Assembly (NCBI GenBank): GCA_903889245.1
Contig: CAISWQ010000093.1
Span: forward strand, 1 to 60,752
Source of the DNA: an uncultured Lentisphaerota bacterium
Lineage (GTDB): Bacteria > Verrucomicrobiota > Kiritimatiellia > CAIQIC01
Reading direction: 5' to 3'
DNA: 60,752 nt
Below are positions 1 to 60,752 of this stretch, one piece after another. The notes beneath the pieces are model-generated. The model ran no database searches. It saw only the letters and a list, made by a program, of their open reading frames with translations, and had not been told where the DNA came from. The number at the start of each line of letters is the position of its first letter. The first letter of the stretch is position 1. A program made the position numbers and the translations under genes.

Positions 1-23
1 CCTACAATTTTGAGCTCGTGTAG

Positions 24-71
24 GCCGGGTCTCCGACCCGGCGACCATCAACCATCCACCATCAGCCATCC
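24..71. repeat. Hairpin plus 7-bp tandem repeat downstream of the aas fusion gene
   Basis: Arms GCCGGGTC (24-31) and GACCCGGC (35-42) form a perfect 8-bp stem with a 3-base loop. Directly after it, 44-71 is four copies of a heptamer (ACCATCA, ACCATCC, ACCATCA, GCCATCC). The block lies just past the stop of the minus-strand gene ending at 96. There is no T-run, so it is not a classical terminator. Confidence 0.6.
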
Positions 72-95
72 TGCTGCCTGCATCCCGCATCACAT

Positions 96-3000
96 TCATG
101 GCGCGGCTTTCTGGGTGGCGGCGAGTTGTTTGAGCGCGCGCAGGTCGAGCTTGCCGGTGCCGAGCAACGGCAGCTTCTCGACGGCGACGAACTCGCCGGG
201 CTTCCACAAATTCGGCAGCGCGCTGGCGGCGAGCACGGCGCGGAGCTTCTCCACGCCGCCGGCTTCGGGCGTGTGGATCAGGACGAGTTTCTCGCCGCGC
301 TTTTCGTCGGGCGCGGCGGTGACGGCGATCACCTGCGTGGCCGCGCCGAGGCCGCGCTGCAAGTCCTCCTCGATCGCGCCGTGCGGCACCATCTCGCCGC
401 CGATCTTGCTGAAGCGCGACAGGCGGTCGGTGATGCTGACGAACCCTTCGTCATCAATCTTCGCGATGTCGCCAGTGCGATACCAGCCGTCGCGAATCAC
501 CTCGGCGGTGAGGTCGGGTTTGCCGAGGTAGCCGAGCATGACGTTCGGGCCCCTGACGAGCAGGAGGCCGGGCTGGCCGGCGGGGACCGGCGCGCCGGTG
601 TCGGGGTCCACGATGCGAATCGCGACGCCGGGCAACGGCAGGCCGACGCTGCTTTCCTTCCAGCCGGTCTGGAACACGCCGCCGGCCTCGACGTGCGGCA
701 CGGAGAGCGTGGCGACGGGCGCGAGCTCGGTCGCGCCGTAGCCTTCGAGCGGGCGGACGCCGAATTTTTCCTCGAACGCGGTCGCGAGGCGTGGATTGAG
801 TTTCTCGGCGCCGCAGACGATGAACTTGAGCGTGGCGAAGTCCTCCTTCGCCGCCTTGCGCAGATAGACCATCAGGAAGCCGGGCGTGGCGAAGAGCATC
901 GTCGAGCGGTTCTCGCGGGCAAGCTGCGCGATGACGCCGCCATCGAGCGGGTTCGGGTGATAGACCACCGAGAAGCCGCAGAGCAGCGGAAACCAGAGCG
1001 TGCCGGTGTAGCCGAGCGAGTGGAAGAAGGGCAGCGCGGCGCAGAGGTTATCGGACGGCGCGGAGGAGAAGACGGCGCGCAGGCTCTCGATGTTGGAGAG
1101 GATGTTGTGGTGGCTCAACATCACGCCCTTCGGCTCGCCGGTGCTGCCGGAGGAGAAGATGATCGTTGCAACGCGGTCGGCGTCGAAGCCGCCGGGGAAT
1201 GCGGCGAGCCAGCGGCGCGGCAGCAGGCGCGCCTTGAGCAGCGCGGTGATCTTCTCCGCCGCGCTCAAACCGCCGGTCAGGTCTTCCAGGCACACGACGC
1301 CCTCGGCCGGCAGCGGCAGGTTGGGGAATTTTTCCAGGAAGGCGTGCGCGGTGATGAGGTGCTTGAGGTCGCACTGCTTGATGGCGGAAGCAAACGCCTC
1401 GCGCGAGGCCGTGAAGTTCAGGTTGACCGAGGTCTTGCCGAGCAGCGTCACCGCGAGGTTGGCCAGCGCGCCGCCCGCGCTCGCGGGCAGCAGGATGCCG
1501 ATGCGGTCCTCGCCGGCGGTCAGTTGTCGCAGCTTCTTCGAGAGCGCGACGGCGGCGATCAGCGCCTTGCCGAACGTCAGCCGCTGGCCGCTGGAACTGT
1601 TGATCGCCAGCTCGCGCCAGTTGCGGCGCGCGGTGCGGATGAGCTCCGCGCCGAGCGAGCGGCGGCGCGCCTTGCGGTCGGCGAAGTAGTCGCACGAAAG
1701 CTCCAGCACCGCCGCGCGCACCGCCGGCGCCTCGGCCGTGCTCGGCAGATGGTCGCCGAACTGGATGGTGACGGGATAGCGGCCGAGCATCCCCCAGCGG
1801 CGGACGAGCTGGCCGTGGTAGAAGGAGAAGAGCGAGCCCCACGCGCCGCCGATGTGCACCGGGACGATCGGGTAGTGCGAGCCTTTCAGGATATGCTCGA
1901 AGCCGCGGCGGAACGCGCGCAGGTTGCCGGTGCGCGTCAGGCCGCCCTCGGCGAAGATGACGACCATGTAGCCCTCGTCGAGCGCGGCGCGGGCGTCGCG
2001 GAGCGAGCGGACCAGCTCGCGTGGCGAGTCGTTCATCGAGATCGGGATGACGCCGCCAACCTTGAAGATCGGGCGCAGCCAGCGCAGCTTCGCGAACATA
2101 TCGCGCGCCATGATGAAGCGCAGGCGGCGCTGCTGCGTGGCAACGAGCAGGACGGCGTCCATGTAGGAGACGTGGTTGCAGACGAGCAGCGCGGGGCCAT
2201 CGAGCGGGACCTTCTCGGCGCCGAGCACGCGGATGCGGTAGAGCGTCCGGGTCAGCACGAGCACCACGAAGCGCACCAGGAAATCCGGCAAAGCGATGAA
2301 GGCCCAGATGGTCAGCGCCAGCGTCAGCGCGCCCAGCACGATCAGCATCATGCCCGCATCGAGCTGGAGGACGTTGCACAGCAGCACGAGCAGCGAGGCG
2401 CCGATGACGCCGAGCCAGCCGAGGAAGCCGGAGGCCGCGAGCACCGAGCCGCGCTGTTGCGGCGGCGCGGCGAACTGGACAAACGAATCAATCGGGACGA
2501 TGAACATACCCGCGCCCACGCCGGTGCCGAAGACCAGCGTATAGGTCCCGGTCAACGTCGGGTGCAGCAGGCCGAGCAGCCCGACCGTCACGGTCAGCAG
2601 CGTCGCGCCGATGGGTACGATGCCGAACTCGATGTTGCGGCCGGAGAGCCGGCCGGAGAAAAAGGCGCCAACGGCAATGCCGAGCGCGGCGACGAAGAAC
2701 AGGTAGCCCGCGCGCTCCTCGGTCAGGCCGAGCCGCTGCATACCGTAGGGAATCAGGTCGGCGAAGAGGAACGCGCCGAGCAACATGAAGTAGGCCGAGG
2801 CATAGATGGCGAGCGTGAGTTCCTTCTGCCCGCGCAGGCTGCGCATGGTCTTGATGATGTCGCCGATGAAGAAGACCGACGCGGTGCGCTGCGAGCCGGC
2901 GGGCGGCGTGCGGCGGATCAAGAAACCGGAGAGCAGCCCGCCCACCGCGATGGCCACGCAAAGCCACTGCGCCGCCGCGTAGTGGCCGCCGAAGCGCTCG

Positions 3001-3494
3001 CCCAGCCACGGCGCGGCGGCGGAGCCGAGGATGATCGCCAGGTAGGTCAGCATCACCAACAGGCCGTTCGCTTGCGAGATGCGGTCGGCGCTGACGAGTT
3101 CGGGGATGATGCCGTACTTCGCCGGCGCAAAGATGGCGCTGTGGATGCCGACCAGGAACAGAATCGCGTAGAGCGCCTCCGGGCTGCCGCGGGCGAAGGC
3201 CGGCACCGCCAGGATCATGGCGGAGACTTCGAGCGCCTTGCAGAAGAGCACGATGTTGCGCTTGCTGACGCGGTCGGCCAGCGTGCCGGCGGCGGCGGAG
3301 AACAGGATGAACGGCACGGCGAACAGCCCGCCGGCGATGGCGAGGACCTTGGAGGAGTCGGCCGCCGCGCCCAGCTTGATGAGCGCGAAGACCACGAAGA
3401 GCTTGAAGATGTTGTCGTTCATCGCGCCCAGGACCTGGGCGATGTTCAGGCCGACGAAGGAGCGGTTGAGCAGGTTGTTGGCTGGGGAGGCCAT
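96..3494 (-). CDS. aas: LplT-PlsC-Aas fusion: MFS lysophospholipid transporter / acyltransferase / acyl-ACP synthetase
   Basis: This 1132-residue protein joins three activities. Residues 1-410 are an MFS transporter of the LplT type with about 12 hydrophobic segments. Residues 415-610 are a PlsC-type acyltransferase with the HX4D motif in NHVSYMD (His441, Asp446) and the EGG-containing segment FAEGGLTRTG. Residues 625-1132 are an AMP-binding acyl-CoA/acyl-ACP synthetase with the P-loop FSSGSTGEPKG near 780-790. In Escherichia coli, LplT and the two-domain Aas are separate proteins that flip lysophospholipid inward and re-acylate it. The fusion should do both at the inner membrane. The ATG at 3494 has a good Shine-Dalgarno (AGGAAACG) just upstream. 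The assignment to phospholipid repair rather than general fatty-acid activation is by family. Confidence 0.93.
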   Translation of the reverse strand: MASPANNLLNRSFVGLNIAQVLGAMNDNIFKLFVVFALIKLGAAADSSKVLAIAGGLFAVPFILFSAAAGTLADRVSKRNIVLFCKALEVSAMILAVPAFARGSPEALYAILFLVGIHSAIFAPAKYGIIPELVSADRISQANGLLVMLTYLAIILGSAAAPWLGERFGGHYAAAQWLCVAIAVGGLLSGFLIRRTPPAGSQRTASVFFIGDIIKTMRSLRGQKELTLAIYASAYFMLLGAFLFADLIPYGMQRLGLTEERAGYLFFVAALGIAVGAFFSGRLSGRNIEFGIVPIGATLLTVTVGLLGLLHPTLTGTYTLVFGTGVGAGMFIVPIDSFVQFAAPPQQRGSVLAASGFLGWLGVIGASLLVLLCNVLQLDAGMMLIVLGALTLALTIWAFIALPDFLVRFVVLVLTRTLYRIRVLGAEKVPLDGPALLVCNHVSYMDAVLLVATQQRRLRFIMARDMFAKLRWLRPIFKVGGVIPISMNDSPRELVRSLRDARAALDEGYMVVIFAEGGLTRTGNLRAFRRGFEHILKGSHYPIVPVHIGGAWGSLFSFYHGQLVRRWGMLGRYPVTIQFGDHLPSTAEAPAVRAAVLELSCDYFADRKARRRSLGAELIRTARRNWRELAINSSSGQRLTFGKALIAAVALSKKLRQLTAGEDRIGILLPASAGGALANLAVTLLGKTSVNLNFTASREAFASAIKQCDLKHLITAHAFLEKFPNLPLPAEGVVCLEDLTGGLSAAEKITALLKARLLPRRWLAAFPGGFDADRVATIIFSSGSTGEPKGVMLSHHNILSNIESLRAVFSSAPSDNLCAALPFFHSLGYTGTLWFPLLCGFSVVYHPNPLDGGVIAQLARENRSTMLFATPGFLMVYLRKAAKEDFATLKFIVCGAEKLNPRLATAFEEKFGVRPLEGYGATELAPVATLSVPHVEAGGVFQTGWKESSVGLPLPGVAIRIVDPDTGAPVPAGQPGLLLVRGPNVMLGYLGKPDLTAEVIRDGWYRTGDIAKIDDEGFVSITDRLSRFSKIGGEMVPHGAIEEDLQRGLGAATQVIAVTAAPDEKRGEKLVLIHTPEAGGVEKLRAVLAASALPNLWKPGEFVAVEKLPLLGTGKLDLRALKQLAATQKAAP

Positions 3495-3510
3495 GACGTT
3501 TCCTTTTTAT

Positions 3511-3732
3511 TCATCGTAACGCAGGCAGCGCCTCCGGCGCAATCTTCGGCACGAGGCGCGTCCCTGTACGCCGCCAAAAGATGTGCCATGGTGGCAGCGT
3601 CGCCGCGCGATCCGCCGGCAGCGCGTGACGGCGCCGAGGCCGTAGCCTCCCCAGGGCGGCCTCGGCCGCCACCTGCCACCAGCGCCCGGCGGGTTCGCCC
3701 ACCACCACGGCACCGAAAATAAATCCGTTCAT
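3511..3732 (-). CDS. Small hypothetical protein, 73 residues
   Basis: I do not recognise this protein. An ATG at 3732 follows the Shine-Dalgarno-like GAGGAGTGAT, and a GTG at 3747 would overlap the stop of the preceding gene as GTGA. The stop lies 16 bases before the start of the aas fusion, so the order 3744-4055, this gene, aas looks like one minus-strand operon. The product is Arg-, Pro- and Trp-rich with a hydrophobic N-terminus (MNGFIFGAVVVG). The high GC content makes spurious open frames common here, so the main support is the spacing and ribosome-binding site. Confidence 0.35.
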   Translation of the reverse strand: MNGFIFGAVVVGEPAGRWWQVAAEAALGRLRPRRRHALPADRAATLPPWHIFWRRTGTRLVPKIAPEALPALR

Positions 3733-3743
3733 AGCATCACTCC

Positions 3744-4055
3744 TCACCAGATACTGGTGACCACCACATGCCTGGCCACGAGGGCGTTACCGCAGCCCTT
3801 GGCCTGCGCCTGCATCTCGGCCACGGCGGCGCGCGTCAGTTCCGCGTAGTGGCGCTCGCTCGTCCGCGTCTGCCACAGTTGATAGGCCAGCACCGCCGCC
3901 CCAACCAGCAGTCCCGCCGCCGCCAGTTTCCAAAACCGTTCGCGCGACTGACCGGCCACGACGGAGCGTGGCCCTCCACCTTGAGGATCAAGCCTGGTGG
4001 TGGAGGGACGCGTTTCGTCGCGTCCGTGGCTGCGCTCATGCCGGGTCGTTTTCAT
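3744..4055 (-). CDS. Small single-pass membrane protein, hypothetical (103 residues)
   Basis: The start ATG at 4055 is preceded by AGGAG at good spacing, which favours it over upstream starts. Residues 1-40 are polar and basic, residues 41-61 form one membrane helix (FWKLAAAGLLVGAAVLAYQLW region), and the C-terminus is soluble. Residues 12-33 are encoded by a dispersed inverted repeat (3959-4020) that also occurs between genes elsewhere in the window, so the N-terminal tail contains repeat-derived sequence. Function is unknown. The gene probably leads the operon that ends with the aas fusion. Confidence 0.55.
   Translation of the reverse strand: MKTTRHERSHGRDETRPSTTRLDPQGGGPRSVVAGQSRERFWKLAAAGLLVGAAVLAYQLWQTRTSERHYAELTRAAVAEMQAQAKGCGNALVARHVVVTSIW
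3959..4020. repeat. Dispersed GTGGCCCTCCACC / GGTGGAGGGACGCG inverted repeat, inside a coding region
   Basis: The left arm at 3959-3980 (ending GTGGCCCTCCACC) and the right arm at 3999-4020 (GGTGGAGGGACGCG...) are complementary at 18 of 22 positions. Related copies lie at 12222-12279, 59089-59166 and, as a half copy, at 60364-60383, all between genes. Here the repeat sits in frame in the 103-residue membrane protein gene. Confidence 0.75.
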
Positions 4056-4129
4056 ATTGGCTCCTGTCGTCATCGGCTTTCCCTTAACACGCGCCATGCC
4101 AAGTGCAGGGCGTCCGATGCTGCTGATTG

Positions 4130-4190
4130 ATTTTCCAAGGGTTGGACAAGGAGTCCTATCTAATTTCCGATATTTGGAAAACAGTCCTAT
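4130..4190. repeat. Degenerate TTTTCCAAGG palindrome and TTTCCGATATTTGGAAA palindrome flanked by AGTCCTAT direct repeats
   Basis: Positions 4130-4147 resemble the window-wide TTTTCCAAGGCTTGGAAAA element but with a decayed right arm. Positions 4164-4180 form a 17-bp quasi-palindrome, TTTCCGATATTTGGAAA, bracketed by AGTCCTAT at 4152-4159 and 4183-4190. The block lies upstream of the minus-strand gene starting at 4055 and downstream of the one ending at 4219, so it could hold promoter or operator elements. That role is an inference. Confidence 0.45.
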
Positions 4191-4218
4191 GGCAAATATT
4201 GTCTTTTGGTTACACATT

Positions 4219-4860
4219 TTATGCCTGGTCCTTGTGACTCTGTTGCAGGGGAGGGGTGGTTGGATTCGGTTGGATTGGGTCGGATTGAGTGCGATGGAAA
4301 GCTGTGGCCAAAGGCGCGCCGGTTTTGATGCCGGCGGCCTGCAACGCCACGGCCAACACTTCCAGGGCGGTGCCGACGTTGGCATCTTTTCTGGCCCCGG
4401 CAAAGAGCGCTTCCATGAGCGTGTTGAGGGAACGGCGACCTTTGGCGTCTTCCGCTTGTTCGTTCAATCTGATCTGCCGCTCGATCAACTGGAGCCGCTC
4501 GGCCTCCTGCGCGCCCCGCCACAATTTGACCACATCCTCGCAGAGTTCGCGCAGCCGCTGCCATTGACGTGGCCGGCTCATCTTGGTGGCAGGCAACGTC
4601 TGCGAAGCCGCGGCATATTGCGCCGTAAGCCATAGCGCAAGCTGGCCCGTGAGGTCACCCGGCACGGCCTCGCGGATGGCGGCGGCTTCGCCCGCCACCT
4701 GCCGGATATGTTCCAAGGCCTCCGCTCCCCGCAGCCAGTCACGGAAGCCGCCTTGTTTCCATTCCGAAAGATTTTGGGCGGTGATCGGCCGGTTGTTGAA
4801 CTCGGCGCGCACTACCGCCTGAACCTCCGCCTGTGCGTGGTGGCGTCCGTTGGCCCAGCG
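4219..4860 (-). CDS. Small helical protein with a helix-turn-helix-like N-terminus, probably N-terminally truncated
   Basis: The open frame runs from a TGA at 4861-4863 to the stop at 4219. A GTG at 4812 is the first usable conventional start, but the codons upstream of it already read like the protein (WANGRHHAQAEVQAVV joins directly to RAEFNNRPITAQNLSEWKQGG). A frameshift, deletion or non-canonical start has therefore probably removed the true N-terminus. The NLSEWKQGG segment resembles a DNA-binding helix as in Mu gp27-like (DUF3486-like) proteins; this is my inference. The C-terminal part is helical. The last residues (TQSDPIQPNPTTP) are encoded by a 10-bp tandem repeat at 4258-4287. A 17-bp quasi-palindrome lies upstream at 4917-4933. 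The function is unknown and the gene may be a pseudogene. Confidence 0.5.
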   Translation of the reverse strand, partial: RWANGRHHAQAEVQAVVRAEFNNRPITAQNLSEWKQGGFRDWLRGAEALEHIRQVAGEAAAIREAVPGDLTGQLALWLTAQYAAASQTLPATKMSRPRQWQRLRELCEDVVKLWRGAQEAERLQLIERQIRLNEQAEDAKGRRSLNTLMEALFAGARKDANVGTALEVLAVALQAAGIKTGAPLATAFHRTQSDPIQPNPTTPPLQQSHKDQA

Positions 4861-4916
4861 TCAGGCCGAGAAAAACAACAAATTATCCTTGTCACTCGCA
4901 TGGACGGGGAGCTAAA

Positions 4917-4933
4917 TACCCACATTGTGAGTA
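4917..4933. promoter_or_regulatory. Quasi-palindrome TACCCACATTGTGAGTA, candidate operator
   Basis: Eight arm positions surround a central T with a single mismatch. It lies about 60 bp upstream of the minus-strand small gene (open from 4860) and about 150 bp upstream of the PEP-CTERM gene at 5085. It could control either, and autoregulation by the neighbouring HTH-like protein is plausible. No experimental or database support is available here. Confidence 0.4.
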
Positions 4934-5084
4934 GCGTATCAAAGGGGAAGAGGTTATGCGCGAGGCGGAGGGCAGCACACGAATGGGGCGGCTAGCTGGG
5001 CACGTTATTTTATGAACCACCCTGTGTCGTGGGCCTTGTTGGCATGGTGCCGGTGTCCCATCCATAAGGAAAAAAAGAGTTATT

Positions 5085-5804
5085 ATGAAGAGGGTAAAGT
5101 CGGTCGTTTGTGTTTTTGTGGCGAGCCTGGCCTGGATCGCCGGCCCCAGGGCTACCGCGGACGTCATTCAGATCGAAACCACCACCGGCCTGCTCCCCAG
5201 CTTAGCGGGGACAGACCTCGTCTGCTCCAATTTTGGAGACGCCCGGACAATCGATCTCTCTTCGATCCCTGGCTTTGCCGGCTGTTCCTTCACCTTGGCC
5301 GTGGCGGGCTTCTCCAACGATGCGGACGAGCTCTGGAACGGCGATCAGGGCTTCGGGATGCGGGAGACCCCCTCCTCCAACTATGGGCCGGGTATCGACG
5401 GCAACCGGGTGGGCTGCACCAACACGTACTGGGAGTCCGTCCGGCTCACCATCACCGCTCCGGTGAATCTGACCAATGTACGTTGGAACTCCCTCCTCTT
5501 CGGCGACGGCAGTACCGGTGGGATCGAACTCTTCGATCTGGCCAACGGTGAACAGGTTTTGCTCTCCGGCGATGCGACGGGTACGATCACCGGCGATGGC
5601 AGCGCATTTTCCTTTGCCATCCCCGGCAGCCCGGCCCCCACGGCCGGCGGCCTGACGGCCCAGGCAATCAGTGCAGGCCAGGGCGGCTGGTACCTGCGCG
5701 GTTTCTCGATTGACGCCACCGCCGTACCCGAACCGGCGACTGCGACCCTGCTCGCGGTGGTGGGTGGCTTTGCGTGGTTGTTCCGGCGCAGGCGCAGCGC
5801 TTGA
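5085..5804 (+). CDS. PEP-CTERM sorting domain protein, 239 residues
   Basis: An N-terminal signal peptide (basic start then a hydrophobic stretch to about residue 26) marks it as exported. The C-terminus is a textbook PEP-CTERM signal: VPEPATA, a hydrophobic helix, then FRRRRSA. Proteins with this tail are anchored or processed by an exosortase, which is not in this window. The middle is Gly/Ser/Thr-rich with no enzyme motif I recognise, so it is a surface or matrix protein. A purine-rich ribosome-binding site (AAGGAAAAAAAG) precedes the ATG. The next gene, a giant PEP-CTERM protein, starts 31 bp after the stop, so the two form an operon. Confidence 0.88.
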   Translation: MKRVKSVVCVFVASLAWIAGPRATADVIQIETTTGLLPSLAGTDLVCSNFGDARTIDLSSIPGFAGCSFTLAVAGFSNDADELWNGDQGFGMRETPSSNYGPGIDGNRVGCTNTYWESVRLTITAPVNLTNVRWNSLLFGDGSTGGIELFDLANGEQVLLSGDATGTITGDGSAFSFAIPGSPAPTAGGLTAQAISAGQGGWYLRGFSIDATAVPEPATATLLAVVGGFAWLFRRRRSA

Positions 5805-5835
5805 TTTTTTGCGAGGTATGATCAGGAGAGGAAAA

Positions 5836-8800
5836 ATGAAACGAAAGCTATTGCGAAGTGCGGCGCTCGTATTCAGTCTGGCTGCGGCGCAGGCCGAAAC
5901 CGCCACCAACATCGTGAACGGCGTGACCTCCAACCATTCGGGCCTTTTCTATGTCGGTCAATCGGGGCCGGACAATGTGCTCATCGTTACCAACGGGGGC
6001 AGACTCTACGTCTCCCCGGGTCTGGTCTCCCATATCGGCCAAGGGGATGCGGCCGACCGCAATTCGGCGACCGTCACCGGCTCCGGCTCCCTCTGGCAGA
6101 CGGGCTACCTCAATCTCGGCTACGAGGGTGCCAGCAACACCTTGGCCGTCACCAATGGCGGCGCGATCAACGCCACGGCCGCGTACGTCGGCTCTGAGAC
6201 CAACGCGCATTACAACGTCATCACCGTCGTCGGCGCCGGCTCCGTCCTGAATAGCGAGGCCGAACTCGTGCTGGGCGACAGGGGGCTCCACAACCGGATG
6301 ACGATCTCGCAGGGCGGAAGGGTCAGCGTGGGCGAGGACGCTTTCGTGGGCAAGTCGTTGGTGATGACGGACGCCGGCTGGGCCCTCGACGGCGACAACC
6401 GGGTGCTCGTCACTGGCAGCGGTTCCCTTTGGACGGTCGCCGATGAACTCTTCATCGGCCACAACAGCCTCGGCAACGAGTTGACCATTGCCGACGGCGG
6501 CGAGGTCCGGGATCATCGGGGCGTGATCGGGAATAGCACCGACTCCGAGCGGCAGGACAACCGGGCCATCGTCACCGGCCCCAACTCGCTCTGGATAAAT
6601 ACGGGCCCGCTCGTGGTGGGCTCGCACACCAGTCGGAATAGCCTGACGGTCACGAATGGGGGCCGCGTCGTCAGCGCCGACGGCATCTTGGGCGAGTACG
6701 CGCCGGACGCCGACGACAGCGCGAACGGCAATACGGCGCTGGTGACCGGCAGCGGCTCGGTCTGGAGCAACAGCGCTTCGCTTTACGTCGGCCGCGCGGG
6801 CGACAGCAACAGCGTGGCCATCCGCAGCGGCGGCGCCGTGTCCGCGGGGGGCGATGTGTACATCGGCTACGAGGCCACGGCCGCCGAAAACCGGATCGAG
6901 CTCGGCGGGGGCAGCCTCACGCTGACCAATTCCGGCGCGGGCGCGCTCGATGTGCGCGGGGGTACGCTCGTATTCGACGGCGGTGACGTGACCGCCAACC
7001 GGCTCGTGATGACGAACAACACCGCCGGCGGAAACCAGTCCCTCTTCGACTTCCACCACGGCACGCTGAACACCCTGGACGGCTCGCAGATCGTCGCGCC
7101 CGCCGGCAGCGATTTCGTCGTCGGCAACACCGCGGGCCAGACCGCCGCGTGGAACCTGAAGGGCGGCACCAACGGTGTCCAGCCCGTCGCCGGAAACGCG
7201 GCCCGCGTCGTATTGGGCGGCGCGGCGGGCGCGACCGGCGTCGTGACCGTGACCGGCGCCGCCACCGTCTGGGACATTGACGGCACCCTGGAAGTGCGCC
7301 GCGGCACGCTCACCCTCGACGGCGGCACGGTCGAGGCGAATCTGTTGCTCGCCACCAACAATACTGCCGGCGTCACAAGTGCCGTGGTCCGCCTCCACTC
7401 CGGTACGCTGAACTCCCACGGCACGCTCATCGTCGTGCCTCCCGGTCAGAACTTGAACGTGGGCGATGTCGCAGGCCAGACGGTCACATGGAACATCCTG
7501 GACGGCACCAACGGCGTCTTTGCAGTGGCCGGCAGCAGCGCCGGCATCCAGCTCGGCAGCGTCGTCGGCGCTTCGGCCGGCGTCCTGGTGACCGGCAGCG
7601 GCACGGTCTGGTCCAACGGGGCCAACCTGGTGGTGGGTGATGCCGGCGCCGGCAGCCGTCTGACCGTCACCGACGGCGCCCGGGTCTTCAACAGCCTCGG
7701 GCTCGTGGGTAACCTGGGCACGGCCGGCAGCAACGCCGTTCTCGTCACCGGCGGCGACTCGGTTTGGAACAACAGCGGCGCCCTCGTGGTTGGGAACGGC
7801 GGCACCGGCAACGCCCTGACCGTTTCCAACGCCGGCCGGGTGGTCAGCAGCAGCGGGTACATCGGCGACGACACCAGCGCGAGCAACAACACGGTGCTCG
7901 TCACCGGCAGCGGCTCCGTCTGGACCAACACCTCCGATCTCACCCTCGCTACCGATGGCAGCGGCAACTCGTTGATCATCACCAATGGTGGCCGGGTGGG
8001 CGTCGCCGGCAACGACTATATCGGCTTCCACTACGTCGCGCATGACAACACCGCTACCATTACCGGCTCGGGCTCTGTCTGGAACACCACCGGCTATCTT
8101 GCGGTGGGCTATTCCGGTTTCGGAAACCAACTGACCATCGCCAACGGCGGCGAGGCCTTGGCGCGCGACGCCTACGTCGGCCTTAGCGCCAGCGCCAGCA
8201 ACAACGCCATCCTGGTCACCGACGCCGGTTCCCGCATGAACCTTGCGACCAACCTCCATATGGGCTACGGCAGCGCCGGCAACACGTTGACCGTCACCAA
8301 CGGCGGCGTCCTGTCGGTCGGCGGCAACGCCCATATCGGAACCGGCGCCGGCGCGCAGGGCAACACCGCCCTCGTCACGGGGAGCGGCTCGGTCTGGACC
8401 AACGCGGGAGAACTTCTGGTGGGCAGCAACGGCGTGGGCAACGCCCTGAACGTGGTCGACGGCGGTCACGTCGGGAACGAGGTTGGATATATCGGTTACG
8501 CCGCCGGCGCCCGCAGCAACAGCGTGCTTGTCTCCGGCAGCGGAGCCGTCTGGAGCAACAGCTTCGGCCTGAACATCGGTTATTCCGGCGCCGATAACGC
8601 GATGATCGTCAGCAATCAGGGCGCGGTCTATAGCGACCGTTCCTACATCGGCAGCAACGCCGGCGCGAGCAACAACGCCGTCCTCGTCGTCGGTGCGGGC
8701 AGCCGTTGGCAGGCGACCTCCGATGTGCGGGTGGGCTCGGCGGGCGCGGGCAACACGCTGACGATCACCAATGGAGGTGCGGTCTACAGCGCCAACGGAT

Positions 8801-9930
8801 CCGTCGGTACGGTGGCCGGTGCCCACGACAATGCCGCCGTGATCATTGGCAGCGGCTCGGTCTGGAGCAATAGCGGTACCGTCCAGGTTGGCAGCGGCGG
8901 CGCGAACAATCGCCTGACCATCGCCGCTGGCGGCGCGGTGTACAACGACCGCAGCGGGATCGGGTGGAGCGCTGGTGCCAGCAACAACACAGTACAGGTC
9001 ACGGGTCTGGGCAGCGTCTGGAATAACAGCAGCTACATGTATATCGGGAATCTCGGCGGGGGCAGCCGGCTGACGATCGAAGACGGCGGCAAGGTTTGGG
9101 TGCAATCGGCTGTGCTGGGGGTCGGTTCCGGCAGCAGCAACAACACGCTCAACCTAGCCGGCGGCGGGAGCTTCATCGCCACCAACGCCGGGGCCGGCAG
9201 CCTCGAAATCCGCCGCGGCACGCTCACCCTCCAAGGCGGCGGCGTTAACATCAACTCTTTCCTCGCCACCAACGGTGCCAGCAGCGTGGTGAGCTTCAGC
9301 GGCGGCACGCTGCGCAGCGGCGGCAGCACCGTGGCCAACGGCGCGGCCTTCGTCGTCGGCGATGGCACGCAGGCGGCCACGCTCGACCTCAACGGCGGCA
9401 CCCACAGCTTCGCCGACGGCCTGGCCATTTCCAGTAACGCCACGCTGACCGGCACCGGTGCGCTCGTCGCCCCGCTCACCTTGCAGAGCGGCGCGACGCT
9501 CACGCCCGGCCACAGCCCCGGCCTGCTGACCATCAGCAACGACCTCACGCTGGCCAGCGGCTCCACGCTCCAGATGGAACTGGCCGGCTACACCGCCGGC
9601 AGCGCTTACGACCAGTTGATCGTCACCGGCCTGCTGACCAACGACAGCGCCCTGCTCTCAGTCTCGATGCTGGATGGCTTCGCGCCCACCAACGGCGCGC
9701 AATTTGTGATCATGGACCTCGCCACCTCCGGCTACGGCGCGTTCTCCGGCGCGCCCGAGGGCAGCACGAATGCCTTCGGCAGCAGCCAGCCCTTCACCAT
9801 CACCTACCTCGGCGGCGCGGACAGCCACGACATCATTCTGACCGCCATCCCCGAACCGGGTTCCGTGGCGCTGGTACTCCTGTTCGGCGGCGCGTTGGTT
9901 GCCTGGCGTCGCTTGCGTCGCTGGCGCTGA
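5836..9930 (+). CDS. Giant repetitive PEP-CTERM surface protein, 1364 residues
   Basis: The ATG at 5836 follows AGGAGAGG and begins a signal peptide (MKRKLLRSAALVFSLAAAQA); longer in-frame extensions overlap the previous gene. The body has about 15 units of 52-53 residues built on VTGSGSVW, then LxVGxxGxGNxLTVxNGG, then YIGxxxxASNN. This is the pattern of a parallel beta-helix, as seen in autotransporter passengers. A central stretch (about residues 350-600) and the C-terminal third switch to the related RRGTLTLDGG type. The extreme C-terminus is IPEPGSVA, a hydrophobic helix and RRLRRWR, a PEP-CTERM tail. There is no autotransporter beta-barrel, so export should be by Sec plus exosortase. 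Role: probable adhesin or extracellular matrix component. Confidence 0.92.
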   Translation: MKRKLLRSAALVFSLAAAQAETATNIVNGVTSNHSGLFYVGQSGPDNVLIVTNGGRLYVSPGLVSHIGQGDAADRNSATVTGSGSLWQTGYLNLGYEGASNTLAVTNGGAINATAAYVGSETNAHYNVITVVGAGSVLNSEAELVLGDRGLHNRMTISQGGRVSVGEDAFVGKSLVMTDAGWALDGDNRVLVTGSGSLWTVADELFIGHNSLGNELTIADGGEVRDHRGVIGNSTDSERQDNRAIVTGPNSLWINTGPLVVGSHTSRNSLTVTNGGRVVSADGILGEYAPDADDSANGNTALVTGSGSVWSNSASLYVGRAGDSNSVAIRSGGAVSAGGDVYIGYEATAAENRIELGGGSLTLTNSGAGALDVRGGTLVFDGGDVTANRLVMTNNTAGGNQSLFDFHHGTLNTLDGSQIVAPAGSDFVVGNTAGQTAAWNLKGGTNGVQPVAGNAARVVLGGAAGATGVVTVTGAATVWDIDGTLEVRRGTLTLDGGTVEANLLLATNNTAGVTSAVVRLHSGTLNSHGTLIVVPPGQNLNVGDVAGQTVTWNILDGTNGVFAVAGSSAGIQLGSVVGASAGVLVTGSGTVWSNGANLVVGDAGAGSRLTVTDGARVFNSLGLVGNLGTAGSNAVLVTGGDSVWNNSGALVVGNGGTGNALTVSNAGRVVSSSGYIGDDTSASNNTVLVTGSGSVWTNTSDLTLATDGSGNSLIITNGGRVGVAGNDYIGFHYVAHDNTATITGSGSVWNTTGYLAVGYSGFGNQLTIANGGEALARDAYVGLSASASNNAILVTDAGSRMNLATNLHMGYGSAGNTLTVTNGGVLSVGGNAHIGTGAGAQGNTALVTGSGSVWTNAGELLVGSNGVGNALNVVDGGHVGNEVGYIGYAAGARSNSVLVSGSGAVWSNSFGLNIGYSGADNAMIVSNQGAVYSDRSYIGSNAGASNNAVLVVGAGSRWQATSDVRVGSAGAGNTLTITNGGAVYSANGSVGTVAGAHDNAAVIIGSGSVWSNSGTVQVGSGGANNRLTIAAGGAVYNDRSGIGWSAGASNNTVQVTGLGSVWNNSSYMYIGNLGGGSRLTIEDGGKVWVQSAVLGVGSGSSNNTLNLAGGGSFIATNAGAGSLEIRRGTLTLQGGGVNINSFLATNGASSVVSFSGGTLRSGGSTVANGAAFVVGDGTQAATLDLNGGTHSFADGLAISSNATLTGTGALVAPLTLQSGATLTPGHSPGLLTISNDLTLASGSTLQMELAGYTAGSAYDQLIVTGLLTNDSALLSVSMLDGFAPTNGAQFVIMDLATSGYGAFSGAPEGSTNAFGSSQPFTITYLGGADSHDIILTAIPEPGSVALVLLFGGALVAWRRLRRWR

Positions 9931-9946
9931 ACGTGCGCCGAAATTC

Positions 9947-9990
9947 TTCCAAGGCTTGGAAAATTCCCGGCCCGTTTTCCCAAGCTTTGG
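9947..9990. repeat. TTTTCCAAGGCTTGGAAAA-family palindromes (2 copies)
   Basis: The core TTCCAAGGCTTGGAA at 9947-9961 is perfect. A second, degenerate copy (TTTTCCCAAGCTTTGG) lies at 9975-9990. Both sit just after the stop of the giant PEP-CTERM gene. Confidence 0.8.
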
Positions 9991-10728
9991 ATCTTGTGCA
10001 AGCATGGTTGGAGAGGCTGGCATGGCATTCACCCACGCAGGCGCAAAGCACCGCTACAGAAGCTTTCTGCTGTGGGCGGGGTTTGTCACGCCGCGGACGG
10101 AGAGGTTACCGCAGAGACTCGGAGACGCCGAGAACCGAAGTTTGACGCGGATGAACGCAGATGAAAAGGGTTGAACAGGGTAGCGGCGAGGGCGGGAAGA
10201 CAGAAGGCAGAGGTCAGCCGGCTTCGTTTGCTTCGTTGCCTTTTGTGCATCCCTGCTTCCGCTCGGTTCCTGCTTTCCTCACCGTCTTTTAAATGAGGAA
10301 AGCCGGAAGGCAGGAAAAGAGCAGAGAGGTGTACAGGGAAGCGGCGAAGGCGGGAAGACGGAGCATCCACAGATTTCGCAGATTACACAGATGAGCATGA
10401 ATCTCTCGCGGAGCGAGCGGTCTACTATGTACGCGCAAAGGACGCGAAGCCCGCAAAGTTATCCTGCCTTGGCGTCCTTGGCGCGAACCAGCCTCTTTGG
10501 TTGCGGCCCATCCGCTGCTGCAGCTCCGCATCGGTGAAATCTGTGGATAAAACTCTTTCGCTCAAAAGACAGAGGGCAGACACACAGCAGGCTTCGTTGT
10601 CTTCGTTACCTTCTGTGCGCTCTGGGCTTGGTCTGCTTCGTCCGTGATCGGTGGATGATTTTCTTCTGTGTGGTTGGGAGGCGTTTCGGTTCTGGACAAT
10701 TCCTGACGGGCTGGTATTCAATTCCTGC
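9991..10728. repeat. Gene-free spacer filled with nested palindromes and dispersed repeats
   Basis: No credible gene lies here; short open frames share no codon structure. There is a perfect 10-bp stem (10272-10281 with 10294-10303). A nested palindrome has outer arms TCCACAGATTTC (10366-10377) and GAAATCTGTGGA (10536-10547), with inner arms at 10433-10449 and 10468-10484 that match at 15 of 17. Two diverged direct repeats end in GGCTTCGTTTGCTTCGTTGC (near 10219) and a GGCTTCGTTGTCTTCGTTACC-like copy (near 10590). The motif GCGGCGAAGGCGGGAAGAC occurs near 10341 and as a diverged copy near 10183. This is typical of accumulated noncoding repeat elements. Confidence 0.65.
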
Positions 10729-12213
10729 ATGAAGAAATCCATACACCTGACCGCAGCGGACCGGGAGTTTTTCGGGCTGGTCGCCCGCGCCGCCTTCGCC
10801 AATCCGTTCAGCGAGGCCCGGACCGAACTGGACCGACAGATCGCCGACCTGACCGGCGTGACGGAGCGCGAGCAGCAGGTGGATGCCGTGGCGGCGCGCG
10901 TCTTCGCCCGGATCAAGGAACTGGAGGCGCGCGGCAGCGCCGACCTGACGTTGCATACGGGCGATGACTATGGGGCGTTGGCGGCCGCCTTCCTCTTCGA
11001 GGGCTTTCACCGCTGGATCGGGCCGTTCGATGAACTGATCCTCAAGCAGATCGCCGCGGGCGATGCCACCGTGGAGGTGCCGTTTGGCCGGGAGGCCATC
11101 GCGCTGCTGGGCCGCCGGGGCCTGCCCGCCGAGCGCACCGAGCGTTACTTCGCGATGTTCTATCAACTGCGTCGCGCCTACTACCTGATCAGCCGCGGCC
11201 TGACCGGCGTCAGCCCGTGCATGCAGCGGCTGCGCGAGCGGCTGTGGAGCAACGTCTTCACCAACGACATGCAGCTCTATGCGCTCCAGCTTTGGAACCG
11301 GATGGAGGATTTTTCGACACTGCTGCTCGGCGAAACCGGCACCGGCAAGGGCGCGGCGGCGGCGGCGATCGGACGCTCGGGCTTCATCCCGTTCGATCCG
11401 CGCCGGAGTTGCTTCACGGAAAGCTTCACGCGCAATTTCATCGCGCTCAATCTCTCCCAGTTCCCGGCGACGCTGATCGAGAGCGAACTGTTCGGCCATC
11501 GCAAGGGCGCGTTCACCGGCGCGGTCGAGGCGCACGAGGGTGTCTTCGCGCGGTGCAGTCCGCACGGCGCGATCTTCCTCGACGAAATCGGCGACGTGGC
11601 CGAGCCGATCCAGATCAAGCTGCTGCAGGTCTTGCAGGAGCGTACCTTCGCGCCCGTCGGCAGCCACGAACGCCGGCGGTTCTCCGGCCGTGTCATCGCC
11701 GCCACCAACCGCGCGCTCGATGACCTGCGGCGCGAGGGCCGGTTCCGCGATGACTTTTATTACCGGCTCTGCTCCGACGAGATTTTGGTTCCGACGCTGC
11801 GGCAGCGGCTGGCCGAGGACCCACGCGAACTGGAGCTGCTGCTCAACGAGATGATCGCCCGGCTGGCCGGCCAGCCCGACGAAGAACTGGTGGCGCATGT
11901 GGCGCAAGTGCTGCGGCAGTCGCCCGGCCCCGGTTACGCCTGGCCCGGTAACGTCCGCGAGCTGGAGCAGGCGGTCCGGCGCGTCATGCTGACCGGCCGC
12001 TACGAGGGCCAGACCGCGCCGGAGGCCGGCGGCGTGATCGCGCGTTATCTGGCGGCCGTGGAAACCGGCGCGCTGACCGCCGACGAAATCCTTGCCGGTT
12101 ACTGCGCGCGGCTGCATGAACTGCACGGCTCCTACGAGGAGGTCGCCCGCCGCACGCAACTCGACCGCCGCACCGTCCGCCGCTACATCCTGCTCCACCG
12201 CGACAAGCGATGA
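10729..12213 (+). CDS. Sigma-54-dependent transcriptional activator (AAA+), 494 residues
   Basis: It activates sigma-54 RNA polymerase by ATP hydrolysis. The Walker A motif is GETGTGKG, the sigma-54 contact loop is KGAFTGA, the Walker B region is GAIFLDEIGD, and the arginine-finger region is FRDDFYYRL. The C-terminus has a Fis-like helix-turn-helix (YEEVARRTQLDRRTVRRYIL). The N-terminal 170 residues contain no receiver, PAS or GAF domain I can recognise, so the signal input is unknown. The chosen ATG at 10729 gives a natural N-terminus; an upstream ATG at 10651 would add 26 residues from repeat DNA. It is convergent with a Hanks-type kinase gene. Target promoters were not identified. Confidence 0.92.
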   Translation: MKKSIHLTAADREFFGLVARAAFANPFSEARTELDRQIADLTGVTEREQQVDAVAARVFARIKELEARGSADLTLHTGDDYGALAAAFLFEGFHRWIGPFDELILKQIAAGDATVEVPFGREAIALLGRRGLPAERTERYFAMFYQLRRAYYLISRGLTGVSPCMQRLRERLWSNVFTNDMQLYALQLWNRMEDFSTLLLGETGTGKGAAAAAIGRSGFIPFDPRRSCFTESFTRNFIALNLSQFPATLIESELFGHRKGAFTGAVEAHEGVFARCSPHGAIFLDEIGDVAEPIQIKLLQVLQERTFAPVGSHERRRFSGRVIAATNRALDDLRREGRFRDDFYYRLCSDEILVPTLRQRLAEDPRELELLLNEMIARLAGQPDEELVAHVAQVLRQSPGPGYAWPGNVRELEQAVRRVMLTGRYEGQTAPEAGGVIARYLAAVETGALTADEILAGYCARLHELHGSYEEVARRTQLDRRTVRRYILLHRDKR

Positions 12214-12221
12214 ACGAGGGG

Positions 12222-12279
12222 AACGTGGCCCTCCACGTTGTGGATGAAGTTGGTGTGGAGGGACGCGCTCTGTCGCGTC
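12222..12279. repeat. GTGGCCCTCCAC / GTGGAGGGACGCG inverted repeat, intergenic copy
   Basis: The left arm AACGTGGCCCTCCAC (12222-12236) and right arm GTGGAGGGACGCG (from 12254) match the copy at 3959-4020. It lies between the convergent sigma-54 activator and kinase genes, where it could act as a two-way barrier to transcription. That role is an inference. Confidence 0.7.
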
Positions 12280-12374
12280 CGCGCCACAGCCCAGCCGCAA
12301 ACGCATGTCAGGGCAGAGGGACGTGCGATGAGGGGAGGCGTCACCTACGCCGCGCAAGCAACCTGTTGCGGCAC

Positions 12375-14987
12375 TCAATCGCGGCGCACCGGCACCGCTG
12401 GCGCAGCGGCGGGCGCCGTGGGATTGACTGGCGGGACCTCCGCGACCTTGGGAGTCCGTATAAAAACGCCTTTGCCCGTAACCTCACGCACGCTGATGCT
12501 GTAGTAGGCGGTGCGTAACTGGCAGCCCAAGCCCAACAGCGAGGGATCGCGCAGCCGCCAGAGCGGACCGGCCTTGAGATTGGTGTAGTCGGTCTTGCAG
12601 AAACTGACCAGCCGCCCATCCAGAAAGCCGCGCACCTCGCCGTTGCGCACTTCCACCAGCGAGACATAACGGCGGCCGAGCTCCGGCGCCTCCACGTTGA
12701 TCACCGTGGGATTATCCGCCAGCGCTTTATCATCCACCAGCTCAAAACCAAACTGCGCGCCGCCGGCATGGAAGCAGTGCCAGGTAAAACCATGCCCCGC
12801 CTTGGCCAGGCATTGGATGCTGGTTCCGCCCTTGCGGAGCAAGGCAAACTCGACCCGAAAGTCGTATTCCTCCGGGGGACGGTAGGGCAGCTCGAGGGCC
12901 GCTATCCGGCTGCGGTCGCCAATCAGGGCGGTGGCGGTGTGCGCCCAGTCGCCACGCAAGGCGTCACTGGTGGGGTCAATCAGCGGGAGCAGATTGAGCG
13001 CCTGCTGCCAGGCAGTGGCGGGGGCTTCCGGTGACCGCTGGGCCCGTTCCAGCAGAACCGCGCGGGCTTCCACAGTCTTCCAGAAATCAGCCGCCGGCAG
13101 TTCGTTGATTTGCTCCAGCGTCTTGAAGGTGCGCAGCAACTCCACCTGACGCGCATCGCTCGTGACCATGGCATCGCATTCGAGCACCTTCAGTGGCGCG
13201 CCACGCAGGAGGGAGAGATCGTGCAGTTGCGTCAGCGCACACCGCAACTCTTCCAAGGGCATCCCTTGCAGGCTGGTAAAATCCACCGGCAACTTGTTGC
13301 CGCTGATGTTTAACCGGCGCAGTTTCATCCCCTTGAGCGGCATCAGGCTGGCCAGTTTCGGACAGGCGCGCAAATCGAGTTCTTCCAGCGGCAGTCCGGC
13401 TAGGGGCGTCAGGCTGGTGACGACGGACGCGTGGCAATCCAAGGCGGTCAGGGGTAATCCAGCTAGCGGCGCGAGATCGGACAAGGCAGAAACCCGGCCC
13501 AGTGGCGAGGCTACCCGGAGCTGTTTCAGCCCGCGCAAGGCCGTCAACGGGGAAAGGTTATGGATGCTCTCGCTGGGCAGCGTGAGTTCCGTCACCACGC
13601 CCGCGGTGATGGTGTGCGTTTCCCGGCCATCATAATCGAGGTTGAATTCCTTCAGTTTGGCGACTACCCGCGCGACCTGTTGCTCCGGCGGCAGCGCGGC
13701 CACCTCCGTGATGAAGGCCGGCCCCACGGGGGTTGGGCCAACCGGTGGTTTTGCACCGCGGCCGGGTGCGGCCTTGGTTCCACCCGCCAGCGGCTGCTGC
13801 GGAAAAAGGGGCACCGTACCCTCGCCGGCTGGCGGCGCAGGAGCGGCGTTGCTCGCCGGCTCCTCTGGCCCCGACTGCCAGGGCTTCCAGAGCACCAAGC
13901 CAACCACCAACGCACACAACACCAGCGTACCGCTCATGATCAGGCCAAAGGACGGCCCCTGCTCGTCCGTCTTCACGAGCTTGGTGCCGCCCCCCACCTT
14001 GGCCGGCGTGGGCAGATCGGGTTTGGCTTTTTTCCCCACCACGCCCGGCGTCTGGACCGGCGCCGCGGGATTCATCACCAGCTTCCGCTGCGTGGTGGCG
14101 GGGCGTTGTTTGAGGGCGACAGTCGAAACCGGCTTGTTCCGCAGATCGGCCGCGGTTTGCTTCATCGCGGCCAACAGTTCTTCATAACTGGCAAAGCGGT
14201 CCTCCGGCTGTTTCTGGATCATCCGCGTGATCAGCTTGGCCAGGCTGGCCGGACAATCCGGCCAGACCTGCCGGATATCGGGAACGGGCTCATTCACATG
14301 CTTGAACATCAACGTCAGCGCATTATCGCCCTCGTGGGCCTCATAGGGCAGATGCCCGGTGACCATGTGAAAGAGCGTGCAGCCCAGGCTATAGATGTCG
14401 GCACGGAAGTCCATGCTCTTGAGCCCGCGCGCCTGTTCCGGGCTGATGAAATAGGGCGTACCCATGTAACTGCCCGTCAACGTCAGGCCGGAGTGCGGCC
14501 CGCTCACGGTCTTGGCCAGTCCCAGGTCGCCCAGCTTCACCTCGCCGGCGCTGGACAAGAAGATGTTGTCGGGCTTGATATCGCGATGAATCAGCTTGCT
14601 GCGTTGCCAGGCGTAATCGAGCCCCTGGATCACATACATGCAAATCGCCAGCGCCTCGTCGGGAGGAATATGGCCCTTGCGCTTCAGGCGTTGCTGCACG
14701 CTCTCGCCATCCACGAATTCCATGACAAAATATCGCAGGTTGTCCTGGATGCCGGCGGAATAGACCTGCACGATGTTGGCGTGTGAGAGCTGGGCGGCGG
14801 CGGCGGCCTCGCGCGTAAAGCGCGCGATGAAATCCTCGTCGCTGGCGAGCTGCGGCGGCAACACCTTGAGGGCCGCGAGACGATCGAGCGCCATCTGGCG
14901 CGCCTTATAGACCGTGCCCATCCCTCCCTGCCCCAGCTTGGCGAGGATTTCGCAACCGCCGAGTTGCCTGATTTCGAGTTCGTCCAT
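12375..14987 (-). CDS. Transmembrane Hanks-type Ser/Thr kinase with leucine-rich and lectin-like extracellular domains
   Basis: Start ATG at 14987 gives MDELEIRQLGG directly before the kinase domain; the upstream extension has no family likeness. Kinase residues 9-275: glycine loop GQGGMGTVY, Lys41, HRDIKPDN with Asp136, DLG in place of DFG (154-156) and SPE (182-184), all consistent with activity. A basic Pro/Thr-rich linker leads to one membrane helix (about 347-367). The remainder, outside the membrane, has a Pro/Gly spacer, leucine-rich repeats (about 455-630, pattern LxxLAGLPLxxLxL) and a C-terminal concanavalin-like fold (about 680-850) resembling LamG or DUF1080. This is a receptor-kinase layout; ligand and substrate are unknown. 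Convergent with the sigma-54 activator. Confidence 0.92.
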   Translation of the reverse strand: MDELEIRQLGGCEILAKLGQGGMGTVYKARQMALDRLAALKVLPPQLASDEDFIARFTREAAAAAQLSHANIVQVYSAGIQDNLRYFVMEFVDGESVQQRLKRKGHIPPDEALAICMYVIQGLDYAWQRSKLIHRDIKPDNIFLSSAGEVKLGDLGLAKTVSGPHSGLTLTGSYMGTPYFISPEQARGLKSMDFRADIYSLGCTLFHMVTGHLPYEAHEGDNALTLMFKHVNEPVPDIRQVWPDCPASLAKLITRMIQKQPEDRFASYEELLAAMKQTAADLRNKPVSTVALKQRPATTQRKLVMNPAAPVQTPGVVGKKAKPDLPTPAKVGGGTKLVKTDEQGPSFGLIMSGTLVLCALVVGLVLWKPWQSGPEEPASNAAPAPPAGEGTVPLFPQQPLAGGTKAAPGRGAKPPVGPTPVGPAFITEVAALPPEQQVARVVAKLKEFNLDYDGRETHTITAGVVTELTLPSESIHNLSPLTALRGLKQLRVASPLGRVSALSDLAPLAGLPLTALDCHASVVTSLTPLAGLPLEELDLRACPKLASLMPLKGMKLRRLNISGNKLPVDFTSLQGMPLEELRCALTQLHDLSLLRGAPLKVLECDAMVTSDARQVELLRTFKTLEQINELPAADFWKTVEARAVLLERAQRSPEAPATAWQQALNLLPLIDPTSDALRGDWAHTATALIGDRSRIAALELPYRPPEEYDFRVEFALLRKGGTSIQCLAKAGHGFTWHCFHAGGAQFGFELVDDKALADNPTVINVEAPELGRRYVSLVEVRNGEVRGFLDGRLVSFCKTDYTNLKAGPLWRLRDPSLLGLGCQLRTAYYSISVREVTGKGVFIRTPKVAEVPPVNPTAPAAAPAVPVRRD

Positions 14988-15254
14988 GAGGCCCCAAACT
15001 GCCCGGCGGAGTGTAGAAGCCACCCCTCCAAAATCAAGATGAATTCAGGGACAGATGAATAGAGGATTCCGACGGCCAGCCGAGCTGCTGTTATCCAACC
15101 CGACTGTTCTGACTCCTCAAAACGGGCAGTGGCGTCTTGGCGTGAGACACTCCGACATGCAGATGGAGCAGCGAAGACGGGTAGATTGGCCCCACTGCTT
15201 CCCGCCTTCCCTGTTCAAGTCTGCCCGGCCTTTTTGCGGCCCAACCCCTCCACC
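14988..15254. other. Intergenic region between kinase and beta-barrel genes
   Basis: 267 bp with no gene. The segment 15173-15230 (GCGAAGACGGGTAG ... CTTCCCGCCTTCCCTGTTC) resembles arms of the nested palindromes near 10176-10360 and at 60198-60290, so it is probably a decayed copy. The kinase promoter should be in the part near 15000 but I could not define it. Confidence 0.4.
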
Positions 15255-16007
15255 CTACCACCGGACGCCGAGGAACACCGTGGGACCGGAAAGTTTAAGG
15301 TCGGCCGTCACCGGGGTGGCGCTGTAATCGCCTTCGATGGCGATGTGCCGCCAGCCGCCCCCGGCATAGAACCAATCCAGCTTGAGCAGCGCGCCCAGTT
15401 CGGCATCCAGAAAGCTGGCGGTGACACCGCCAAAATCCCATTTGGAGCCGCAAATACTCCCGCGGATGGCCAGCCATTCCACAGGGCTGATCTCCAGGAA
15501 AGCGCCGTAATAGGGCATCCCGGTTTGCACCTTCTTCTCCGTCGCGCCCACGAGGGAACTGGAGGCCTTGGCCGAGAAATCCATATATTGACCGCCGGCA
15601 AAGACACCGCCGTGAACCTCCTCGGGGCCAATATTCAGCCGGGCAAAGCCGCGGATAAAGGTGGCATCCAGTTGGGTCGTCACGTCGGCTTGGACGGGAT
15701 AGACACGATCATAGAAGCGAATCTCGCGACTGATCGTGTTCTGGGCCGACATATCGAACTGGAAATATTCCGCGCCAAATTCCACGTATTTTCCAAAGAC
15801 AACCCGCACGTCGGGCACGCCGAGGCGGCGTCCATAGCCGAGGTCCTTCTCCAGATCCACCTGCGTGCCGGCCAGGCCATCCACGCCGAGGGCGAGGGTG
15901 CCGGAGGGTCGCATGAACCACCACGAGCCTTCGAGTTCAAGCCCAGCGCGGACGGGCAGCCCAGCGAGGGCGGCGGAGAGGCAGAGGCCGGCGAGGAGTT
16001 TTGTCAT
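15255..16007 (-). CDS. Outer-membrane beta-barrel protein, 250 residues
   Basis: The ATG at 16007 begins a clear signal peptide (MTKLLAGLCLSAALAGLPVRA). The mature part alternates hydrophobic and polar residues and is rich in Gly, Tyr, Trp and Phe. It ends in a likely final beta strand (GPTVFLGVRW) with a C-terminal aromatic residue, as expected of proteins inserted by the BAM complex. No specific porin family is recognised. It is divergent from a second beta-barrel gene at 16312. Confidence 0.78.
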   Translation of the reverse strand: MTKLLAGLCLSAALAGLPVRAGLELEGSWWFMRPSGTLALGVDGLAGTQVDLEKDLGYGRRLGVPDVRVVFGKYVEFGAEYFQFDMSAQNTISREIRFYDRVYPVQADVTTQLDATFIRGFARLNIGPEEVHGGVFAGGQYMDFSAKASSSLVGATEKKVQTGMPYYGAFLEISPVEWLAIRGSICGSKWDFGGVTASFLDAELGALLKLDWFYAGGGWRHIAIEGDYSATPVTADLKLSGPTVFLGVRW

Positions 16008-16311
16008 GCGCGGAACATAGCTGCGCTCCGGACGCGGCGCAACAGGATTTCCCCCGGTGGAGGGAAACCCGATTCCGGTGTTGAACAACTTTCCCCAGCT
16101 TTGCTATAAGACCATCAGTTGTGTTGGCCAGCCAGGCCCGCGCAACCAGAAAAGGACAACCAGCGGGGCGGCAGTACCATTAAACAAGAGTAGCGGAGCC
16201 AGGCCGGCCTGTTGTTGGGAGCGGGCCAGCTCGCGACGCGGCCCCGGTTCGTTCGGCGTCAAGGATGCAACTTGGTCAGGCAGTGCAACCCCAACAGAGA
16301 AAGGAAGACCA
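16008..16311. other. Divergent intergenic region between two beta-barrel genes
   Basis: 304 bp without a gene. It contains one sigma-70-like promoter facing right (16081-16110), leaving about 195 bases of leader before the ATG at 16312. I see no other recognisable element. Confidence 0.5.
16081..16110 (+). promoter_or_regulatory. Sigma-70-like promoter TTGAAC - 18 bp - TATAAG
   Basis: A -35-like TTGAAC at 16081 and a -10-like TATAAG at 16105 are 18 bp apart and face the beta-barrel gene at 16312. The match is by eye. Confidence 0.4.
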
Positions 16312-16824
16312 ATGACAAAGCAGCAAGGACTGGCATGGTTGTGTGCGGGTCTGCTCGCGCTCTCCCTGGACGCGCGGGCCGAGGAAAGCGGCCTGCGCCT
16401 GGGCGCGGGCGCGCACTATTGGACCACGGTCAAGAACATTGACGTGGACCACATAGACAAGCACGGGTTCTCGTGGCTGGGCACCGTGCAGTACTGGCCG
16501 TCGTGGATTGGCATCGAGGCCGATGTCGAGTGGCTGCAAAAAGGCTATGCAGGCGCGGCCAAGGATGTCTGGTCGCCGCAGGCCTATTTGATCCTCGGCA
16601 AGACGCTCTACGGGGCGGTCGGCATCGGGGGGTATTATTCCGATGGCGAATGGAACAGCAAACCCTTCTATGCCTTCCGCATCGGGGCCGATCTCGAGGT
16701 GGTGCCGCGCATTCACCTCGATATCAACGCCAATTATCGCTTCGAGGATTGGTCGAAGCTCAATGCCTCCGATGTGAAGAGCGACACGATCACCATCGGC
16801 GCGGCGGCGCGTATCGCGTTCTGA
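16312..16824 (+). CDS. Outer-membrane beta-barrel protein, 170 residues
   Basis: Starts at ATG 16312 after AAGGAAGACC, with a signal peptide ending near AEESG. The mature sequence resembles small OmpA- or OmpW-like barrels: LGAGAHYWTTV, YLILGKTLYGAVGIGGYY and a closing strand TITIGAAARIAF ending in Phe. Function is unknown. A strong intrinsic terminator made from the window-wide palindrome follows 30 bp after the stop. Confidence 0.78.
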   Translation: MTKQQGLAWLCAGLLALSLDARAEESGLRLGAGAHYWTTVKNIDVDHIDKHGFSWLGTVQYWPSWIGIEADVEWLQKGYAGAAKDVWSPQAYLILGKTLYGAVGIGGYYSDGEWNSKPFYAFRIGADLEVVPRIHLDINANYRFEDWSKLNASDVKSDTITIGAAARIAF

Positions 16825-16854
16825 GGCCGCGCCGCACCAACGCTAGTTGAAGCT

Positions 16855-16896
16855 CCGGCTGTTTTCCAAGGTTTGGAAAACAGCCGGTCTTTTTTT
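16855..16896 (+). terminator. Intrinsic terminator built on a TTTTCC...GGAAAA palindrome
   Basis: A perfect 13-bp stem, CCGGCTGTTTTCC (16855-16867) with GGAAAACAGCCGG (16875-16887), has a 7-base loop (AAGGTTT) and is followed by TCTTTTTTT. It terminates the beta-barrel gene at 16824. The palindrome core is extended by CCGGCTG/CAGCCGG. Confidence 0.85.
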
Positions 16897-17006
16897 CCAG
16901 GGTCCCGGAACGCGGGCGCCGATTTTTTCCAAGGCCCGGAAAAGTCGCGCGAGAAAGTTTCCCAAGCTTGGAAAAAACCGGCGCCGGGCTTCCCATCCCT
17001 GGAAAA
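16862..17006. repeat. Cluster of five TTTTCC-N7-GGAAAA palindromes
   Basis: Copies lie at 16862-16880 (loop AAGGTTT), about 16891-16909 (AGGGTCC), 16923-16943 (AAGGCCC), 16957-16976 (AAGCTT) and 16990-17006 (decayed). They fill the gap between convergent genes. Stem bases are kept while loop bases vary, which suggests selection on a hairpin. Confidence 0.85.
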
Positions 17007-17018
17007 CGGGTGTGGAGT

Positions 17019-18098
17019 TTAACCGCGGGCCTGCTGCTGGAGTGCGGCGTCGGCCAGGACGAGCGCGGCCATCGCCTCGACGATCGGCACGGCGCGCGGC
17101 ACGACGCACGGATCGTGGCGGCCCTTTGCCTCGAGTGTCACCGGTTGCCCGTTGAAGTCGGCGGTCTGCTGCGGCTGGCTGATGGTCGCCGGCGGCTTGA
17201 AGGCGACGCGGAATACCAGCGGCTCGCCGTTGCTGATACCGCCCTGTACGCCGCCGCTGAAATTGGTCTTGGTGCCGAGCCTGCCCGCCTTCTGCACAAA
17301 CGGATCGTTGTGCACGCTGCCGCGCATCCGCGTCCCGGCAAAACCGGAACCGATCTCGAAGCCCTTGGTGGCGGGCAGCGAGAGCATCGCCTGCGCGAGC
17401 ACGGCTTCGAGCTTGTGAAACACCGGTTCGCCCCAGCCCGGCGGTACGCCGCGGCAGACGCAGGTGATGATGCCGCCGATGGAATCCTTGGCGTCGCGCG
17501 CAGCGAGAATTTCCGCCTCCATTTTTTTCGCCGCCGCTGTGTCGGGACAGCGCACCGCGTTCGCATCCACGTCGGCGCGCGTCAGGCCGCGCGCCGCGAG
17601 GTCCGGCGCCTCGACCGCGCCGACGCCGCTGACCCACGCGACGATCTCGACCCCGGCCTTGAGCCGCAGCCACTTCTCCGCAATCGCGCCGGCCGCGACA
17701 CGGCCGATGGTCTCGCGGGCGCTGGAGCGCCCGCCGCCGCTCGCGGCGCGGACGCCATATTTCATCTGGTAGGTGAAGTCTGCGTGCGAGGGCCGCGGCA
17801 CGTCCGCCATGTCCGCGTAATCGCCGGGTTTCGTGTCGCGGTTGGCGACGACGAGCGCGATGGGCGTGCCAAGCGTGAGGCCCTGCTCGGTGCCGGAAAG
17901 AATCCTGACCGTGTCGAGTTCGCCGCGTGGCGTGGTCAACGCGCTCTGGCCGGGACGGCGGCGGTCGAGCTGCGGCTGGATATCGGCCTCGGTCAGCGCG
18001 AGCCGCGGCGGACAGCCATCCACGACCGCGCCGACCGCGCCGCCGTGGCTCTCGCCGAACGTTGTGACCCGAAAAATTGTTCCAAATGTGCTCGACAT
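17019..18098 (-). CDS. aroC: Chorismate synthase
   Basis: It converts 5-enolpyruvylshikimate-3-phosphate to chorismate, the last shikimate-pathway step, using reduced FMN. The start ATG at 18098 gives [20 protein letters not shown], the family N-terminus. Other hallmarks are [13 protein letters not shown], the [19 protein letters not shown] region and the [13 protein letters not shown] segment. At 359 residues it is the usual length. In-frame upstream sequence to 18290 is not family-like and overlaps the neighbouring GNAT gene. It stands alone, without other aro genes in the window. Confidence 0.97.
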
Positions 18099-18175
18099 GA
18101 TTATGCTCCGCCCATGGGGCAGGCCGACTGTAGGGCCGCACCGCCGCCCGCGGCAAGCACGGATTTCTTTCGCGA

Positions 18176-18607
18176 TCAGACAGGCTTGGTTGGTTTTTGC
18201 AACAGTGTCAGGTCCGCGCGTTGTTTCCAGCCGATGTGCCGCCAGAAGGACTGGCCGCCGGCATTGTCGCGGTAAACGAAGATGTTGCACTTCTGGATTT
18301 TCTCCCGCGCCAGCGCCGCGAGGCAGCGGTCCACCAGTGCGCGACCCAAACCGAACTGGCGATGCGTCGTGGCCACCGCGAGGTGATGCAACGATCCTCG
18401 CCGCCCATCATGGCCGGCAAGGATCGCGCCGACGACGCGCGCGCCGTCGCACGCGACAAAGCTCATCCGCGGATTGCGGCGCAGGAAACTCAAAATCCCG
18501 GCGCGCGAATCCTCGACCGCATGCAGGCCCATGCCCGGCGTAGCGCGCCACAGCCTCGACACGGCCGCGAAGTCGCGCGGCGTCATCAGGCGGATTTTGA
18601 TCGTCAT
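18176..18607 (-). CDS. GNAT-family N-acetyltransferase, 143 residues
   Basis: The acetyl-CoA-binding region is seen in [20 protein letters not shown] (motif A, R/QxxGxG/A form) and [10 protein letters not shown] near the end, typical of GNAT enzymes. The substrate is unknown. The ATG at 18607 overlaps the stop of the upstream hydrolase gene by four bases (ATGA, 18604-18607), so translation is probably coupled. Confidence 0.88.
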
Positions 18608-21600
18608 TTTCCCGGTGCCATCTGGATGGTGACAGGGCCGAAGAGCCCGGCTGGTTGCGGCTGTGGCGCGGCCTTGCGCTTGTGCGATTCCTTGATGCGG
18701 ATGTTGGTCTTCGTCAGGCGCTGCTCCGCCGGCAAGGCTTCGTCGGCCAGTACGCGGTTCCACCAGCCGTTGACCACATCCACCTCCAGCCTGTTGCCGG
18801 TCGGCTGCACCGCACCTGTGATTTCAACCCGGAAGGGCTTCGCCCAAACCACGCCCAAATGCTTCCCGTTCAGCCGCACCTCGGCGATGGTCGAGAAGTC
18901 GCCGAGGTCAAGGAAGAGGGCGGCGCTATTCTTTCTGACCTCTGACCTCTGGCCTCTGACTTCTGCCGGAAGGTCGAAGACCTTCCGGTAGGTCGCCGTG
19001 CCGCTGTAGGCTTTGATACCGGCTTCGGGGCGTTCGGTCCAACTGATGAGTTTCTCGAACTCGACCGTGGCCGGTCCGCCCCACTTTTCGTCGAACGCGA
19101 CCTGCCACGCGCCACCGAGTTCGCCGACCTTGACGAACGCCAGATTATTTTCGCCCTTGCTGTCACCGGCGCAGGGCTTCCGGAAAATCACGAACAGCGA
19201 ACCATAGGGCGGCAGTTCGAGTGGAACCGTGGTGCGGCCACCCACCTGCGTGAACGCCGCCGCCTCGCGCCGCGCACCGCTGACGGCATCCCACAATTCC
19301 GGCTGCTTGCCGCTAACGCGGAAGACCGGCGCGACTTTAACCGTCTCCGCCGTCTGGTTGCAGATGAAGAAAATGTCGGTATTGCCATCCCACCGGTGAA
19401 TCCAGTCGGCGACTCCTTCCACGTCCGGCTTCACGCCGAGTGCGGCGAGCGCCTCTTTTGCCGTCTGTGGCTTGATGCGACCGCTGTCCCACAGTTCAGC
19501 GGTGATCTTCTGCAGTTCGGCGTCGTCCTGCTGGCCGGTGGTGCGCTCCGGTTTCGGGCCGATGATGGTGGCGCCGGCGAGCGCGAGCTCGCGGATTTTC
19601 CGCGCGGCGGCCAGCGACATCGTCTTGACGTTCGGCAGCGCGAGCACGCGGTAGCTCATGCCATCCGGCAACACGAGGCGGCCATCCTTGGCGCTTATGC
19701 GTGTGAGCAGCACCTCCTCGTTGCACACGTCATAGTCGTATTCCGGCAGCACCTTGGCGGGATCATCCTTCTTCAGCCGGACAAAATTCGGAACGTGGTC
19801 GCCGTAATAGAAGCACACGTCGCCGACGAACCGGCCGCGCTGGAGCAGGAACTGGCTGCGGTTGAGGTAAGCGATGAAGGCGTGCGCCTGCCTGGCCCAG
19901 GTGATTTGCGGATTGAAGTGCGTGCCGGCGAAATATTCCTGGCCCGGCAGGCCCATCGTCGGCGGCGAGCAAGTGAACGCGTGCCAGAAGACCAGGTTCA
20001 GCCCGGCGCAGACTTCGTGATCGAAGCTTGGCTTCATCGAGCACCACGGCACGTCGTTCCACTGCGGCCCGATCGAGGTGAAACCCTCGGCGCAGGCAAT
20101 GGTCTTGCCATAGATGTGCGCGGCGGCGGCGGCCTGCTTGACGAAAAACCGCCGCTCGTCCGTCGGGCGATGCGGCGAGGGGACCCAGAATTCGCTCATC
20201 GGCATCTCGTTCAGCCCGAAGTTCTGGAGCGCGTCGAGGCACGCGCAGTGCGGCCCGCCGGATTCCGGCTGGATGCCCATGCCCAGCTTTCGCGCGTTCG
20301 CCGCCATCAGCGCGTAGTGGTTGTCGTGGACGAGGTCGGCGATGGTGCGCCGGAAATCGTTGAGGAACTGGTTGCTCGCGCCGCGGCTGGTGACAATCTT
20401 GCCGGCCAGCACCGGCAGCCACGGCTTGATGTCGTAGCCGCGCCGCTTCGCAAATTCCTCCGCGAACGTCTTCGTCCAGTTGACGCCGCCGAGTTCCCAG
20501 CTATCGGTCTGCAAACACTTCAGCGTTTTGCCGGCGTGCGCTCCGGCGTCGGCAAGGATCGGCGCGACGACCTGCTGCCAGTAACGCCCGAAGGCCTCGG
20601 CGTCGAGATAGTCGAGCACCTTGCCCTGCCATTCGCCGCTGGAGGTCGAAACGCGCGCGCCGTTGAGCGTGTAGCCAAAGCGCAGCACCAGCCACTGCCC
20701 CGCCGGCACATCCCAGTTCAGCCTGCCGTCGGAGAATTTCCCGGTCAGGTCAAGCACGTCGCCGGCGGCGACATCTTCTTCGCCGGGTGTGGCGGGGATA
20801 TCTTCCAGCAGCGGCGCGCAGTCGGTGGCGCTGCCGCCCAGTTCGTGGAACGCCGCCTTCGATGGCAGGTTCTGGATCGGCCGCGCGCGCTGGCCGCCGC
20901 CGGCGAGCAGCGGCGCACCCTTCGCATCGAAGAGCGCAAGCTCCGCGATCTGGACGTTGCGCGGCTTCTGCGGTTCGCGCGGATCGTAGGAGTTGCGGAT
21001 CAGCAGGCGGAATTCCGCGGCCGTCACCGGCTTGAAGTTCAGCTCGATGGCCTTGTGGTTTTCGACATCGAACTTCTGGACCGTCGTGAATTTTTTTCCG
21101 TCGTCGGAGGCCTGCCACTCGCCTTCGCGCGGGCCGTAGCCGGGCCGGCCGAGCACGCGCACACTGGCGAGCATCACCGGCTGCGGGAACGAGAACGCGA
21201 CCCATTCGGGATGCTTCGCGCTCGGCCCCTGGCCCGTCGCGCTGCCGTGGCTGACCCAGAACGTCTCGGGCTTGCCATCGAACATCGCCGCGACACTGTT
21301 TTCGGATTGTGCTGAACTCACGTTGATTTGCGGCGGCGCGGCCGCCGCGCCCGCCTTCTGGCGATAGGCGAGCACACAGGTGTCGCGGTAGAAGTTATCC
21401 ATCGCCTTGGGTGATGGCAGCGCGCCGGAATATTTTTGCGACCCGGTCAGGCTTGTCTCCGACCAGGCGATGCGCTTGGCCGAGTCCGCCGGCTGGACCA
21501 CCGGTCCGCCGAGGTTCCAGCCGCTCTGGATGTTCAGGCTGACTTCGAGGCCGAGGCGGTCGGCTTCCTTGAGCGTATGCTTGAACAGCGTGCGCCACTC

Positions 21601-21873
21601 CGCGCTGCCGAACAGCGGGCCGGCGGGCACCGGCACGTGGCCGCCCTGCGTCGCGCCGCCCGCGTCGAAGATCAGGCCGCCGCCCATGCCGATGGACTTC
21701 ATCCATTCGAGGTCGCGCGTGATCGCCGCGGGGGTGACGTTGCCGTTGAGCCACCACCAGTAGGCGCGCGTCCGCGCCGCGAGTGGTGGTTGGTCCCAGC
21801 CAGCCTCCAATGAATCCGCGCGCACACTACCCAGCGTCGAGCACAGGCCGAGGAGACAGAGGATGAATTTCAT
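18604..21873 (-). CDS. GH106-like glycoside hydrolase (alpha-L-rhamnosidase family), secreted
   Basis: The 1089-residue protein starts at ATG 21873 with a signal peptide (MKFILCLLGLCSTLGSVRA). The N-terminal segment TRAYWWWLNGNVTPAAITRD and the following catalytic-barrel sequence match GH106-type rhamnosidases from PVC bacteria and Bacteroidetes. A galactose-binding-like region lies near 230-350, and the C-terminal part resembles GH2-like jelly-roll domains (LAEVRLNGKHLGV-like). It probably acts on rhamnose-containing glycans outside the cytoplasm. Five heptamer repeats at 18934-18968 encode an apparently inserted loop (EVRGQRSEVR). The stop overlaps the GNAT start. Confidence 0.85.
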   Translation of the reverse strand: MKFILCLLGLCSTLGSVRADSLEAGWDQPPLAARTRAYWWWLNGNVTPAAITRDLEWMKSIGMGGGLIFDAGGATQGGHVPVPAGPLFGSAEWRTLFKHTLKEADRLGLEVSLNIQSGWNLGGPVVQPADSAKRIAWSETSLTGSQKYSGALPSPKAMDNFYRDTCVLAYRQKAGAAAAPPQINVSSAQSENSVAAMFDGKPETFWVSHGSATGQGPSAKHPEWVAFSFPQPVMLASVRVLGRPGYGPREGEWQASDDGKKFTTVQKFDVENHKAIELNFKPVTAAEFRLLIRNSYDPREPQKPRNVQIAELALFDAKGAPLLAGGGQRARPIQNLPSKAAFHELGGSATDCAPLLEDIPATPGEEDVAAGDVLDLTGKFSDGRLNWDVPAGQWLVLRFGYTLNGARVSTSSGEWQGKVLDYLDAEAFGRYWQQVVAPILADAGAHAGKTLKCLQTDSWELGGVNWTKTFAEEFAKRRGYDIKPWLPVLAGKIVTSRGASNQFLNDFRRTIADLVHDNHYALMAANARKLGMGIQPESGGPHCACLDALQNFGLNEMPMSEFWVPSPHRPTDERRFFVKQAAAAAHIYGKTIACAEGFTSIGPQWNDVPWCSMKPSFDHEVCAGLNLVFWHAFTCSPPTMGLPGQEYFAGTHFNPQITWARQAHAFIAYLNRSQFLLQRGRFVGDVCFYYGDHVPNFVRLKKDDPAKVLPEYDYDVCNEEVLLTRISAKDGRLVLPDGMSYRVLALPNVKTMSLAAARKIRELALAGATIIGPKPERTTGQQDDAELQKITAELWDSGRIKPQTAKEALAALGVKPDVEGVADWIHRWDGNTDIFFICNQTAETVKVAPVFRVSGKQPELWDAVSGARREAAAFTQVGGRTTVPLELPPYGSLFVIFRKPCAGDSKGENNLAFVKVGELGGAWQVAFDEKWGGPATVEFEKLISWTERPEAGIKAYSGTATYRKVFDLPAEVRGQRSEVRKNSAALFLDLGDFSTIAEVRLNGKHLGVVWAKPFRVEITGAVQPTGNRLEVDVVNGWWNRVLADEALPAEQRLTKTNIRIKESHKRKAAPQPQPAGLFGPVTIQMAPGK
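18934..18968. repeat. Five 7-bp tandem repeats (TCTGACC type) inside the GH106-like gene
   Basis: Units are TCTGACC, TCTGACC, TCTGGCC, TCTGACT and TCTGCCG. They encode EVRGQRSEVR between two conserved beta strands, so the 35-bp array looks like an expanded microsatellite tolerated in a loop. Confidence 0.7.
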
Positions 21874-21900
21874 GGCGCGATTTATAGGCGATCGCGCCAG

Positions 21901-21919
21901 TTTTTCCAAGCAAGGGAAA
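21901..21919. repeat. Degenerate TTTTCC-GGAAA palindrome
   Basis: TTTTTCCAAGCAAGGGAAAG resembles the window-wide element with a broken right arm. It lies in the 127-bp gap between the hydrolase and thioredoxin genes, which otherwise shows nothing recognisable. Confidence 0.4.
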
Positions 21920-22000
21920 GGCGAAAGACACCCATTCGTCACGCGTGAAGAAACCTGCTCTCCACCCAGTAGAGGCTCCCAGTGTGATAACTGCCGGAGC

Positions 22001-22333
22001 TTAGGACAGGAACGGATCCAGTTTGGCCTTGAGCGCGGCCTTGGGCAACGCGCCCACCATCTGCTGCTGGACCGTGCCGCCCTTGATGACAAGCAGTGTG
22101 GGGATGGAGCGGATACCAAATTGCCCGGCAAGGTCGGGACTCTCATCCACGTTGACCTTGGCGATCTTGAGCTTGCCAGCGAGTTCCGTCGCGAGATCTT
22201 CCAGCATCGGCGCAATGGCGCGGCAGGGGCCGCACCACTCCGCCCAGAAGTCCACCAAGACGGGGACGGTTGAATTCAGCACTTCGCTCTGCCAGTTGGC
22301 TTCATTGGCTTGAATGATATTGGCGCTAGCCAT
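22001..22333 (-). CDS. trxA: Thioredoxin
   Basis: At 110 residues it has the active site WCGPC in [20 protein letters not shown] and the cis-Pro loop [11 protein letters not shown], both diagnostic of thioredoxin. It is a general cytoplasmic dithiol reductant. It follows the Thr-x-Arg repeat gene by 30 bp on the same strand and may be co-transcribed with it. Confidence 0.96.
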
Positions 22334-22363
22334 GATGTTGAACCTTTCCTGTGTGCGCGCGGA

Positions 22364-23452
22364 CTATACCACCTTGCCGGGGAACGGCAAATCGAGCGCG
22401 AAAGTCTGCGCGAGGAGCACATAGATGAGCACGCCGAAAACCAACACAGCGGCAATGGCGCAAATGGTGAAAATCCCGCCCGGTTCATCCGCCTCGCGGG
22501 CCACCGTCTTTTTGGTCCCGGTGAGCATCGGCGGCAGGTCAGGGATCTCGCCAGCCTCGCGCGAGATGACCATCGGCGGCCGGGTGGCGGGGACTTCATC
22601 GCCTTCCGCCCCCGGTCGTTTAATGCGGATGGTTTTGCGGCGCGTCACCGGCTGTTCGACGATCGTCTCCGGCGGCAATTCGATGCGCGCCGTTTCGGAT
22701 TTGCGCACTTCGCCGGCGGCCACGGGCACTCCAGCCGGCACCGGCGCGGGCGGCTTCTTCAAGGAAACCGTCGGCGGCATTTCCGGCTGCTTGATACGGA
22801 CAGTACGCGGAATGGCACGGGCGCCGGGGGCCACCGGCTCCGGCGCGGGCTTGCCAATGCCAATGGCATCGCCCAACTCAATCCGCGCCGTGGTCTTCTT
22901 GGCTTCCTGCGGCGCGGGCATGGCGATGACGGTGGAACCCAAGTCCACCCGGGCGGTTTGCTTCTTGACCGCGAGCGGCGTGGTTTGTTTTTTGACCAGC
23001 GCCGGAGCGGGGAGTTCCACCACGGTATCCGGCAACTGCACTTTTCTGGTGTCCTTCTTCGGCCCCGGTGTGGCGATCACCGTATCCGGAAGTTCAATCC
23101 GCGCAGTGCTTTTCTTGGCCACACCCGGCGTCCCGGCCACGACCGTGGCCGGCACTTCAATGCGCGACGTCTGCTTGCGGGCGACCGGTGACGGCGCGGT
23201 TTCGGTAATATCGCTGCCGGGCAAATTCAAACGGAGCGTGGATTCTTTGCGTGTATCGCCGGGCGTGGCCGAAGGCGCGGCAGGCACCAGCGCTGGCGGC
23301 GCCGGCTTGATCTGCGCCGTATCCAACTTGACCTTGGGCGGCAGGGCCGCGGAGGCCGTCGGCAATTTGTCGGTCGGATGCTTGCCGTTGCCGTTCAGCT
23401 TGATTTTCGGCGGCTCTGGATTTTGCGACTGCTCTTTGTTTTCGTCAGCCAT
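22364..23452 (-). CDS. Thr-x-Arg repeat protein with a C-terminal membrane anchor, 362 residues
   Basis: No enzyme domain is recognised. Residues 68-280 contain at least eight copies of a short motif of the form (R/K)(K)xT-x-R-(I/V/L)-x-(L/P), for example KKSTARIELPDTV, RKQTSRIEVPATVV and RKSETARIELPPETI, separated by Pro/Ala linkers. Residues 326-349 form one membrane helix near the C-terminus, so most of the protein faces one compartment, probably the cytoplasm. The motif resembles basic-Thr phosphosites of Hanks kinases or FHA recognition sites. That is an inference, but two such kinases are encoded in this window. It lies downstream of tRNA-Ser. Confidence 0.85.
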   Translation of the reverse strand: MADENKEQSQNPEPPKIKLNGNGKHPTDKLPTASAALPPKVKLDTAQIKPAPPALVPAAPSATPGDTRKESTLRLNLPGSDITETAPSPVARKQTSRIEVPATVVAGTPGVAKKSTARIELPDTVIATPGPKKDTRKVQLPDTVVELPAPALVKKQTTPLAVKKQTARVDLGSTVIAMPAPQEAKKTTARIELGDAIGIGKPAPEPVAPGARAIPRTVRIKQPEMPPTVSLKKPPAPVPAGVPVAAGEVRKSETARIELPPETIVEQPVTRRKTIRIKRPGAEGDEVPATRPPMVISREAGEIPDLPPMLTGTKKTVAREADEPGGIFTICAIAAVLVFGVLIYVLLAQTFALDLPFPGKVV

Positions 23453-23526
23453 GATCGTTTCCCCGCTACGCGGTCATCCCTATCACGGGCCGACGCCTGC
23501 CGTCAAGCGTCGCCCAGCCCAAAAGC

Positions 23527-23621
23527 TGGCGGAGAGGGAGGGATTCGAACCCTCGATACCGGATGTAATCCAGTATAACGGTTTAGCAAACCGCCGCTTT
23601 CGGCCACTCAGCCACCTCTCC
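23527..23621 (-). tRNA. tRNA-Ser (anticodon GCU)
   Basis: Acceptor arms GGAGAGG/CCTCTCC (minus strand) are perfect. The D-arm region TGGCTGAGTGGCC, an anticodon loop containing GCT in TTTGCTAAACC, a long variable arm (class II) and the T-loop GGTTCGAATCC are all present. The CCA end is encoded (23527-23529). It reads AGC and AGU codons. Confidence 0.96.
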
Positions 23622-23710
23622 GCTCGCACCGCTGCCTGTCACCGCAGACGGTTGCGCGTCATTGTGCAAACCGCGCCCCGAAACACAAGCCCAAATGCGT
23701 TCCTAAATGC

Positions 23711-23760
23711 GTTTCCAAGGATTGGAAACCCAAAAGGCCGCTTTTCCAAGCCTTGGAAAC
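23711..23760. repeat. Two TTTTCC-GGAAAA palindromes between tRNA-Ser and the thioesterase gene
   Basis: GTTTCCAAGGATTGGAAAC lies at 23711-23729 and CTTTTCCAAGCCTTGGAAAC at 23741-23760. The flanking genes diverge, so the copies lie upstream of both and cannot be terminators for either. The second ends 19 bp before the thioesterase ATG. Confidence 0.85.
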
Positions 23761-23779
23761 CGTGTACCCTCGCCGCGCC

Positions 23780-24523
23780 ATGTCCGGGTTGCATACTGAA
23801 GCCTTCCGAGTCCGTTTCAATGAAGCGGATGCGACGGGTTTCGCCACGCTCCAGACCATCGGTAACTGGTTACAGGAAGCCGCCGACCAGAACGCGCGGG
23901 CCCTAGGCTGGGCACGCGAGCAACTGGCCTCGCGCCACCTGTTCTGGGCGCTGACCGGCCTGCGGATCAGGCTCACTGGCTACCCGCGCTGGCGTGAAAC
24001 GGCCCATGTCAGCACCTGGCCCGCGGGCGCCAACCGGCTGTTCGCCTGGCGAGATTTTCTGTTAGCAGCGGACGACGGCACACCGTTGGGCGCCGCCACC
24101 AGCGCTTGGTTGCTGGTCATGGAGAATACGCGTCGGCCGGTGCGGATGTTGCCGGAGATTGCCGCCGCCGCCGTCCACCGGCCCCGCGCATTGGAGCAAG
24201 ACTTTCGCGCCAAACTTGCGCCCCCGCAGGGCGGCGGGCACGTACGACGTTTTCGCGTACGCCGCAGCGATCTGGACGTCAACGGCCACGTCAACAACGT
24301 CTCTTTCATCGAGTGGGTGGTGGAATCCGTACCGCCGGAGATTGCCGGGGCAAGGCGGGTACAGGATATCGTGCTGGCCTTTCACGCCGAGGCGTTGCTC
24401 GGCGATGAGATTGAGGCCCAAGCGGAACAGGAGAGTTCTGGCGGAATTTTCCGTCATCGCCTGCTGCGCGCCGGTGATAATACGGTGCTGGCCCTGGCGC
24501 GGACGGCGTGGAACACAGCATGA
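23780..24523 (+). CDS. Acyl-ACP thioesterase (FatA/FatB type), 247 residues
   Basis: A double hotdog fold is indicated by two parallel modules. The N-terminal half (RVRFNEADATGFATL, then FWALTGLRIRL) and C-terminal half (VRRSDLDVNGHVNNVSFIEW) carry the DxxxHVNN active-site-type motif of bacterial acyl-ACP thioesterases. It releases free fatty acids from acyl carrier protein. The ATG at 23780 is the natural start after the palindromes. Its stop overlaps the start of trpC by four bases (ATGA). Confidence 0.88.
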   Translation: MSGLHTEAFRVRFNEADATGFATLQTIGNWLQEAADQNARALGWAREQLASRHLFWALTGLRIRLTGYPRWRETAHVSTWPAGANRLFAWRDFLLAADDGTPLGAATSAWLLVMENTRRPVRMLPEIAAAAVHRPRALEQDFRAKLAPPQGGGHVRRFRVRRSDLDVNGHVNNVSFIEWVVESVPPEIAGARRVQDIVLAFHAEALLGDEIEAQAEQESSGGIFRHRLLRAGDNTVLALARTAWNTA

Positions 24524-25293
24524 GCATTCTTGACGACATTTTGGCGGACAAACACGTGGAACTCGCGCGCCGCAAGGCGTTGCAGCCGACAGCGAAGATG
24601 CGCGTCATGGCGTGGGCGTCGCCCTTTGCGCCGGATTTTGCCGCCGCGCTCCGAGCCGTGCCGCTCGGTTTGATCGCCGAGGTCAAGCGCCGTTCCCCTT
24701 CGGCCGGCGATCTCCGCACACCCTTTGATCCCGCGGCGATTGCCCGTGCCTACGAAACAGCCGGCGCGCAGGCGATCTCATGCCTGATGGATGCAAAATA
24801 TTTTGGCGGTGGCGACGAGCAGTTCCAAGCGGTGCGCGCTGCCGTGAAAGTGCCGGTGCTTTACAAGGAGTTCGTCGTGGACGAATGGCAGATCTGGCAC
24901 GCCCGTGTGCTCGGGGCCTCTGCGGTGCTGCTGATCGCCGCCGCACTTGATGACACCGGGTTACAACACCTGCTCGACCTCGCCCGGCAGGCCGGCCTCG
25001 CCGCGCTCCTCGAAGTGCATGATGCGGAGGAAATGCGTCGCGCTGTTGCCAGTGGCGCGCAACTCATCGGCATCAACAACCGTGACTTGAAAACTTTTAC
25101 GACGACGCTGGAAACCACCTTCCAGCTCAAACAACTCGCACCCAAGGATTCCCTGCTCGTCAGTGAAAGCGGCATCAGGACCGCCGACGATATCCGCCGC
25201 CTGCGTACGGCCGGCATCGGCGCCGTCCTCGTCGGCGAAGGCCTGCTGCGCCAACCCGATTTGCAGGCCGCTGTGCGTCGTCTTATGTTGTGA
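24520..25293 (+). CDS. trpC: Indole-3-glycerol phosphate synthase
   Basis: 257 residues with the TIM-barrel signature of TrpC: IAEVKRRSPSAG (catalytic Lys), FDPAAIARAYETAGAQAISC, VPVLYKEFVVDEWQI, LIGINNRDLKTFTTTLETT and ESGIRTADDIRRL. It closes the indole ring from CdRP in tryptophan synthesis. It starts at ATG 24520, overlapping the thioesterase stop. No other trp gene is in the window, so the pathway is split. Confidence 0.97.
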   Translation: MSILDDILADKHVELARRKALQPTAKMRVMAWASPFAPDFAAALRAVPLGLIAEVKRRSPSAGDLRTPFDPAAIARAYETAGAQAISCLMDAKYFGGGDEQFQAVRAAVKVPVLYKEFVVDEWQIWHARVLGASAVLLIAAALDDTGLQHLLDLARQAGLAALLEVHDAEEMRRAVASGAQLIGINNRDLKTFTTTLETTFQLKQLAPKDSLLVSESGIRTADDIRRLRTAGIGAVLVGEGLLRQPDLQAAVRRLML

Positions 25294-25312
25294 CACGAAT
25301 GCGAGGTGCACT

Positions 25313-25903
25313 ATGAAAACCGCGCTCATCGTGGTGGACCTACAAAACGACTTCTGTCCCGGCGGCGCACTGGCAGTGGCCGGGGGCGACCAAGTGGTCG
25401 AACCAGCCAATCGCCTGATCTGCCACTTCCGCCAGCAAGGCACCCTGGTGCTATACACCCGCGATTGGCACCCCGCCAATCACTGTTCGTTCAAACCTTG
25501 GGGTGGACCTTGGCCAGCGCACTGCGTACAGGGAACGGCGGGCGCACAGTTTCATCCATTACTGGATGTACCCGCCGACGCAATGATCATGGACAAGGCC
25601 TGGACACCCGACAGCGAAGATTTCTCCGGAAAAAGCAGTTCGGAACTATTCCCGCGCCTCGCCCACGCCGGCGTGCAACGTCTTGTCTTGGTCGGTCTGG
25701 CAACGGAATACTGCATCAAGGCGACCGCGCACGATGCGCGCGCCGAAGGCTATGAGGTCATGGTCATTACCGATGCAATCCGGCCGGTCAACATCCGGCC
25801 CGGAGATGAGCAGCGTGCGTTGGACGAAATGCGGGCTCGCGGTGTTCAATTATTCACCAGCGTCGAGTGCATAGCCTTACTGCACGGCCCGAAAATCACC
25901 TGA
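25313..25903 (+). CDS. pncA: Nicotinamidase
   Basis: 196 residues of the isochorismatase fold. The catalytic triad is visible as Asp in VDLQNDFCPGG, Lys in IMDKAW and Cys in LATEYCIKATAHDA. The metal site is in TRDWHPANHCSF. It hydrolyses nicotinamide to nicotinate for NAD salvage; nadD, which acts later in the route, is also in this window. Start at ATG 25313 after GCGAGGTG, 19 bp past trpC. Confidence 0.95.
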   Translation: MKTALIVVDLQNDFCPGGALAVAGGDQVVEPANRLICHFRQQGTLVLYTRDWHPANHCSFKPWGGPWPAHCVQGTAGAQFHPLLDVPADAMIMDKAWTPDSEDFSGKSSSELFPRLAHAGVQRLVLVGLATEYCIKATAHDARAEGYEVMVITDAIRPVNIRPGDEQRALDEMRARGVQLFTSVECIALLHGPKIT

Positions 25904-25927
25904 ATCTGTCACCCGTAACATTTCCCC

Positions 25928-26608
25928 TTACGCGGCAAGCCGGAGCTGGTTGCCAAGGATGTGCGCCCGCCGCGTCGGCTCCGGCAGGCGGTAGCGCGCT
26001 GCGCAGCGCAGCACCAGCTCCGCCGCGCCCGCCAGTTCGGCACGCTGCCCCACGCTGATATACATCGGCTGGACGCCGGCGCGCGTGCGCAGGGCCAGCC
26101 CCACCACCCCGCCCTTGTGGACCAGCGGCGCGGTTGCGCCGCGCCGCGCGGCCAGCTTCTCGAAGGTGCCGCAGAGGATGCTCTTCGCGCAGCCGATCGC
26201 GGGCACATTCAGCAGCCATCCCAAATGACACGCCAAACCGAACCGCCGCGGATGCGCGAGGCCCTGACCATCCACCAGCACCACATCCGGCGTTACGGAG
26301 AGTTTGCGGAAGCACGCGAGCAGCGGTGGGATTTCGCGGAACGAGAGCAGGCCGGGCACGTAGGGGAAACGCGCGCGGTCCGCCGCCGTCGCCTGCTCGA
26401 CCACCGCCAGATCAGGCAGGCGCAAGACAACCACGGCGGCAAAAAGCTGGTCGCTGTGCTTGTCATAGGAGACATCGGTGCCGGCAATCAGCGCGCCCTC
26501 GCCCAGCGACGGCAACGGCGCGTTCACAATCTTGCCGCGCAGCCGCTGCTGTAGCGCGATGGCCGCGCGCGGCGTCAGATTCCAACGCTGGCGGTGGACG
26601 ATGCGCAT
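25928..26608 (-). CDS. nfi: Endonuclease V
   Basis: It cleaves DNA or RNA near deoxyinosine. Family hallmarks are GTDVSYDK with the first metal-binding Asp, FPYVPGLLSFREIPPLL, VDGQGLAHPRRFGLACHLG and GCAKSIL. The start ATG at 26608 lies two bases from the stop of mutY, so the two are an operon. The 226 residues are a normal length. Confidence 0.95.
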   Translation of the reverse strand: MRIVHRQRWNLTPRAAIALQQRLRGKIVNAPLPSLGEGALIAGTDVSYDKHSDQLFAAVVVLRLPDLAVVEQATAADRARFPYVPGLLSFREIPPLLACFRKLSVTPDVVLVDGQGLAHPRRFGLACHLGWLLNVPAIGCAKSILCGTFEKLAARRGATAPLVHKGGVVGLALRTRAGVQPMYISVGQRAELAGAAELVLRCAARYRLPEPTRRAHILGNQLRLAA

Positions 26609-26610
26609 AG

Positions 26611-27702
26611 TCAGAACTCCGGCGGTTTGACGCCGCGCAGCGCGGCGATGATGTGCAGGTCGGCGCGCGAGAACGGTTTTTCCCGCAGCTTGGAAAACGG
26701 GACCCACGCGCTGTCCAGGCATTGGACATTCTGCGGCCGCCCGCTGTTGATCCGGCACCAGTGCGCGTGCAAATCTATCGTGAAGTGGCTATAGGCGTGA
26801 TGCACCACCACCAGGCACGAGCCGACGCGCACGTGGATGCCAAGCTCCTCGACAAGTTCGCGCGCGATGCACTGCGTCATCGTCTCGCCCGGCTCCTGCT
26901 TGCCGCCGGGAAATTCCCACAGGCCGCCGAGCATCCCGTGCTCGTGGCGGCGCGCGATCAGGAACTCGCCGCGGTCGTTCACGATCACGCCCGCGCCGAC
27001 GACCTTGTGCGGCAATTTTTTCTTGGCGGCCTTCGCCGGAAAATTTTCCGGCTGGCCATCGGCATATCCCTGGCAGACTTTCCGCAGCGGACAATGCGGA
27101 CAATCCGGCTTGCGCGGCGTACAGCAGAGCGCGCCGAGTTCCATCAGCGCCTCGTTGAACTCCCCCGCCCTGCCCCGCGGCAACAGCTCGTCGGCCCACG
27201 CCTGCACCTGCTGCCTGCCACCGCCAAACGCGAAGACGCGGCAGAGCACGCGCTCCACGTTGCCATCGACGACGGCCACGTCGAGGTTGAACGCGAGGCT
27301 GCCAACTGCGGCCGCCGTATAGGGCCCGACGCCCGGCAGCGCGAGCAAGCCTTCATACGTCGCCGGGAATTTGCCGCCGCATTCGGCGATGAGCCACTGC
27401 GCCGTCTGGTGGGCGCGGCGGGCGCGCGAGTAATAGCCGAGCCCCTCCCAAAGCTTGAGCACATCCTGCTGGCTGGCCGCGGCCAGCGCCTTGAGGCTTG
27501 GGAAGCGCCGCATGAAGCGCAGGAAATAGGCGCGCGCCTGCTCGACACGTGTCTGCTGCAGCATCAGCTCGGAGATCCAGACGCGATAGGGCGTGCGCCG
27601 CGTCCGCCACGGCAGCGCCCGCCGGTGGCGACGAAACCACGCCGGCAGCGACCGCCGAAAGGCTGCCAGCACTGCTGCATTGATTTCGTTGGTGGCTTTC
27701 AT
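26611..27702 (-). CDS. mutY: A/G-specific adenine glycosylase
   Basis: It removes adenine opposite 8-oxoguanine. Catalytic Glu45 is in WISELMLQQTRV, and Asp146 is in VVDGNVERVL after the helix-hairpin-helix LPGVGPYTA (122-130). The iron-sulphur cluster ligands are Cys194, Cys201, Cys204 and Cys210 (Cx6Cx2Cx5C). The C-terminal NUDIX-like domain (GGLWEFPGGKQEPGE) recognises 8-oxoG. 363 residues. It lies four bases after priA and directly before endonuclease V, forming a DNA-repair cluster. Confidence 0.97.
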   Translation of the reverse strand: MKATNEINAAVLAAFRRSLPAWFRRHRRALPWRTRRTPYRVWISELMLQQTRVEQARAYFLRFMRRFPSLKALAAASQQDVLKLWEGLGYYSRARRAHQTAQWLIAECGGKFPATYEGLLALPGVGPYTAAAVGSLAFNLDVAVVDGNVERVLCRVFAFGGGRQQVQAWADELLPRGRAGEFNEALMELGALCCTPRKPDCPHCPLRKVCQGYADGQPENFPAKAAKKKLPHKVVGAGVIVNDRGEFLIARRHEHGMLGGLWEFPGGKQEPGETMTQCIARELVEELGIHVRVGSCLVVVHHAYSHFTIDLHAHWCRINSGRPQNVQCLDSAWVPFSKLREKPFSRADLHIIAALRGVKPPEF

Positions 27703-27705
27703 AGA

Positions 27706-29925
27706 TCAGATCATCTGCAGCGCATCCACATCCACGGCGCAATCGATATCGGCGGGCCACTTGAAGCCCGCGAGCGCCTGCTTGAGCGACTCGGTGATCT
27801 GTTTGGTCAGCGGCGCGCGCAGGAGAATCTGGAAGCGATAGAGGCCCTTGGCGCGCGCGAGCGGCGCGGGCATCGGGCCATTCAGGACCACCTGCCCGCC
27901 GAGCAGCGGCTGCAACTGTTTCACAAACTCCTCGCCGGCAAATTGGATCCGCTGTTCCGACACACCCTTGAGCGTCAGCACGACGAGGTGCGTGAACGGC
28001 GGATAGCTCAGCTCGCGCCGCGCCTCGAACTCCTGGTCGAGAAACCCGGTGTAATCCAGCCGGCGCGCGGCCTGGATCGCGGGATGGTGCGGCGTGAAGG
28101 TCTGCACAAAGACTTCGCCCTTCAGGTCGCCGCGGCCGGCGCGGCCCGCCACCTGCGTCAGCAACTGGAACGTGCGCTCGGCGGCGCGGAAGTCCGGCTT
28201 GTGCAGGCTCATATCGGCGAAGACGACGCCGACCAGCGTGACGTTCGGGAAGTCGAGGCCCTTCGCGATCATCTGCGTGCCGACGAGCACATCGATCTTG
28301 CCGGCGCGAAACTCGTTGAGGATGCGGCGGTGCGAGCCCTTCTGCGTCGTCGTATCGGAATCCATCCGCGTGACGCGCGCGATGGGAAACAGCTTGTGCA
28401 GGATTGCCTCGACGCGCTGCGTGCCGAGGCCGGCATACTTGAACGCCGGGTCGCCGCACTTGGGCGCGGGACAGCGCTCCGGCACGCGCTCGCGCGCGCC
28501 GCAGATGTGACAGAGCAGCTCATCGGTGGTCTTGTGATAGGTCAGCGCGATGCTGCACGAGCGGCACTGCGCCACGTAGCCGCACTTCGGGCAGATGAGC
28601 TGCGAGGCGTAGCCGCGCCGGTTCAGGAACAGCATCGTCTGCTCCGCGCGCTCGATGCGCGTGCGGATCGCCTCGATCAGGTCGCGCGAGAACACGTTGA
28701 CGCGCCCCTCGCGCTCGGCCTCAATGCGCATATCCACCACGCGCACCACCGGCATCTGGCGGTGGTCCACGCGCGCAGGCAGCTCGGCCAGCGCGTACTT
28801 GCCGCGCCGCACATTGTGGAACGACTCCAGCGCCGGCGTCGCCGAGCCGAGCACGACTGCGCACTTCTCCAGCCGCCCGCGCACCACCGCGACGTCGCGC
28901 GCGTTGTAGCGCGGCGCTTCCTCCTGCTTGTAGGAGGGCTCGTGCTCCTCATCCACGACGATCAGCCCAAGATTCTTCACTGGCGCAAACACCGCCGAGC
29001 GCGGGCCGACGACGATGCGCGCGACGCCATCGTGGATGCGATGCCACTCGTCGTGCCGCTCGCCCTGCGAGAGGCGGCTGTGCAGCACCGCCACGTCCTC
29101 GCCGAAGCGGCCGCGGAAGCGCTCGATGGTCTGCGGCGTCAGCGCGATCTCCGGCACGAGCACGATCGCACCCTGCCCGCGCGCGAGCGTGTGCTTGATC
29201 GCCTGCAAATAAACTTCTGTCTTGCCGCTACCGGTGACGCCGAACAGCAGCACGACCGGCGGCGCCAGCGTCTCGATGGATTGCCGGATGATCTTGAGTG
29301 CGTCCTCCTGCTGCGGCATCAGCGGCGGCACCTCGGTCCGCAGGAACGTCAGGTTTGCCAGCGGATCACGCGTCACCTTCTCCTTGACGATCTGGACAAA
29401 ACCTTTTTCCTCCAGCCCGTGAATCGCGCCCGGCGAGGTATGCGCCGCATGCGCGAGGTGATTGAGGAACGCCGGTCCGCCGCCGAGCAGGACATCGAGC
29501 GCCGCCGCCTGCTTTGGCGCGCGCTTACGCAACTCCAGCAGCGCCGCGGCGTCGCGGCTTTTCTCCGTCACCACCACCTGCAGCCGCTCGACGAAGGCCG
29601 CGCCCTGCTTGCGGACGGCGCTTGGCAAAACGGTGCGCACAGAAATTTCGTAGGGCGCGAGATAATAGTCGGCCATCCACCGCGCCAGCTTGAGCATCGA
29701 CTCGCTGACCACCGCCTTGCGCCCGGCGACGTCGCGGATCTCCTTCAGCTCCCGGTAGGCCACGCTCGCCGGCAGCGCCACCACATAGCCGCGCGCCTCG
29801 CCCTTGCCGAACGGGACCACCACCTGCGACCCCACGTGCACCGTCTCGCGCAACGCCTCGGGGATCCGGTAATCGAATTCCCGGTTGCGCGCAACCTCCA
29901 CGATGACTCTGGCAAACTCGGCCAT
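27706..29925 (-). CDS. priA: Primosomal replication-restart helicase PriA
   Basis: 739 residues. The 3'-DNA-binding N-terminal domain includes FDYRIPEAL and VVVPFGKGEARGYV. Helicase motifs include GVTGSGKTEVYLQ (Walker A) and the DEEHEPSYKQ box. Zinc-binding cysteines are in CPKCGYVAQCRSCSIAL and CHICGAR...CPAPKCG. It restarts stalled forks by loading DnaB. The ATG at 29925 is chosen because upstream in-frame codons fall in the palindrome cluster. It heads the priA-mutY-nfi cluster. Confidence 0.97.
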   Translation of the reverse strand: MAEFARVIVEVARNREFDYRIPEALRETVHVGSQVVVPFGKGEARGYVVALPASVAYRELKEIRDVAGRKAVVSESMLKLARWMADYYLAPYEISVRTVLPSAVRKQGAAFVERLQVVVTEKSRDAAALLELRKRAPKQAAALDVLLGGGPAFLNHLAHAAHTSPGAIHGLEEKGFVQIVKEKVTRDPLANLTFLRTEVPPLMPQQEDALKIIRQSIETLAPPVVLLFGVTGSGKTEVYLQAIKHTLARGQGAIVLVPEIALTPQTIERFRGRFGEDVAVLHSRLSQGERHDEWHRIHDGVARIVVGPRSAVFAPVKNLGLIVVDEEHEPSYKQEEAPRYNARDVAVVRGRLEKCAVVLGSATPALESFHNVRRGKYALAELPARVDHRQMPVVRVVDMRIEAEREGRVNVFSRDLIEAIRTRIERAEQTMLFLNRRGYASQLICPKCGYVAQCRSCSIALTYHKTTDELLCHICGARERVPERCPAPKCGDPAFKYAGLGTQRVEAILHKLFPIARVTRMDSDTTTQKGSHRRILNEFRAGKIDVLVGTQMIAKGLDFPNVTLVGVVFADMSLHKPDFRAAERTFQLLTQVAGRAGRGDLKGEVFVQTFTPHHPAIQAARRLDYTGFLDQEFEARRELSYPPFTHLVVLTLKGVSEQRIQFAGEEFVKQLQPLLGGQVVLNGPMPAPLARAKGLYRFQILLRAPLTKQITESLKQALAGFKWPADIDCAVDVDALQMI

Positions 29926-29972
29926 GCGCGGAGCATGCAGGCCGCGCCCCGCCGCGTCAACTCCGCGGAAGA

Positions 29973-30086
29973 TTTTCCAAGGATTGGAAAGTGAAACCGG
30001 TGATTTTTTCAAGCATGAGAAGACTTCGCGCAAAATTTTTCAAGGCTTGGAAAAACGCCGGTGGATTTTTCCAAGCCTTGGAAAAG
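29973..30086. repeat. Cluster of TTTTCC-GGAAAA palindromes between dCMP deaminase and priA
   Basis: Copies lie at 29973-29990 (loop AAGGATT), 30002-30023 (decayed), 30032-30055 (with TTTTTC) and 30066-30086. Both flanking genes are on the minus strand. The copy nearest 30086 ends exactly at the stop codon of the deaminase gene. Confidence 0.83.
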
Positions 30087-30560
30087 TCAGATGTTTTTGC
30101 GGCGGAAGCGGCGGCAGGTGACGCCGGCGGCGCGCAGCAAGGCGCGGGTCTGCGTGGAGAAGTGGTATTCGTCCTCATAGACGACCTCGACGAGGCCGGC
30201 GTTGATGATCATCTTGGAGCAGAGCAGGCAGGGGCTGATAGTGGTATAGAGCGTGCCGCCGCGGACGGCGATGCCGTGGTAGGCGGCCTGGACGATGGCG
30301 TTCTCCTCGGCGTGCGAGCAGAGGCATTCGCCGAGGTCGGCGCCGGAGGCGGCAGTGCCAGCGCAACGCGGGCAGCCGCCATCGACGCAGTTTTTTACGC
30401 CGCGCGGCGTGCCGTTGTAACCGGTGGAGATGATACGCTTTTCGCTGACGATGAGCGCGGCAACCTGGCGGCGGCGGCAGTTGCTACGGCGCGCGACGGT
30501 GTGCGCGATGTCCATGAAATAGGTGTCCCAATCGGGCCGGGTCTTGGTTGAGGTTGGCAT
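30087..30560 (-). CDS. Deoxycytidylate deaminase
   Basis: 157 residues with zinc ligands in SHAEENAI and SPCLLCSKMI, and extra conserved segments TGYNGTPRG and VDGGCPRC typical of dCMP deaminases (ComEB-like) rather than cytidine deaminase. It makes dUMP for thymidylate synthesis. The start ATG at 30560 is chosen because the upstream frame enters the divergent promoter region. Confidence 0.93.
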   Translation of the reverse strand: MPTSTKTRPDWDTYFMDIAHTVARRSNCRRRQVAALIVSEKRIISTGYNGTPRGVKNCVDGGCPRCAGTAASGADLGECLCSHAEENAIVQAAYHGIAVRGGTLYTTISPCLLCSKMIINAGLVEVVYEDEYHFSTQTRALLRAAGVTCRRFRRKNI

Positions 30561-30605
30561 GGCGTGAGGATGCCGCGCCATCGCCGGGCGGTCAAGGCTG
30601 CGGCG

Positions 30606-30629
30606 CTATGTGTACATATGCACACATAG
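30606..30629. promoter_or_regulatory. Quasi-palindrome CTATGTGT-CATATG-ACACATAG
   Basis: 24 bp, complementary except for one mismatched pair, between divergent dCMP deaminase and the GYF coiled-coil gene. It is shaped like an operator for a dimeric regulator. Its TGTGNACA half-sites recall the palindromes around the regulator gene at 50675. Confidence 0.4.
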
Positions 30630-30693
30630 ACAAATTTGCTTGATGATGGGGCGTATGGGCGGTTGGCTTGAATTTCAGGCGGGTTCATGGTAG

Positions 30694-33249
30694 GTGAACC
30701 GCACCGTGAACACATGGTTTTTGCGTAAGCCGAATGGCGACATCTATGGGCCGGTGGAACAGGCCGAACTGGTACGCTGGGCCAGCAGCGACCGGATTGC
30801 CCCCGATGATGAGGTTTCCTCCGACCGCAAGGAATGGCTGGCCGCCGCCCGCATGCCCGGCTTGAAACTATGCTGGATGATCGAATGGCCGGATGGCCAC
30901 CGCGCCGGTCCCTACCACGTCAGTTCACTCGCGGAGATGCTGGCCGATGGCGAACTCGATGGCAGCGAAGCGGTGCGCCATGTACCCACACAGCAGACCG
31001 GCTCCCTGTTGCACACCCTGCAAACGGCGATGCTCGCGGGTGAGTTGCATCTGGCCGAAGGCACCTTGACAGCCGCGCTCTGCGGCATGATGCGCGGCCA
31101 GACGGAGGAAACGCTCACCGTCACCGGCTTGCCGGTCACGGCACCAGCCACACAGCCTCCCGAGACCCCGCAGGTTAAGCCGGCCACGGTAGTTGTGCCC
31201 AGCAAATCCACCCACCCCAAGGATGCCACGCGCATTGCGGTTCCGGCCAAACGTCCGGCGGTGTCACCGACAGTTCCGGTAGCCGGCCCCGGCCTGGCGA
31301 CCGCGGCGCAAATGCTGGCCGCCAGTCTGACCGGTGGTACGCGCAAGGTGCAAACTCTCGAACAGCAACTGACCTCCCTATCGGCAGTGTGGCGAACTGA
31401 ACTCGCCAAGGTTCAGGCCACCGCCGACAAACTCCGGCAGGAACGAAGCGCGCAGGAGGAACAGGCGCGGCAGGCCGCCCTCGAAGCCCAGCAGCAGCAA
31501 CAGGCCCTCAAGACGGAAGGCGACACGTTACGGGAGGAACTGGCCGCGCTCCAGAAAACATCCGCCGCGACCGCACAACAGCAGGCCGCCGCTCTGCAGC
31601 AGGTGGAAGTGCAGCTCAAAGCGGCCAGCGGCGCTGCCGAAGAGCTGGCCAAACGACGGACCGAGTGGGAAGCCGAGCGCGGTGTGTTGCTCAAGCAACG
31701 CGAGACCATGCAGGCCGCGCTCGATGCAGCACAGAAAAAAGCGCAGGAACAGGACCGCACACTCGCCATCCACCTTGACGAGTACAAGAAGAGTGACGCG
31801 CAATGGCGCGCCGAACTTCAAACGCACAAAGCGGTGGCACAAAGGGAACTGGAGAGCAAACAGCGCGAGGTGGGGGAGTCCGTCGGCAAGCTCTCCGGCT
31901 TGGAAAAAGATCTGACCGCCCTGCGCCACCAGTCCACCCAACAGACGCACGACCTGCGGCAGGTACGTGAACAACTGGCCGCCAAACAACTGCAACTGGA
32001 TGTGGCGGCCAAACAACTCAAGGACTTGGAGACCGGCCATGCCACCGTGCTCAAGCAGCGCGACGCGGCCCAAGGCGAGCGCGAGGCTGCTCTCAAGAAA
32101 GTCGCCGAAGCCGAACGATTGGCCGGGGAACAGCGAAAGGCCGCCACCCAGGCCCAGCAGGAGGCCCAAGCCGCCACGGCCGCGCGCGAGACCGCCCAAC
32201 GCGCGCTGGAGGGTGTCCGGCAGGAACTGGACGCGACCACCAGTCGTCTGGCCGAACGTGATTTTTCCCTGCGCCAGGCCCAGCAGCAGGTCAGCAAGTT
32301 GGAAGCCCACTTGGTCGAAGCCGAAGCCGCCTTGGCCGACTCCGACAAACTGCTCGATAAGGCCGAGGCCAGAACGACCGATGCCGAAGCCGCCTTGGAG
32401 GCCGAGCGGGAATCCGACGTGCTTAAACGCGCCGCCCTGCAGCAGGAGCGCGATGATGCCGTCGAGCGCGCCGAGGAGCGCGCCCGTTTCTGCGAGGAAA
32501 TTTCGGCCGATAAGCGGCGTATGGAACAGCAACTTCGCGGCGAGTTGAAGCAGGCCCAAGGCGCGCGCGACACCGCCTTGCGCGAACGCGAAGAGGCCGA
32601 GCGCGCGCTCGAGGGCAGCCGTCGCCGCCTGACGGAGATGGAGGAACGCTTCCGCCAGCAGGAACAACAGGTGCGCGCGACACAAGAGCAGGTGGACACA
32701 GCGCGTCAGACGGCCACCGCCGAAGCCCTGCGCCAACAGGCGGAACTGACCACTCAACTGGGACAGGCGCAGGAAGCGCGGCAGCGCGTGGTCCAGGAAT
32801 TGCAACAACTCCAGGACGAGCACACACGACAAGCCGCGGAACTTCAGCGCTTGCAACATGAGCTGGAAACGGTCCAGAAACTCAAGCCTGCCAGCAATGC
32901 CATGGCGGCAGCGGTTCCCGATAAAAGCAAGGCCGAGCTACAACGCACCGAGGCGGAACTGCAGCAGGCGCTCCGAGAACAACAACGCTTGAACAGTGAA
33001 GTACAGGCTGTGCAGGCCGATCGCCGGCAGTTGGAAAACGACCTGCAGCGGTTGCGGCGTGAACTGGAGGACTGGCGGCAGCGTGCGCTGGCGCAGCAAG
33101 CGGCTGCCACACCAGCAAAACCACAGCCTGTCGTGCCCGAAACAGCCGACCAGAAAACCGAGGCGGCCCAAACCTCCCCCGCAGCGCGTCCGGCTCCTTC
33201 ATCCGACCTCTATTGCCTCCCGCGACGCAAGACACGCGACGAGTTCTGA
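30694..33249 (+). CDS. GYF-domain protein with a long coiled coil, 851 residues
   Basis: Begins at GTG 30694 (a second GTG at 30706 is possible). Residues 6-55 and 60-105 are two tandem GYF_2-type modules (WFLRKPNGDIYGPV and WMIEWPDGHRAGPYHV), known in bacteria as putative peptide-binding units. A Pro/Thr-rich linker follows. From about 210 to 800 the sequence is almost pure heptad coiled coil, rich in Glu, Ala, Gln, Lys and Arg. There is no membrane segment. It resembles a scaffold protein. The next gene, an unusual kinase, begins 55 bp downstream on the same strand. Confidence 0.85.
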   Translation: MNRTVNTWFLRKPNGDIYGPVEQAELVRWASSDRIAPDDEVSSDRKEWLAAARMPGLKLCWMIEWPDGHRAGPYHVSSLAEMLADGELDGSEAVRHVPTQQTGSLLHTLQTAMLAGELHLAEGTLTAALCGMMRGQTEETLTVTGLPVTAPATQPPETPQVKPATVVVPSKSTHPKDATRIAVPAKRPAVSPTVPVAGPGLATAAQMLAASLTGGTRKVQTLEQQLTSLSAVWRTELAKVQATADKLRQERSAQEEQARQAALEAQQQQQALKTEGDTLREELAALQKTSAATAQQQAAALQQVEVQLKAASGAAEELAKRRTEWEAERGVLLKQRETMQAALDAAQKKAQEQDRTLAIHLDEYKKSDAQWRAELQTHKAVAQRELESKQREVGESVGKLSGLEKDLTALRHQSTQQTHDLRQVREQLAAKQLQLDVAAKQLKDLETGHATVLKQRDAAQGEREAALKKVAEAERLAGEQRKAATQAQQEAQAATAARETAQRALEGVRQELDATTSRLAERDFSLRQAQQQVSKLEAHLVEAEAALADSDKLLDKAEARTTDAEAALEAERESDVLKRAALQQERDDAVERAEERARFCEEISADKRRMEQQLRGELKQAQGARDTALREREEAERALEGSRRRLTEMEERFRQQEQQVRATQEQVDTARQTATAEALRQQAELTTQLGQAQEARQRVVQELQQLQDEHTRQAAELQRLQHELETVQKLKPASNAMAAAVPDKSKAELQRTEAELQQALREQQRLNSEVQAVQADRRQLENDLQRLRRELEDWRQRALAQQAAATPAKPQPVVPETADQKTEAAQTSPAARPAPSSDLYCLPRRKTRDEF

Positions 33250-33303
33250 AATCCGCTTTGCGCTGCTGGCTTGTTCGAGTATCCTTCCCGGCGCGTTGGA
33301 CCT

Positions 33304-34503
33304 ATGGCCTCGACAAAAAAAAACCTGGTGCCCGACTTCCCTGACCCCGCCATCCCGGCTGGTGAACCGACCACCCTCGTATCCACAACCGCCGCGCCGG
33401 ATAACGGCATCCGGCATCTGTGCGAACACTATCAGGCCATCGTCAACGCCAAGGCGATCTTCTATCCCGTCGCCTACCGTTTCCCGCGCGAGTTGGGCCG
33501 CGGCCGGCAAGGCATCGTCTTCCTTGGCCTGCGGCAGGGCGCTCGCGGCTGCGTCGCGCGCCATGCCGTCAAGCTGTTCGATCCCGCGATCTACCCGACA
33601 CCGGAAAAATATTGGACCGACATGGGCCGCATCGCAGCCCAGACCGCGAAACTCCAGCTCGTCAAAAACCCCAGCCTCGTTGCGCCGGACATCTACGAGG
33701 AGAACAACGGCATCGGCTATGTGCAGATGGAGGTCGTGGACGGCGTCAGCCTGCGCTACTTGCTCGACGGGGCGCACCTCGAACTCGCCAGGGCACAAAG
33801 TACGAAGGAGGAGTGGGCGCGCTTCACCGATGTCATCTTCCGCGTGGACCGAGGCAAGGTGCGTATCCAGCCCGGCGTCGCGCTCTACATCATGCGCCAG
33901 GTGCTGCGCGGCATCGAGGCGCTCCACGACGCCGGCTTTGTCCACTCCGACATCAAGCCCGCGAACATCATGATTGACCGCCAAGGCTACGTCCGCCTGA
34001 TTGACTACGGCCGTGCCGTCGTCATCAACGAGCGCGTCACGATTCTCTTCGGCACCCCGCTCTACATGGCGCCGGAAATCCACCGCCGCGAGGCCAGCAT
34101 GATCCAGTCTGACATCTACGGCGTCGGCCTCGTCGGCCTCGAGATGCTGCGCGGCGACACCGGCCTCAAGGGCGATGTCGAGGAGCGCGCCCTGCTGGAG
34201 GCCAAGGAGAAACTGCCCGGCCGCCTGCTGACGCTGCTGCCTGATTACGTCCGCCAGAACGCGCAGTTCGTCGTACTGCTCCAGCGCTTTCTCGATCCCG
34301 AACCCCGCCGCCGCTATGCCAATGCCGCCGAGGCCGAGGTCGGCAGCGAGGGCTTGTTGCAGGTACATCGCCAGCTTGTGCAACTGGGCAAGGACGCCGA
34401 GTACGGCCGCGAACTGGAAGCCTATCTGGCCAAACTCCCCTACCCGATCAACGAGACGGAACACATCACCACCCACAAGAGCGTCAGGCCCGCGACCACA
34501 TGA
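33304..34503 (+). CDS. Divergent Hanks-type protein kinase, 399 residues, cytoplasmic
   Basis: ATG 33304 gives MASTKKNL; upstream codons are not family-like. The kinase core occupies about residues 62-330: glycine loop LGRGRQGIVFLG, Lys90 in HAVKLF, catalytic loop HSDIKPANIM (His214-Ser-Asp216, not HRD), DYG instead of DFG (234-236), and APE at 256-258. Asp216, Lys90 and the magnesium-binding Asp are kept, so activity is plausible. No membrane helix is seen. The stop overlaps the next start as ATGA (34500-34503). Substrate unknown; the GYF scaffold just upstream is an obvious candidate partner. Confidence 0.87.
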   Translation: MASTKKNLVPDFPDPAIPAGEPTTLVSTTAAPDNGIRHLCEHYQAIVNAKAIFYPVAYRFPRELGRGRQGIVFLGLRQGARGCVARHAVKLFDPAIYPTPEKYWTDMGRIAAQTAKLQLVKNPSLVAPDIYEENNGIGYVQMEVVDGVSLRYLLDGAHLELARAQSTKEEWARFTDVIFRVDRGKVRIQPGVALYIMRQVLRGIEALHDAGFVHSDIKPANIMIDRQGYVRLIDYGRAVVINERVTILFGTPLYMAPEIHRREASMIQSDIYGVGLVGLEMLRGDTGLKGDVEERALLEAKEKLPGRLLTLLPDYVRQNAQFVVLLQRFLDPEPRRRYANAAEAEVGSEGLLQVHRQLVQLGKDAEYGRELEAYLAKLPYPINETEHITTHKSVRPATT

Positions 34504-35057
34504 AGCACCACTTTTCCATCACCACGCGCATTGGCGACCGCGGCACCACGCGCACGCTGTTTGGCGAAACGCTCTCCAAGAGCGCGCTCCGCATCGAGGC
34601 CTGCGGCCAGGTGGATGAACTCGTCAGCGCGCTCGGCCTCGCCCGCGCCAGCGCCGCGCGCAGCAGCCGGCTCGACGCGCAGTTGCAGGAACTGCAGCGC
34701 CGCCTCTTCGCCTTCGCCGCCGAGATTTCCGCCGGCTCCGCGCACGCCGCCGAGCTGCCACAGCGCCTCGATGCCAGGGCTGTCCGCGCCCTCGACAAGC
34801 TGCGCCGGCAACTGGAGCAGACCGTCGAGCCGATGTGCGACTTCATCATCCCCGGTGAGAACCTGCTCGGCGCGCAACTGGACTTCGCGCGTACCCTCGC
34901 CCGCCGCTGCGAGCGGTCCATCGTGACGCTGGCCGATCAAAGCGAATTTCGCAACCGCCAGGCCCTCGTCTGGCTGAACCGGCTCTCCGACGTGCTCTGG
35001 CTGCTCGCGCGCCAGGCCGAGGGCCACTCGCGGCCGCTCCACGAGAGGCCCGCATGA
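34500..35057 (+). CDS. Cob(I)alamin adenosyltransferase, PduO type
   Basis: 185 residues with PduO-family signatures: N-terminal ITTRIGDRGTTRTLFGE, VDELVSALGLAR, RCERSIVTL and LNRLSDVLWLLAR. It transfers the adenosyl group of ATP to cob(I)alamin to form coenzyme B12. It overlaps both neighbours by ATGA, so it is translated with the kinase and murB. No B12-dependent enzyme is in the window. Confidence 0.94.
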   Translation: MKHHFSITTRIGDRGTTRTLFGETLSKSALRIEACGQVDELVSALGLARASAARSSRLDAQLQELQRRLFAFAAEISAGSAHAAELPQRLDARAVRALDKLRRQLEQTVEPMCDFIIPGENLLGAQLDFARTLARRCERSIVTLADQSEFRNRQALVWLNRLSDVLWLLARQAEGHSRPLHERPA

Positions 35058-35980
35058 ATACCGCCGCGCTGCTCGCGGCGGGCTGCGTCCTGCGCGAACA
35101 CGAGCCCCTCGCGCGCCATACCACGTTTCAACTCGGCGGCCCGTGCCCGATACTGATGGACTGTGCGACCCCCGGCCAACTCGTGACGGCCATCACGGAA
35201 CTTCATCGCACCGGCCGCGACCATGTCCTGATTGGCGGCGGTTCCAACCTGCTCGTCGCCGACGCCGGCGTGCCGATGCCGGTCCTCCGTTACCTCACCA
35301 CGCAACCGCTGATCCAGCAGGCCGGCGATGTACTCGACGTGGCCGCCAGCACGCTGCTCGATGATCTCTGCGCCTATGCGGCCGGGTGCGGACTCGCCGG
35401 CATCGAGGCGCTCAACTGTATCCCTGGCACGCTCGGCGGCGCGATCGCCGGCAACGCGGGCGCGTTTGGGAAACAGATCGGCGACGTGGTCGAGAGCGTG
35501 ACCCTGCTCGAATGCGATGGGCGTACTCGACACGCCGACCGCGCCGAACTGCGCTTTGCTTATCGCAGCAGCAGCCTGCATGAGACCGGGGAAATCGTGC
35601 TCGCTGCCCGTCTGCATCTGCAATCCGGCGACGCCGGCCAGCTCACACAGCAACGCGCCGAGTGTATCCATATCCGTACGCACAAGCATCCCGACTGGCG
35701 CACGACGCCAACCGCGGGCAGTTTTTTTCGCAACGTTGCGCCGACCTCCGCCGCCGGGCGGCGGCAGGCCGCTGGCTGGTTCTTGGAGCAGGCCGGCACA
35801 CTCGCGATGCGCATCAACGGTGCGCGGCCCTACGAGAAGCACGCCAACATCATCATCCGCGACGGCCCGTGCAGCGCCCAGGATGTCCTCGACCTCTCGC
35901 GCCAGATGGCCGCAGCCGTCGCCGTCAAGTTCGGACTCCAACTCGAGCGCGAAGTCCGCCTGCTCGGCGCTTTTGCGTGA
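35054..35980 (+). CDS. murB: UDP-N-acetylenolpyruvoylglucosamine reductase
   Basis: 308 residues. FAD-binding signatures are HTTFQLGGPCPILMDC, DHVLIGGGSNLLVADAG and IPGTLGGAIAGNAGAFG, and the catalytic-region sequence is TAGSFFRN with the later YEKHANIII. It completes UDP-MurNAc synthesis for peptidoglycan. The ATG overlaps the preceding gene by four bases. It stands without other mur genes here. Confidence 0.96.
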   Translation: MNTAALLAAGCVLREHEPLARHTTFQLGGPCPILMDCATPGQLVTAITELHRTGRDHVLIGGGSNLLVADAGVPMPVLRYLTTQPLIQQAGDVLDVAASTLLDDLCAYAAGCGLAGIEALNCIPGTLGGAIAGNAGAFGKQIGDVVESVTLLECDGRTRHADRAELRFAYRSSSLHETGEIVLAARLHLQSGDAGQLTQQRAECIHIRTHKHPDWRTTPTAGSFFRNVAPTSAAGRRQAAGWFLEQAGTLAMRINGARPYEKHANIIIRDGPCSAQDVLDLSRQMAAAVAVKFGLQLEREVRLLGAFA

Positions 35981-35993
35981 CGCACCGCTGTGC

Positions 35994-36048
35994 GTTCCAA
36001 GGCCCGGAAAAAATAAAGGCCGGTTTTCCAAGGCTTGGAAAACCGGCC
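35994..36048. repeat. Two TTTTCC-GGAAAA palindromes between convergent genes
   Basis: The first copy, GTTCCAAGGCCCGGAAAAA, is at 35994-36012. The second at 36018-36048 is a perfect 31-bp palindrome: the standard core extended by GGCCGG/CCGGCC. Confidence 0.88.
36007..36048 (-). terminator. Intrinsic terminator for the beta-barrel gene at 36065
   Basis: On the minus strand the 31-bp palindrome (12-bp stem, 7-base loop) is followed by TTTATTTTTT (36017 down to 36008). It lies 16 bp past the stop at 36065, which is ideal spacing. Confidence 0.85.
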
Positions 36049-36064
36049 CCTGCCGCCGCCGCTT

Positions 36065-36778
36065 TTAGAAGTGATAGCGGAAGCTGACGCCGTAGCTGGC
36101 CTTGTCGAAATAGAGAATCTGCCCACCTACCGAGAGGTTGTGGGCGATATAGAGATCGGCACCGCCGAGCACGCCAAACAACTGATCCTCGCTGAAATTG
36201 GAACCGTTGATTTTGCCGCTCAACTTGGAGAGCGCCGCGCCGCCATAGAGGGCGAGGCTGTAGGGTACGGCCTTGGTGTCCTGCGGCTTCTCCGAATACA
36301 GTTCATAATTGACCGTGAAGTCGGCATAGCCTTCGTTCCAACTGGTGTCATCGCCGGAACGATACTGCGCAAATTCCACGGTGGTCTGAAAACTCAAGCG
36401 GCCTTCCATGAATTCGGGATCGGTGAGGTCGTAGTGCCACCAGTTGAAGTGCATGCCGCCGGACCACTTGATCTTGCCGTCGCCGTAGTCGCCGGTTTCC
36501 CAGCCGGCCTCGCTGCGGCCCAGGGTGGCGAACACCTGCCACCAGGAGAATAGGTCCACGCCCAGCTCGGCGGAGAGGACGCGCGCTTCCATGACGCTCT
36601 TGCCGCCGGCATCCAGCGAAACACTGCGCTTGATCACCTGGAAATCGAGCCCCGCGCTGACCGGTCCGAGATTGTCCGAGGTGGTCAGCGAATCGCGCAT
36701 GCCCGCGCCGCCCGGCGTCGCCGCGCCCGCGACCATCGCCCCGCCTACCACCGCCACCAAGAGCCGCTTGATCTTCAT
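36065..36778 (-). CDS. Outer-membrane beta-barrel protein, 237 residues
   Basis: The signal peptide (MKIKRLLVAVVGGAMVAGAA) precedes amphipathic strands rich in Gly, Tyr, Phe and Trp. The closing strand YGVSFRYHF ends in Phe, the BAM recognition residue. No known transport family is recognised. It is divergent from larA across 154 bp. Confidence 0.78.
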   Translation of the reverse strand: MKIKRLLVAVVGGAMVAGAATPGGAGMRDSLTTSDNLGPVSAGLDFQVIKRSVSLDAGGKSVMEARVLSAELGVDLFSWWQVFATLGRSEAGWETGDYGDGKIKWSGGMHFNWWHYDLTDPEFMEGRLSFQTTVEFAQYRSGDDTSWNEGYADFTVNYELYSEKPQDTKAVPYSLALYGGAALSKLSGKINGSNFSEDQLFGVLGGADLYIAHNLSVGGQILYFDKASYGVSFRYHF

Positions 36779-36932
36779 GTTCGCATCCTTCCTGTTGCAA
36801 CCGCGACGCGGTAACTAAAGCCGATTGCCGGACAATAGTCAATCGCAGGCGCACAACGCGCCGGACTTGGAAAAATTGTGGCGTCGCCTTGCCGCTTCTC
36901 CTCCGCCAGCCACCTGTGTTAGCCTGCCTGCC

Positions 36933-38282
36933 GTGAAACCGTTTGAAATGGAGTTCGGCGCGGAGACGCTGCGGCTGCATCTGCCCGACCACGCCGAGGT
37001 GCTGGCCCTGCCGTCGGTCACGCCTCTACCGCAACCCGCCGCGGCCATTCGTGACGCATTGGCAAACCCCATCGGCGCTCCTGCGCTCGCGGATATCGTC
37101 CGCCAGAAGGTCAGACACAATCCCGGTGCGCGCGCCGTGCTTGTGGTCAGCGACAACACACGACCGGTGCCCTACCGCGGTGAGCAGGGCATCCTGGAGC
37201 CTGTGCTCGACGTGCTGCGTGCAGGCGGCGTCGCCACCATCGAAATTCTCGTCGCGACCGGCACCCACCGGCCGATGACCGAAGCCGAACTGCGCCGGAT
37301 GCTGCCGGAGACCGCCTTCCGCGCGGGCGTAACCGTGACCAATCATTGTTGTACCGAGGTCGCCGAGTTGCGGCAGATCGGGCGGACCGCGCGCGGCACG
37401 GAGGTCTGGATCAACCGCCGTTATCTTGATGCCGATCTCAAAATCCTGACCGGTCTGGTCGAGCCGCATTTCATGGCAGGCGTCAGCGGCGGCGCCAAGG
37501 CCATCTGCCCCGGTCTCGTGGGTGAGCAGGTAACCTATGTTTTCCACGGCGCGCCACTGATGAGCAACCCGCGCGCCGACAGCCTCGTACTGGAAGGCAA
37601 TCCCTGCCGTGAGGAAGCGCGCGCTGTCGCCGCAACGGCGGGCGTGGACTTTCTCCTCAACGTCACGCTTGACCGCCACAAACAGTTGACCGGAGTCTTT
37701 GCGGGCGGCCTCGACCCAGCGCACGCGTGCGCGACGCAGAAGGCTCTCGCCGAGGTGGTGATCCCGTTCGAGCACCCCTATGACTGTGTTGTGACGCATG
37801 CGGGTTTTGTCGGCATCAACCACTATCAGGCGGCCAAGGCGGCGGTCGAGGCCGCGCGCGCCGTCAAGCCCGGCGGCACACTGGTGCTGGCCGCAAACCT
37901 GACCGACACCCATCCCGTCGGCGGCGTCAATTACCGGCGTGTGTTGCCCCTGCTGCGCCAACTGGGCCACGACGCCGCCGAGCAGCGCCTCCTTGCGGAG
38001 GATTGGACCTTCATCCCGGAGCAATGGGAGTTGCAGATGTGGGCGCGCGTCTTCCGGCGGCTCGGACCACATGGGAAATTCATCCTTTGTGCACCGCAGC
38101 TCACGGGCACGAAGTTCCACGAACACGGCATCCACGGTCATGATGGTGGCGCAGGACTGACCGGCGCCGGCCGCGAACTGGCCGAAGCGATGGTCCAGCG
38201 CGTCCTCGACCAAGTCCCACGCCACCACAGCCTCGCCGTTCTCGCCGATGGCCCTTACGGTGTCCCCCAGCAACGCCCCTGA
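36933..38282 (+). CDS. larA: LarA-type nickel-pincer lactate racemase family protein
   Basis: It resembles LarA, which interconverts D- and L-lactate or related 2-hydroxyacids with a nickel-pincer nucleotide. Hallmarks are SDNTRPVP, ATGTHRPMTEAEL, and EPHFMAGVSGGAKAICPG with the cofactor-carrying Lys region. GTG 36933 (VKPFEMEFGAETLRLHLPD) matches the family N-terminus; a TTG at 36825 would add 36 unlike residues. 449 residues. The larB, larC and larE maturation genes are not in this window. The substrate may differ from lactate. Confidence 0.9.
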   Translation: MKPFEMEFGAETLRLHLPDHAEVLALPSVTPLPQPAAAIRDALANPIGAPALADIVRQKVRHNPGARAVLVVSDNTRPVPYRGEQGILEPVLDVLRAGGVATIEILVATGTHRPMTEAELRRMLPETAFRAGVTVTNHCCTEVAELRQIGRTARGTEVWINRRYLDADLKILTGLVEPHFMAGVSGGAKAICPGLVGEQVTYVFHGAPLMSNPRADSLVLEGNPCREEARAVAATAGVDFLLNVTLDRHKQLTGVFAGGLDPAHACATQKALAEVVIPFEHPYDCVVTHAGFVGINHYQAAKAAVEAARAVKPGGTLVLAANLTDTHPVGGVNYRRVLPLLRQLGHDAAEQRLLAEDWTFIPEQWELQMWARVFRRLGPHGKFILCAPQLTGTKFHEHGIHGHDGGAGLTGAGRELAEAMVQRVLDQVPRHHSLAVLADGPYGVPQQRP

Positions 38283-38452
38283 ACTATGCCACCACGTGTG
38301 GCGTCTCCGCGCTTGGGACCAGCGGCCGAGGATGGGCCGCCAGCTACTCGACAGGGAAATTATCTTGACGCCCGGCTTCGGGCTTGGCACACCTACGCAC
38401 AATTTCCGTGGGTAGTTAAAAGCAAACAGGTGTCAAAGCCAGGGAGCGAAGC

Positions 38453-40180
38453 ATGAAGCTGACAAAAAGTTATACGCTGGCGGTGGGGCTGATATGCGGC
38501 AGTTGGCTGGCCGGGCCGGCCTACGGTCTGACGCAAGCCCATTTCTATACGTTTGCCGGGACAGCTCTCCAGTTGGGCGTACTTGATGGTACGGGGACCA
38601 CCGCCAGGTTTTCCGCGGTCGCCGCTGTGACGACGGATAGCGAAGGTAATATCTACGTTGGCGATGGCACAAGTCTGCGGAAAATCACGCCGGCGGGCAT
38701 GGTCACCACGCCGTACACTTTTAGTTATCCCATTTCTGGCTTGGCGATAGATCATGAGAGCACGCTGTTCGTCGCCTTAGGAACTCAGCATCTCATCATG
38801 AAGGTTCCGGCAGGTGGTGTCCCCACGAACCTGGCCGGGAATCCCGGCGTTTCGGGCGATCAGGAGGGCACAGGTACAAACGCCTTGTTCGACTTCCCCG
38901 CGGGACTGGCGATGGGGCCCGCCGGAGTGCTTTATGTCGCCGATCTCTATAACCATAAAATCCGCAGAGTGACCACCGACAATGGCGCAATGGTGACCTT
39001 GGCCGGCACGGGGGTGGCGGGGCCCTTGGATGGACTCCCCTGGATCGCCCAGTTCAATCATCCGCAAGGCGTCGCGGTGGATAGTAATGCCGTTGTGTAT
39101 GTCGCCGATAAATTCAATCACACGATTCGCAAGATCACCGGGGGAAGCGTGACGACACTGGCGGGCGCGTTCGGAACGTCCGGCCTGAACGATGGCTTCG
39201 GGACGGCGGCGCGCTTCGCCTATCCACAAGGCATCACGGTGGATGTTTCCAACAACCTGTACGTGGCCGACACGGGCAACAACGCCATACGCCGCATCCT
39301 GCCCACCGGCTGGGTGCAAACCCTCTCCGGCTCGACGGTCGGCAGCAGCGATGGCACCGCCAACGCCGCCTTGTTCAATCAGCCGGCGGCGCTCGCGGTG
39401 GATCTGAAGAACAACCTCTATATCTGCGATTACGCCAACTTCACCATCCGCAAAGGCAACCTGCTGGAGCCGCAGTTGTTCTTCCAGACCGCCTCCGGCC
39501 AACTGGCGAGTTGGGTGCTCGACACCAATGCGGTGTTCCAGTTCGCCCGCCTGATGCCCAACACCGGCGGCTGGCAGCTCAAGGCGGCGGGCGACATTGA
39601 TGGCGACCGCGTCAGCGATCTCTTGTTCCAAAACAGTGCCAACGACACCGGCGGCTGGTTCATGCGCGGCGACAGCACCTATCGCGACGCCCGCTTCTGG
39701 TGGCCCACCGGCGATTGGGTCATCAAGGCCTGCGCGGATTTTCTCGGCACCGGCCGGGCCCAGGTCTTCTTCCAGCGGCCCGATGGCACGGTGGCCCTGT
39801 GGCAACTGGATGCCACCGGGGTCTTCCAGAGCGCCACGATTGCCAGCTCGGCCACGGCGTGGCTGCTGAAGGGCGCCACCGACCTAGATGCCAATGGTTA
39901 CGCCGACCTGATCTGGCAGGCCCCGGGCACGGGCGCCATCCTGGTCTGGTTCCGCGAGGTCTTGGGTAACATCACCGCGGTGACTTTGGCCAGCACCGGC
40001 GAATGGGCTTTGTGTGGCACCGTGGACCTCGACGAGAACGGGGGCGGCGATTTTATCTTCCAAACCCCGGACAGCCGGACGGGCGGCTGGTTCATGAACG
40101 CCGACCAGACCGGCACCTACCGCGACGCCCGCTTCTGGTGGCCCACCGGCGGCTGGCAGCTCAAAGCCGCCGGCCGGTGA
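38453..40180 (+). CDS. Secreted NHL-repeat protein with a VCBS-like C-terminal propeller, 575 residues
   Basis: Signal peptide (MKLTKSYTLAVGLICGSWLAGPAYG), then NHL-type repeats to about residue 335 (GVAVDSNAVVYVADKFNHTIR and similar). From about 345 to the end come repeats like GDIDGDRVSDLLFQN and GATDLDANGYADLIWQ, resembling FG-GAP/VCBS propellers. No catalytic motif. Likely a surface or periplasmic binding or structural protein. The ATG follows CAGGGAGCGAAGC. Confidence 0.86.
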   Translation: MKLTKSYTLAVGLICGSWLAGPAYGLTQAHFYTFAGTALQLGVLDGTGTTARFSAVAAVTTDSEGNIYVGDGTSLRKITPAGMVTTPYTFSYPISGLAIDHESTLFVALGTQHLIMKVPAGGVPTNLAGNPGVSGDQEGTGTNALFDFPAGLAMGPAGVLYVADLYNHKIRRVTTDNGAMVTLAGTGVAGPLDGLPWIAQFNHPQGVAVDSNAVVYVADKFNHTIRKITGGSVTTLAGAFGTSGLNDGFGTAARFAYPQGITVDVSNNLYVADTGNNAIRRILPTGWVQTLSGSTVGSSDGTANAALFNQPAALAVDLKNNLYICDYANFTIRKGNLLEPQLFFQTASGQLASWVLDTNAVFQFARLMPNTGGWQLKAAGDIDGDRVSDLLFQNSANDTGGWFMRGDSTYRDARFWWPTGDWVIKACADFLGTGRAQVFFQRPDGTVALWQLDATGVFQSATIASSATAWLLKGATDLDANGYADLIWQAPGTGAILVWFREVLGNITAVTLASTGEWALCGTVDLDENGGGDFIFQTPDSRTGGWFMNADQTGTYRDARFWWPTGGWQLKAAGR

Positions 40181-40182
40181 CC

Positions 40183-40295
40183 GTTTCCCAAGCTTGGAAA
40201 CCGCGACACCGCTTTTTCCGGGGATTGGAAAAAACAGGCGTGACTTTTCCAAGCCTTGGATTGTTCCCGGTCTTTTTTCCCAAGGCTCGGAAAAA
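40183..40295. repeat. Four TTTTCC-GGAAAA palindromes
   Basis: Copies are at 40183-40201 (GTTTCCCAAGCTTGGAAAC), 40212-40234 (loop variant GGGGATT), 40243-40260 and 40271-40295 (AAGGCTC loop). They begin three bases after the stop of the NHL gene. Confidence 0.85.
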
Positions 40296-40375
40296 GCACG
40301 GTTATCCCCCCTCCAGATGGACCGCCGCGTTCTCACGGGGCCGTTTCTGCTCATTTCTGCGCTGATGGGCCGTTC

Positions 40376-40501
40376 CTCGCATCTGGGAGACCAAACCTTG
40401 CACGCGGGAGGAAGAGTCTCGCACGTGGGAGGAACGGCCTCGCATGTGGAAGGAAGAACCTCGCACGTGAGAGGAACGGCCTCCCACGGCCACACAGCGG
40501 C
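40376..40501. repeat. Six-unit 21-bp tandem array of quasi-palindromes centred on CACGTG
   Basis: Successive 21-bp units vary around CCTCGCACGTGGGAGG plus a 5-bp spacer (AACGG, AAGAG, AAGAA). The 16-bp part is nearly self-complementary. The last unit is decayed. The array lies between the palindrome cluster and the Skp-like gene; the rest of 40296-40671 shows nothing else recognisable. Confidence 0.75.
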
Positions 40502-40671
40502 CAAGAACGGCGCGATAGCTGCCATCCAGGTGCGTGGCGGCGCCAACCACCCGCGCGGCGCGGCCTCGCACGCGCGCGGCGGCGGCAAACAGCCGCACCG
40601 CACCAGGTTTCCGCGTTTCCAAGCGGCAGAGAAATTGCTAGCTTCGGGCCGTAACCCATGAGGTGCACAGG

Positions 40672-41277
40672 ATGAAGACGCTAAAACAGTGGCTGGTTGT
40701 GCTGGCGGTGGCGGCAGGCGGCGCGTGGGGCCGGCAGGCGCAAGCGGCAGAACCGGCGCTCGCGGTGGTGAACATGGAGCACATTTTCAAGGAGCATACG
40801 CGGCTCAAAGCGGACATCGCCCAGCTCAACGAACAGAACGCCAAGGAGGCCGCGGAGCGCAAGCAGGCCGTGACCGAACTGGAGCAGTTGCAGGCCGGAC
40901 ATCGGCAACTCATGGTCGAGGCGGAAAGCCCCATTCTGACCGACACCGCGCGCAAGGAGCGCCAGACCAAGGCCGACGCCAAGCTGCGCGAACTCCGCGT
41001 CCTCGAAGCGCGCATCCTGCGCGGTGACGAAAGCACGCGCCGGCAGATGCTCACGCGTATTCAGGACCTGCGCAAAAAGTATTTCGCCGAAGTGCAGGAG
41101 CAGGTGCGCGCCTATGCCGCGGAACAGAAACTCGCCTTGGTGCTCGATAGCTCCCAGCTCGCCGCGCAGAGCGGCATCAGCGGCGTCCTCCATGCCGACG
41201 CCAGGCTCGACATCACCGCCGCCATCCTGGCCCGCGTCAACGCCCGGCCCGCGCCCGCCAAGCCGGCCAGCCCATAG
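40672..41277 (+). CDS. OmpH/Skp-like periplasmic chaperone, 201 residues
   Basis: A signal peptide (MKTLKQWLVVLAVAAGGAWG) is followed by the Skp/OmpH pattern: a short beta strand (LAVVNMEHIFKE), a long charged coiled-coil pair (about 45-150) and a closing strand (LALVLDSSQLA). Skp holds unfolded outer-membrane proteins in the periplasm, which fits the several beta-barrel genes in the window. ATG 40672 follows a weak CACAGG; a GTG three codons earlier is possible. Confidence 0.83.
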   Translation: MKTLKQWLVVLAVAAGGAWGRQAQAAEPALAVVNMEHIFKEHTRLKADIAQLNEQNAKEAAERKQAVTELEQLQAGHRQLMVEAESPILTDTARKERQTKADAKLRELRVLEARILRGDESTRRQMLTRIQDLRKKYFAEVQEQVRAYAAEQKLALVLDSSQLAAQSGISGVLHADARLDITAAILARVNARPAPAKPASP

Positions 41278-41285
41278 CCCCCACC

Positions 41286-42398
41286 CTACGCACTCAAGAT
41301 CAGCAACCGCGCCTCGGCGTGTAACAGCTCGGCGGCGCGCGCCATCGCCTCGGCCGTGCTCATCGTGGATGGCGCAAGGCTGCGGACGAGGTGCACCCCC
41401 GCGCCACGCCACTGCGCCTCCTCCAGCCGCACGCGCCCCGCGAGTACCGCGACCTTCGCGCCGTGTGCGCGCGCAAGCTGTGCGACGCCGGCGACCACCT
41501 TGCCGCGCAGCGATTGCTCGTCAAAGCAACCCTCGCCGGTAATCACCCAGTCGGCGCCCACCATGACCTCGTGCAGGCGGCTGGCGTGCATGACCGTGGC
41601 AATGCCGGGGACGAGCCGCGCGTTGAAGAAGGCGATGGCGCCGGCGGCGAGCCCGCCCGCCGCGCCCGCGCCGGGGACATCCAGAATATCTTTACCAAGT
41701 TGCGCACGCACGACGTTGGCGAGGTTGCGCAGGCCGGCGTCGAGTTGCTTGACCATCGCCGGCGTCGCGCCCTTCTGCGGGCCAAAAACGCGTGCGGCGC
41801 CATGCCCGCCGCAGAGCGGATGATCCACATCGCAGAGCACCTCGATGACCGGCCACGCGCGCGCTGGAGCCACCAGCTTCTTGATGCGGCCCAGGGCCGC
41901 GCCGCACGGCCGCAGCTCGCGGCCGTGTGCGTCGAGAAATTTCCAGCCGAGCGCGGCGGCCGCGCCGGTGCCGCCATCCACGGTTGCGCTGCCGCCGACC
42001 GTCAGCCAGATCTGTTGCGCGCCGCGCTGCAGGGCATCGGCGAGCAGTTCGCCGGTGCCGCGCGTCGAGGTCAGCAGCGGGTTGCGCTGCTCCGGCTCCA
42101 GCAGGACGAGGCCGCTGGCCTCCGCCATCTCGATGAACGCGCGGCGTCCCTCGGCGAGCCAGAGATAGTTGGCGGTCACCTGCATCTCCGGCAGCGGCCC
42201 GGTGACCTCGCGCGTGATCCCTTCGCCACCGAGCGCCGCGTGCAGCGCGGCGGCGGTGCCCTCGCCGCCATCGGCCATCGGCTTGCTGACCAGTTCGGCC
42301 GCGGGATGTTTTTCCTTCAGCGCGCGGTGGACCACGGCGCACGCCGCGCTCGCGGTCAGGCTGCCCTTGAACTTGTCGAACGCGAGGACGATTTTCAC
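41286..42398 (-). CDS. Glycerate 2-kinase (GarK/GlxK family)
   Basis: 370 residues with family motifs: AFDKFKGSLTA at the start, KPMADGGEGTAAAL, TVGGSATVDGGTGAAAALG, GPQKGAT and ITGEGCFDEQSLRGK. It phosphorylates glycerate with ATP. The GTG start at 42398 overlaps the stop of the upstream permease gene (GTGA), so the two are translationally coupled. This links the permease to a 2- or 3-carbon hydroxyacid. Confidence 0.94.
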   Translation of the reverse strand: MKIVLAFDKFKGSLTASAACAVVHRALKEKHPAAELVSKPMADGGEGTAAALHAALGGEGITREVTGPLPEMQVTANYLWLAEGRRAFIEMAEASGLVLLEPEQRNPLLTSTRGTGELLADALQRGAQQIWLTVGGSATVDGGTGAAAALGWKFLDAHGRELRPCGAALGRIKKLVAPARAWPVIEVLCDVDHPLCGGHGAARVFGPQKGATPAMVKQLDAGLRNLANVVRAQLGKDILDVPGAGAAGGLAAGAIAFFNARLVPGIATVMHASRLHEVMVGADWVITGEGCFDEQSLRGKVVAGVAQLARAHGAKVAVLAGRVRLEEAQWRGAGVHLVRSLAPSTMSTAEAMARAAELLHAEARLLILSA

Positions 42399-44014
42399 GG
42401 CACCACCCACGGCAGCACGTGCGCGTAAAGCATGACGAGCAGGCCGACCAGCGTGGTCAGCAGCAGGCTATGCAGCAGCGCCCAGCGGAAGAGCTTGCTC
42501 TCGTCCTCACGCGGCATGCCGGTGGCGGCGATGACGACGGCGATGCTCTGGAGCGAGATCATCTTGCCCATCACGCCAGCCGCGGCATTGGTGGCGGCGG
42601 TGAGCAGCGGGTTCAGCCCCAGCGTCTCGGCGGTAATGACCTGCAGGTTGCCGAAGAGCGCGTTCGACGAGGTGTCGCTGCCGGTGACGAACACGCCGAG
42701 CCAGCCGAGGAACGCGCTGAAGAAGGGGAAGCACCAGCCCGTTGAGGCGAACGCGAGGCCGAGCGTCGCGATCAGGCCGGAGTAGTTCATCAGGAACGCA
42801 AAGCCGAGCACGGTGGCGATGGTGAGTACGGGGATGGCGAGTTGCCGGATCGTCTCGCCCAGCACGCGCGCCTGCCGGCGCGGACCGAGACCCAGCACGA
42901 AGCCGCCGAGGATCGCCGCAAAGAAACACGCCGTGCCCGCCGCCGAAAGCCAGTTGAACTGGAAGACCGCCGGCAGCGGCGCGGCGGCCTTGACCACCGG
43001 CGGCACGCGCAGCACCTGCTGATGCAGCCACGGCACCTCGACCGGCAACGTCACACGCTCGAGCAGCGCCTTGACCGGCCCCCACCCCCACAGCAATACG
43101 AACACCACCAGCAGCAGGTACGGCGTCCACGCGCGCAGCATCACCAGTCCATGATGCTGGCGGACCGCCGCGTGTACCGCCGCGTCCGCCGGCGCCGCAT
43201 CGGCGGGTTGCCAGAAGCGCAGCAGCACAACCAGCGCGACCAGCGCCGCGAGCGAGGCGAGGATATCGGTGAGGAACGGCCCGATGAAATTCGCCACCGC
43301 GAACTGCACACCGGCGAAGGCCAGGCTGATCGTCACCACCGCCGGCCACACCGCCCGCATCTTGTGCCAGCCGGCATAGACCACCATCAGGTAGCACGGC
43401 ACGATCAGCGAGAGCAGCGGCGAGATGCGACCGACCGTCGCGGAGAGGTGATCGAGCGGCAACTGGGTCAGCCCAGCTAGCGTGACAATCGGGATGCCGA
43501 TGGAACCGAACGCGACCGGAGAGGTATTGGCCAGCAGGCACAGGCTCGACGCCTGGAAGCGGTTGATGCCCACACCCGCCAGCATCCCGCCGGCGATGGC
43601 GACCGGCGCGCCGAACCCGGCCGCGCCCTCGAGGAACGCGCCGAACGCGAACGCGATCAGCAACACCTGCAGGCGCGCATCGTTCGTGACGTGCGCGATG
43701 GAGTCCTTGATGATGTCGAACTGTCCGTTTTCCAGCGTCAGCCGGTAGAGGAAGATCGCGGGCAGCACGATCCAGCAGACCGGGAACAGGCCGAAGCTCG
43801 CGCCGTAGAGGAAGGACGAGAGCAGCACCGTGGCCGGCGCGCCGAAGACCAGATAGGCCACGACGACCGCCGTGGCCAGCGCCGCCAGCGCCGCCTGCCA
43901 CGCCGCGACGCGCCGCACGCCGACCAGGTAGAACAGCAGCGCGATGGGCAGCGCCGCCACCGCCGCCGAGGCCCAGAGGTTGCCGCCCACCGCGAGATAG
44001 TTTTGCTGCCACAT
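42395..44014 (-). CDS. lldP: L-lactate/glycolate permease family transporter
   Basis: 539 residues with about 12-13 membrane helices and LctP-family signatures: starts MWQQNYLAVGGNLWASAAVAALP, FGAFLEGAAGFGAPVAIAGGMLAG, GVFVTGSDTSSNALFGNLQ and GMPREDESKLFRWALLHS. These carriers import lactate or glycolate with protons. Coupling to glycerate kinase makes lactate, glycolate or glycerate all plausible substrates. ATG 44014 is the family-like start. Confidence 0.94.
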   Translation of the reverse strand: MWQQNYLAVGGNLWASAAVAALPIALLFYLVGVRRVAAWQAALAALATAVVVAYLVFGAPATVLLSSFLYGASFGLFPVCWIVLPAIFLYRLTLENGQFDIIKDSIAHVTNDARLQVLLIAFAFGAFLEGAAGFGAPVAIAGGMLAGVGINRFQASSLCLLANTSPVAFGSIGIPIVTLAGLTQLPLDHLSATVGRISPLLSLIVPCYLMVVYAGWHKMRAVWPAVVTISLAFAGVQFAVANFIGPFLTDILASLAALVALVVLLRFWQPADAAPADAAVHAAVRQHHGLVMLRAWTPYLLLVVFVLLWGWGPVKALLERVTLPVEVPWLHQQVLRVPPVVKAAAPLPAVFQFNWLSAAGTACFFAAILGGFVLGLGPRRQARVLGETIRQLAIPVLTIATVLGFAFLMNYSGLIATLGLAFASTGWCFPFFSAFLGWLGVFVTGSDTSSNALFGNLQVITAETLGLNPLLTAATNAAAGVMGKMISLQSIAVVIAATGMPREDESKLFRWALLHSLLLTTLVGLLVMLYAHVLPWVVP

Positions 44015-44086
44015 GCTGTTGCCGCTCCCCACAACCAAAACGTGCGTGACCCTATCGGCCACGCGCGGCAGCGTCAAGCGCGGCGG

Positions 44087-44104
44087 TTTTCCAAGACTTG
44101 GAAA
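44087..44104. repeat. TTTTCCAAGACTTGGAAA palindrome
   Basis: A single copy abutting the stop codon of the GH42-like gene at 44105 and lying upstream of the permease start at 44014; both genes are on the minus strand. Confidence 0.85.
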
Positions 44105-46381
44105 TCACGGGCTGGCTTCGAGCCAGACGCGGCCGGGTTTGGCGTCGAACCAAAGCCGGCCCTCCGGCAACAGCGTGGCAAAGCGGCCATCAAGCCGGCC
44201 ATCGGGTGCGCTGGGCAGCAGCGCGGCAACCACGCGCGCAACGGCGTCCACGTCCGGCAGCAGGCCCGGCAAATAGACCACCCGCCCCTGCCCCACCTTG
44301 CGCGTCAGCTTCTCCAGTCCAGCCGGATTCACCGCGCGACCGGTGAGCAGGCCATCGCAGGAACTCGCACTGACGAACAAACGCTCGCGCCACGCGGTGT
44401 GGTCATAGAGGCGCGTGGCGAGCGGCGTCTTCTTGCGCGTGGTGGCGAGGAGCGTGCCGCCCGCGTTCACCCACTGCTCGATCTGCGCGGCGGCCGCGGG
44501 TTCGAGCACCGGCGCCTCGGCCAGCACGAGCAGACGGCACTGCTTCAGCGCGCCATCGGCCACGGACTGGCGCGTCACGAAGTCGAGGTCGCTCACGTCG
44601 CGCAACTGGCGGGCGAGGATATAGCAGCCATCGAGCACGCGCTCGTCCACGGCCCACGACTCGCGCGGCAGATACAGCGCGACGCTGACGAGCGGCTGCC
44701 GCGGCGCGAGCCAGACCACGTTGGTGCGGAACATCGCCAGCGTTTCATCGGGGTTGTGGCCGAGTACGTTGTTGTTATAGCAGTGCAACTGGCGCGCGCC
44801 GGATGCGGTCGCGTTGTAGATGCGCGCGACGTTGCCCGTCGCCGTCACGCCGCTTGCCGGCTCGAAGCCGCAGTAGCTCCGGTAGAGCCGCGTCGCGGTG
44901 GCGACCTCGCGCGTGAGCTGGAAGTTGTGCGTGTAGTCGCTACCCTCGTTCGTGATGCGGATGCCCGCGCCGAACGGCGCCACCGCCTTGGTCTGTGCCG
45001 TGAAATCCGCGCCGAGGAACGGCGCGCCGTGACCGCCGGTGCACAGATAGATTTCCGTCTGCGGCAACACCCGGCGCGTCTCGCTGACCCAGAACACGGA
45101 CCAGTCGGTCATCGCCTGCTGATACCACTCGGCCATATCGGCGCGCGCGCGGTCGTTCAGCGCCTTCGCGGGCAGGAAGGTCTGCACCTCGTCGAAGCCC
45201 GCGAAGTTTTGGCCCCACGCAGCGTTGAGCTTCGCGATGTCGCCGTAGCGCTGCCGCAGCGCGGCGCGGAACGCGGCGGCCGCCAACGGATCGCCCGCCC
45301 ACCAGCCGTGATGATTGTGATAGCTGCCGGTCAGGTGCGCCGTCCAGCCGCCCTCGGGGCCGGCGGGATAGATGCTCTCGCCATAGATGCCGGTGACGCC
45401 GAGCAGGACGCTCTCGATCACGTTCGAGGCCGCGTAGCGCCCGGCGAACGCGGTGAGGAACGCGCTGATGCGCGGACGCAGGTCGGGATTGAACAGCGTC
45501 TGCACGCGGCTTTTTTCGCCATGTTCCAGACACTGGAAGACGCGCGACTGCTCGCTGTTCTGGAACCAGAGCGGCGTCGCGTAGGCCGGGCCCGCGATCA
45601 GGAACGGCACCCACTTCAGCCCCGCCTTCTGCAGCACCGCGACCTGCGTGTCCCACTTGCTCCAGTCCCACTTGCCCGGCTCCGGCTCGACGCCCGCCCA
45701 GTCCACGTAGCTTTCCACGCTCGTCACGCCGAGTGCCTTGTAGAGCTGCGCGTCGCCCGGCGTCGCATCGTTGCCGAACGTCAACTCCACACCCGCGGGC
45801 CGCGCCGTCTGGAGCGCGCGCAGCGTCGCCGCGTCCAGCGGCTGCTCGGGATCGTAGCCCGGCGGTGGGTGCGGCGAGAGCACGAGGCGGCGCACCACGA
45901 GGCCGCGGCCCGCGAACCGGAAATCCGCGCCGTGATTCTGCCCGTGGCCCAGCCGCAAATCCGGCAGATAAAACGTCACCGTCCGCCAGCGCCCGCTGCC
46001 GGTGAGCAGCGCCGTCTGCCGCGCCGGCGAGTAGCGCGAGCGCAGATCGGGCTTGTCGCTGGCGCGGTCATAGCTCACCTGCAGCCGCGCGAACCTGGCG
46101 TCGAGCACCTCGGCGCTCACGTAGGCCGCGCACGGCGCGTTGGTCCACGCCGGATGCGTGATCCGCACGTAGAGATAGCCGGCGTGCGACCCGGTGACCT
46201 GGCGCGCCGGGATGCCGCCGATGTCCACCGCGACATTAGCGCCATCGCCGCCGCTGGGCACCTCCAGCCCGACGCCGCTGTTCTGCGAGCCGAGGAAAAG
46301 CTCCAACGCCGGCGGCGCATCGGCGCGCGCCAGCGCCGCGCTCAACCATAGAATGACTGCGCACACAGACGCCGGAGGCAT
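44105..46381 (-). CDS. Secreted GH42-like glycoside hydrolase, 758 residues
   Basis: Signal peptide from ATG 46381 (MPPASVCAVILWLSAALARA). An N-terminal beta-rich domain (to about 180) precedes a TIM barrel with the beta-galactosidase pattern VTSVESYVDWAGVEPEPGKWDWSKWD, and GVTGIYGESIYPAG with a candidate acid Glu. Later comes a glutamine-amidotransferase-like domain (LLVLAEAPVLEPAAAAQIEQ) as in GH42 trimerisation domains. Assignment is by overall layout; the catalytic pair was not confirmed. Confidence 0.72.
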   Translation of the reverse strand: MPPASVCAVILWLSAALARADAPPALELFLGSQNSGVGLEVPSGGDGANVAVDIGGIPARQVTGSHAGYLYVRITHPAWTNAPCAAYVSAEVLDARFARLQVSYDRASDKPDLRSRYSPARQTALLTGSGRWRTVTFYLPDLRLGHGQNHGADFRFAGRGLVVRRLVLSPHPPPGYDPEQPLDAATLRALQTARPAGVELTFGNDATPGDAQLYKALGVTSVESYVDWAGVEPEPGKWDWSKWDTQVAVLQKAGLKWVPFLIAGPAYATPLWFQNSEQSRVFQCLEHGEKSRVQTLFNPDLRPRISAFLTAFAGRYAASNVIESVLLGVTGIYGESIYPAGPEGGWTAHLTGSYHNHHGWWAGDPLAAAAFRAALRQRYGDIAKLNAAWGQNFAGFDEVQTFLPAKALNDRARADMAEWYQQAMTDWSVFWVSETRRVLPQTEIYLCTGGHGAPFLGADFTAQTKAVAPFGAGIRITNEGSDYTHNFQLTREVATATRLYRSYCGFEPASGVTATGNVARIYNATASGARQLHCYNNNVLGHNPDETLAMFRTNVVWLAPRQPLVSVALYLPRESWAVDERVLDGCYILARQLRDVSDLDFVTRQSVADGALKQCRLLVLAEAPVLEPAAAAQIEQWVNAGGTLLATTRKKTPLATRLYDHTAWRERLFVSASSCDGLLTGRAVNPAGLEKLTRKVGQGRVVYLPGLLPDVDAVARVVAALLPSAPDGRLDGRFATLLPEGRLWFDAKPGRVWLEASP

Positions 46382-46441
46382 GACACGCCGCCCTCCACGG
46401 TGGCGCGCGCAGCATCGCGGCGCCGCCGCAGCAACAGGAAC

Positions 46442-46519
46442 TTTTCCAAGGCTTGGAAAATTTTCCGGGGAAACTTCCAAGCCTTGGAAAATTTCGCGCA
46501 CATTTTTCCAAGCCTTGGA
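46442..46519. repeat. Three TTTTCC-GGAAAA palindromes
   Basis: Copies at 46442-46460 (perfect core), 46475-46491 and 46503-46519, with a small TTTTCCGGGGAAA palindrome between the first two. They lie in the 187-bp gap between two minus-strand genes. Confidence 0.88.
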
Positions 46520-46568
46520 CAATGAGGAACGTTGCGGTGAGTTCATACGTGCTTTCGTCGGATCAGGG

Positions 46569-47231
46569 TCAAGGCGTCGTAGTGGTCGGATCCACCGGCG
46601 GCGTGTATTTGAGGCTGTAGGTGGTCACATTGCCGCCGACGATCTCGACCTCCGGCGAGCAGACCAGCCGGCCGGGCGGGCGATCATCGGCGGGCGTCAC
46701 GCGGCGGCGGCCGCTGTTGACCACATAGAGGTTGACGCGGAATTTGCCCGGCGGCAGTTCGAACATCATCTGGCCGGTGCGCTCGAATGCGGTGTCGAAA
46801 ATCTTCGACCACGTGACGCCGCTCTGCTTGCGCGCGCCGACCATGGTCACCTTGTATTGCGGCCTTTCCAGCGTGACCCAGAGTAGGCCGGTGTACTTGG
46901 TCACCGGCATCATCAGCAGCAGATAGCCCCTGGCCTTCTGGTTTTTGTCCACCTCGGCCGCGGTGACGATGCGGGCCTCGGCGGCCGGTTTGGCCGGCGC
47001 GGGCACGACGGCGGGTTGCGGCTGCGCGCCACCGAAGGCCACGCTGCGGACGACCGCGAGCGCGACCGCGTTGGTCAGTCCGCCCTCGCCCTTGAAGAAG
47101 AGTAGTTGGTTCTCGTAGCGCACGACTGCGCAGGCGAAGCTGCTGCCGTTGGTCAGCGTCACCAAGTCACCGGCCTGGGTGAAGCTCACTGTCAACAACA
47201 AGCTGCATACCACTGGAAAGCTTGCCTGCAC
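46569..47231 (-). CDS. Secreted hypothetical protein, 220 residues
   Basis: A signal peptide (MQASFPVVCSLLLTVSFTQA) precedes a segment DLVTLTNGSSFACAVVRYENQLLFFKGEGG, like short repeats seen in surface proteins. A Pro/Ala linker leads to a C-terminal beta-rich domain. No catalytic motif was found, and I cannot assign a function. Confidence 0.7.
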   Translation of the reverse strand: MQASFPVVCSLLLTVSFTQAGDLVTLTNGSSFACAVVRYENQLLFFKGEGGLTNAVALAVVRSVAFGGAQPQPAVVPAPAKPAAEARIVTAAEVDKNQKARGYLLLMMPVTKYTGLLWVTLERPQYKVTMVGARKQSGVTWSKIFDTAFERTGQMMFELPPGKFRVNLYVVNSGRRRVTPADDRPPGRLVCSPEVEIVGGNVTTYSLKYTPPVDPTTTTP

Positions 47232-47282
47232 GGCGGCACTCTAGCAGGCAACCCCAAAGCGTCAACGGCCAAGGAAAAAATT

Positions 47283-47630
47283 CTACTGTTCGACGCGGGG
47301 AGCGTCGTTCCAGAGTTCCTCGATGGCGTAGTAGTCGCGGGTGTGCGGCAGAAAGAGGTGGATGACAACACTGCCGCAGTCGAGCACCATCCAACCACTA
47401 TGCGATTCTCCGCTGCGCCGGCGCTTTTCAAGGCCGCCCGCTTTCAACTGGTGGTCCACTTCCTCGGCGAGCGCCTTGAGATGCGGCGCACTGTTGCCGG
47501 TGGCGACAAGATAATAATCCGTGACGCTCGAGACCGTGCGCACGTCGAGCAGGACGGGGTTGATGGCTTTCTTCTCGAGCAGGGCCTGGCGGGCTTGTTG
47601 GGCGAGGGCGAGCGAGTCCATGTTGTTCAT
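47283..47630 (-). CDS. rsfS: Ribosome silencing factor RsfS
   Basis: 115 residues with the RsfS pattern: VTDYYLVATGNSAPHLKALAEEV, GWMVLDCGSVVIHLF and YAIEELWNDAP. It binds ribosomal protein L14 and blocks subunit joining in starvation. The ATG at 47630 overlaps the stop of nadD by four bases (ATGA), an arrangement common in bacteria. Confidence 0.95.
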   Translation of the reverse strand: MNNMDSLALAQQARQALLEKKAINPVLLDVRTVSSVTDYYLVATGNSAPHLKALAEEVDHQLKAGGLEKRRRSGESHSGWMVLDCGSVVIHLFLPHTRDYYAIEELWNDAPRVEQ

Positions 47631-48241
47631 TCTCGGTAGAGTCCTTCGGCGGCAATGTAGCGGGCGACGGGGGCGGGCACAAGATAGCGGATGCTGCGGC
47701 CGGCGGCGACGCGGGCGCGGATGTCGGTGGAGGAGATGTCGGCGGCGTGGCCAGGGAAGAGGTTTGCGAGCAGCCGGCCGCTCCACCGCGCCGGCAGGTT
47801 CAGGCGCTCCTCGGTGAGGTGCTCCACCGGGAAGCCCGGCCGCAACATGGTCACAAACTCGCAGAGTTCCAGCAACTGGCCGATCTGATACCATTGATGC
47901 AATTCGAGCAGGGAGTCGGTACCGATGATGAAGTGCAGCGTGGCTTCAGGCCGCCCGGCGCGTAGCGCCTTGATCGTCTCGATGGTGTAGGACGGACCCT
48001 GCCGCTCCAGTTCGAGGGTGCTGACCTCGAAGCGCGGGTCATCGCCGATGGCCATGCGCAGCATGGCCACGCGGTGTTCCGCGCTGGCGAGTTTTTCCTG
48101 CCGCTTGTGCGGCGGTTGGGCGCAGGGCATCAGCAACACGCGGTCGAGACCGAAATGCTCCAGCGCGTCCTGCGCCAGGATCAGGTGGCCGTGGTGCACC
48201 GGATTGAAGGTGCCGCCCAAGATGCCGAGCTTCTGCGTCAT
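47627..48241 (-). CDS. nadD: Nicotinate-nucleotide adenylyltransferase
   Basis: 204 residues. The nucleotide-binding motif is GILGGTFNPVHHGHL, the C-terminal motif is ISSTDIRARVAAG, and IIGTDSLLELHQW is also typical. It adenylates nicotinate mononucleotide in NAD synthesis, following the step fed by pncA. Start ATG 48241. Confidence 0.96.
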   Translation of the reverse strand: MTQKLGILGGTFNPVHHGHLILAQDALEHFGLDRVLLMPCAQPPHKRQEKLASAEHRVAMLRMAIGDDPRFEVSTLELERQGPSYTIETIKALRAGRPEATLHFIIGTDSLLELHQWYQIGQLLELCEFVTMLRPGFPVEHLTEERLNLPARWSGRLLANLFPGHAADISSTDIRARVAAGRSIRYLVPAPVARYIAAEGLYRE

Positions 48242-48327
48242 GCGCCGATGATAGCGGGCCGCCGCGCGCCGTCCACCGTTTTCCGCACACAGTGGCGCGG
48301 TGGGCTGGGCTGTGTTATCAGTTGCCC

Positions 48328-49065
48328 ATGCCGACTCAATTCGATTACGACGCCCAACATGATTTTGCCACGCCCGAGCGGAAGCAGCAGGTGACCCGCG
48401 CGGTGTTCGCAAAGCTGGCGCCGGCCTATGACCATTTCTCCGCCCCGCTCTCCTTCTGGCGTGATCAATCATGGAAACGCGCGCTCGTCGCCGGCTTGCC
48501 GCCGGTCGCGCAGCCCGCCTGCCTCGACCTCGCCTGCGGCACGGGCGATCTCTGCTTCCTGCTCGCGGAGCGTTATCCCGACGCACGCATTCTCGGCGCC
48601 GATATCACCGAGGCCATGCTGGACCTGGCGCGCCGGCGGAACCGGTGCGCTAACGTGGCCTTTGCCAATGCCGATATGCTGGCGACCGGCCAGCCCACCG
48701 CGAGCTTCGACGTCGTCACCGGCGGCTACGCCCTGCGCAACGCGCCCGACCTCGACCGCGCGCTCGCCGAGATTGCCCGTGTGCTCAAGCCTGGCGGCGC
48801 GGCCGCCTTCCTCGACTTCTCCAATCCGCCGCAGCCCTTCCTGCGGCGGGTGAACAGGCTGCTCCTGCTGCTGTGGGGCGGCTTGTGGGGCCTGTGCCTC
48901 TATGGCAATCCCAAGCTCTTCACCTATATCACCGCCAGCCTGCACGCGTTTCCCGACCGCGTTGAACTCCGCCGCCGCCTCGCCGCGCACGGCTTGAGCA
49001 CGACCGGCTCGCGGCTCCACATGTGTGGCCTCCTGGAAACCCTCTTCGTCCAGAAAACCGGATGA
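48328..49065 (+). CDS. ubiE: UbiE/MenG-type quinone C-methyltransferase
   Basis: 245 residues. SAM-binding motif LDLACGTGDLCFLLA, then GADITEAML and GYALRNAPDLDRALAEIARVLKPGG, as in ubiquinone/menaquinone methyltransferases. It would methylate demethylmenaquinone. ATG 48328 (MPTQFDYDAQ) is the likely start. Other men genes are absent here, and a related methyltransferase cannot be fully ruled out. Confidence 0.87.
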   Translation: MPTQFDYDAQHDFATPERKQQVTRAVFAKLAPAYDHFSAPLSFWRDQSWKRALVAGLPPVAQPACLDLACGTGDLCFLLAERYPDARILGADITEAMLDLARRRNRCANVAFANADMLATGQPTASFDVVTGGYALRNAPDLDRALAEIARVLKPGGAAAFLDFSNPPQPFLRRVNRLLLLLWGGLWGLCLYGNPKLFTYITASLHAFPDRVELRRRLAAHGLSTTGSRLHMCGLLETLFVQKTG

Positions 49066-49086
49066 ACGCCCCGCGACATGGAAAAT

Positions 49087-49167
49087 TTTTCCAAGGCTTG
49101 GAAAATACCGCCGTATTTTTTCCAAGGCTTGGAAAAGTTCACCGCGTAACGTTCCAAGGCTTGGGAA
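49087..49167. repeat. Three TTTTCC-GGAAAA palindromes ahead of the MATE gene
   Basis: Copies at 49087-49105 and 49118-49136 are perfect cores. The third at 49151-49167 (GTTCCAAGGCTTGGGAAA) ends one base before the ATG at 49169, so it overlaps the ribosome-binding region. Confidence 0.88.
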
Positions 49168-49168
49168 A

Positions 49169-50563
49169 ATGAGCACGTCCCCTTTCCCATCCTTGGAACA
49201 ACCCGGCGGCTATCGCGAGGCCTTGCGCCTCGCCCTGCCGCTGGTCATCAGCACCGGCTCGTTCACGGTGATGCAGTTTGTGGACCGCATCTTCCTGACG
49301 CGCTACAGCGCCGATGCGATCCAAGCCGCGCTGCCGGCCGGCTTGCTCGCGTTCACCTTGATTTGCGTCTTCAGCGGCGTGGCGTCCTTCGTAAACACCT
49401 TCGTTGCGCAGTACCATGGCGCTGGTGATCCGCGCGGCGCGGCGCGGGCGACGGCGCAGGCGCTCATCTTCGCGCTGCTCGCCTGGCCGCTGATGCTGAC
49501 ACTGCTGCCGGTCGGCGAGTGGATCCTGTGCCACTGCGGCCATGCGCCCGGCGTGTTGCACGAGGAACTGATCTTCTACCGCATTCTGATGCTCGGCAGT
49601 GTCGCCGTCCCGCTCGGCGCGGCGATCAGCGGCTTCTTCACGGGCCGGGGCGATACGCGCACCAATATGATCGCGGTCGTCATCGGCAACCTTGCCAACA
49701 TCCTGCTCGACTGGCTGCTGATCTTCGGCAACTGGGGGTTTCCGCGGATGGGGATTGCCGGCGCCGGCTGGGCCACGGTCCTCTCCAGCCTGCTGACGCC
49801 GGCCTTGTTGCTTGCGGTATATTTTTCTCCACGCCTCCGCCACGCTTATGACACCGTGCGCACGTTCCGCTTCGACGCCGCGCAGATGCTCCGTCTGCTC
49901 CGCTTTGGGTTCCCGGCAGCGATGCACCTGTGGCTGGATGTCGGCTCCTTCGCGTTGTTCCTGCTGCTGACGGCGCGGCTCGATGCGGTATCGCTCGCCG
50001 CCAGCAACATCGCCTTCAGCATCAACAATCTCGCGTTCATGCCGCTGGTCGGCCTCGGCATCGCGGCCTCGATCCTCGTCGGGCAATACCAAGGACGCGG
50101 CCAGAGCCTCATCGCCGCGCGCGCCGGCTGGACCACCCTGAAGATCGGCTGGATTTACATGGGCATCATTGCCCTGACCTTCCTGATCTTCCCGCGCGAA
50201 TACTTCGTGCTCTTCACCGGCCACGGCGGCGATGTGAAGTTCGACGAGGTGCTGCCGGTCGGCCGCTGGATGCTGGTGATGATGGCGGTCTGGGGCTTGG
50301 CCGATGCGGCGAACGTGATTCTTGCCGGGGCCTTGCGCGGCGCCGGCGACACCCGCTTTGTGATGCTCTATTCCTTCGTCATCATGTGGGTCGTCTGGCT
50401 CGGCGGCGAGGCGCTGCTCCTGCTCGCGCTGGGCGGCGGTATCCGCTCGGCGTGGGTCTGGCTGGTGGTCTACGTCTTCATCCTCGTCATCGGCTTTGCC
50501 TGGCGCTTCCGCTCCGGTCGCTGGCAACGCATTGATCTTATTGGCCGCAACATTCCCGCCTGA
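49169..50563 (+). CDS. MATE family multidrug or metabolite exporter, 464 residues
   Basis: Twelve membrane segments with the duplicated MATE half pattern; for example ALPLVISTGSFTVMQFVDRIFL in the first helix and FGFPAAMHLWLDVGSFALFLL in the repeat. It exports cationic compounds using Na+ or H+. ATG 49169 directly follows a palindrome and lacks a standard Shine-Dalgarno, apart from GGGAAA in the palindrome itself. Confidence 0.9.
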   Translation: MSTSPFPSLEQPGGYREALRLALPLVISTGSFTVMQFVDRIFLTRYSADAIQAALPAGLLAFTLICVFSGVASFVNTFVAQYHGAGDPRGAARATAQALIFALLAWPLMLTLLPVGEWILCHCGHAPGVLHEELIFYRILMLGSVAVPLGAAISGFFTGRGDTRTNMIAVVIGNLANILLDWLLIFGNWGFPRMGIAGAGWATVLSSLLTPALLLAVYFSPRLRHAYDTVRTFRFDAAQMLRLLRFGFPAAMHLWLDVGSFALFLLLTARLDAVSLAASNIAFSINNLAFMPLVGLGIAASILVGQYQGRGQSLIAARAGWTTLKIGWIYMGIIALTFLIFPREYFVLFTGHGGDVKFDEVLPVGRWMLVMMAVWGLADAANVILAGALRGAGDTRFVMLYSFVIMWVVWLGGEALLLLALGGGIRSAWVWLVVYVFILVIGFAWRFRSGRWQRIDLIGRNIPA

Positions 50564-50647
50564 CAACAGCCTCAACAGGATTGTCCGTTCTATCAGCGGG
50601 CATATCACACCAAAACATCACATCGCCCCAAAAAATAGTTTGACGCC

Positions 50648-50677
50648 CATGTGCACACTTTGCAAAGTGTGCACATG
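50648..50677. promoter_or_regulatory. Perfect 30-bp palindrome overlapping the regulator start codon
   Basis: CATGTGCACACTTTG (50648-50662) is followed by its exact reverse complement (50663-50677). The ATG at 50675 is the last three bases. It shares the 20-bp core with the palindrome at 51245, and TTGACG at 50640 could be a -35 box just ahead. Confidence 0.85.
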
Positions 50678-51247
50678 AATATGGTCTATCCAATGCAACC
50701 AACGTTGTGGCGCACCTGCCGGGCGCTCGCTAATCGGCGACGGTTGGAAATGCTTCGGTTGCTGATGCGTTACCCGGGCCTGACAGTCTCTGCCGTATCC
50801 CGGCGCCTTCACCTATCCCTCCCGGTAACCAGCAGCTATTTACGGGCTCTCGAAGCACGCGGGCTTTTGACAGTCCAGCGGAACGGTCGGTGGGTGAAAT
50901 ACAGTCCAGGTTCGACTGTGACATCGAGCTTGACGGCGGGTCTGATCGCAGCGATTCAAGCAACTTTCGAGGGGGATCCCCACGCTCTGCCTCATGTATT
51001 CAAGCTGGCCACTGCTTTTACCCATCCCACCCGTATTCTGATCATTCAAATCCTCCGTACACAACCTCACAGCCTTGCTCAACTGCAAGCGCGTACCCAC
51101 CTTTCGAGATGGGCGCTGTTGCGACACGTTCGAAAGTTGGAGGCCCGCGGCTTCATAAAAACAATGGATGATTTCCTCATTCTGGCAAAGCCCTCCGATC
51201 AGTTGGGGCAAGCACTGTTGTGCCTGGCCGCGTCCAAGAGTGCATGA
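50675..51247 (+). CDS. Tandem winged-helix (ArsR-like) transcriptional regulator, 190 residues
   Basis: Two similar winged-helix domains: residues 7-75 (WRTCRALANRRRLEMLRLL, then LSLPVTSSYLRALEARGLL) and about 103-165 (FKLATAFTHPTRILIIQIL, then LSRWALLRHVRKLEARGFI). No metal-binding Cys cluster is seen, so it is not a classical arsenic sensor. There is no Shine-Dalgarno upstream; the start lies inside a perfect palindrome, and the stop TGA is the first three bases of a second palindrome. GTG 50651 and ATG 50684 are other possible starts. The gene looks less GC-rich than its neighbours, hinting at transfer. Probably autoregulated. Confidence 0.82.
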   Translation: MNMVYPMQPTLWRTCRALANRRRLEMLRLLMRYPGLTVSAVSRRLHLSLPVTSSYLRALEARGLLTVQRNGRWVKYSPGSTVTSSLTAGLIAAIQATFEGDPHALPHVFKLATAFTHPTRILIIQILRTQPHSLAQLQARTHLSRWALLRHVRKLEARGFIKTMDDFLILAKPSDQLGQALLCLAASKSA

Positions 51248-51270
51248 GCACACTTTGCAAAGTGTGCTCA
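51245..51270. promoter_or_regulatory. Perfect 26-bp palindrome starting at the regulator stop codon
   Basis: TGAGCACACTTTG is followed by its exact reverse complement. The core GCACACTTTGCAAAGTGTGC is identical to the upstream copy; only the outer arms differ (TGA/TCA against CATGT/ACATG). The regulator stop is the first codon of the palindrome. Confidence 0.85.
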
Positions 51271-51278
51271 CGCATCCC

Positions 51279-51314
51279 GAAAAGAGAAAGGCGCCCTCTT
51301 GCGAGGACGCCTTT
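51279..51314 (-). terminator. Terminator of the RRM protein gene
   Basis: Stem AAAGGCGCCCTC (51287-51298) with GAGGACGCCTTT (51303-51314), one mismatch, four-base loop. On the minus strand it is followed by CTCTTTT, and it lies about 26 bp past the RRM gene stop. Confidence 0.8.
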
Positions 51315-51339
51315 CGTTGCTTGTGACTACCGGGTGGGC

Positions 51340-51696
51340 TTAGCGCCGGCCGCCACGGCCGCCGCCACCGAAGTCGCGCCGACCGCCACCGCCGTAACCG
51401 CCACCACCGCCGCCGCCACCGCCGAAGCCGCCGCCACGGGGGCGCTCTTCGCGAGGCTTGGCCTCGTTGACTGTCAGGGCACGGCCCTCAAAGTCCTTGC
51501 CGTTGAACTCGGCAACCGCTTTGTTGGCCTCTTCCTGGGTGGACATTTCCACAAACCCGAAGCCACGGGACTTGCCTGTGAACTTGTCCAGGATGATGTC
51601 GCAGCTGACCACGTTACCGGCCTGCGCGAACAACGCCTTGAGGTCGCCATCCATCGTGTTGAACGACAGATTGCCGACGTATAGTTTCGTACCCAT
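51340..51696 (-). CDS. Glycine-rich RRM RNA-binding protein, 118 residues
   Basis: Residues 1-80 are an RNA-recognition motif with RNP2 (LYVGNLSF) and RNP1 ([10 protein letters not shown]). The tail is Arg-Gly rich, with long glycine runs. In many bacteria such proteins are cold-induced RNA chaperones. AAGGAAAGCAAGAATG gives a good ribosome-binding site. A 210-bp leader or promoter region lies upstream. Confidence 0.93.
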
Positions 51697-51907
51697 TCTT
51701 GCTTTCCTTCTTGCTGCGGTAGGAACACCCAGTGGTCGCTCTGACTCATTCAGATTCGATCGTCACCAAGCACATAGGCCAGCGATAATCTTACCCAACC
51801 AACTGCGCTTTCTTCTTACTGCGGCGCGCGGAATATGCCAGAAACGGCCGGTTTGGCAACATCTTTTTTTCCCAACCAGCATTTTGTCCCACCGCGCCCA
51901 AACCGGA
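51697..51907. other. Intergenic region upstream of the RRM gene
   Basis: 211 bp, no gene. A sequence like the RRM gene ribosome-binding region recurs: CTTTCCTTCTTGCTGCGG near 51703 and CTTTCTTCTTACTGCGG near 51809. I could not fix a promoter. Confidence 0.4.
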
Positions 51908-53269
51908 TCAAATGGCGTAGGCGGCGCGCATCGGGCGGGTGAGCATGCTGTTGGCGGTGGCATCGCCCACCACCTGCTCGGCCCTAGGGTCCCACACCAG
52001 CTTGCTGCGCCCCAGCCGGATGGCGATGTTCGCCAGGTGCGCGATGGTGATCGAGCGGTGCGCCACCTCCGCCGGCGTGATGGTCGGCTGGCCGTCATAG
52101 ATGCAGTCCACAAAGTTCCGCTCGTGGAGCTTGCTCTTATACAGATGGATTTCGTTGTCGCGAATCTTGTCCCGGCGCAGGTCGGCCGGCGTCATCTCCA
52201 GCTTTTCGCGGCTGACGAAAAGGCTGCGCCCGTTTTCGCCCTCGAAGAGCAGACCGTTCGGATGCTTGTCGGAAACATTGGCGCGGATCCCGTTGGCATA
52301 CACCACATCAAAGCTGTATTCGCTGGCCGTGTTATACAGCGCGGTCTGCGGCGGCAGCGACGCGCGGATGTTCTCGATCGCGACCGGCCCGGTGCCGTCC
52401 ATGCCGAGCGCCCATTGCATGATGTCCATGTGGTGCGCGCCCCAATCCGAAATCATCCCGCCGGAGTAATCCCAATTGTGCCGCCAGTTGAGCTGGCACA
52501 GCGCCGGGATATAGGGCCGCAGCGGCGCCGGCCCGAGCCAGAGATCATAGGCTAGCTCGCGCGGCGGCGTTTCCGGCTTGTTCCGCGCCCCGAGCTGTGA
52601 CCAGTCCTTATGCCCGCCCGGCAGCCCGATCTTGATACCCTGCAACTTGCCCAGCCGCCCGTTACGGATGAACTCCGCCGCCGTGCGGAAATACTCCGCG
52701 CTGCGCTGCTGGCTGCCGGTCTGCCACGTCACGCCCGCCTGCGCCACCTCGTCCACGATGCGCCGCCCCTCGCCGATCGTCAGCGCGAACGGCTTCTGGC
52801 CGTAGATGTGTTTCCCGCGCCGCGCCGCGTGGATCGCCACCGCGCAATGCCAGTGGTCGGGCGTGTTGATGTTGATCGCGTCAATGTCCTCGCGTTCGAG
52901 CATATCGCGGAAATCCTCATAGACCTTGCAGCCCTTGAACGCGCCGCTCGCCGCGCGCTGCGCATAATGCGCCTCAACGATTTTCTGCCCCACCAGCCGC
53001 CCACCATGCAATTCGCCCTGATAACTGTAGTTCGGCAGGTCACTGACGGGATCGGCGATGGCGACAATCTGGACGCGGTCATCGCTCAAGAAGTTCGGTG
53101 TCGTCGAATGCGCGATCGTGCCGAAGCCGACCAAGGCGAGATTCACGCGCTGTGACGGCGCGGGCCGCTTCGCGCTCCGCAGCGTGGTGCAGGAGGGCAA
53201 CGCCAAGCCCAGGGCGGCGGCGGCGGAGCCTTGCAGAAAACGACGGCGATTCAGGGCGTTCACGTTCAT
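51908..53269 (-). CDS. TAT-exported Gfo/Idh/MocA family oxidoreductase, 453 residues
   Basis: N-terminal twin-arginine signal (LNRRRFLQGSAAAALGLALPSC), with a possible lipoprotein Cys. A Rossmann domain (LALVGFGTIAHSTTPNFL), the NTPDHWHCAVAIHAARRGKHIY motif, EKP-like GQKPFA and a C-terminal domain with DWGAHHMDIMQWALG are typical of secreted PVC members acting on sugars or inositols. Substrate is unknown. ATG 53269. Confidence 0.92.
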   Translation of the reverse strand: MNVNALNRRRFLQGSAAAALGLALPSCTTLRSAKRPAPSQRVNLALVGFGTIAHSTTPNFLSDDRVQIVAIADPVSDLPNYSYQGELHGGRLVGQKIVEAHYAQRAASGAFKGCKVYEDFRDMLEREDIDAININTPDHWHCAVAIHAARRGKHIYGQKPFALTIGEGRRIVDEVAQAGVTWQTGSQQRSAEYFRTAAEFIRNGRLGKLQGIKIGLPGGHKDWSQLGARNKPETPPRELAYDLWLGPAPLRPYIPALCQLNWRHNWDYSGGMISDWGAHHMDIMQWALGMDGTGPVAIENIRASLPPQTALYNTASEYSFDVVYANGIRANVSDKHPNGLLFEGENGRSLFVSREKLEMTPADLRRDKIRDNEIHLYKSKLHERNFVDCIYDGQPTITPAEVAHRSITIAHLANIAIRLGRSKLVWDPRAEQVVGDATANSMLTRPMRAAYAI

Positions 53270-53332
53270 CGGATAATCCTTTCGTTCGCGGCGCAGTAAA
53301 GTCGTTCCGCCCCACCCCGTCAAGCATCCAGC

Positions 53333-53383
53333 GTTTCCAAGGATTGGAAACCGCGCGGGCTGATTTTTCCAAGCCTTGGAAAA
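53333..53383. repeat. Two TTTTCC-GGAAAA palindromes
   Basis: GTTTCCAAGGATTGGAAAC at 53333-53351 and TTTTCCAAGCCTTGGAAAA at 53365-53383; the second abuts the araA stop codon at 53384. Confidence 0.88.
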
Positions 53384-54880
53384 TTATCTGGCCAGCGCGT
53401 AGGCGGCTTCGTTCCAGCGCAGCTCCTGCTTGATGCCGGAGAGCGTGGCCTCGGCGCCGATGCGGACGAACTCGATACCGGCCATCTCGGCGAACAGCTC
53501 CAGCACCGATGCGGGGAACGCCTGTGTGAAGCCGGTATGGTGCGCGCCGCCGGCATAGATCCAAGAGGCTGCGGCAATCTTGAGATTCGGCAGCGGCTCC
53601 CAGACGGCACGAGCGACCGGCAGCTTGGGCAACGGCTGCGCAGGTTTGACGCACTCGACTTCGTTGACGATCAGGCGGAAGCGGTTGCCCATGTCAATGA
53701 GCGACGCATTCAACCCCGCACCGGCGGGCACATTGAATACGAGCCGCGCGGGATCGGCCTTGCCGCCGATACCAAGCGGATGAATTTCCAGCGAGGGTTT
53801 GCCAGCGGCGATGCTCGGACAGACTTCGAGCATGTGCGCACCGAGCACCTGCATCTTGCCAGGCACAAGATGATAGGTGTAGTCCTCCATGAACGAGGTG
53901 CCACCCTTGAGCCCGGCAGCCATCACCTTCATTGCGCGGACGAGCGCGGCGGTTTTCCAGTCTCCCTCCGCGCCGAAGCCGAAGCCCTCGGCCATCAGCC
54001 GTTGCACCGCGAGACCGGGCAACTGTTCCAACCCGTGCAAATCCTCGAACGTGGTGGTGAACGCCTTGAAGCCGCCCTCTTGCAGAAACGCGCGCAGGCC
54101 GAGTTCGATCTTCGCGGCGACGCGTAAGTTCTCCGCGCCGGCCGCGCCCTTGGCGCCGGGGCCGAGTTTGTACGCGGCGGAATATTCCTTCACCAGTTGC
54201 GTGATCTCGGCCGCGCTCACGGCCTTGACGCGCTTGACCAAATCGCCGACGCCATATCCACTGACGGAATAACCAAGGCGAATCTGCGCCTCGACCTTGT
54301 CGCCCTCGGTGACGGCGACCTCGCGCATGTTGTCGCCGAAGCGGGCAATACGTCCGCCCTGCGCATCGGCCCACGCGGCGGCAGCGCGCGTCCACCAGCC
54401 GATTTCTTCCTGAACATCGGCGTCTTCCCAATAACCGACGACGACCGCGCGCTGCTTGCGCAGGCGCGAGCAGATGAAGCCGAACTCGCGGTCGCCGTGC
54501 GCGGCCTGGTTGAGGTTCATGAAGTCCATGTCAATCGAGGCCCACGGGATTTCGCGATTCGCCTGCGTATGCAAATGCAGGAACGGCTTGCGCAGACTGG
54601 TGAGTCCCGCGATCCACATCTTCGCCGGCGAGAAGGTATGCATCCAACAGATGAGGCCGATGCAATCCGGCGCGTTGTTGGCTTCGCGGCAAAGCTGCGT
54701 GATGGCGTCGGGCGTGACGAGCACCGGCTTGAAGACCACCTGCACCGGCACGTCCTTCGCCTTGTTGAGTGTCGCGGCGATGCGCTGGGAATTCGCGGCG
54801 ACCTTCTTCAAGGTCTCCGGTCCGTAAAGATGCTGACTGCCGGTGACAAACCAGACTTCCAATTTCTTCAGCTCGGTCAT
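53384..54880 (-). CDS. araA: L-arabinose isomerase
   Basis: 498 residues, normal for the family. N-terminal [20 protein letters not shown], metal ligands in the [11 protein letters not shown] and [13 protein letters not shown] segments, and [10 protein letters not shown] near the C-terminus. It converts L-arabinose to L-ribulose. It is divergent from the symporter and xylA, with araB and araD absent from the window. Confidence 0.97.
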
Positions 54881-55043
54881 GGCGTTCCCTTTCTACTTTT
54901 TTAGCGCGCGGGGATATTTGTGCTTGCCTTGCTTTTTTAACAAGCCTAAAAAGCGCGCGTTCGCGATTTTCCTGCCGGACTGGCGCGGCGTCGGGCGGGA
55001 TGGTGTGAGCCGCGGTCAACGCAAAACCGAAAGCGGGGCGAGC
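54881..55043. promoter_or_regulatory. Divergent control region between araA and the symporter-xylA operon
   Basis: AT-rich 163 bp. CTTTTTTAG (54896-54904) and CTAAAAAG (54946-54953) are inverted, about 40 bp apart, and GCTTG/CAAGC (54922-54926, 54941-54945) lie between them. This arrangement suits a sugar-responsive regulator binding between divergent promoters. The regulator is not identified. Confidence 0.4.
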
Positions 55044-56876
55044 ATGATACATCCTGGTGCAATGCTGGCGGCGGCCACGGCGGCGTCCGGTGCGGCCAAG
55101 ACAACATTGGGCGCTCTCGACTGGGTGGCGATTGCCCTGTATTTCGCCATTCTACTCGGCGTGGCCACGTGGGTTGTCCGGCGTCGGAAGGACAACGCGG
55201 CCGATTATTTTCTCGCCGGCCGCAATCTGGGTTGGTGGGTGATCGGCGCCTCGATCTTCGCCTCGAATATCGGTTCCGAGCACATCGTCGGCCTCGCCGG
55301 TTCTGGCGCGAAGGATGGCGTCGCCCTCGCCCACTACGAACTACACGCGTGGTGCCTGCTCGTGCTCGCGTGGGTCTTTGTGCCGTTCTACGCGCGCTCG
55401 CTCGTGTTCACGATGCCTGAATTTCTGGAGCGCCGCTTCTGCACGCAATCGCGCTACGTCCTTTCCATCGTCTCGCTCATCACGTTCATCGTCTCCAAGA
55501 TCGCGGTCGGCATCTTTGCCGGTGGCGTGGTCTTCGCGACGCTGCTGCCGGAGATCCAGATCAACCTCGGCGGCCATGTGATTGATAGTTTCTGGATCGG
55601 CTCCGTCTCCGTCATCATCCTCACCGGCCTCTACACGATGCTCGGCGGCATGCGCGCGGTGGCCTATAACGACGCCGTGCAAGTGGTTGTCCTGATCGTC
55701 GGCTCCGCGCTGCTGACGATTTACGGGCTCGTGCAGCTCGGTGGGTGGCAGATTCTGAAGGAACTCTGCGGCTCAGAAATGTTCAACCTCTGGAAACCGC
55801 TCGTCCCCGCCGGGCAGACCGCGACGTGGGCGCCAATCATCGAGCGCGCCGCCGATGGCCAGATCGTGAAACAGGCGTGGTACTTCAACCAGAATTTCCC
55901 GTGGCTCGGCATGGCGATCTGCGCGCCGGTGATCGGCCTCTGGTATTGGTGCACCGATCAATACATCGTCCAGCGCGCGCTCGGCGCGCCGAACGAGAAG
56001 GTCGCGCGTCAGGGCAGCATCTTCGCCGCCTTCCTCAAGCTGTTCCCCGTCTATCTTTTCATCATCCCCGGCCTGATCTGCTTCGCGCTCGTCAAGAGCG
56101 GCAAAGTCCCCGGCTTGAGCGAGGCGTGGAATGCCGATCCCAACGCCGCGCAGGGCGCGTTCCCGCTGATGGTGAAATACCTGCTGCCGGAAGGCCTCCG
56201 TGGCATCGTCGTCGCCGGCCTGCTCTCGGCGCTGATGGGCTCGCTCGCCGGCGTCTTCAACGCCTGCTCGACACTCTTCACGGTGGACATCTATGAAAAG
56301 CTGCGTCCCAAGGCCAGCCAGCACGAGATCGTTCGCATGGGGCGCATCGCCACGGCGGTCATGGTACTGATCGCAATGGCGTGGATTCCCGTCGTCAAGG
56401 GCGCGTCCGGCCTCTACAACTATCTGCAGTCCATCCAAGGCTACCTCGCGCCGCCGATCTTCGTTGTCTTCTTCTTCGGCGTCTTTTGGAAACGGCTCAA
56501 CGCGAAGGGCTGCCTCTGGGCGATGGTCGTCGGCTTCGTCGTCGGCCTCTTCCGCATGTTGGTGGATACGCCCGTGACGATGAAGCTCGCCGGCTTCGAG
56601 CACGGCTACACCCAGGGCTCGTTCTTCTGGATCATCAACAACATCAACTTCCAGTATTTCAGTATCCTCATCACCCTGATTTCCGCCGTCGTCATGATCG
56701 TGGTCTCCTACCTGACCACGCCGCCCGATGAGAACCAGATCAAGGGCCTGACCTTTGCCACCGCGACGGCGGACGACAAAGCCAAGACCCGCGCGAGCTG
56801 GGGCGCCAAAGAAGTGCTCGCCTCGTGCGTCGTGATGGTCTTCATCATCGGCGCCTACATCTACTTCACCGGTTGA
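55044..56876 (+). CDS. Sodium:solute symporter family transporter, 610 residues
   Basis: About 13-14 membrane helices with SSS-family features: [40 protein letters not shown] (Na+ site region) and [14 protein letters not shown]. It resembles sugar symporters of the SGLT/SLC5 type. Next to xylA and araA it probably imports a pentose. ATG 55044 after AAGCGGGGCGAGC. Confidence 0.93.
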
Positions 56877-56901
56877 ACCAACGAACCCAAAGGAAAAGAA
56901 C

Positions 56902-58221
56902 ATGCCCAAGCTCATGCAGAAAGAATTCTTCCCCAAGGTCGGGAAGATCCAGTTCGAAGGCCCGAAGTCCAGGAATCCGCTCGCGTTCAAGTGGTATGAC
57001 GCCAACCGCAAGGTCAACGGCGTCGCTATGCGCGACTACATGCGCGTCGCCATCGCCTACTGGCACACGCTCTGCGGCGCCGGCGGCGATCCCTTCGGCC
57101 CCGGCACGAAGCAATTCCCGTGGGATGCCGCGGGCGACCTGACGAGCCGCAACCTCGCGCGGCTCGACGCCGCCTTCGAGTTCGCGAGCAAGCTCGGCGC
57201 GTCCTTCTACTGCTTCCACGATACCGACGTGGTCGGCGATGGCTCCGTCTTCGAGATCGAGCAGCGCCTCGCCGCGATGATCCCGGAGATGAAGGCCCGC
57301 CAGCGCGCGACCGGCGTCAAGCTCCTCTGGGGCACCGCCAACGTCTTCTCCAACCCGCGCTACATGAACGGCGCGGCGACCAACCCCGACTTCCGCGCCG
57401 CCGCCCACGCCGGCGTGCAGATCAAGAACGCGATTGACGCCACCATCGCCCTCGGCGGCACCAATTACGTCTTCTGGGGCGGCCGCGAAGGCTATATGAC
57501 GCTCCTGAATACCGATATGAAGCGCGAGAAGGATCACCTCGCGATGATGCTCACGATGGCCCGCGACTACGGCCGCAAGCAGGGCTTCAAGGGCGTCTAC
57601 CTGATCGAGCCGAAACCCAAGGAACCGACGAAGCATCAATATGACTTTGATTCCGAAACCGTCATCGGCTTCCTCCGCCACTATGGCCTCGCCAAGGACT
57701 TCAAGCTCAACATCGAGGTCAACCACGCGATCCTCGCCGCGCACACCTTCCAGCACGAACTCCAGTGCGCCGCCGATGCCGGACTCTTCGGCAGCATTGA
57801 CGCCAACAAGGGCGACTATCAGTGTGGCTGGGACACCGACGAGTTCCCGACCAACGTCGCCGAGACCACCGAGGCCATGCTCGTCATCATGCAGGCCGGC
57901 GGCTTCGGCAAGGGCGGCATCAACTTCGACGCCAAGACCCGCCGCAACAGCACCGATCTCGCGGACCTCTTCATCGCCCACATCGGCGGCATGGATACGT
58001 TCGCCCGCGCGCTGCTCGCGGCCGACCGCATCCTGAAGAGCTCGAAATACCTGGCGCTCCGCGCCAAGCGCTACACCTCGTTCGACAGTGGCGACGGCAA
58101 GAAGTTCGAGGCCGGCAAGCTCAAGCTCGCCGATTTGCGCGCCATCGCCGCCCAGGGCGAGCCCAAGCAGACCAGCGGCCAGCAGGAGCTCTACGAGCAG
58201 CTCATCAACAACAACATCTGA
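56902..58221 (+). CDS. xylA: Xylose isomerase
   Basis: 439 residues, as class II enzymes. His in [11 protein letters not shown] and the catalytic triad-like and metal-binding [20 protein letters not shown] and [18 protein letters not shown] segments are intact. It converts D-xylose to D-xylulose. AAAGGAAAAGAAC precedes the ATG, 25 bp after the symporter stop, so one operon. No xylB is seen. Confidence 0.97.
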
Positions 58222-58237
58222 TCTCGTGCCCGCTCAA

Positions 58238-58277
58238 CCGGCCGGCCCGCCCCCGCGGTCCGGCCGGCTTCGTTTTC
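58238..58277 (+). terminator. Terminator after xylA
   Basis: CCGGCCGG at 58238-58245 pairs with CCGGCCGG at 58260-58267 through a GC-rich loop, followed by CTTCGTTTT. It lies 16 bp past the xylA stop. Confidence 0.72.
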
Positions 58278-58374
58278 CAAGCCATGCACAAACCTGCTGA
58301 CTTTCCTGCGCCGCTTTACCCTTCATTTCGCGGCGGTGGGATGCTTTAATCGCGGCCCAAAAAGGAATTTCATC

Positions 58375-59073
58375 ATGAAAGCAGAATTGATCGTCGCGCT
58401 GGATGTGCCGGATGTCGCCGCCGCCGTGGCCGCCGTGAAGAAGCTGCCGGCGGAGGTACAGTTCGTCAAAGTCGGGCTGGAACTGTTCGTAGCCGAAGGC
58501 CCCGACGTGCTCAAACCCATCGCCGCGCTCGGCAAGAAAATCTTCCTCGACCTCAAATTGCACGACATCCCGCGCACAGTGGAACGCGCGGTGCAGTCGG
58601 CGGCGCAGCACCACGTCTTTATGCTCACCCTGCATGCCGCCGGCGGGCGCGCGATGCTGCGCGCCGCGGCCGACGCCGCCCGTGAGGTCGGCCCCGCCGC
58701 GCCCAAGCTTGTCGCGGTGACGGTGCTGACCAGCCTCGACCAGGGCGACCTCAACGATCTCGGCGTCGCCCGTACGCCGGCGCAACAGGTGATGGCGCTC
58801 GGCGAGCTTGCCATCGGCAGCGGCGTGGATGGTTTGGTCTGTTCCGCACAGGAGGTCGGCGCGATGCGGCAGAAGCTTGGCCCGCAGCCGTTGCTGGTCA
58901 CGCCGGGTATCCGCCTGCCCAGCGACGCGATCGGCGATCAAAAGCGCGTCGCGACTCCCGCTAACGCCGTCAAGGATGGCTCGTCGTTCCTCGTCGTTGG
59001 CCGTCCGATTCTGGAAGCGGCTGATCCCGCTGCCGCCGCCCACGCCGTGCTGGCGGATATGCGGAAGACTTAA
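58375..59073 (+). CDS. pyrF: Orotidine 5'-phosphate decarboxylase
   Basis: 232 residues. DxKxxD motif LDLKLHDIP with the catalytic Lys and Asp, IVALDVPDV at the N-terminus, and TPGIRLPSD near the C-terminal phosphate-binding region. It makes UMP. ATG 58375. Separate from other pyr genes here. Confidence 0.97.
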   Translation: MKAELIVALDVPDVAAAVAAVKKLPAEVQFVKVGLELFVAEGPDVLKPIAALGKKIFLDLKLHDIPRTVERAVQSAAQHHVFMLTLHAAGGRAMLRAAADAAREVGPAAPKLVAVTVLTSLDQGDLNDLGVARTPAQQVMALGELAIGSGVDGLVCSAQEVGAMRQKLGPQPLLVTPGIRLPSDAIGDQKRVATPANAVKDGSSFLVVGRPILEAADPAAAAHAVLADMRKT

Positions 59074-59088
59074 CGCTCGGAGCTGCAG

Positions 59089-59166
59089 GTGGAACGCGAC
59101 CTCCGGGCGCGTTCAAACCGATGCCGTCCCAAAATGAATGAAGCGTGCCCGGAGGTCACGCTCCAC
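59089..59166. repeat. Long inverted repeat between convergent pyrF and the DUF1080-like gene
   Basis: GTGGAACGCGACCTCCGGGC (from 59089) pairs with GCCCGGAGGTCACGCTCCAC (ending 59166); the full arms are about 25 bp with a few mismatches. It belongs to the same loose family as the repeats at 3959 and 12222. It could act as a two-way terminator. Confidence 0.75.
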
Positions 59167-59191
59167 CCATTTCAGAATTGCGGCCGTTGAA

Positions 59192-59935
59192 TCATTCGGA
59201 CTTCGCCGGCGCCTTCTTGGCGGCGGCTTTCTTCTTGGCTGGCGCCTTGCCGGCAGGAGCGGGCAATGGCGCGAGTTTCTCGCCGGGCTTCGGCAGGGTC
59301 GCCTTCACCTTTTCCCAGTCGGGATTCAGCGTCGCCTCGCGGATGGAAAGATTGCGGAAGTCCACACTCTGGCCGCCCACCGTGAAGCCGGCCCCCACGC
59401 GCTCCTGCTTGAGCTTTTCCTCGCTGCCCCACGCCACAAGGTCATCCACCTTGCCGAGCAGGGTGTCGCCGACCATCTCCAGCCGCACCTTGTGCCACGC
59501 GCCGGGCGCGAAATCCACGGCGAAGCGCGCGAAGAGTACCGCCTTGTCCGGTCCCTCGTGATCGCCATCATCCTTCTGGATGGTGACGAACTTCGGCATG
59601 ATCGCGATCCGCGCCAGATGTCCCTTGGCCGCGTTGATGGAGAGGCTGGTACTCCGGCCGCCCTCAAACTTGCACTCAAACTCAATGACGAAATCCGCCA
59701 GCGTGTTCGGCAGGCGGATGACCGCGCCGTGTTTGTCTTCGGGCTTTTCGGAGCCACGCCAGACGCCGCCGGTCAGTTCCCACGCGCCCTTGGCGATCTT
59801 CCACGGCGCGCCGGGCGCGGCGTCGAGCTTGCTTTCGAGGATCGCCTTGCCGGGAACGGCGAGGAGCGGCTTGTCTTCGGCTTGAACGGCCAGCGTCACA
59901 GCGAGCGCACCGGCGGCGAACAGGACATGCTTCAT
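59192..59935 (-). CDS. Secreted DUF1080/LamG-like protein with a Lys-Ala-rich tail, 247 residues
   Basis: Signal peptide (MKHVLFAAGALAVTLAVQA). The body (about 30-200) is a concanavalin-like beta sandwich of the DUF1080 type (WELTGGVWRGSEKPEDKHGA, DFVIEFECKFEGG). The tail after 215 is Pro/Ala/Lys rich (APAKKKAAAKKAPAKSE), like a histone-H1 tail and unusual for an exported protein. It may bind polyanions at the surface; this is an inference. An upstream ATG at 59950 is possible. Confidence 0.8.
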   Translation of the reverse strand: MKHVLFAAGALAVTLAVQAEDKPLLAVPGKAILESKLDAAPGAPWKIAKGAWELTGGVWRGSEKPEDKHGAVIRLPNTLADFVIEFECKFEGGRSTSLSINAAKGHLARIAIMPKFVTIQKDDGDHEGPDKAVLFARFAVDFAPGAWHKVRLEMVGDTLLGKVDDLVAWGSEEKLKQERVGAGFTVGGQSVDFRNLSIREATLNPDWEKVKATLPKPGEKLAPLPAPAGKAPAKKKAAAKKAPAKSE

Positions 59936-60447
59936 GGTTATTCCTTTCATGGTGGCTGGTGCCCCGGCAGCGCCCTTGCGGGCGCGCTACGAACCACGTC
60001 TTCATGTGTCCTGCGGTTTGTAGCGCCGCCGCCAGGCGGTTGCTTGAGCCCCACCCACGGTTTGGCGTAACAACGCGCCAGCGGCCCCGATATTTCTTTT
60101 TGAATGTGGAAAGCAGGAAGGCAGAAAAAGAATCAGTCCGCTCACGCTTCTGTAGCGGCGACCTGTGGTCGCCGTCGGCGGGCCTAGCCCGCCGCTACAG
60201 GTGAACAGCGAAGACGGGAAGCCGCGAAGCCGGGCAGTTTATTTCGCGCCTTCCCGCCTGCGCTGTTCAAATTCTCCGCTCTTTCACCTGCAATCTTTCC
60301 CCGCTGCACCACCCTGCCGCGTACACCTTCGATGTTCGATGTTCAGTGTTCGCTGCCGGCCACGACGGAGCGTGGCCCTCCACACCAGAGGCAGGCCGCG
60401 CTCACTTCGTTCGCGCGGGTAAAAAGGAAAAGCGTAAAAAGAAGCCC
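59936..60447. repeat. Gene-free spacer with a three-hairpin element and nested palindromes
   Basis: No credible gene. At 60150-60200 an outer stem CTGTAGC/GCTACAG encloses two perfect hairpins (GGCGACC-tgt-GGTCGCC and CGGCGGGC-cta-GCCCGCCG). At 60198-60290 nested arms are CAGGTGAA/TTCACCTG outside and GAACAGCGAAGACGGGAAG with a complementary copy (17 of 19) inside. A half copy of the GTGGCCCTCCAC element is at 60364-60383. Confidence 0.7.
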
Positions 60448-60752
60448 TCAGCGCGGCAGCAACACCACCCGCAGGCCGATGAAGTCGTCCCGAATGCCGG
60501 GCCCGCCCCAGCCGCGGCTCGCAGACCGGCAGACCTCGGAATTGTAGTACCACGAACCGCCCCGCAAAACCCGGTACGACCCGGAATTCGGCCCCGTGGG
60601 ATCGGTCACCGCTCCATTGTTATATTGCCCAAACCAATCCTGACACCATTCCCAGACGTTCCCGTGCATGTCATAGAGGCCCCACCTGTTCGCCTCCTTC
60701 TCTCCCACCGCATGCGTTTTGTTCCCGCTATTGTCAACATACCATCCCACCC
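60448..60752 (-). CDS. Formylglycine-generating-enzyme-like (SUMF1) protein, partial
   Basis: The reading frame is open to the right edge of the window, so the N-terminus is missing. Visible C-terminal segment: [20 protein letters not shown], then [20 protein letters not shown] and [13 protein letters not shown]. These are the conserved C-terminal FGE-sulfatase/EgtB-type motifs. True sulfatase-activating enzymes keep two active-site Cys; only Cys in CRSAS is near the expected position here, so the activity is uncertain. Confidence 0.88.

Follow-up and report, generated by a model that had tools for sequence, protein, structure and literature searches.

Our analyses have identified a lineage-expanded family of two-domain winged-helix regulators whose genes are accompanied by near-perfect palindromes. 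The observations as a whole are best explained, in our judgement probably, by a family of self-repressing regulators in which each protein would have its own private set of dispersed palindromic sites. The member described first lies in the window, i.e. the whole 60,752-nucleotide stretch of DNA that was analysed, and seven paralogues of it are present elsewhere in the same genome (G000), that of a lake bacterium.

A winged-helix gene bounded by two palindromes

The initial annotation had described a gene lying between perfect palindromes of 30 and 26 bp that share an identical 20-bp core, and the coordinates, the perfection of both palindromes and the core were all verified. The upstream palindrome (CATGTGCACACTTTGCAAAGTGTGCACATG, 50648–50677) ends in the ATG at 50675 and the downstream palindrome (TGAGCACACTTTGCAAAGTGTGCTCA, 51245–51270) begins with the stop codon TGA; they are the longest two perfect palindromes of the whole window. 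The 20-bp core common to both, for which the chance expectation is zero, is present in 2 copies in the window when up to 3 mismatches are allowed and in none of 100 shuffles, and the 5.26-Mb genome contains 4 copies of it, viz. the two at the window gene and one each at C22:2620 and C28:7682. The features of the locus are as follows.

50640–50645, + strand: −35-like TTGACG, lying 23 bp before the centre of the palindrome (an offset shared by L083, L084, L072, L073, L079, L086, L087 and others)
50648–50677, no strand: upstream perfect 30-bp palindrome, presumed operator, with the −10 region expected in its right half
50663–50668: putative −10 region CAAAGT, placed by the 17-bp spacing to the −35
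50675–51247, + strand: two-domain ArsR-type winged-helix regulator, 190 aa (stop TGA, 51245–51247)
50705–50974, + strand: first winged-helix domain, residues 11–100 (AlphaFold2 model, Pfam)
50987–51232, + strand: second winged-helix domain, residues 105–186
51245–51270, no strand: downstream palindrome, 26 bp and perfect, which includes the stop codon

No Shine-Dalgarno sequence is visible before the ATG, as had been annotated, and the start at the end of the palindrome is conserved, the homologues L086 and L087 having an ATG in the equivalent place. The base composition of the gene, which had been described as different from that of its neighbours, is indeed distinct (GC 56%, GC3 60%, against a GC3 of 83.4% with sd 5.1% and a minimum of 73% for the other called genes of the window), and GC3 is also low (65–75%) in the seven paralogues. 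The comparison of L086 with L087 gave a dN of 0.10 and a dS of 0.39, indicating that the protein is under purifying selection.

The AlphaFold2 model of the window protein (mean pLDDT 94, pTM 0.87) is confident both for the two domains and for their arrangement. The sequence matches HTH_5 (1.7e-12) and NF033788 (72.1 bits, cut-off 55), and the HlyU, NolR and SmtB chains in the PDB each match one half of the protein only. The recognition helices differ between the two domains. A place in an anti-phage system was rejected, the similarity to Csa3/CasR being merely that of generic winged helices.

Eight paralogues, each with its own palindrome

Eight genes for two-domain regulators, each encoding two ArsR-type winged helices, are found in the genome, and every one of them has a palindrome type of its own, the sequences differing between paralogues. 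These palindromes follow a common plan, viz. a 7-bp half-site, four central bases and the complement of the half-site, with matching flanks. They are located at or near the stop codon in 8/8 genes, upstream of the start in 7/8 (the upstream palindrome of the C125 paralogue is degenerate) and between the two domains in 6/8, and successive palindromes of a gene are spaced at steps of about 340 bp. The window gene is without the linker residues that hold the middle palindrome in six paralogues, and the C29 paralogue has no clear middle palindrome. None of the regulator genes with a single related domain in the same genome, which served as controls, has comparable palindromes. The middle and downstream palindromes of the C125 paralogue (L124) were observed to have non-palindromic centres in opposite orientations.

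Conserved promoter geometry across the family

Relatives of the regulator are found in the same genus, family, order and class; among 145 genomes from the phylum, 14 were positive at E 1e-20, all from the same class, and the MAGs of the same genus carry the label uncultured Lentisphaerae. The initial annotation would have been refuted by homologous genes without flanking cores, and this did not turn out to be the case: most homologues are flanked by palindromes, each of its own sequence. The upstream palindrome reaches 8/9 pairs or better in 43/66 family members against 5.8% of random segments and is perfect in 27/66 against 1.9%, while in the remaining 23/66 the test used gives no clear palindrome at this position. 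A TTGACA-like −35 lies 22–24 bp before the palindrome centre at 16 of the 43 regulator palindromes (0–1 at control offsets), an ATG is found at +11 to +13 from the centre at 17 of the 43 (2 at the control offset), and the fixed distances of the palindrome to the −35 box and the ATG hold in distant relatives as well. One homologue in G002 (L065, C189), in which the match stops after the linker, is apparently a truncated or decaying copy.

Given a 17-bp spacer, the −10 would fall in the right arm of the palindrome and the transcript would start at the ATG, i.e. the palindrome would cover a leaderless promoter. This leaderless-type geometry is common to the window gene and its homologues in G004 and G005. 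Other members, including the linker-bearing paralogues of the window genome, have a leader with a Shine-Dalgarno sequence between palindrome and ATG, and hence a leaderless start is characteristic of only some members. The suggestion that the gene is a leaderless autorepressor thus gains a promoter, palindrome and start geometry that is conserved across the family, and leaderless autorepression through the upstream palindrome, in which binding and repression would both be due to the encoded protein, is well supported in terms of sequence.

Dispersed palindromes away from the regulator genes

Palindromes of the same types also occur as solo copies scattered over the chromosome. The pattern CACACYT-N4-ARGTGTG has 58 exact matches in the genome and 0 in the control, a number far above that of the gene-flanking copies, and the palindrome types of C46 and C91 have 18 matches and again 0 in the control. 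The copy number in G000 is about 1–12 solo sites per palindrome type. The occurrence of the sites follows that of the gene: 18/19 relatives lacking the gene at E 1e-10 have zero palindrome sites, and G046, a genome from another family, has two regulators to which its two main site types correspond. In the three species of the genus the solo sites differ from the operators of their own genome by 1.88 mismatches, compared with 3.06 (sd 0.17) when permuted, 0/5000 permutations being as good; this result is driven mainly by G000, where own-genome matching is strong (35/38), matching being moderate in G003 (12/19) and weak in G002 (4/8).

Four exact palindrome sites were also observed in G040, a relative in which no two-domain regulator was detected. 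Solo sites in G000 at C33:82876, C51 and C104:16416, and at C65 and C97, are of types (TTGCACACTTGCGC.. and GCCCACACTTAGC..) for which no closely matching regulator was found; these types are possibly relics of lost regulators. The 188-bp paired sites at C11 and C18 were considered as a mini-element and rejected, their inner sequences being unrelated.

Sites kept in place with changed sequence

Several sites are found at equivalent positions in more than one species, the palindrome being retained and its sequence differing. The clearest example is the L172/L214 site, which lies within the coding part of a gene containing a stretch that resembles alpha-amylase; the 10 differences at this site pair off as mirror images, exactly 5 times (P about 1e-4). 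At other orthologous slots some changes are paired and others single, and at one slot the sequences are identical. The sequences thus argue strongly for symmetric change of the palindrome at the one place and are suggestive of it elsewhere.

Genomic context and a possible relation to REP-like elements

The initial annotation had also proposed a stand-alone mobile cassette. In favour of mobility, the cassette at C91 of G000 and its sister cassettes in G002 and G003 lie in unrelated neighbourhoods (those of G002 and G003 being syntenic with each other), and the related cassettes of G004 and G005 lie in different ones. The G005 cassette adjoins DNA that has counterparts in G004 and G000, both of which lack the cassette (left-flank matches at G004:C79 and G000:C36), the G005 contig stopping just past the cassette, and no pair of insertion and empty site with both flanks was found among the relatives compared. 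Against mobility, the window copy is syntenic with that of G004 beside a MATE gene, and viral contigs and plasmids held no copies; a viral or plasmid origin was rejected on the latter ground, PHROGs having given only weak generic regulator matches for one paralogue. The mobile reading is hence only suggested.

These observations bear on an alternative, which we regard as unlikely, that the palindromes belong to REP-like repeats, either mobile or self-copying, for which the winged-helix gene serves as carrier or partner, as the RAYT transposase does for REPs, the flanking copies marking the ends and the solo sites being non-autonomous descendants. The palindromes are indeed multi-copy, mostly intergenic and gene-flanking, the solo copies share partly non-palindromic centres (CAAG, AGGA), and the homology of cassettes stops near the palindromes in L128 versus L064 and in L086 versus L087; the different neighbourhoods in relatives and the low GC3 of all eight genes would also fit. 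However, the protein has no transposase domain, the copies per type are few, and insertion does not predict solo sites that are orthologously placed between species yet changed in sequence. Moreover, the homology of L086 and L087 extends at least 44 bp beyond the right palindrome, and because of this the palindromes are not established as element ends. REPs driven by RAYT were rejected for this genome, since its two genuine RAYT-type genes (PF01797; G000:C91:33535, L177, and C113:1362, L178) carry their own, quite different palindromic repeats.

In the REPtron, REP sequences occur with RAYT (TnpA-REP) genes, a Y1 transposase gene being flanked by palindromes that are also dispersed (PMC2817692, PMC8266576), and REPs number over 100 per genome (PMC2817692). 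The present family resembles it in having genes flanked by palindromes that are also dispersed, mainly outside genes, with a palindrome type for each gene. It differs from the REPtron in that the window protein is a DNA-binding regulator without a Y1_Tnp match and not a Y1 HUH transposase, the copy number is low and the upstream palindrome sits on a promoter.

Position and proposed role of the dispersed sites

By gene calls made with a simple codon model rather than a standard gene finder, 36/38 of the solo sites examined in G000 are intergenic, in a genome with a coding density of 88%. If these proteins were ordinary autoregulated repressors, the dispersed sites would be the promoter operators of a conventional regulon, as the palindrome overlapping the regulator's own promoter might lead one to expect. 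We consider this improbable: none of the 65 solo sites in three species has a −35 at the operator offset, just 5 of the 36 intergenic sites are flanked by divergent genes, and the neighbouring genes are heterogeneous (viz. HPPK, fumarase-type lyase, TerC, M50 peptidase, ABC transporter and LacI), no common function being apparent in the ten scanned. Least probable of all is the proposal that the palindromes function as hairpins, in RNA or in DNA, at transcript ends or in mRNA stability, that the regulators do not bind to them and that gene conversion keeps them identical to the flanking copies. This would suit a near-perfect symmetry across 26–50 bp and the excess of solos in convergent spacers (11, where about 6 of 36 are expected by length) but leaves unexplained the fixed −35 and ATG spacing at the regulators and the absence of palindromes from genomes without the gene, and is opposed by the conserved site within a coding gene and by the finding of a T5 tract near just 3/65 solo palindromes, the hairpin with a following T tract of an intrinsic terminator being absent from nearly all of them.

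A family of self-repressing regulators with private palindromes accounts for these results in the following manner. The window gene would belong to a family of orphan regulators, expanded in this lineage, in which every chain carries two ArsR-type winged helices; each regulator is predicted to bind its own near-perfect palindrome. Since the upstream palindrome overlaps the core promoter, the protein would repress its own, probably leaderless, transcript; the same protein would also bind the copies at the stop codon, inside the gene in most paralogues and at dispersed, mostly intergenic sites. Sites and regulator vary together over evolution, presumably because their specificity shifts jointly. 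For the dispersed sites, an architectural, decoy or titration role may be likelier than classical promoter control, because they show neither a promoter signature nor a shared function of their neighbours; this is the weakest step of the scheme. As a counterpoint, since the recognition helices of the two domains differ, a single chain acting as a pseudo-dimer would not have to meet perfect symmetry in its site; a symmetric site would then call for the pairing of like domains from two chains, or for a role of the palindrome as a hairpin.

Comparison with known systems

Many, but not all, ArsR/SmtB members have a metal-binding cysteine/histidine motif. The window protein has isolated cysteines only and no CxC-type motif. 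It is similar to ArsR/SmtB regulators in the winged-helix fold of each half and in the palindrome overlapping its own predicted promoter; it differs from them in being a chain of two full winged-helix domains and not a homodimer of single ones, in having no adjacent target operon identified at the window gene, and in the repetition of the palindrome at the stop codon and at dispersed places. Chromosome organisers (viz. MatP-matS, Noc and ParB-parS) are dedicated DNA-binding proteins with dispersed palindromic sites that lack promoters. The present sites, if occupied as proposed, would be alike in being dispersed, palindromic, promoterless and served by a dedicated protein, and would differ in that a genome has eight protein-site pairs side by side, with a fast change of specificity and autorepression apparently exerted through the same palindrome.

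No description of such a regulator-palindrome family or layout was found in the literature searched. It is conceivable, and we propose it tentatively, that these genes represent a new class of system, in which paralogous self-repressing tandem-winged-helix proteins have private dispersed palindromes that are rewritten symmetrically in place as specificity changes, forming several orthogonal networks per chromosome. If binding is confirmed, one genome would provide eight natural, mutually distinct repressor-operator pairs, and the many homologues, together with the palindromes that match them, would be useful for studying the evolution of winged-helix specificity. The results also raise the question of why dispersed palindromes stay in place while their sequence tracks a regulator.

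Other repeats in the window

A terminator-like inverted repeat (AAAGGCGCCC..GGACGCCTTT, 51287–51316) is located between the regulator gene and the convergent gene for an RNA-binding protein. The Rfam matches at this repeat are weak and below the gathering score, and a known RNA element near the locus was rejected, Rfam giving no match above that score. Another family of repeats, TTCCAA-N(1-4)-TTGGAA, is present at 14 places in the window (expected about 0.01); these repeats, which often read in frame as FPSLGK or FQGLEK, constitute a separate REP-like family and are also found beside the solo sites of C22 and C28.
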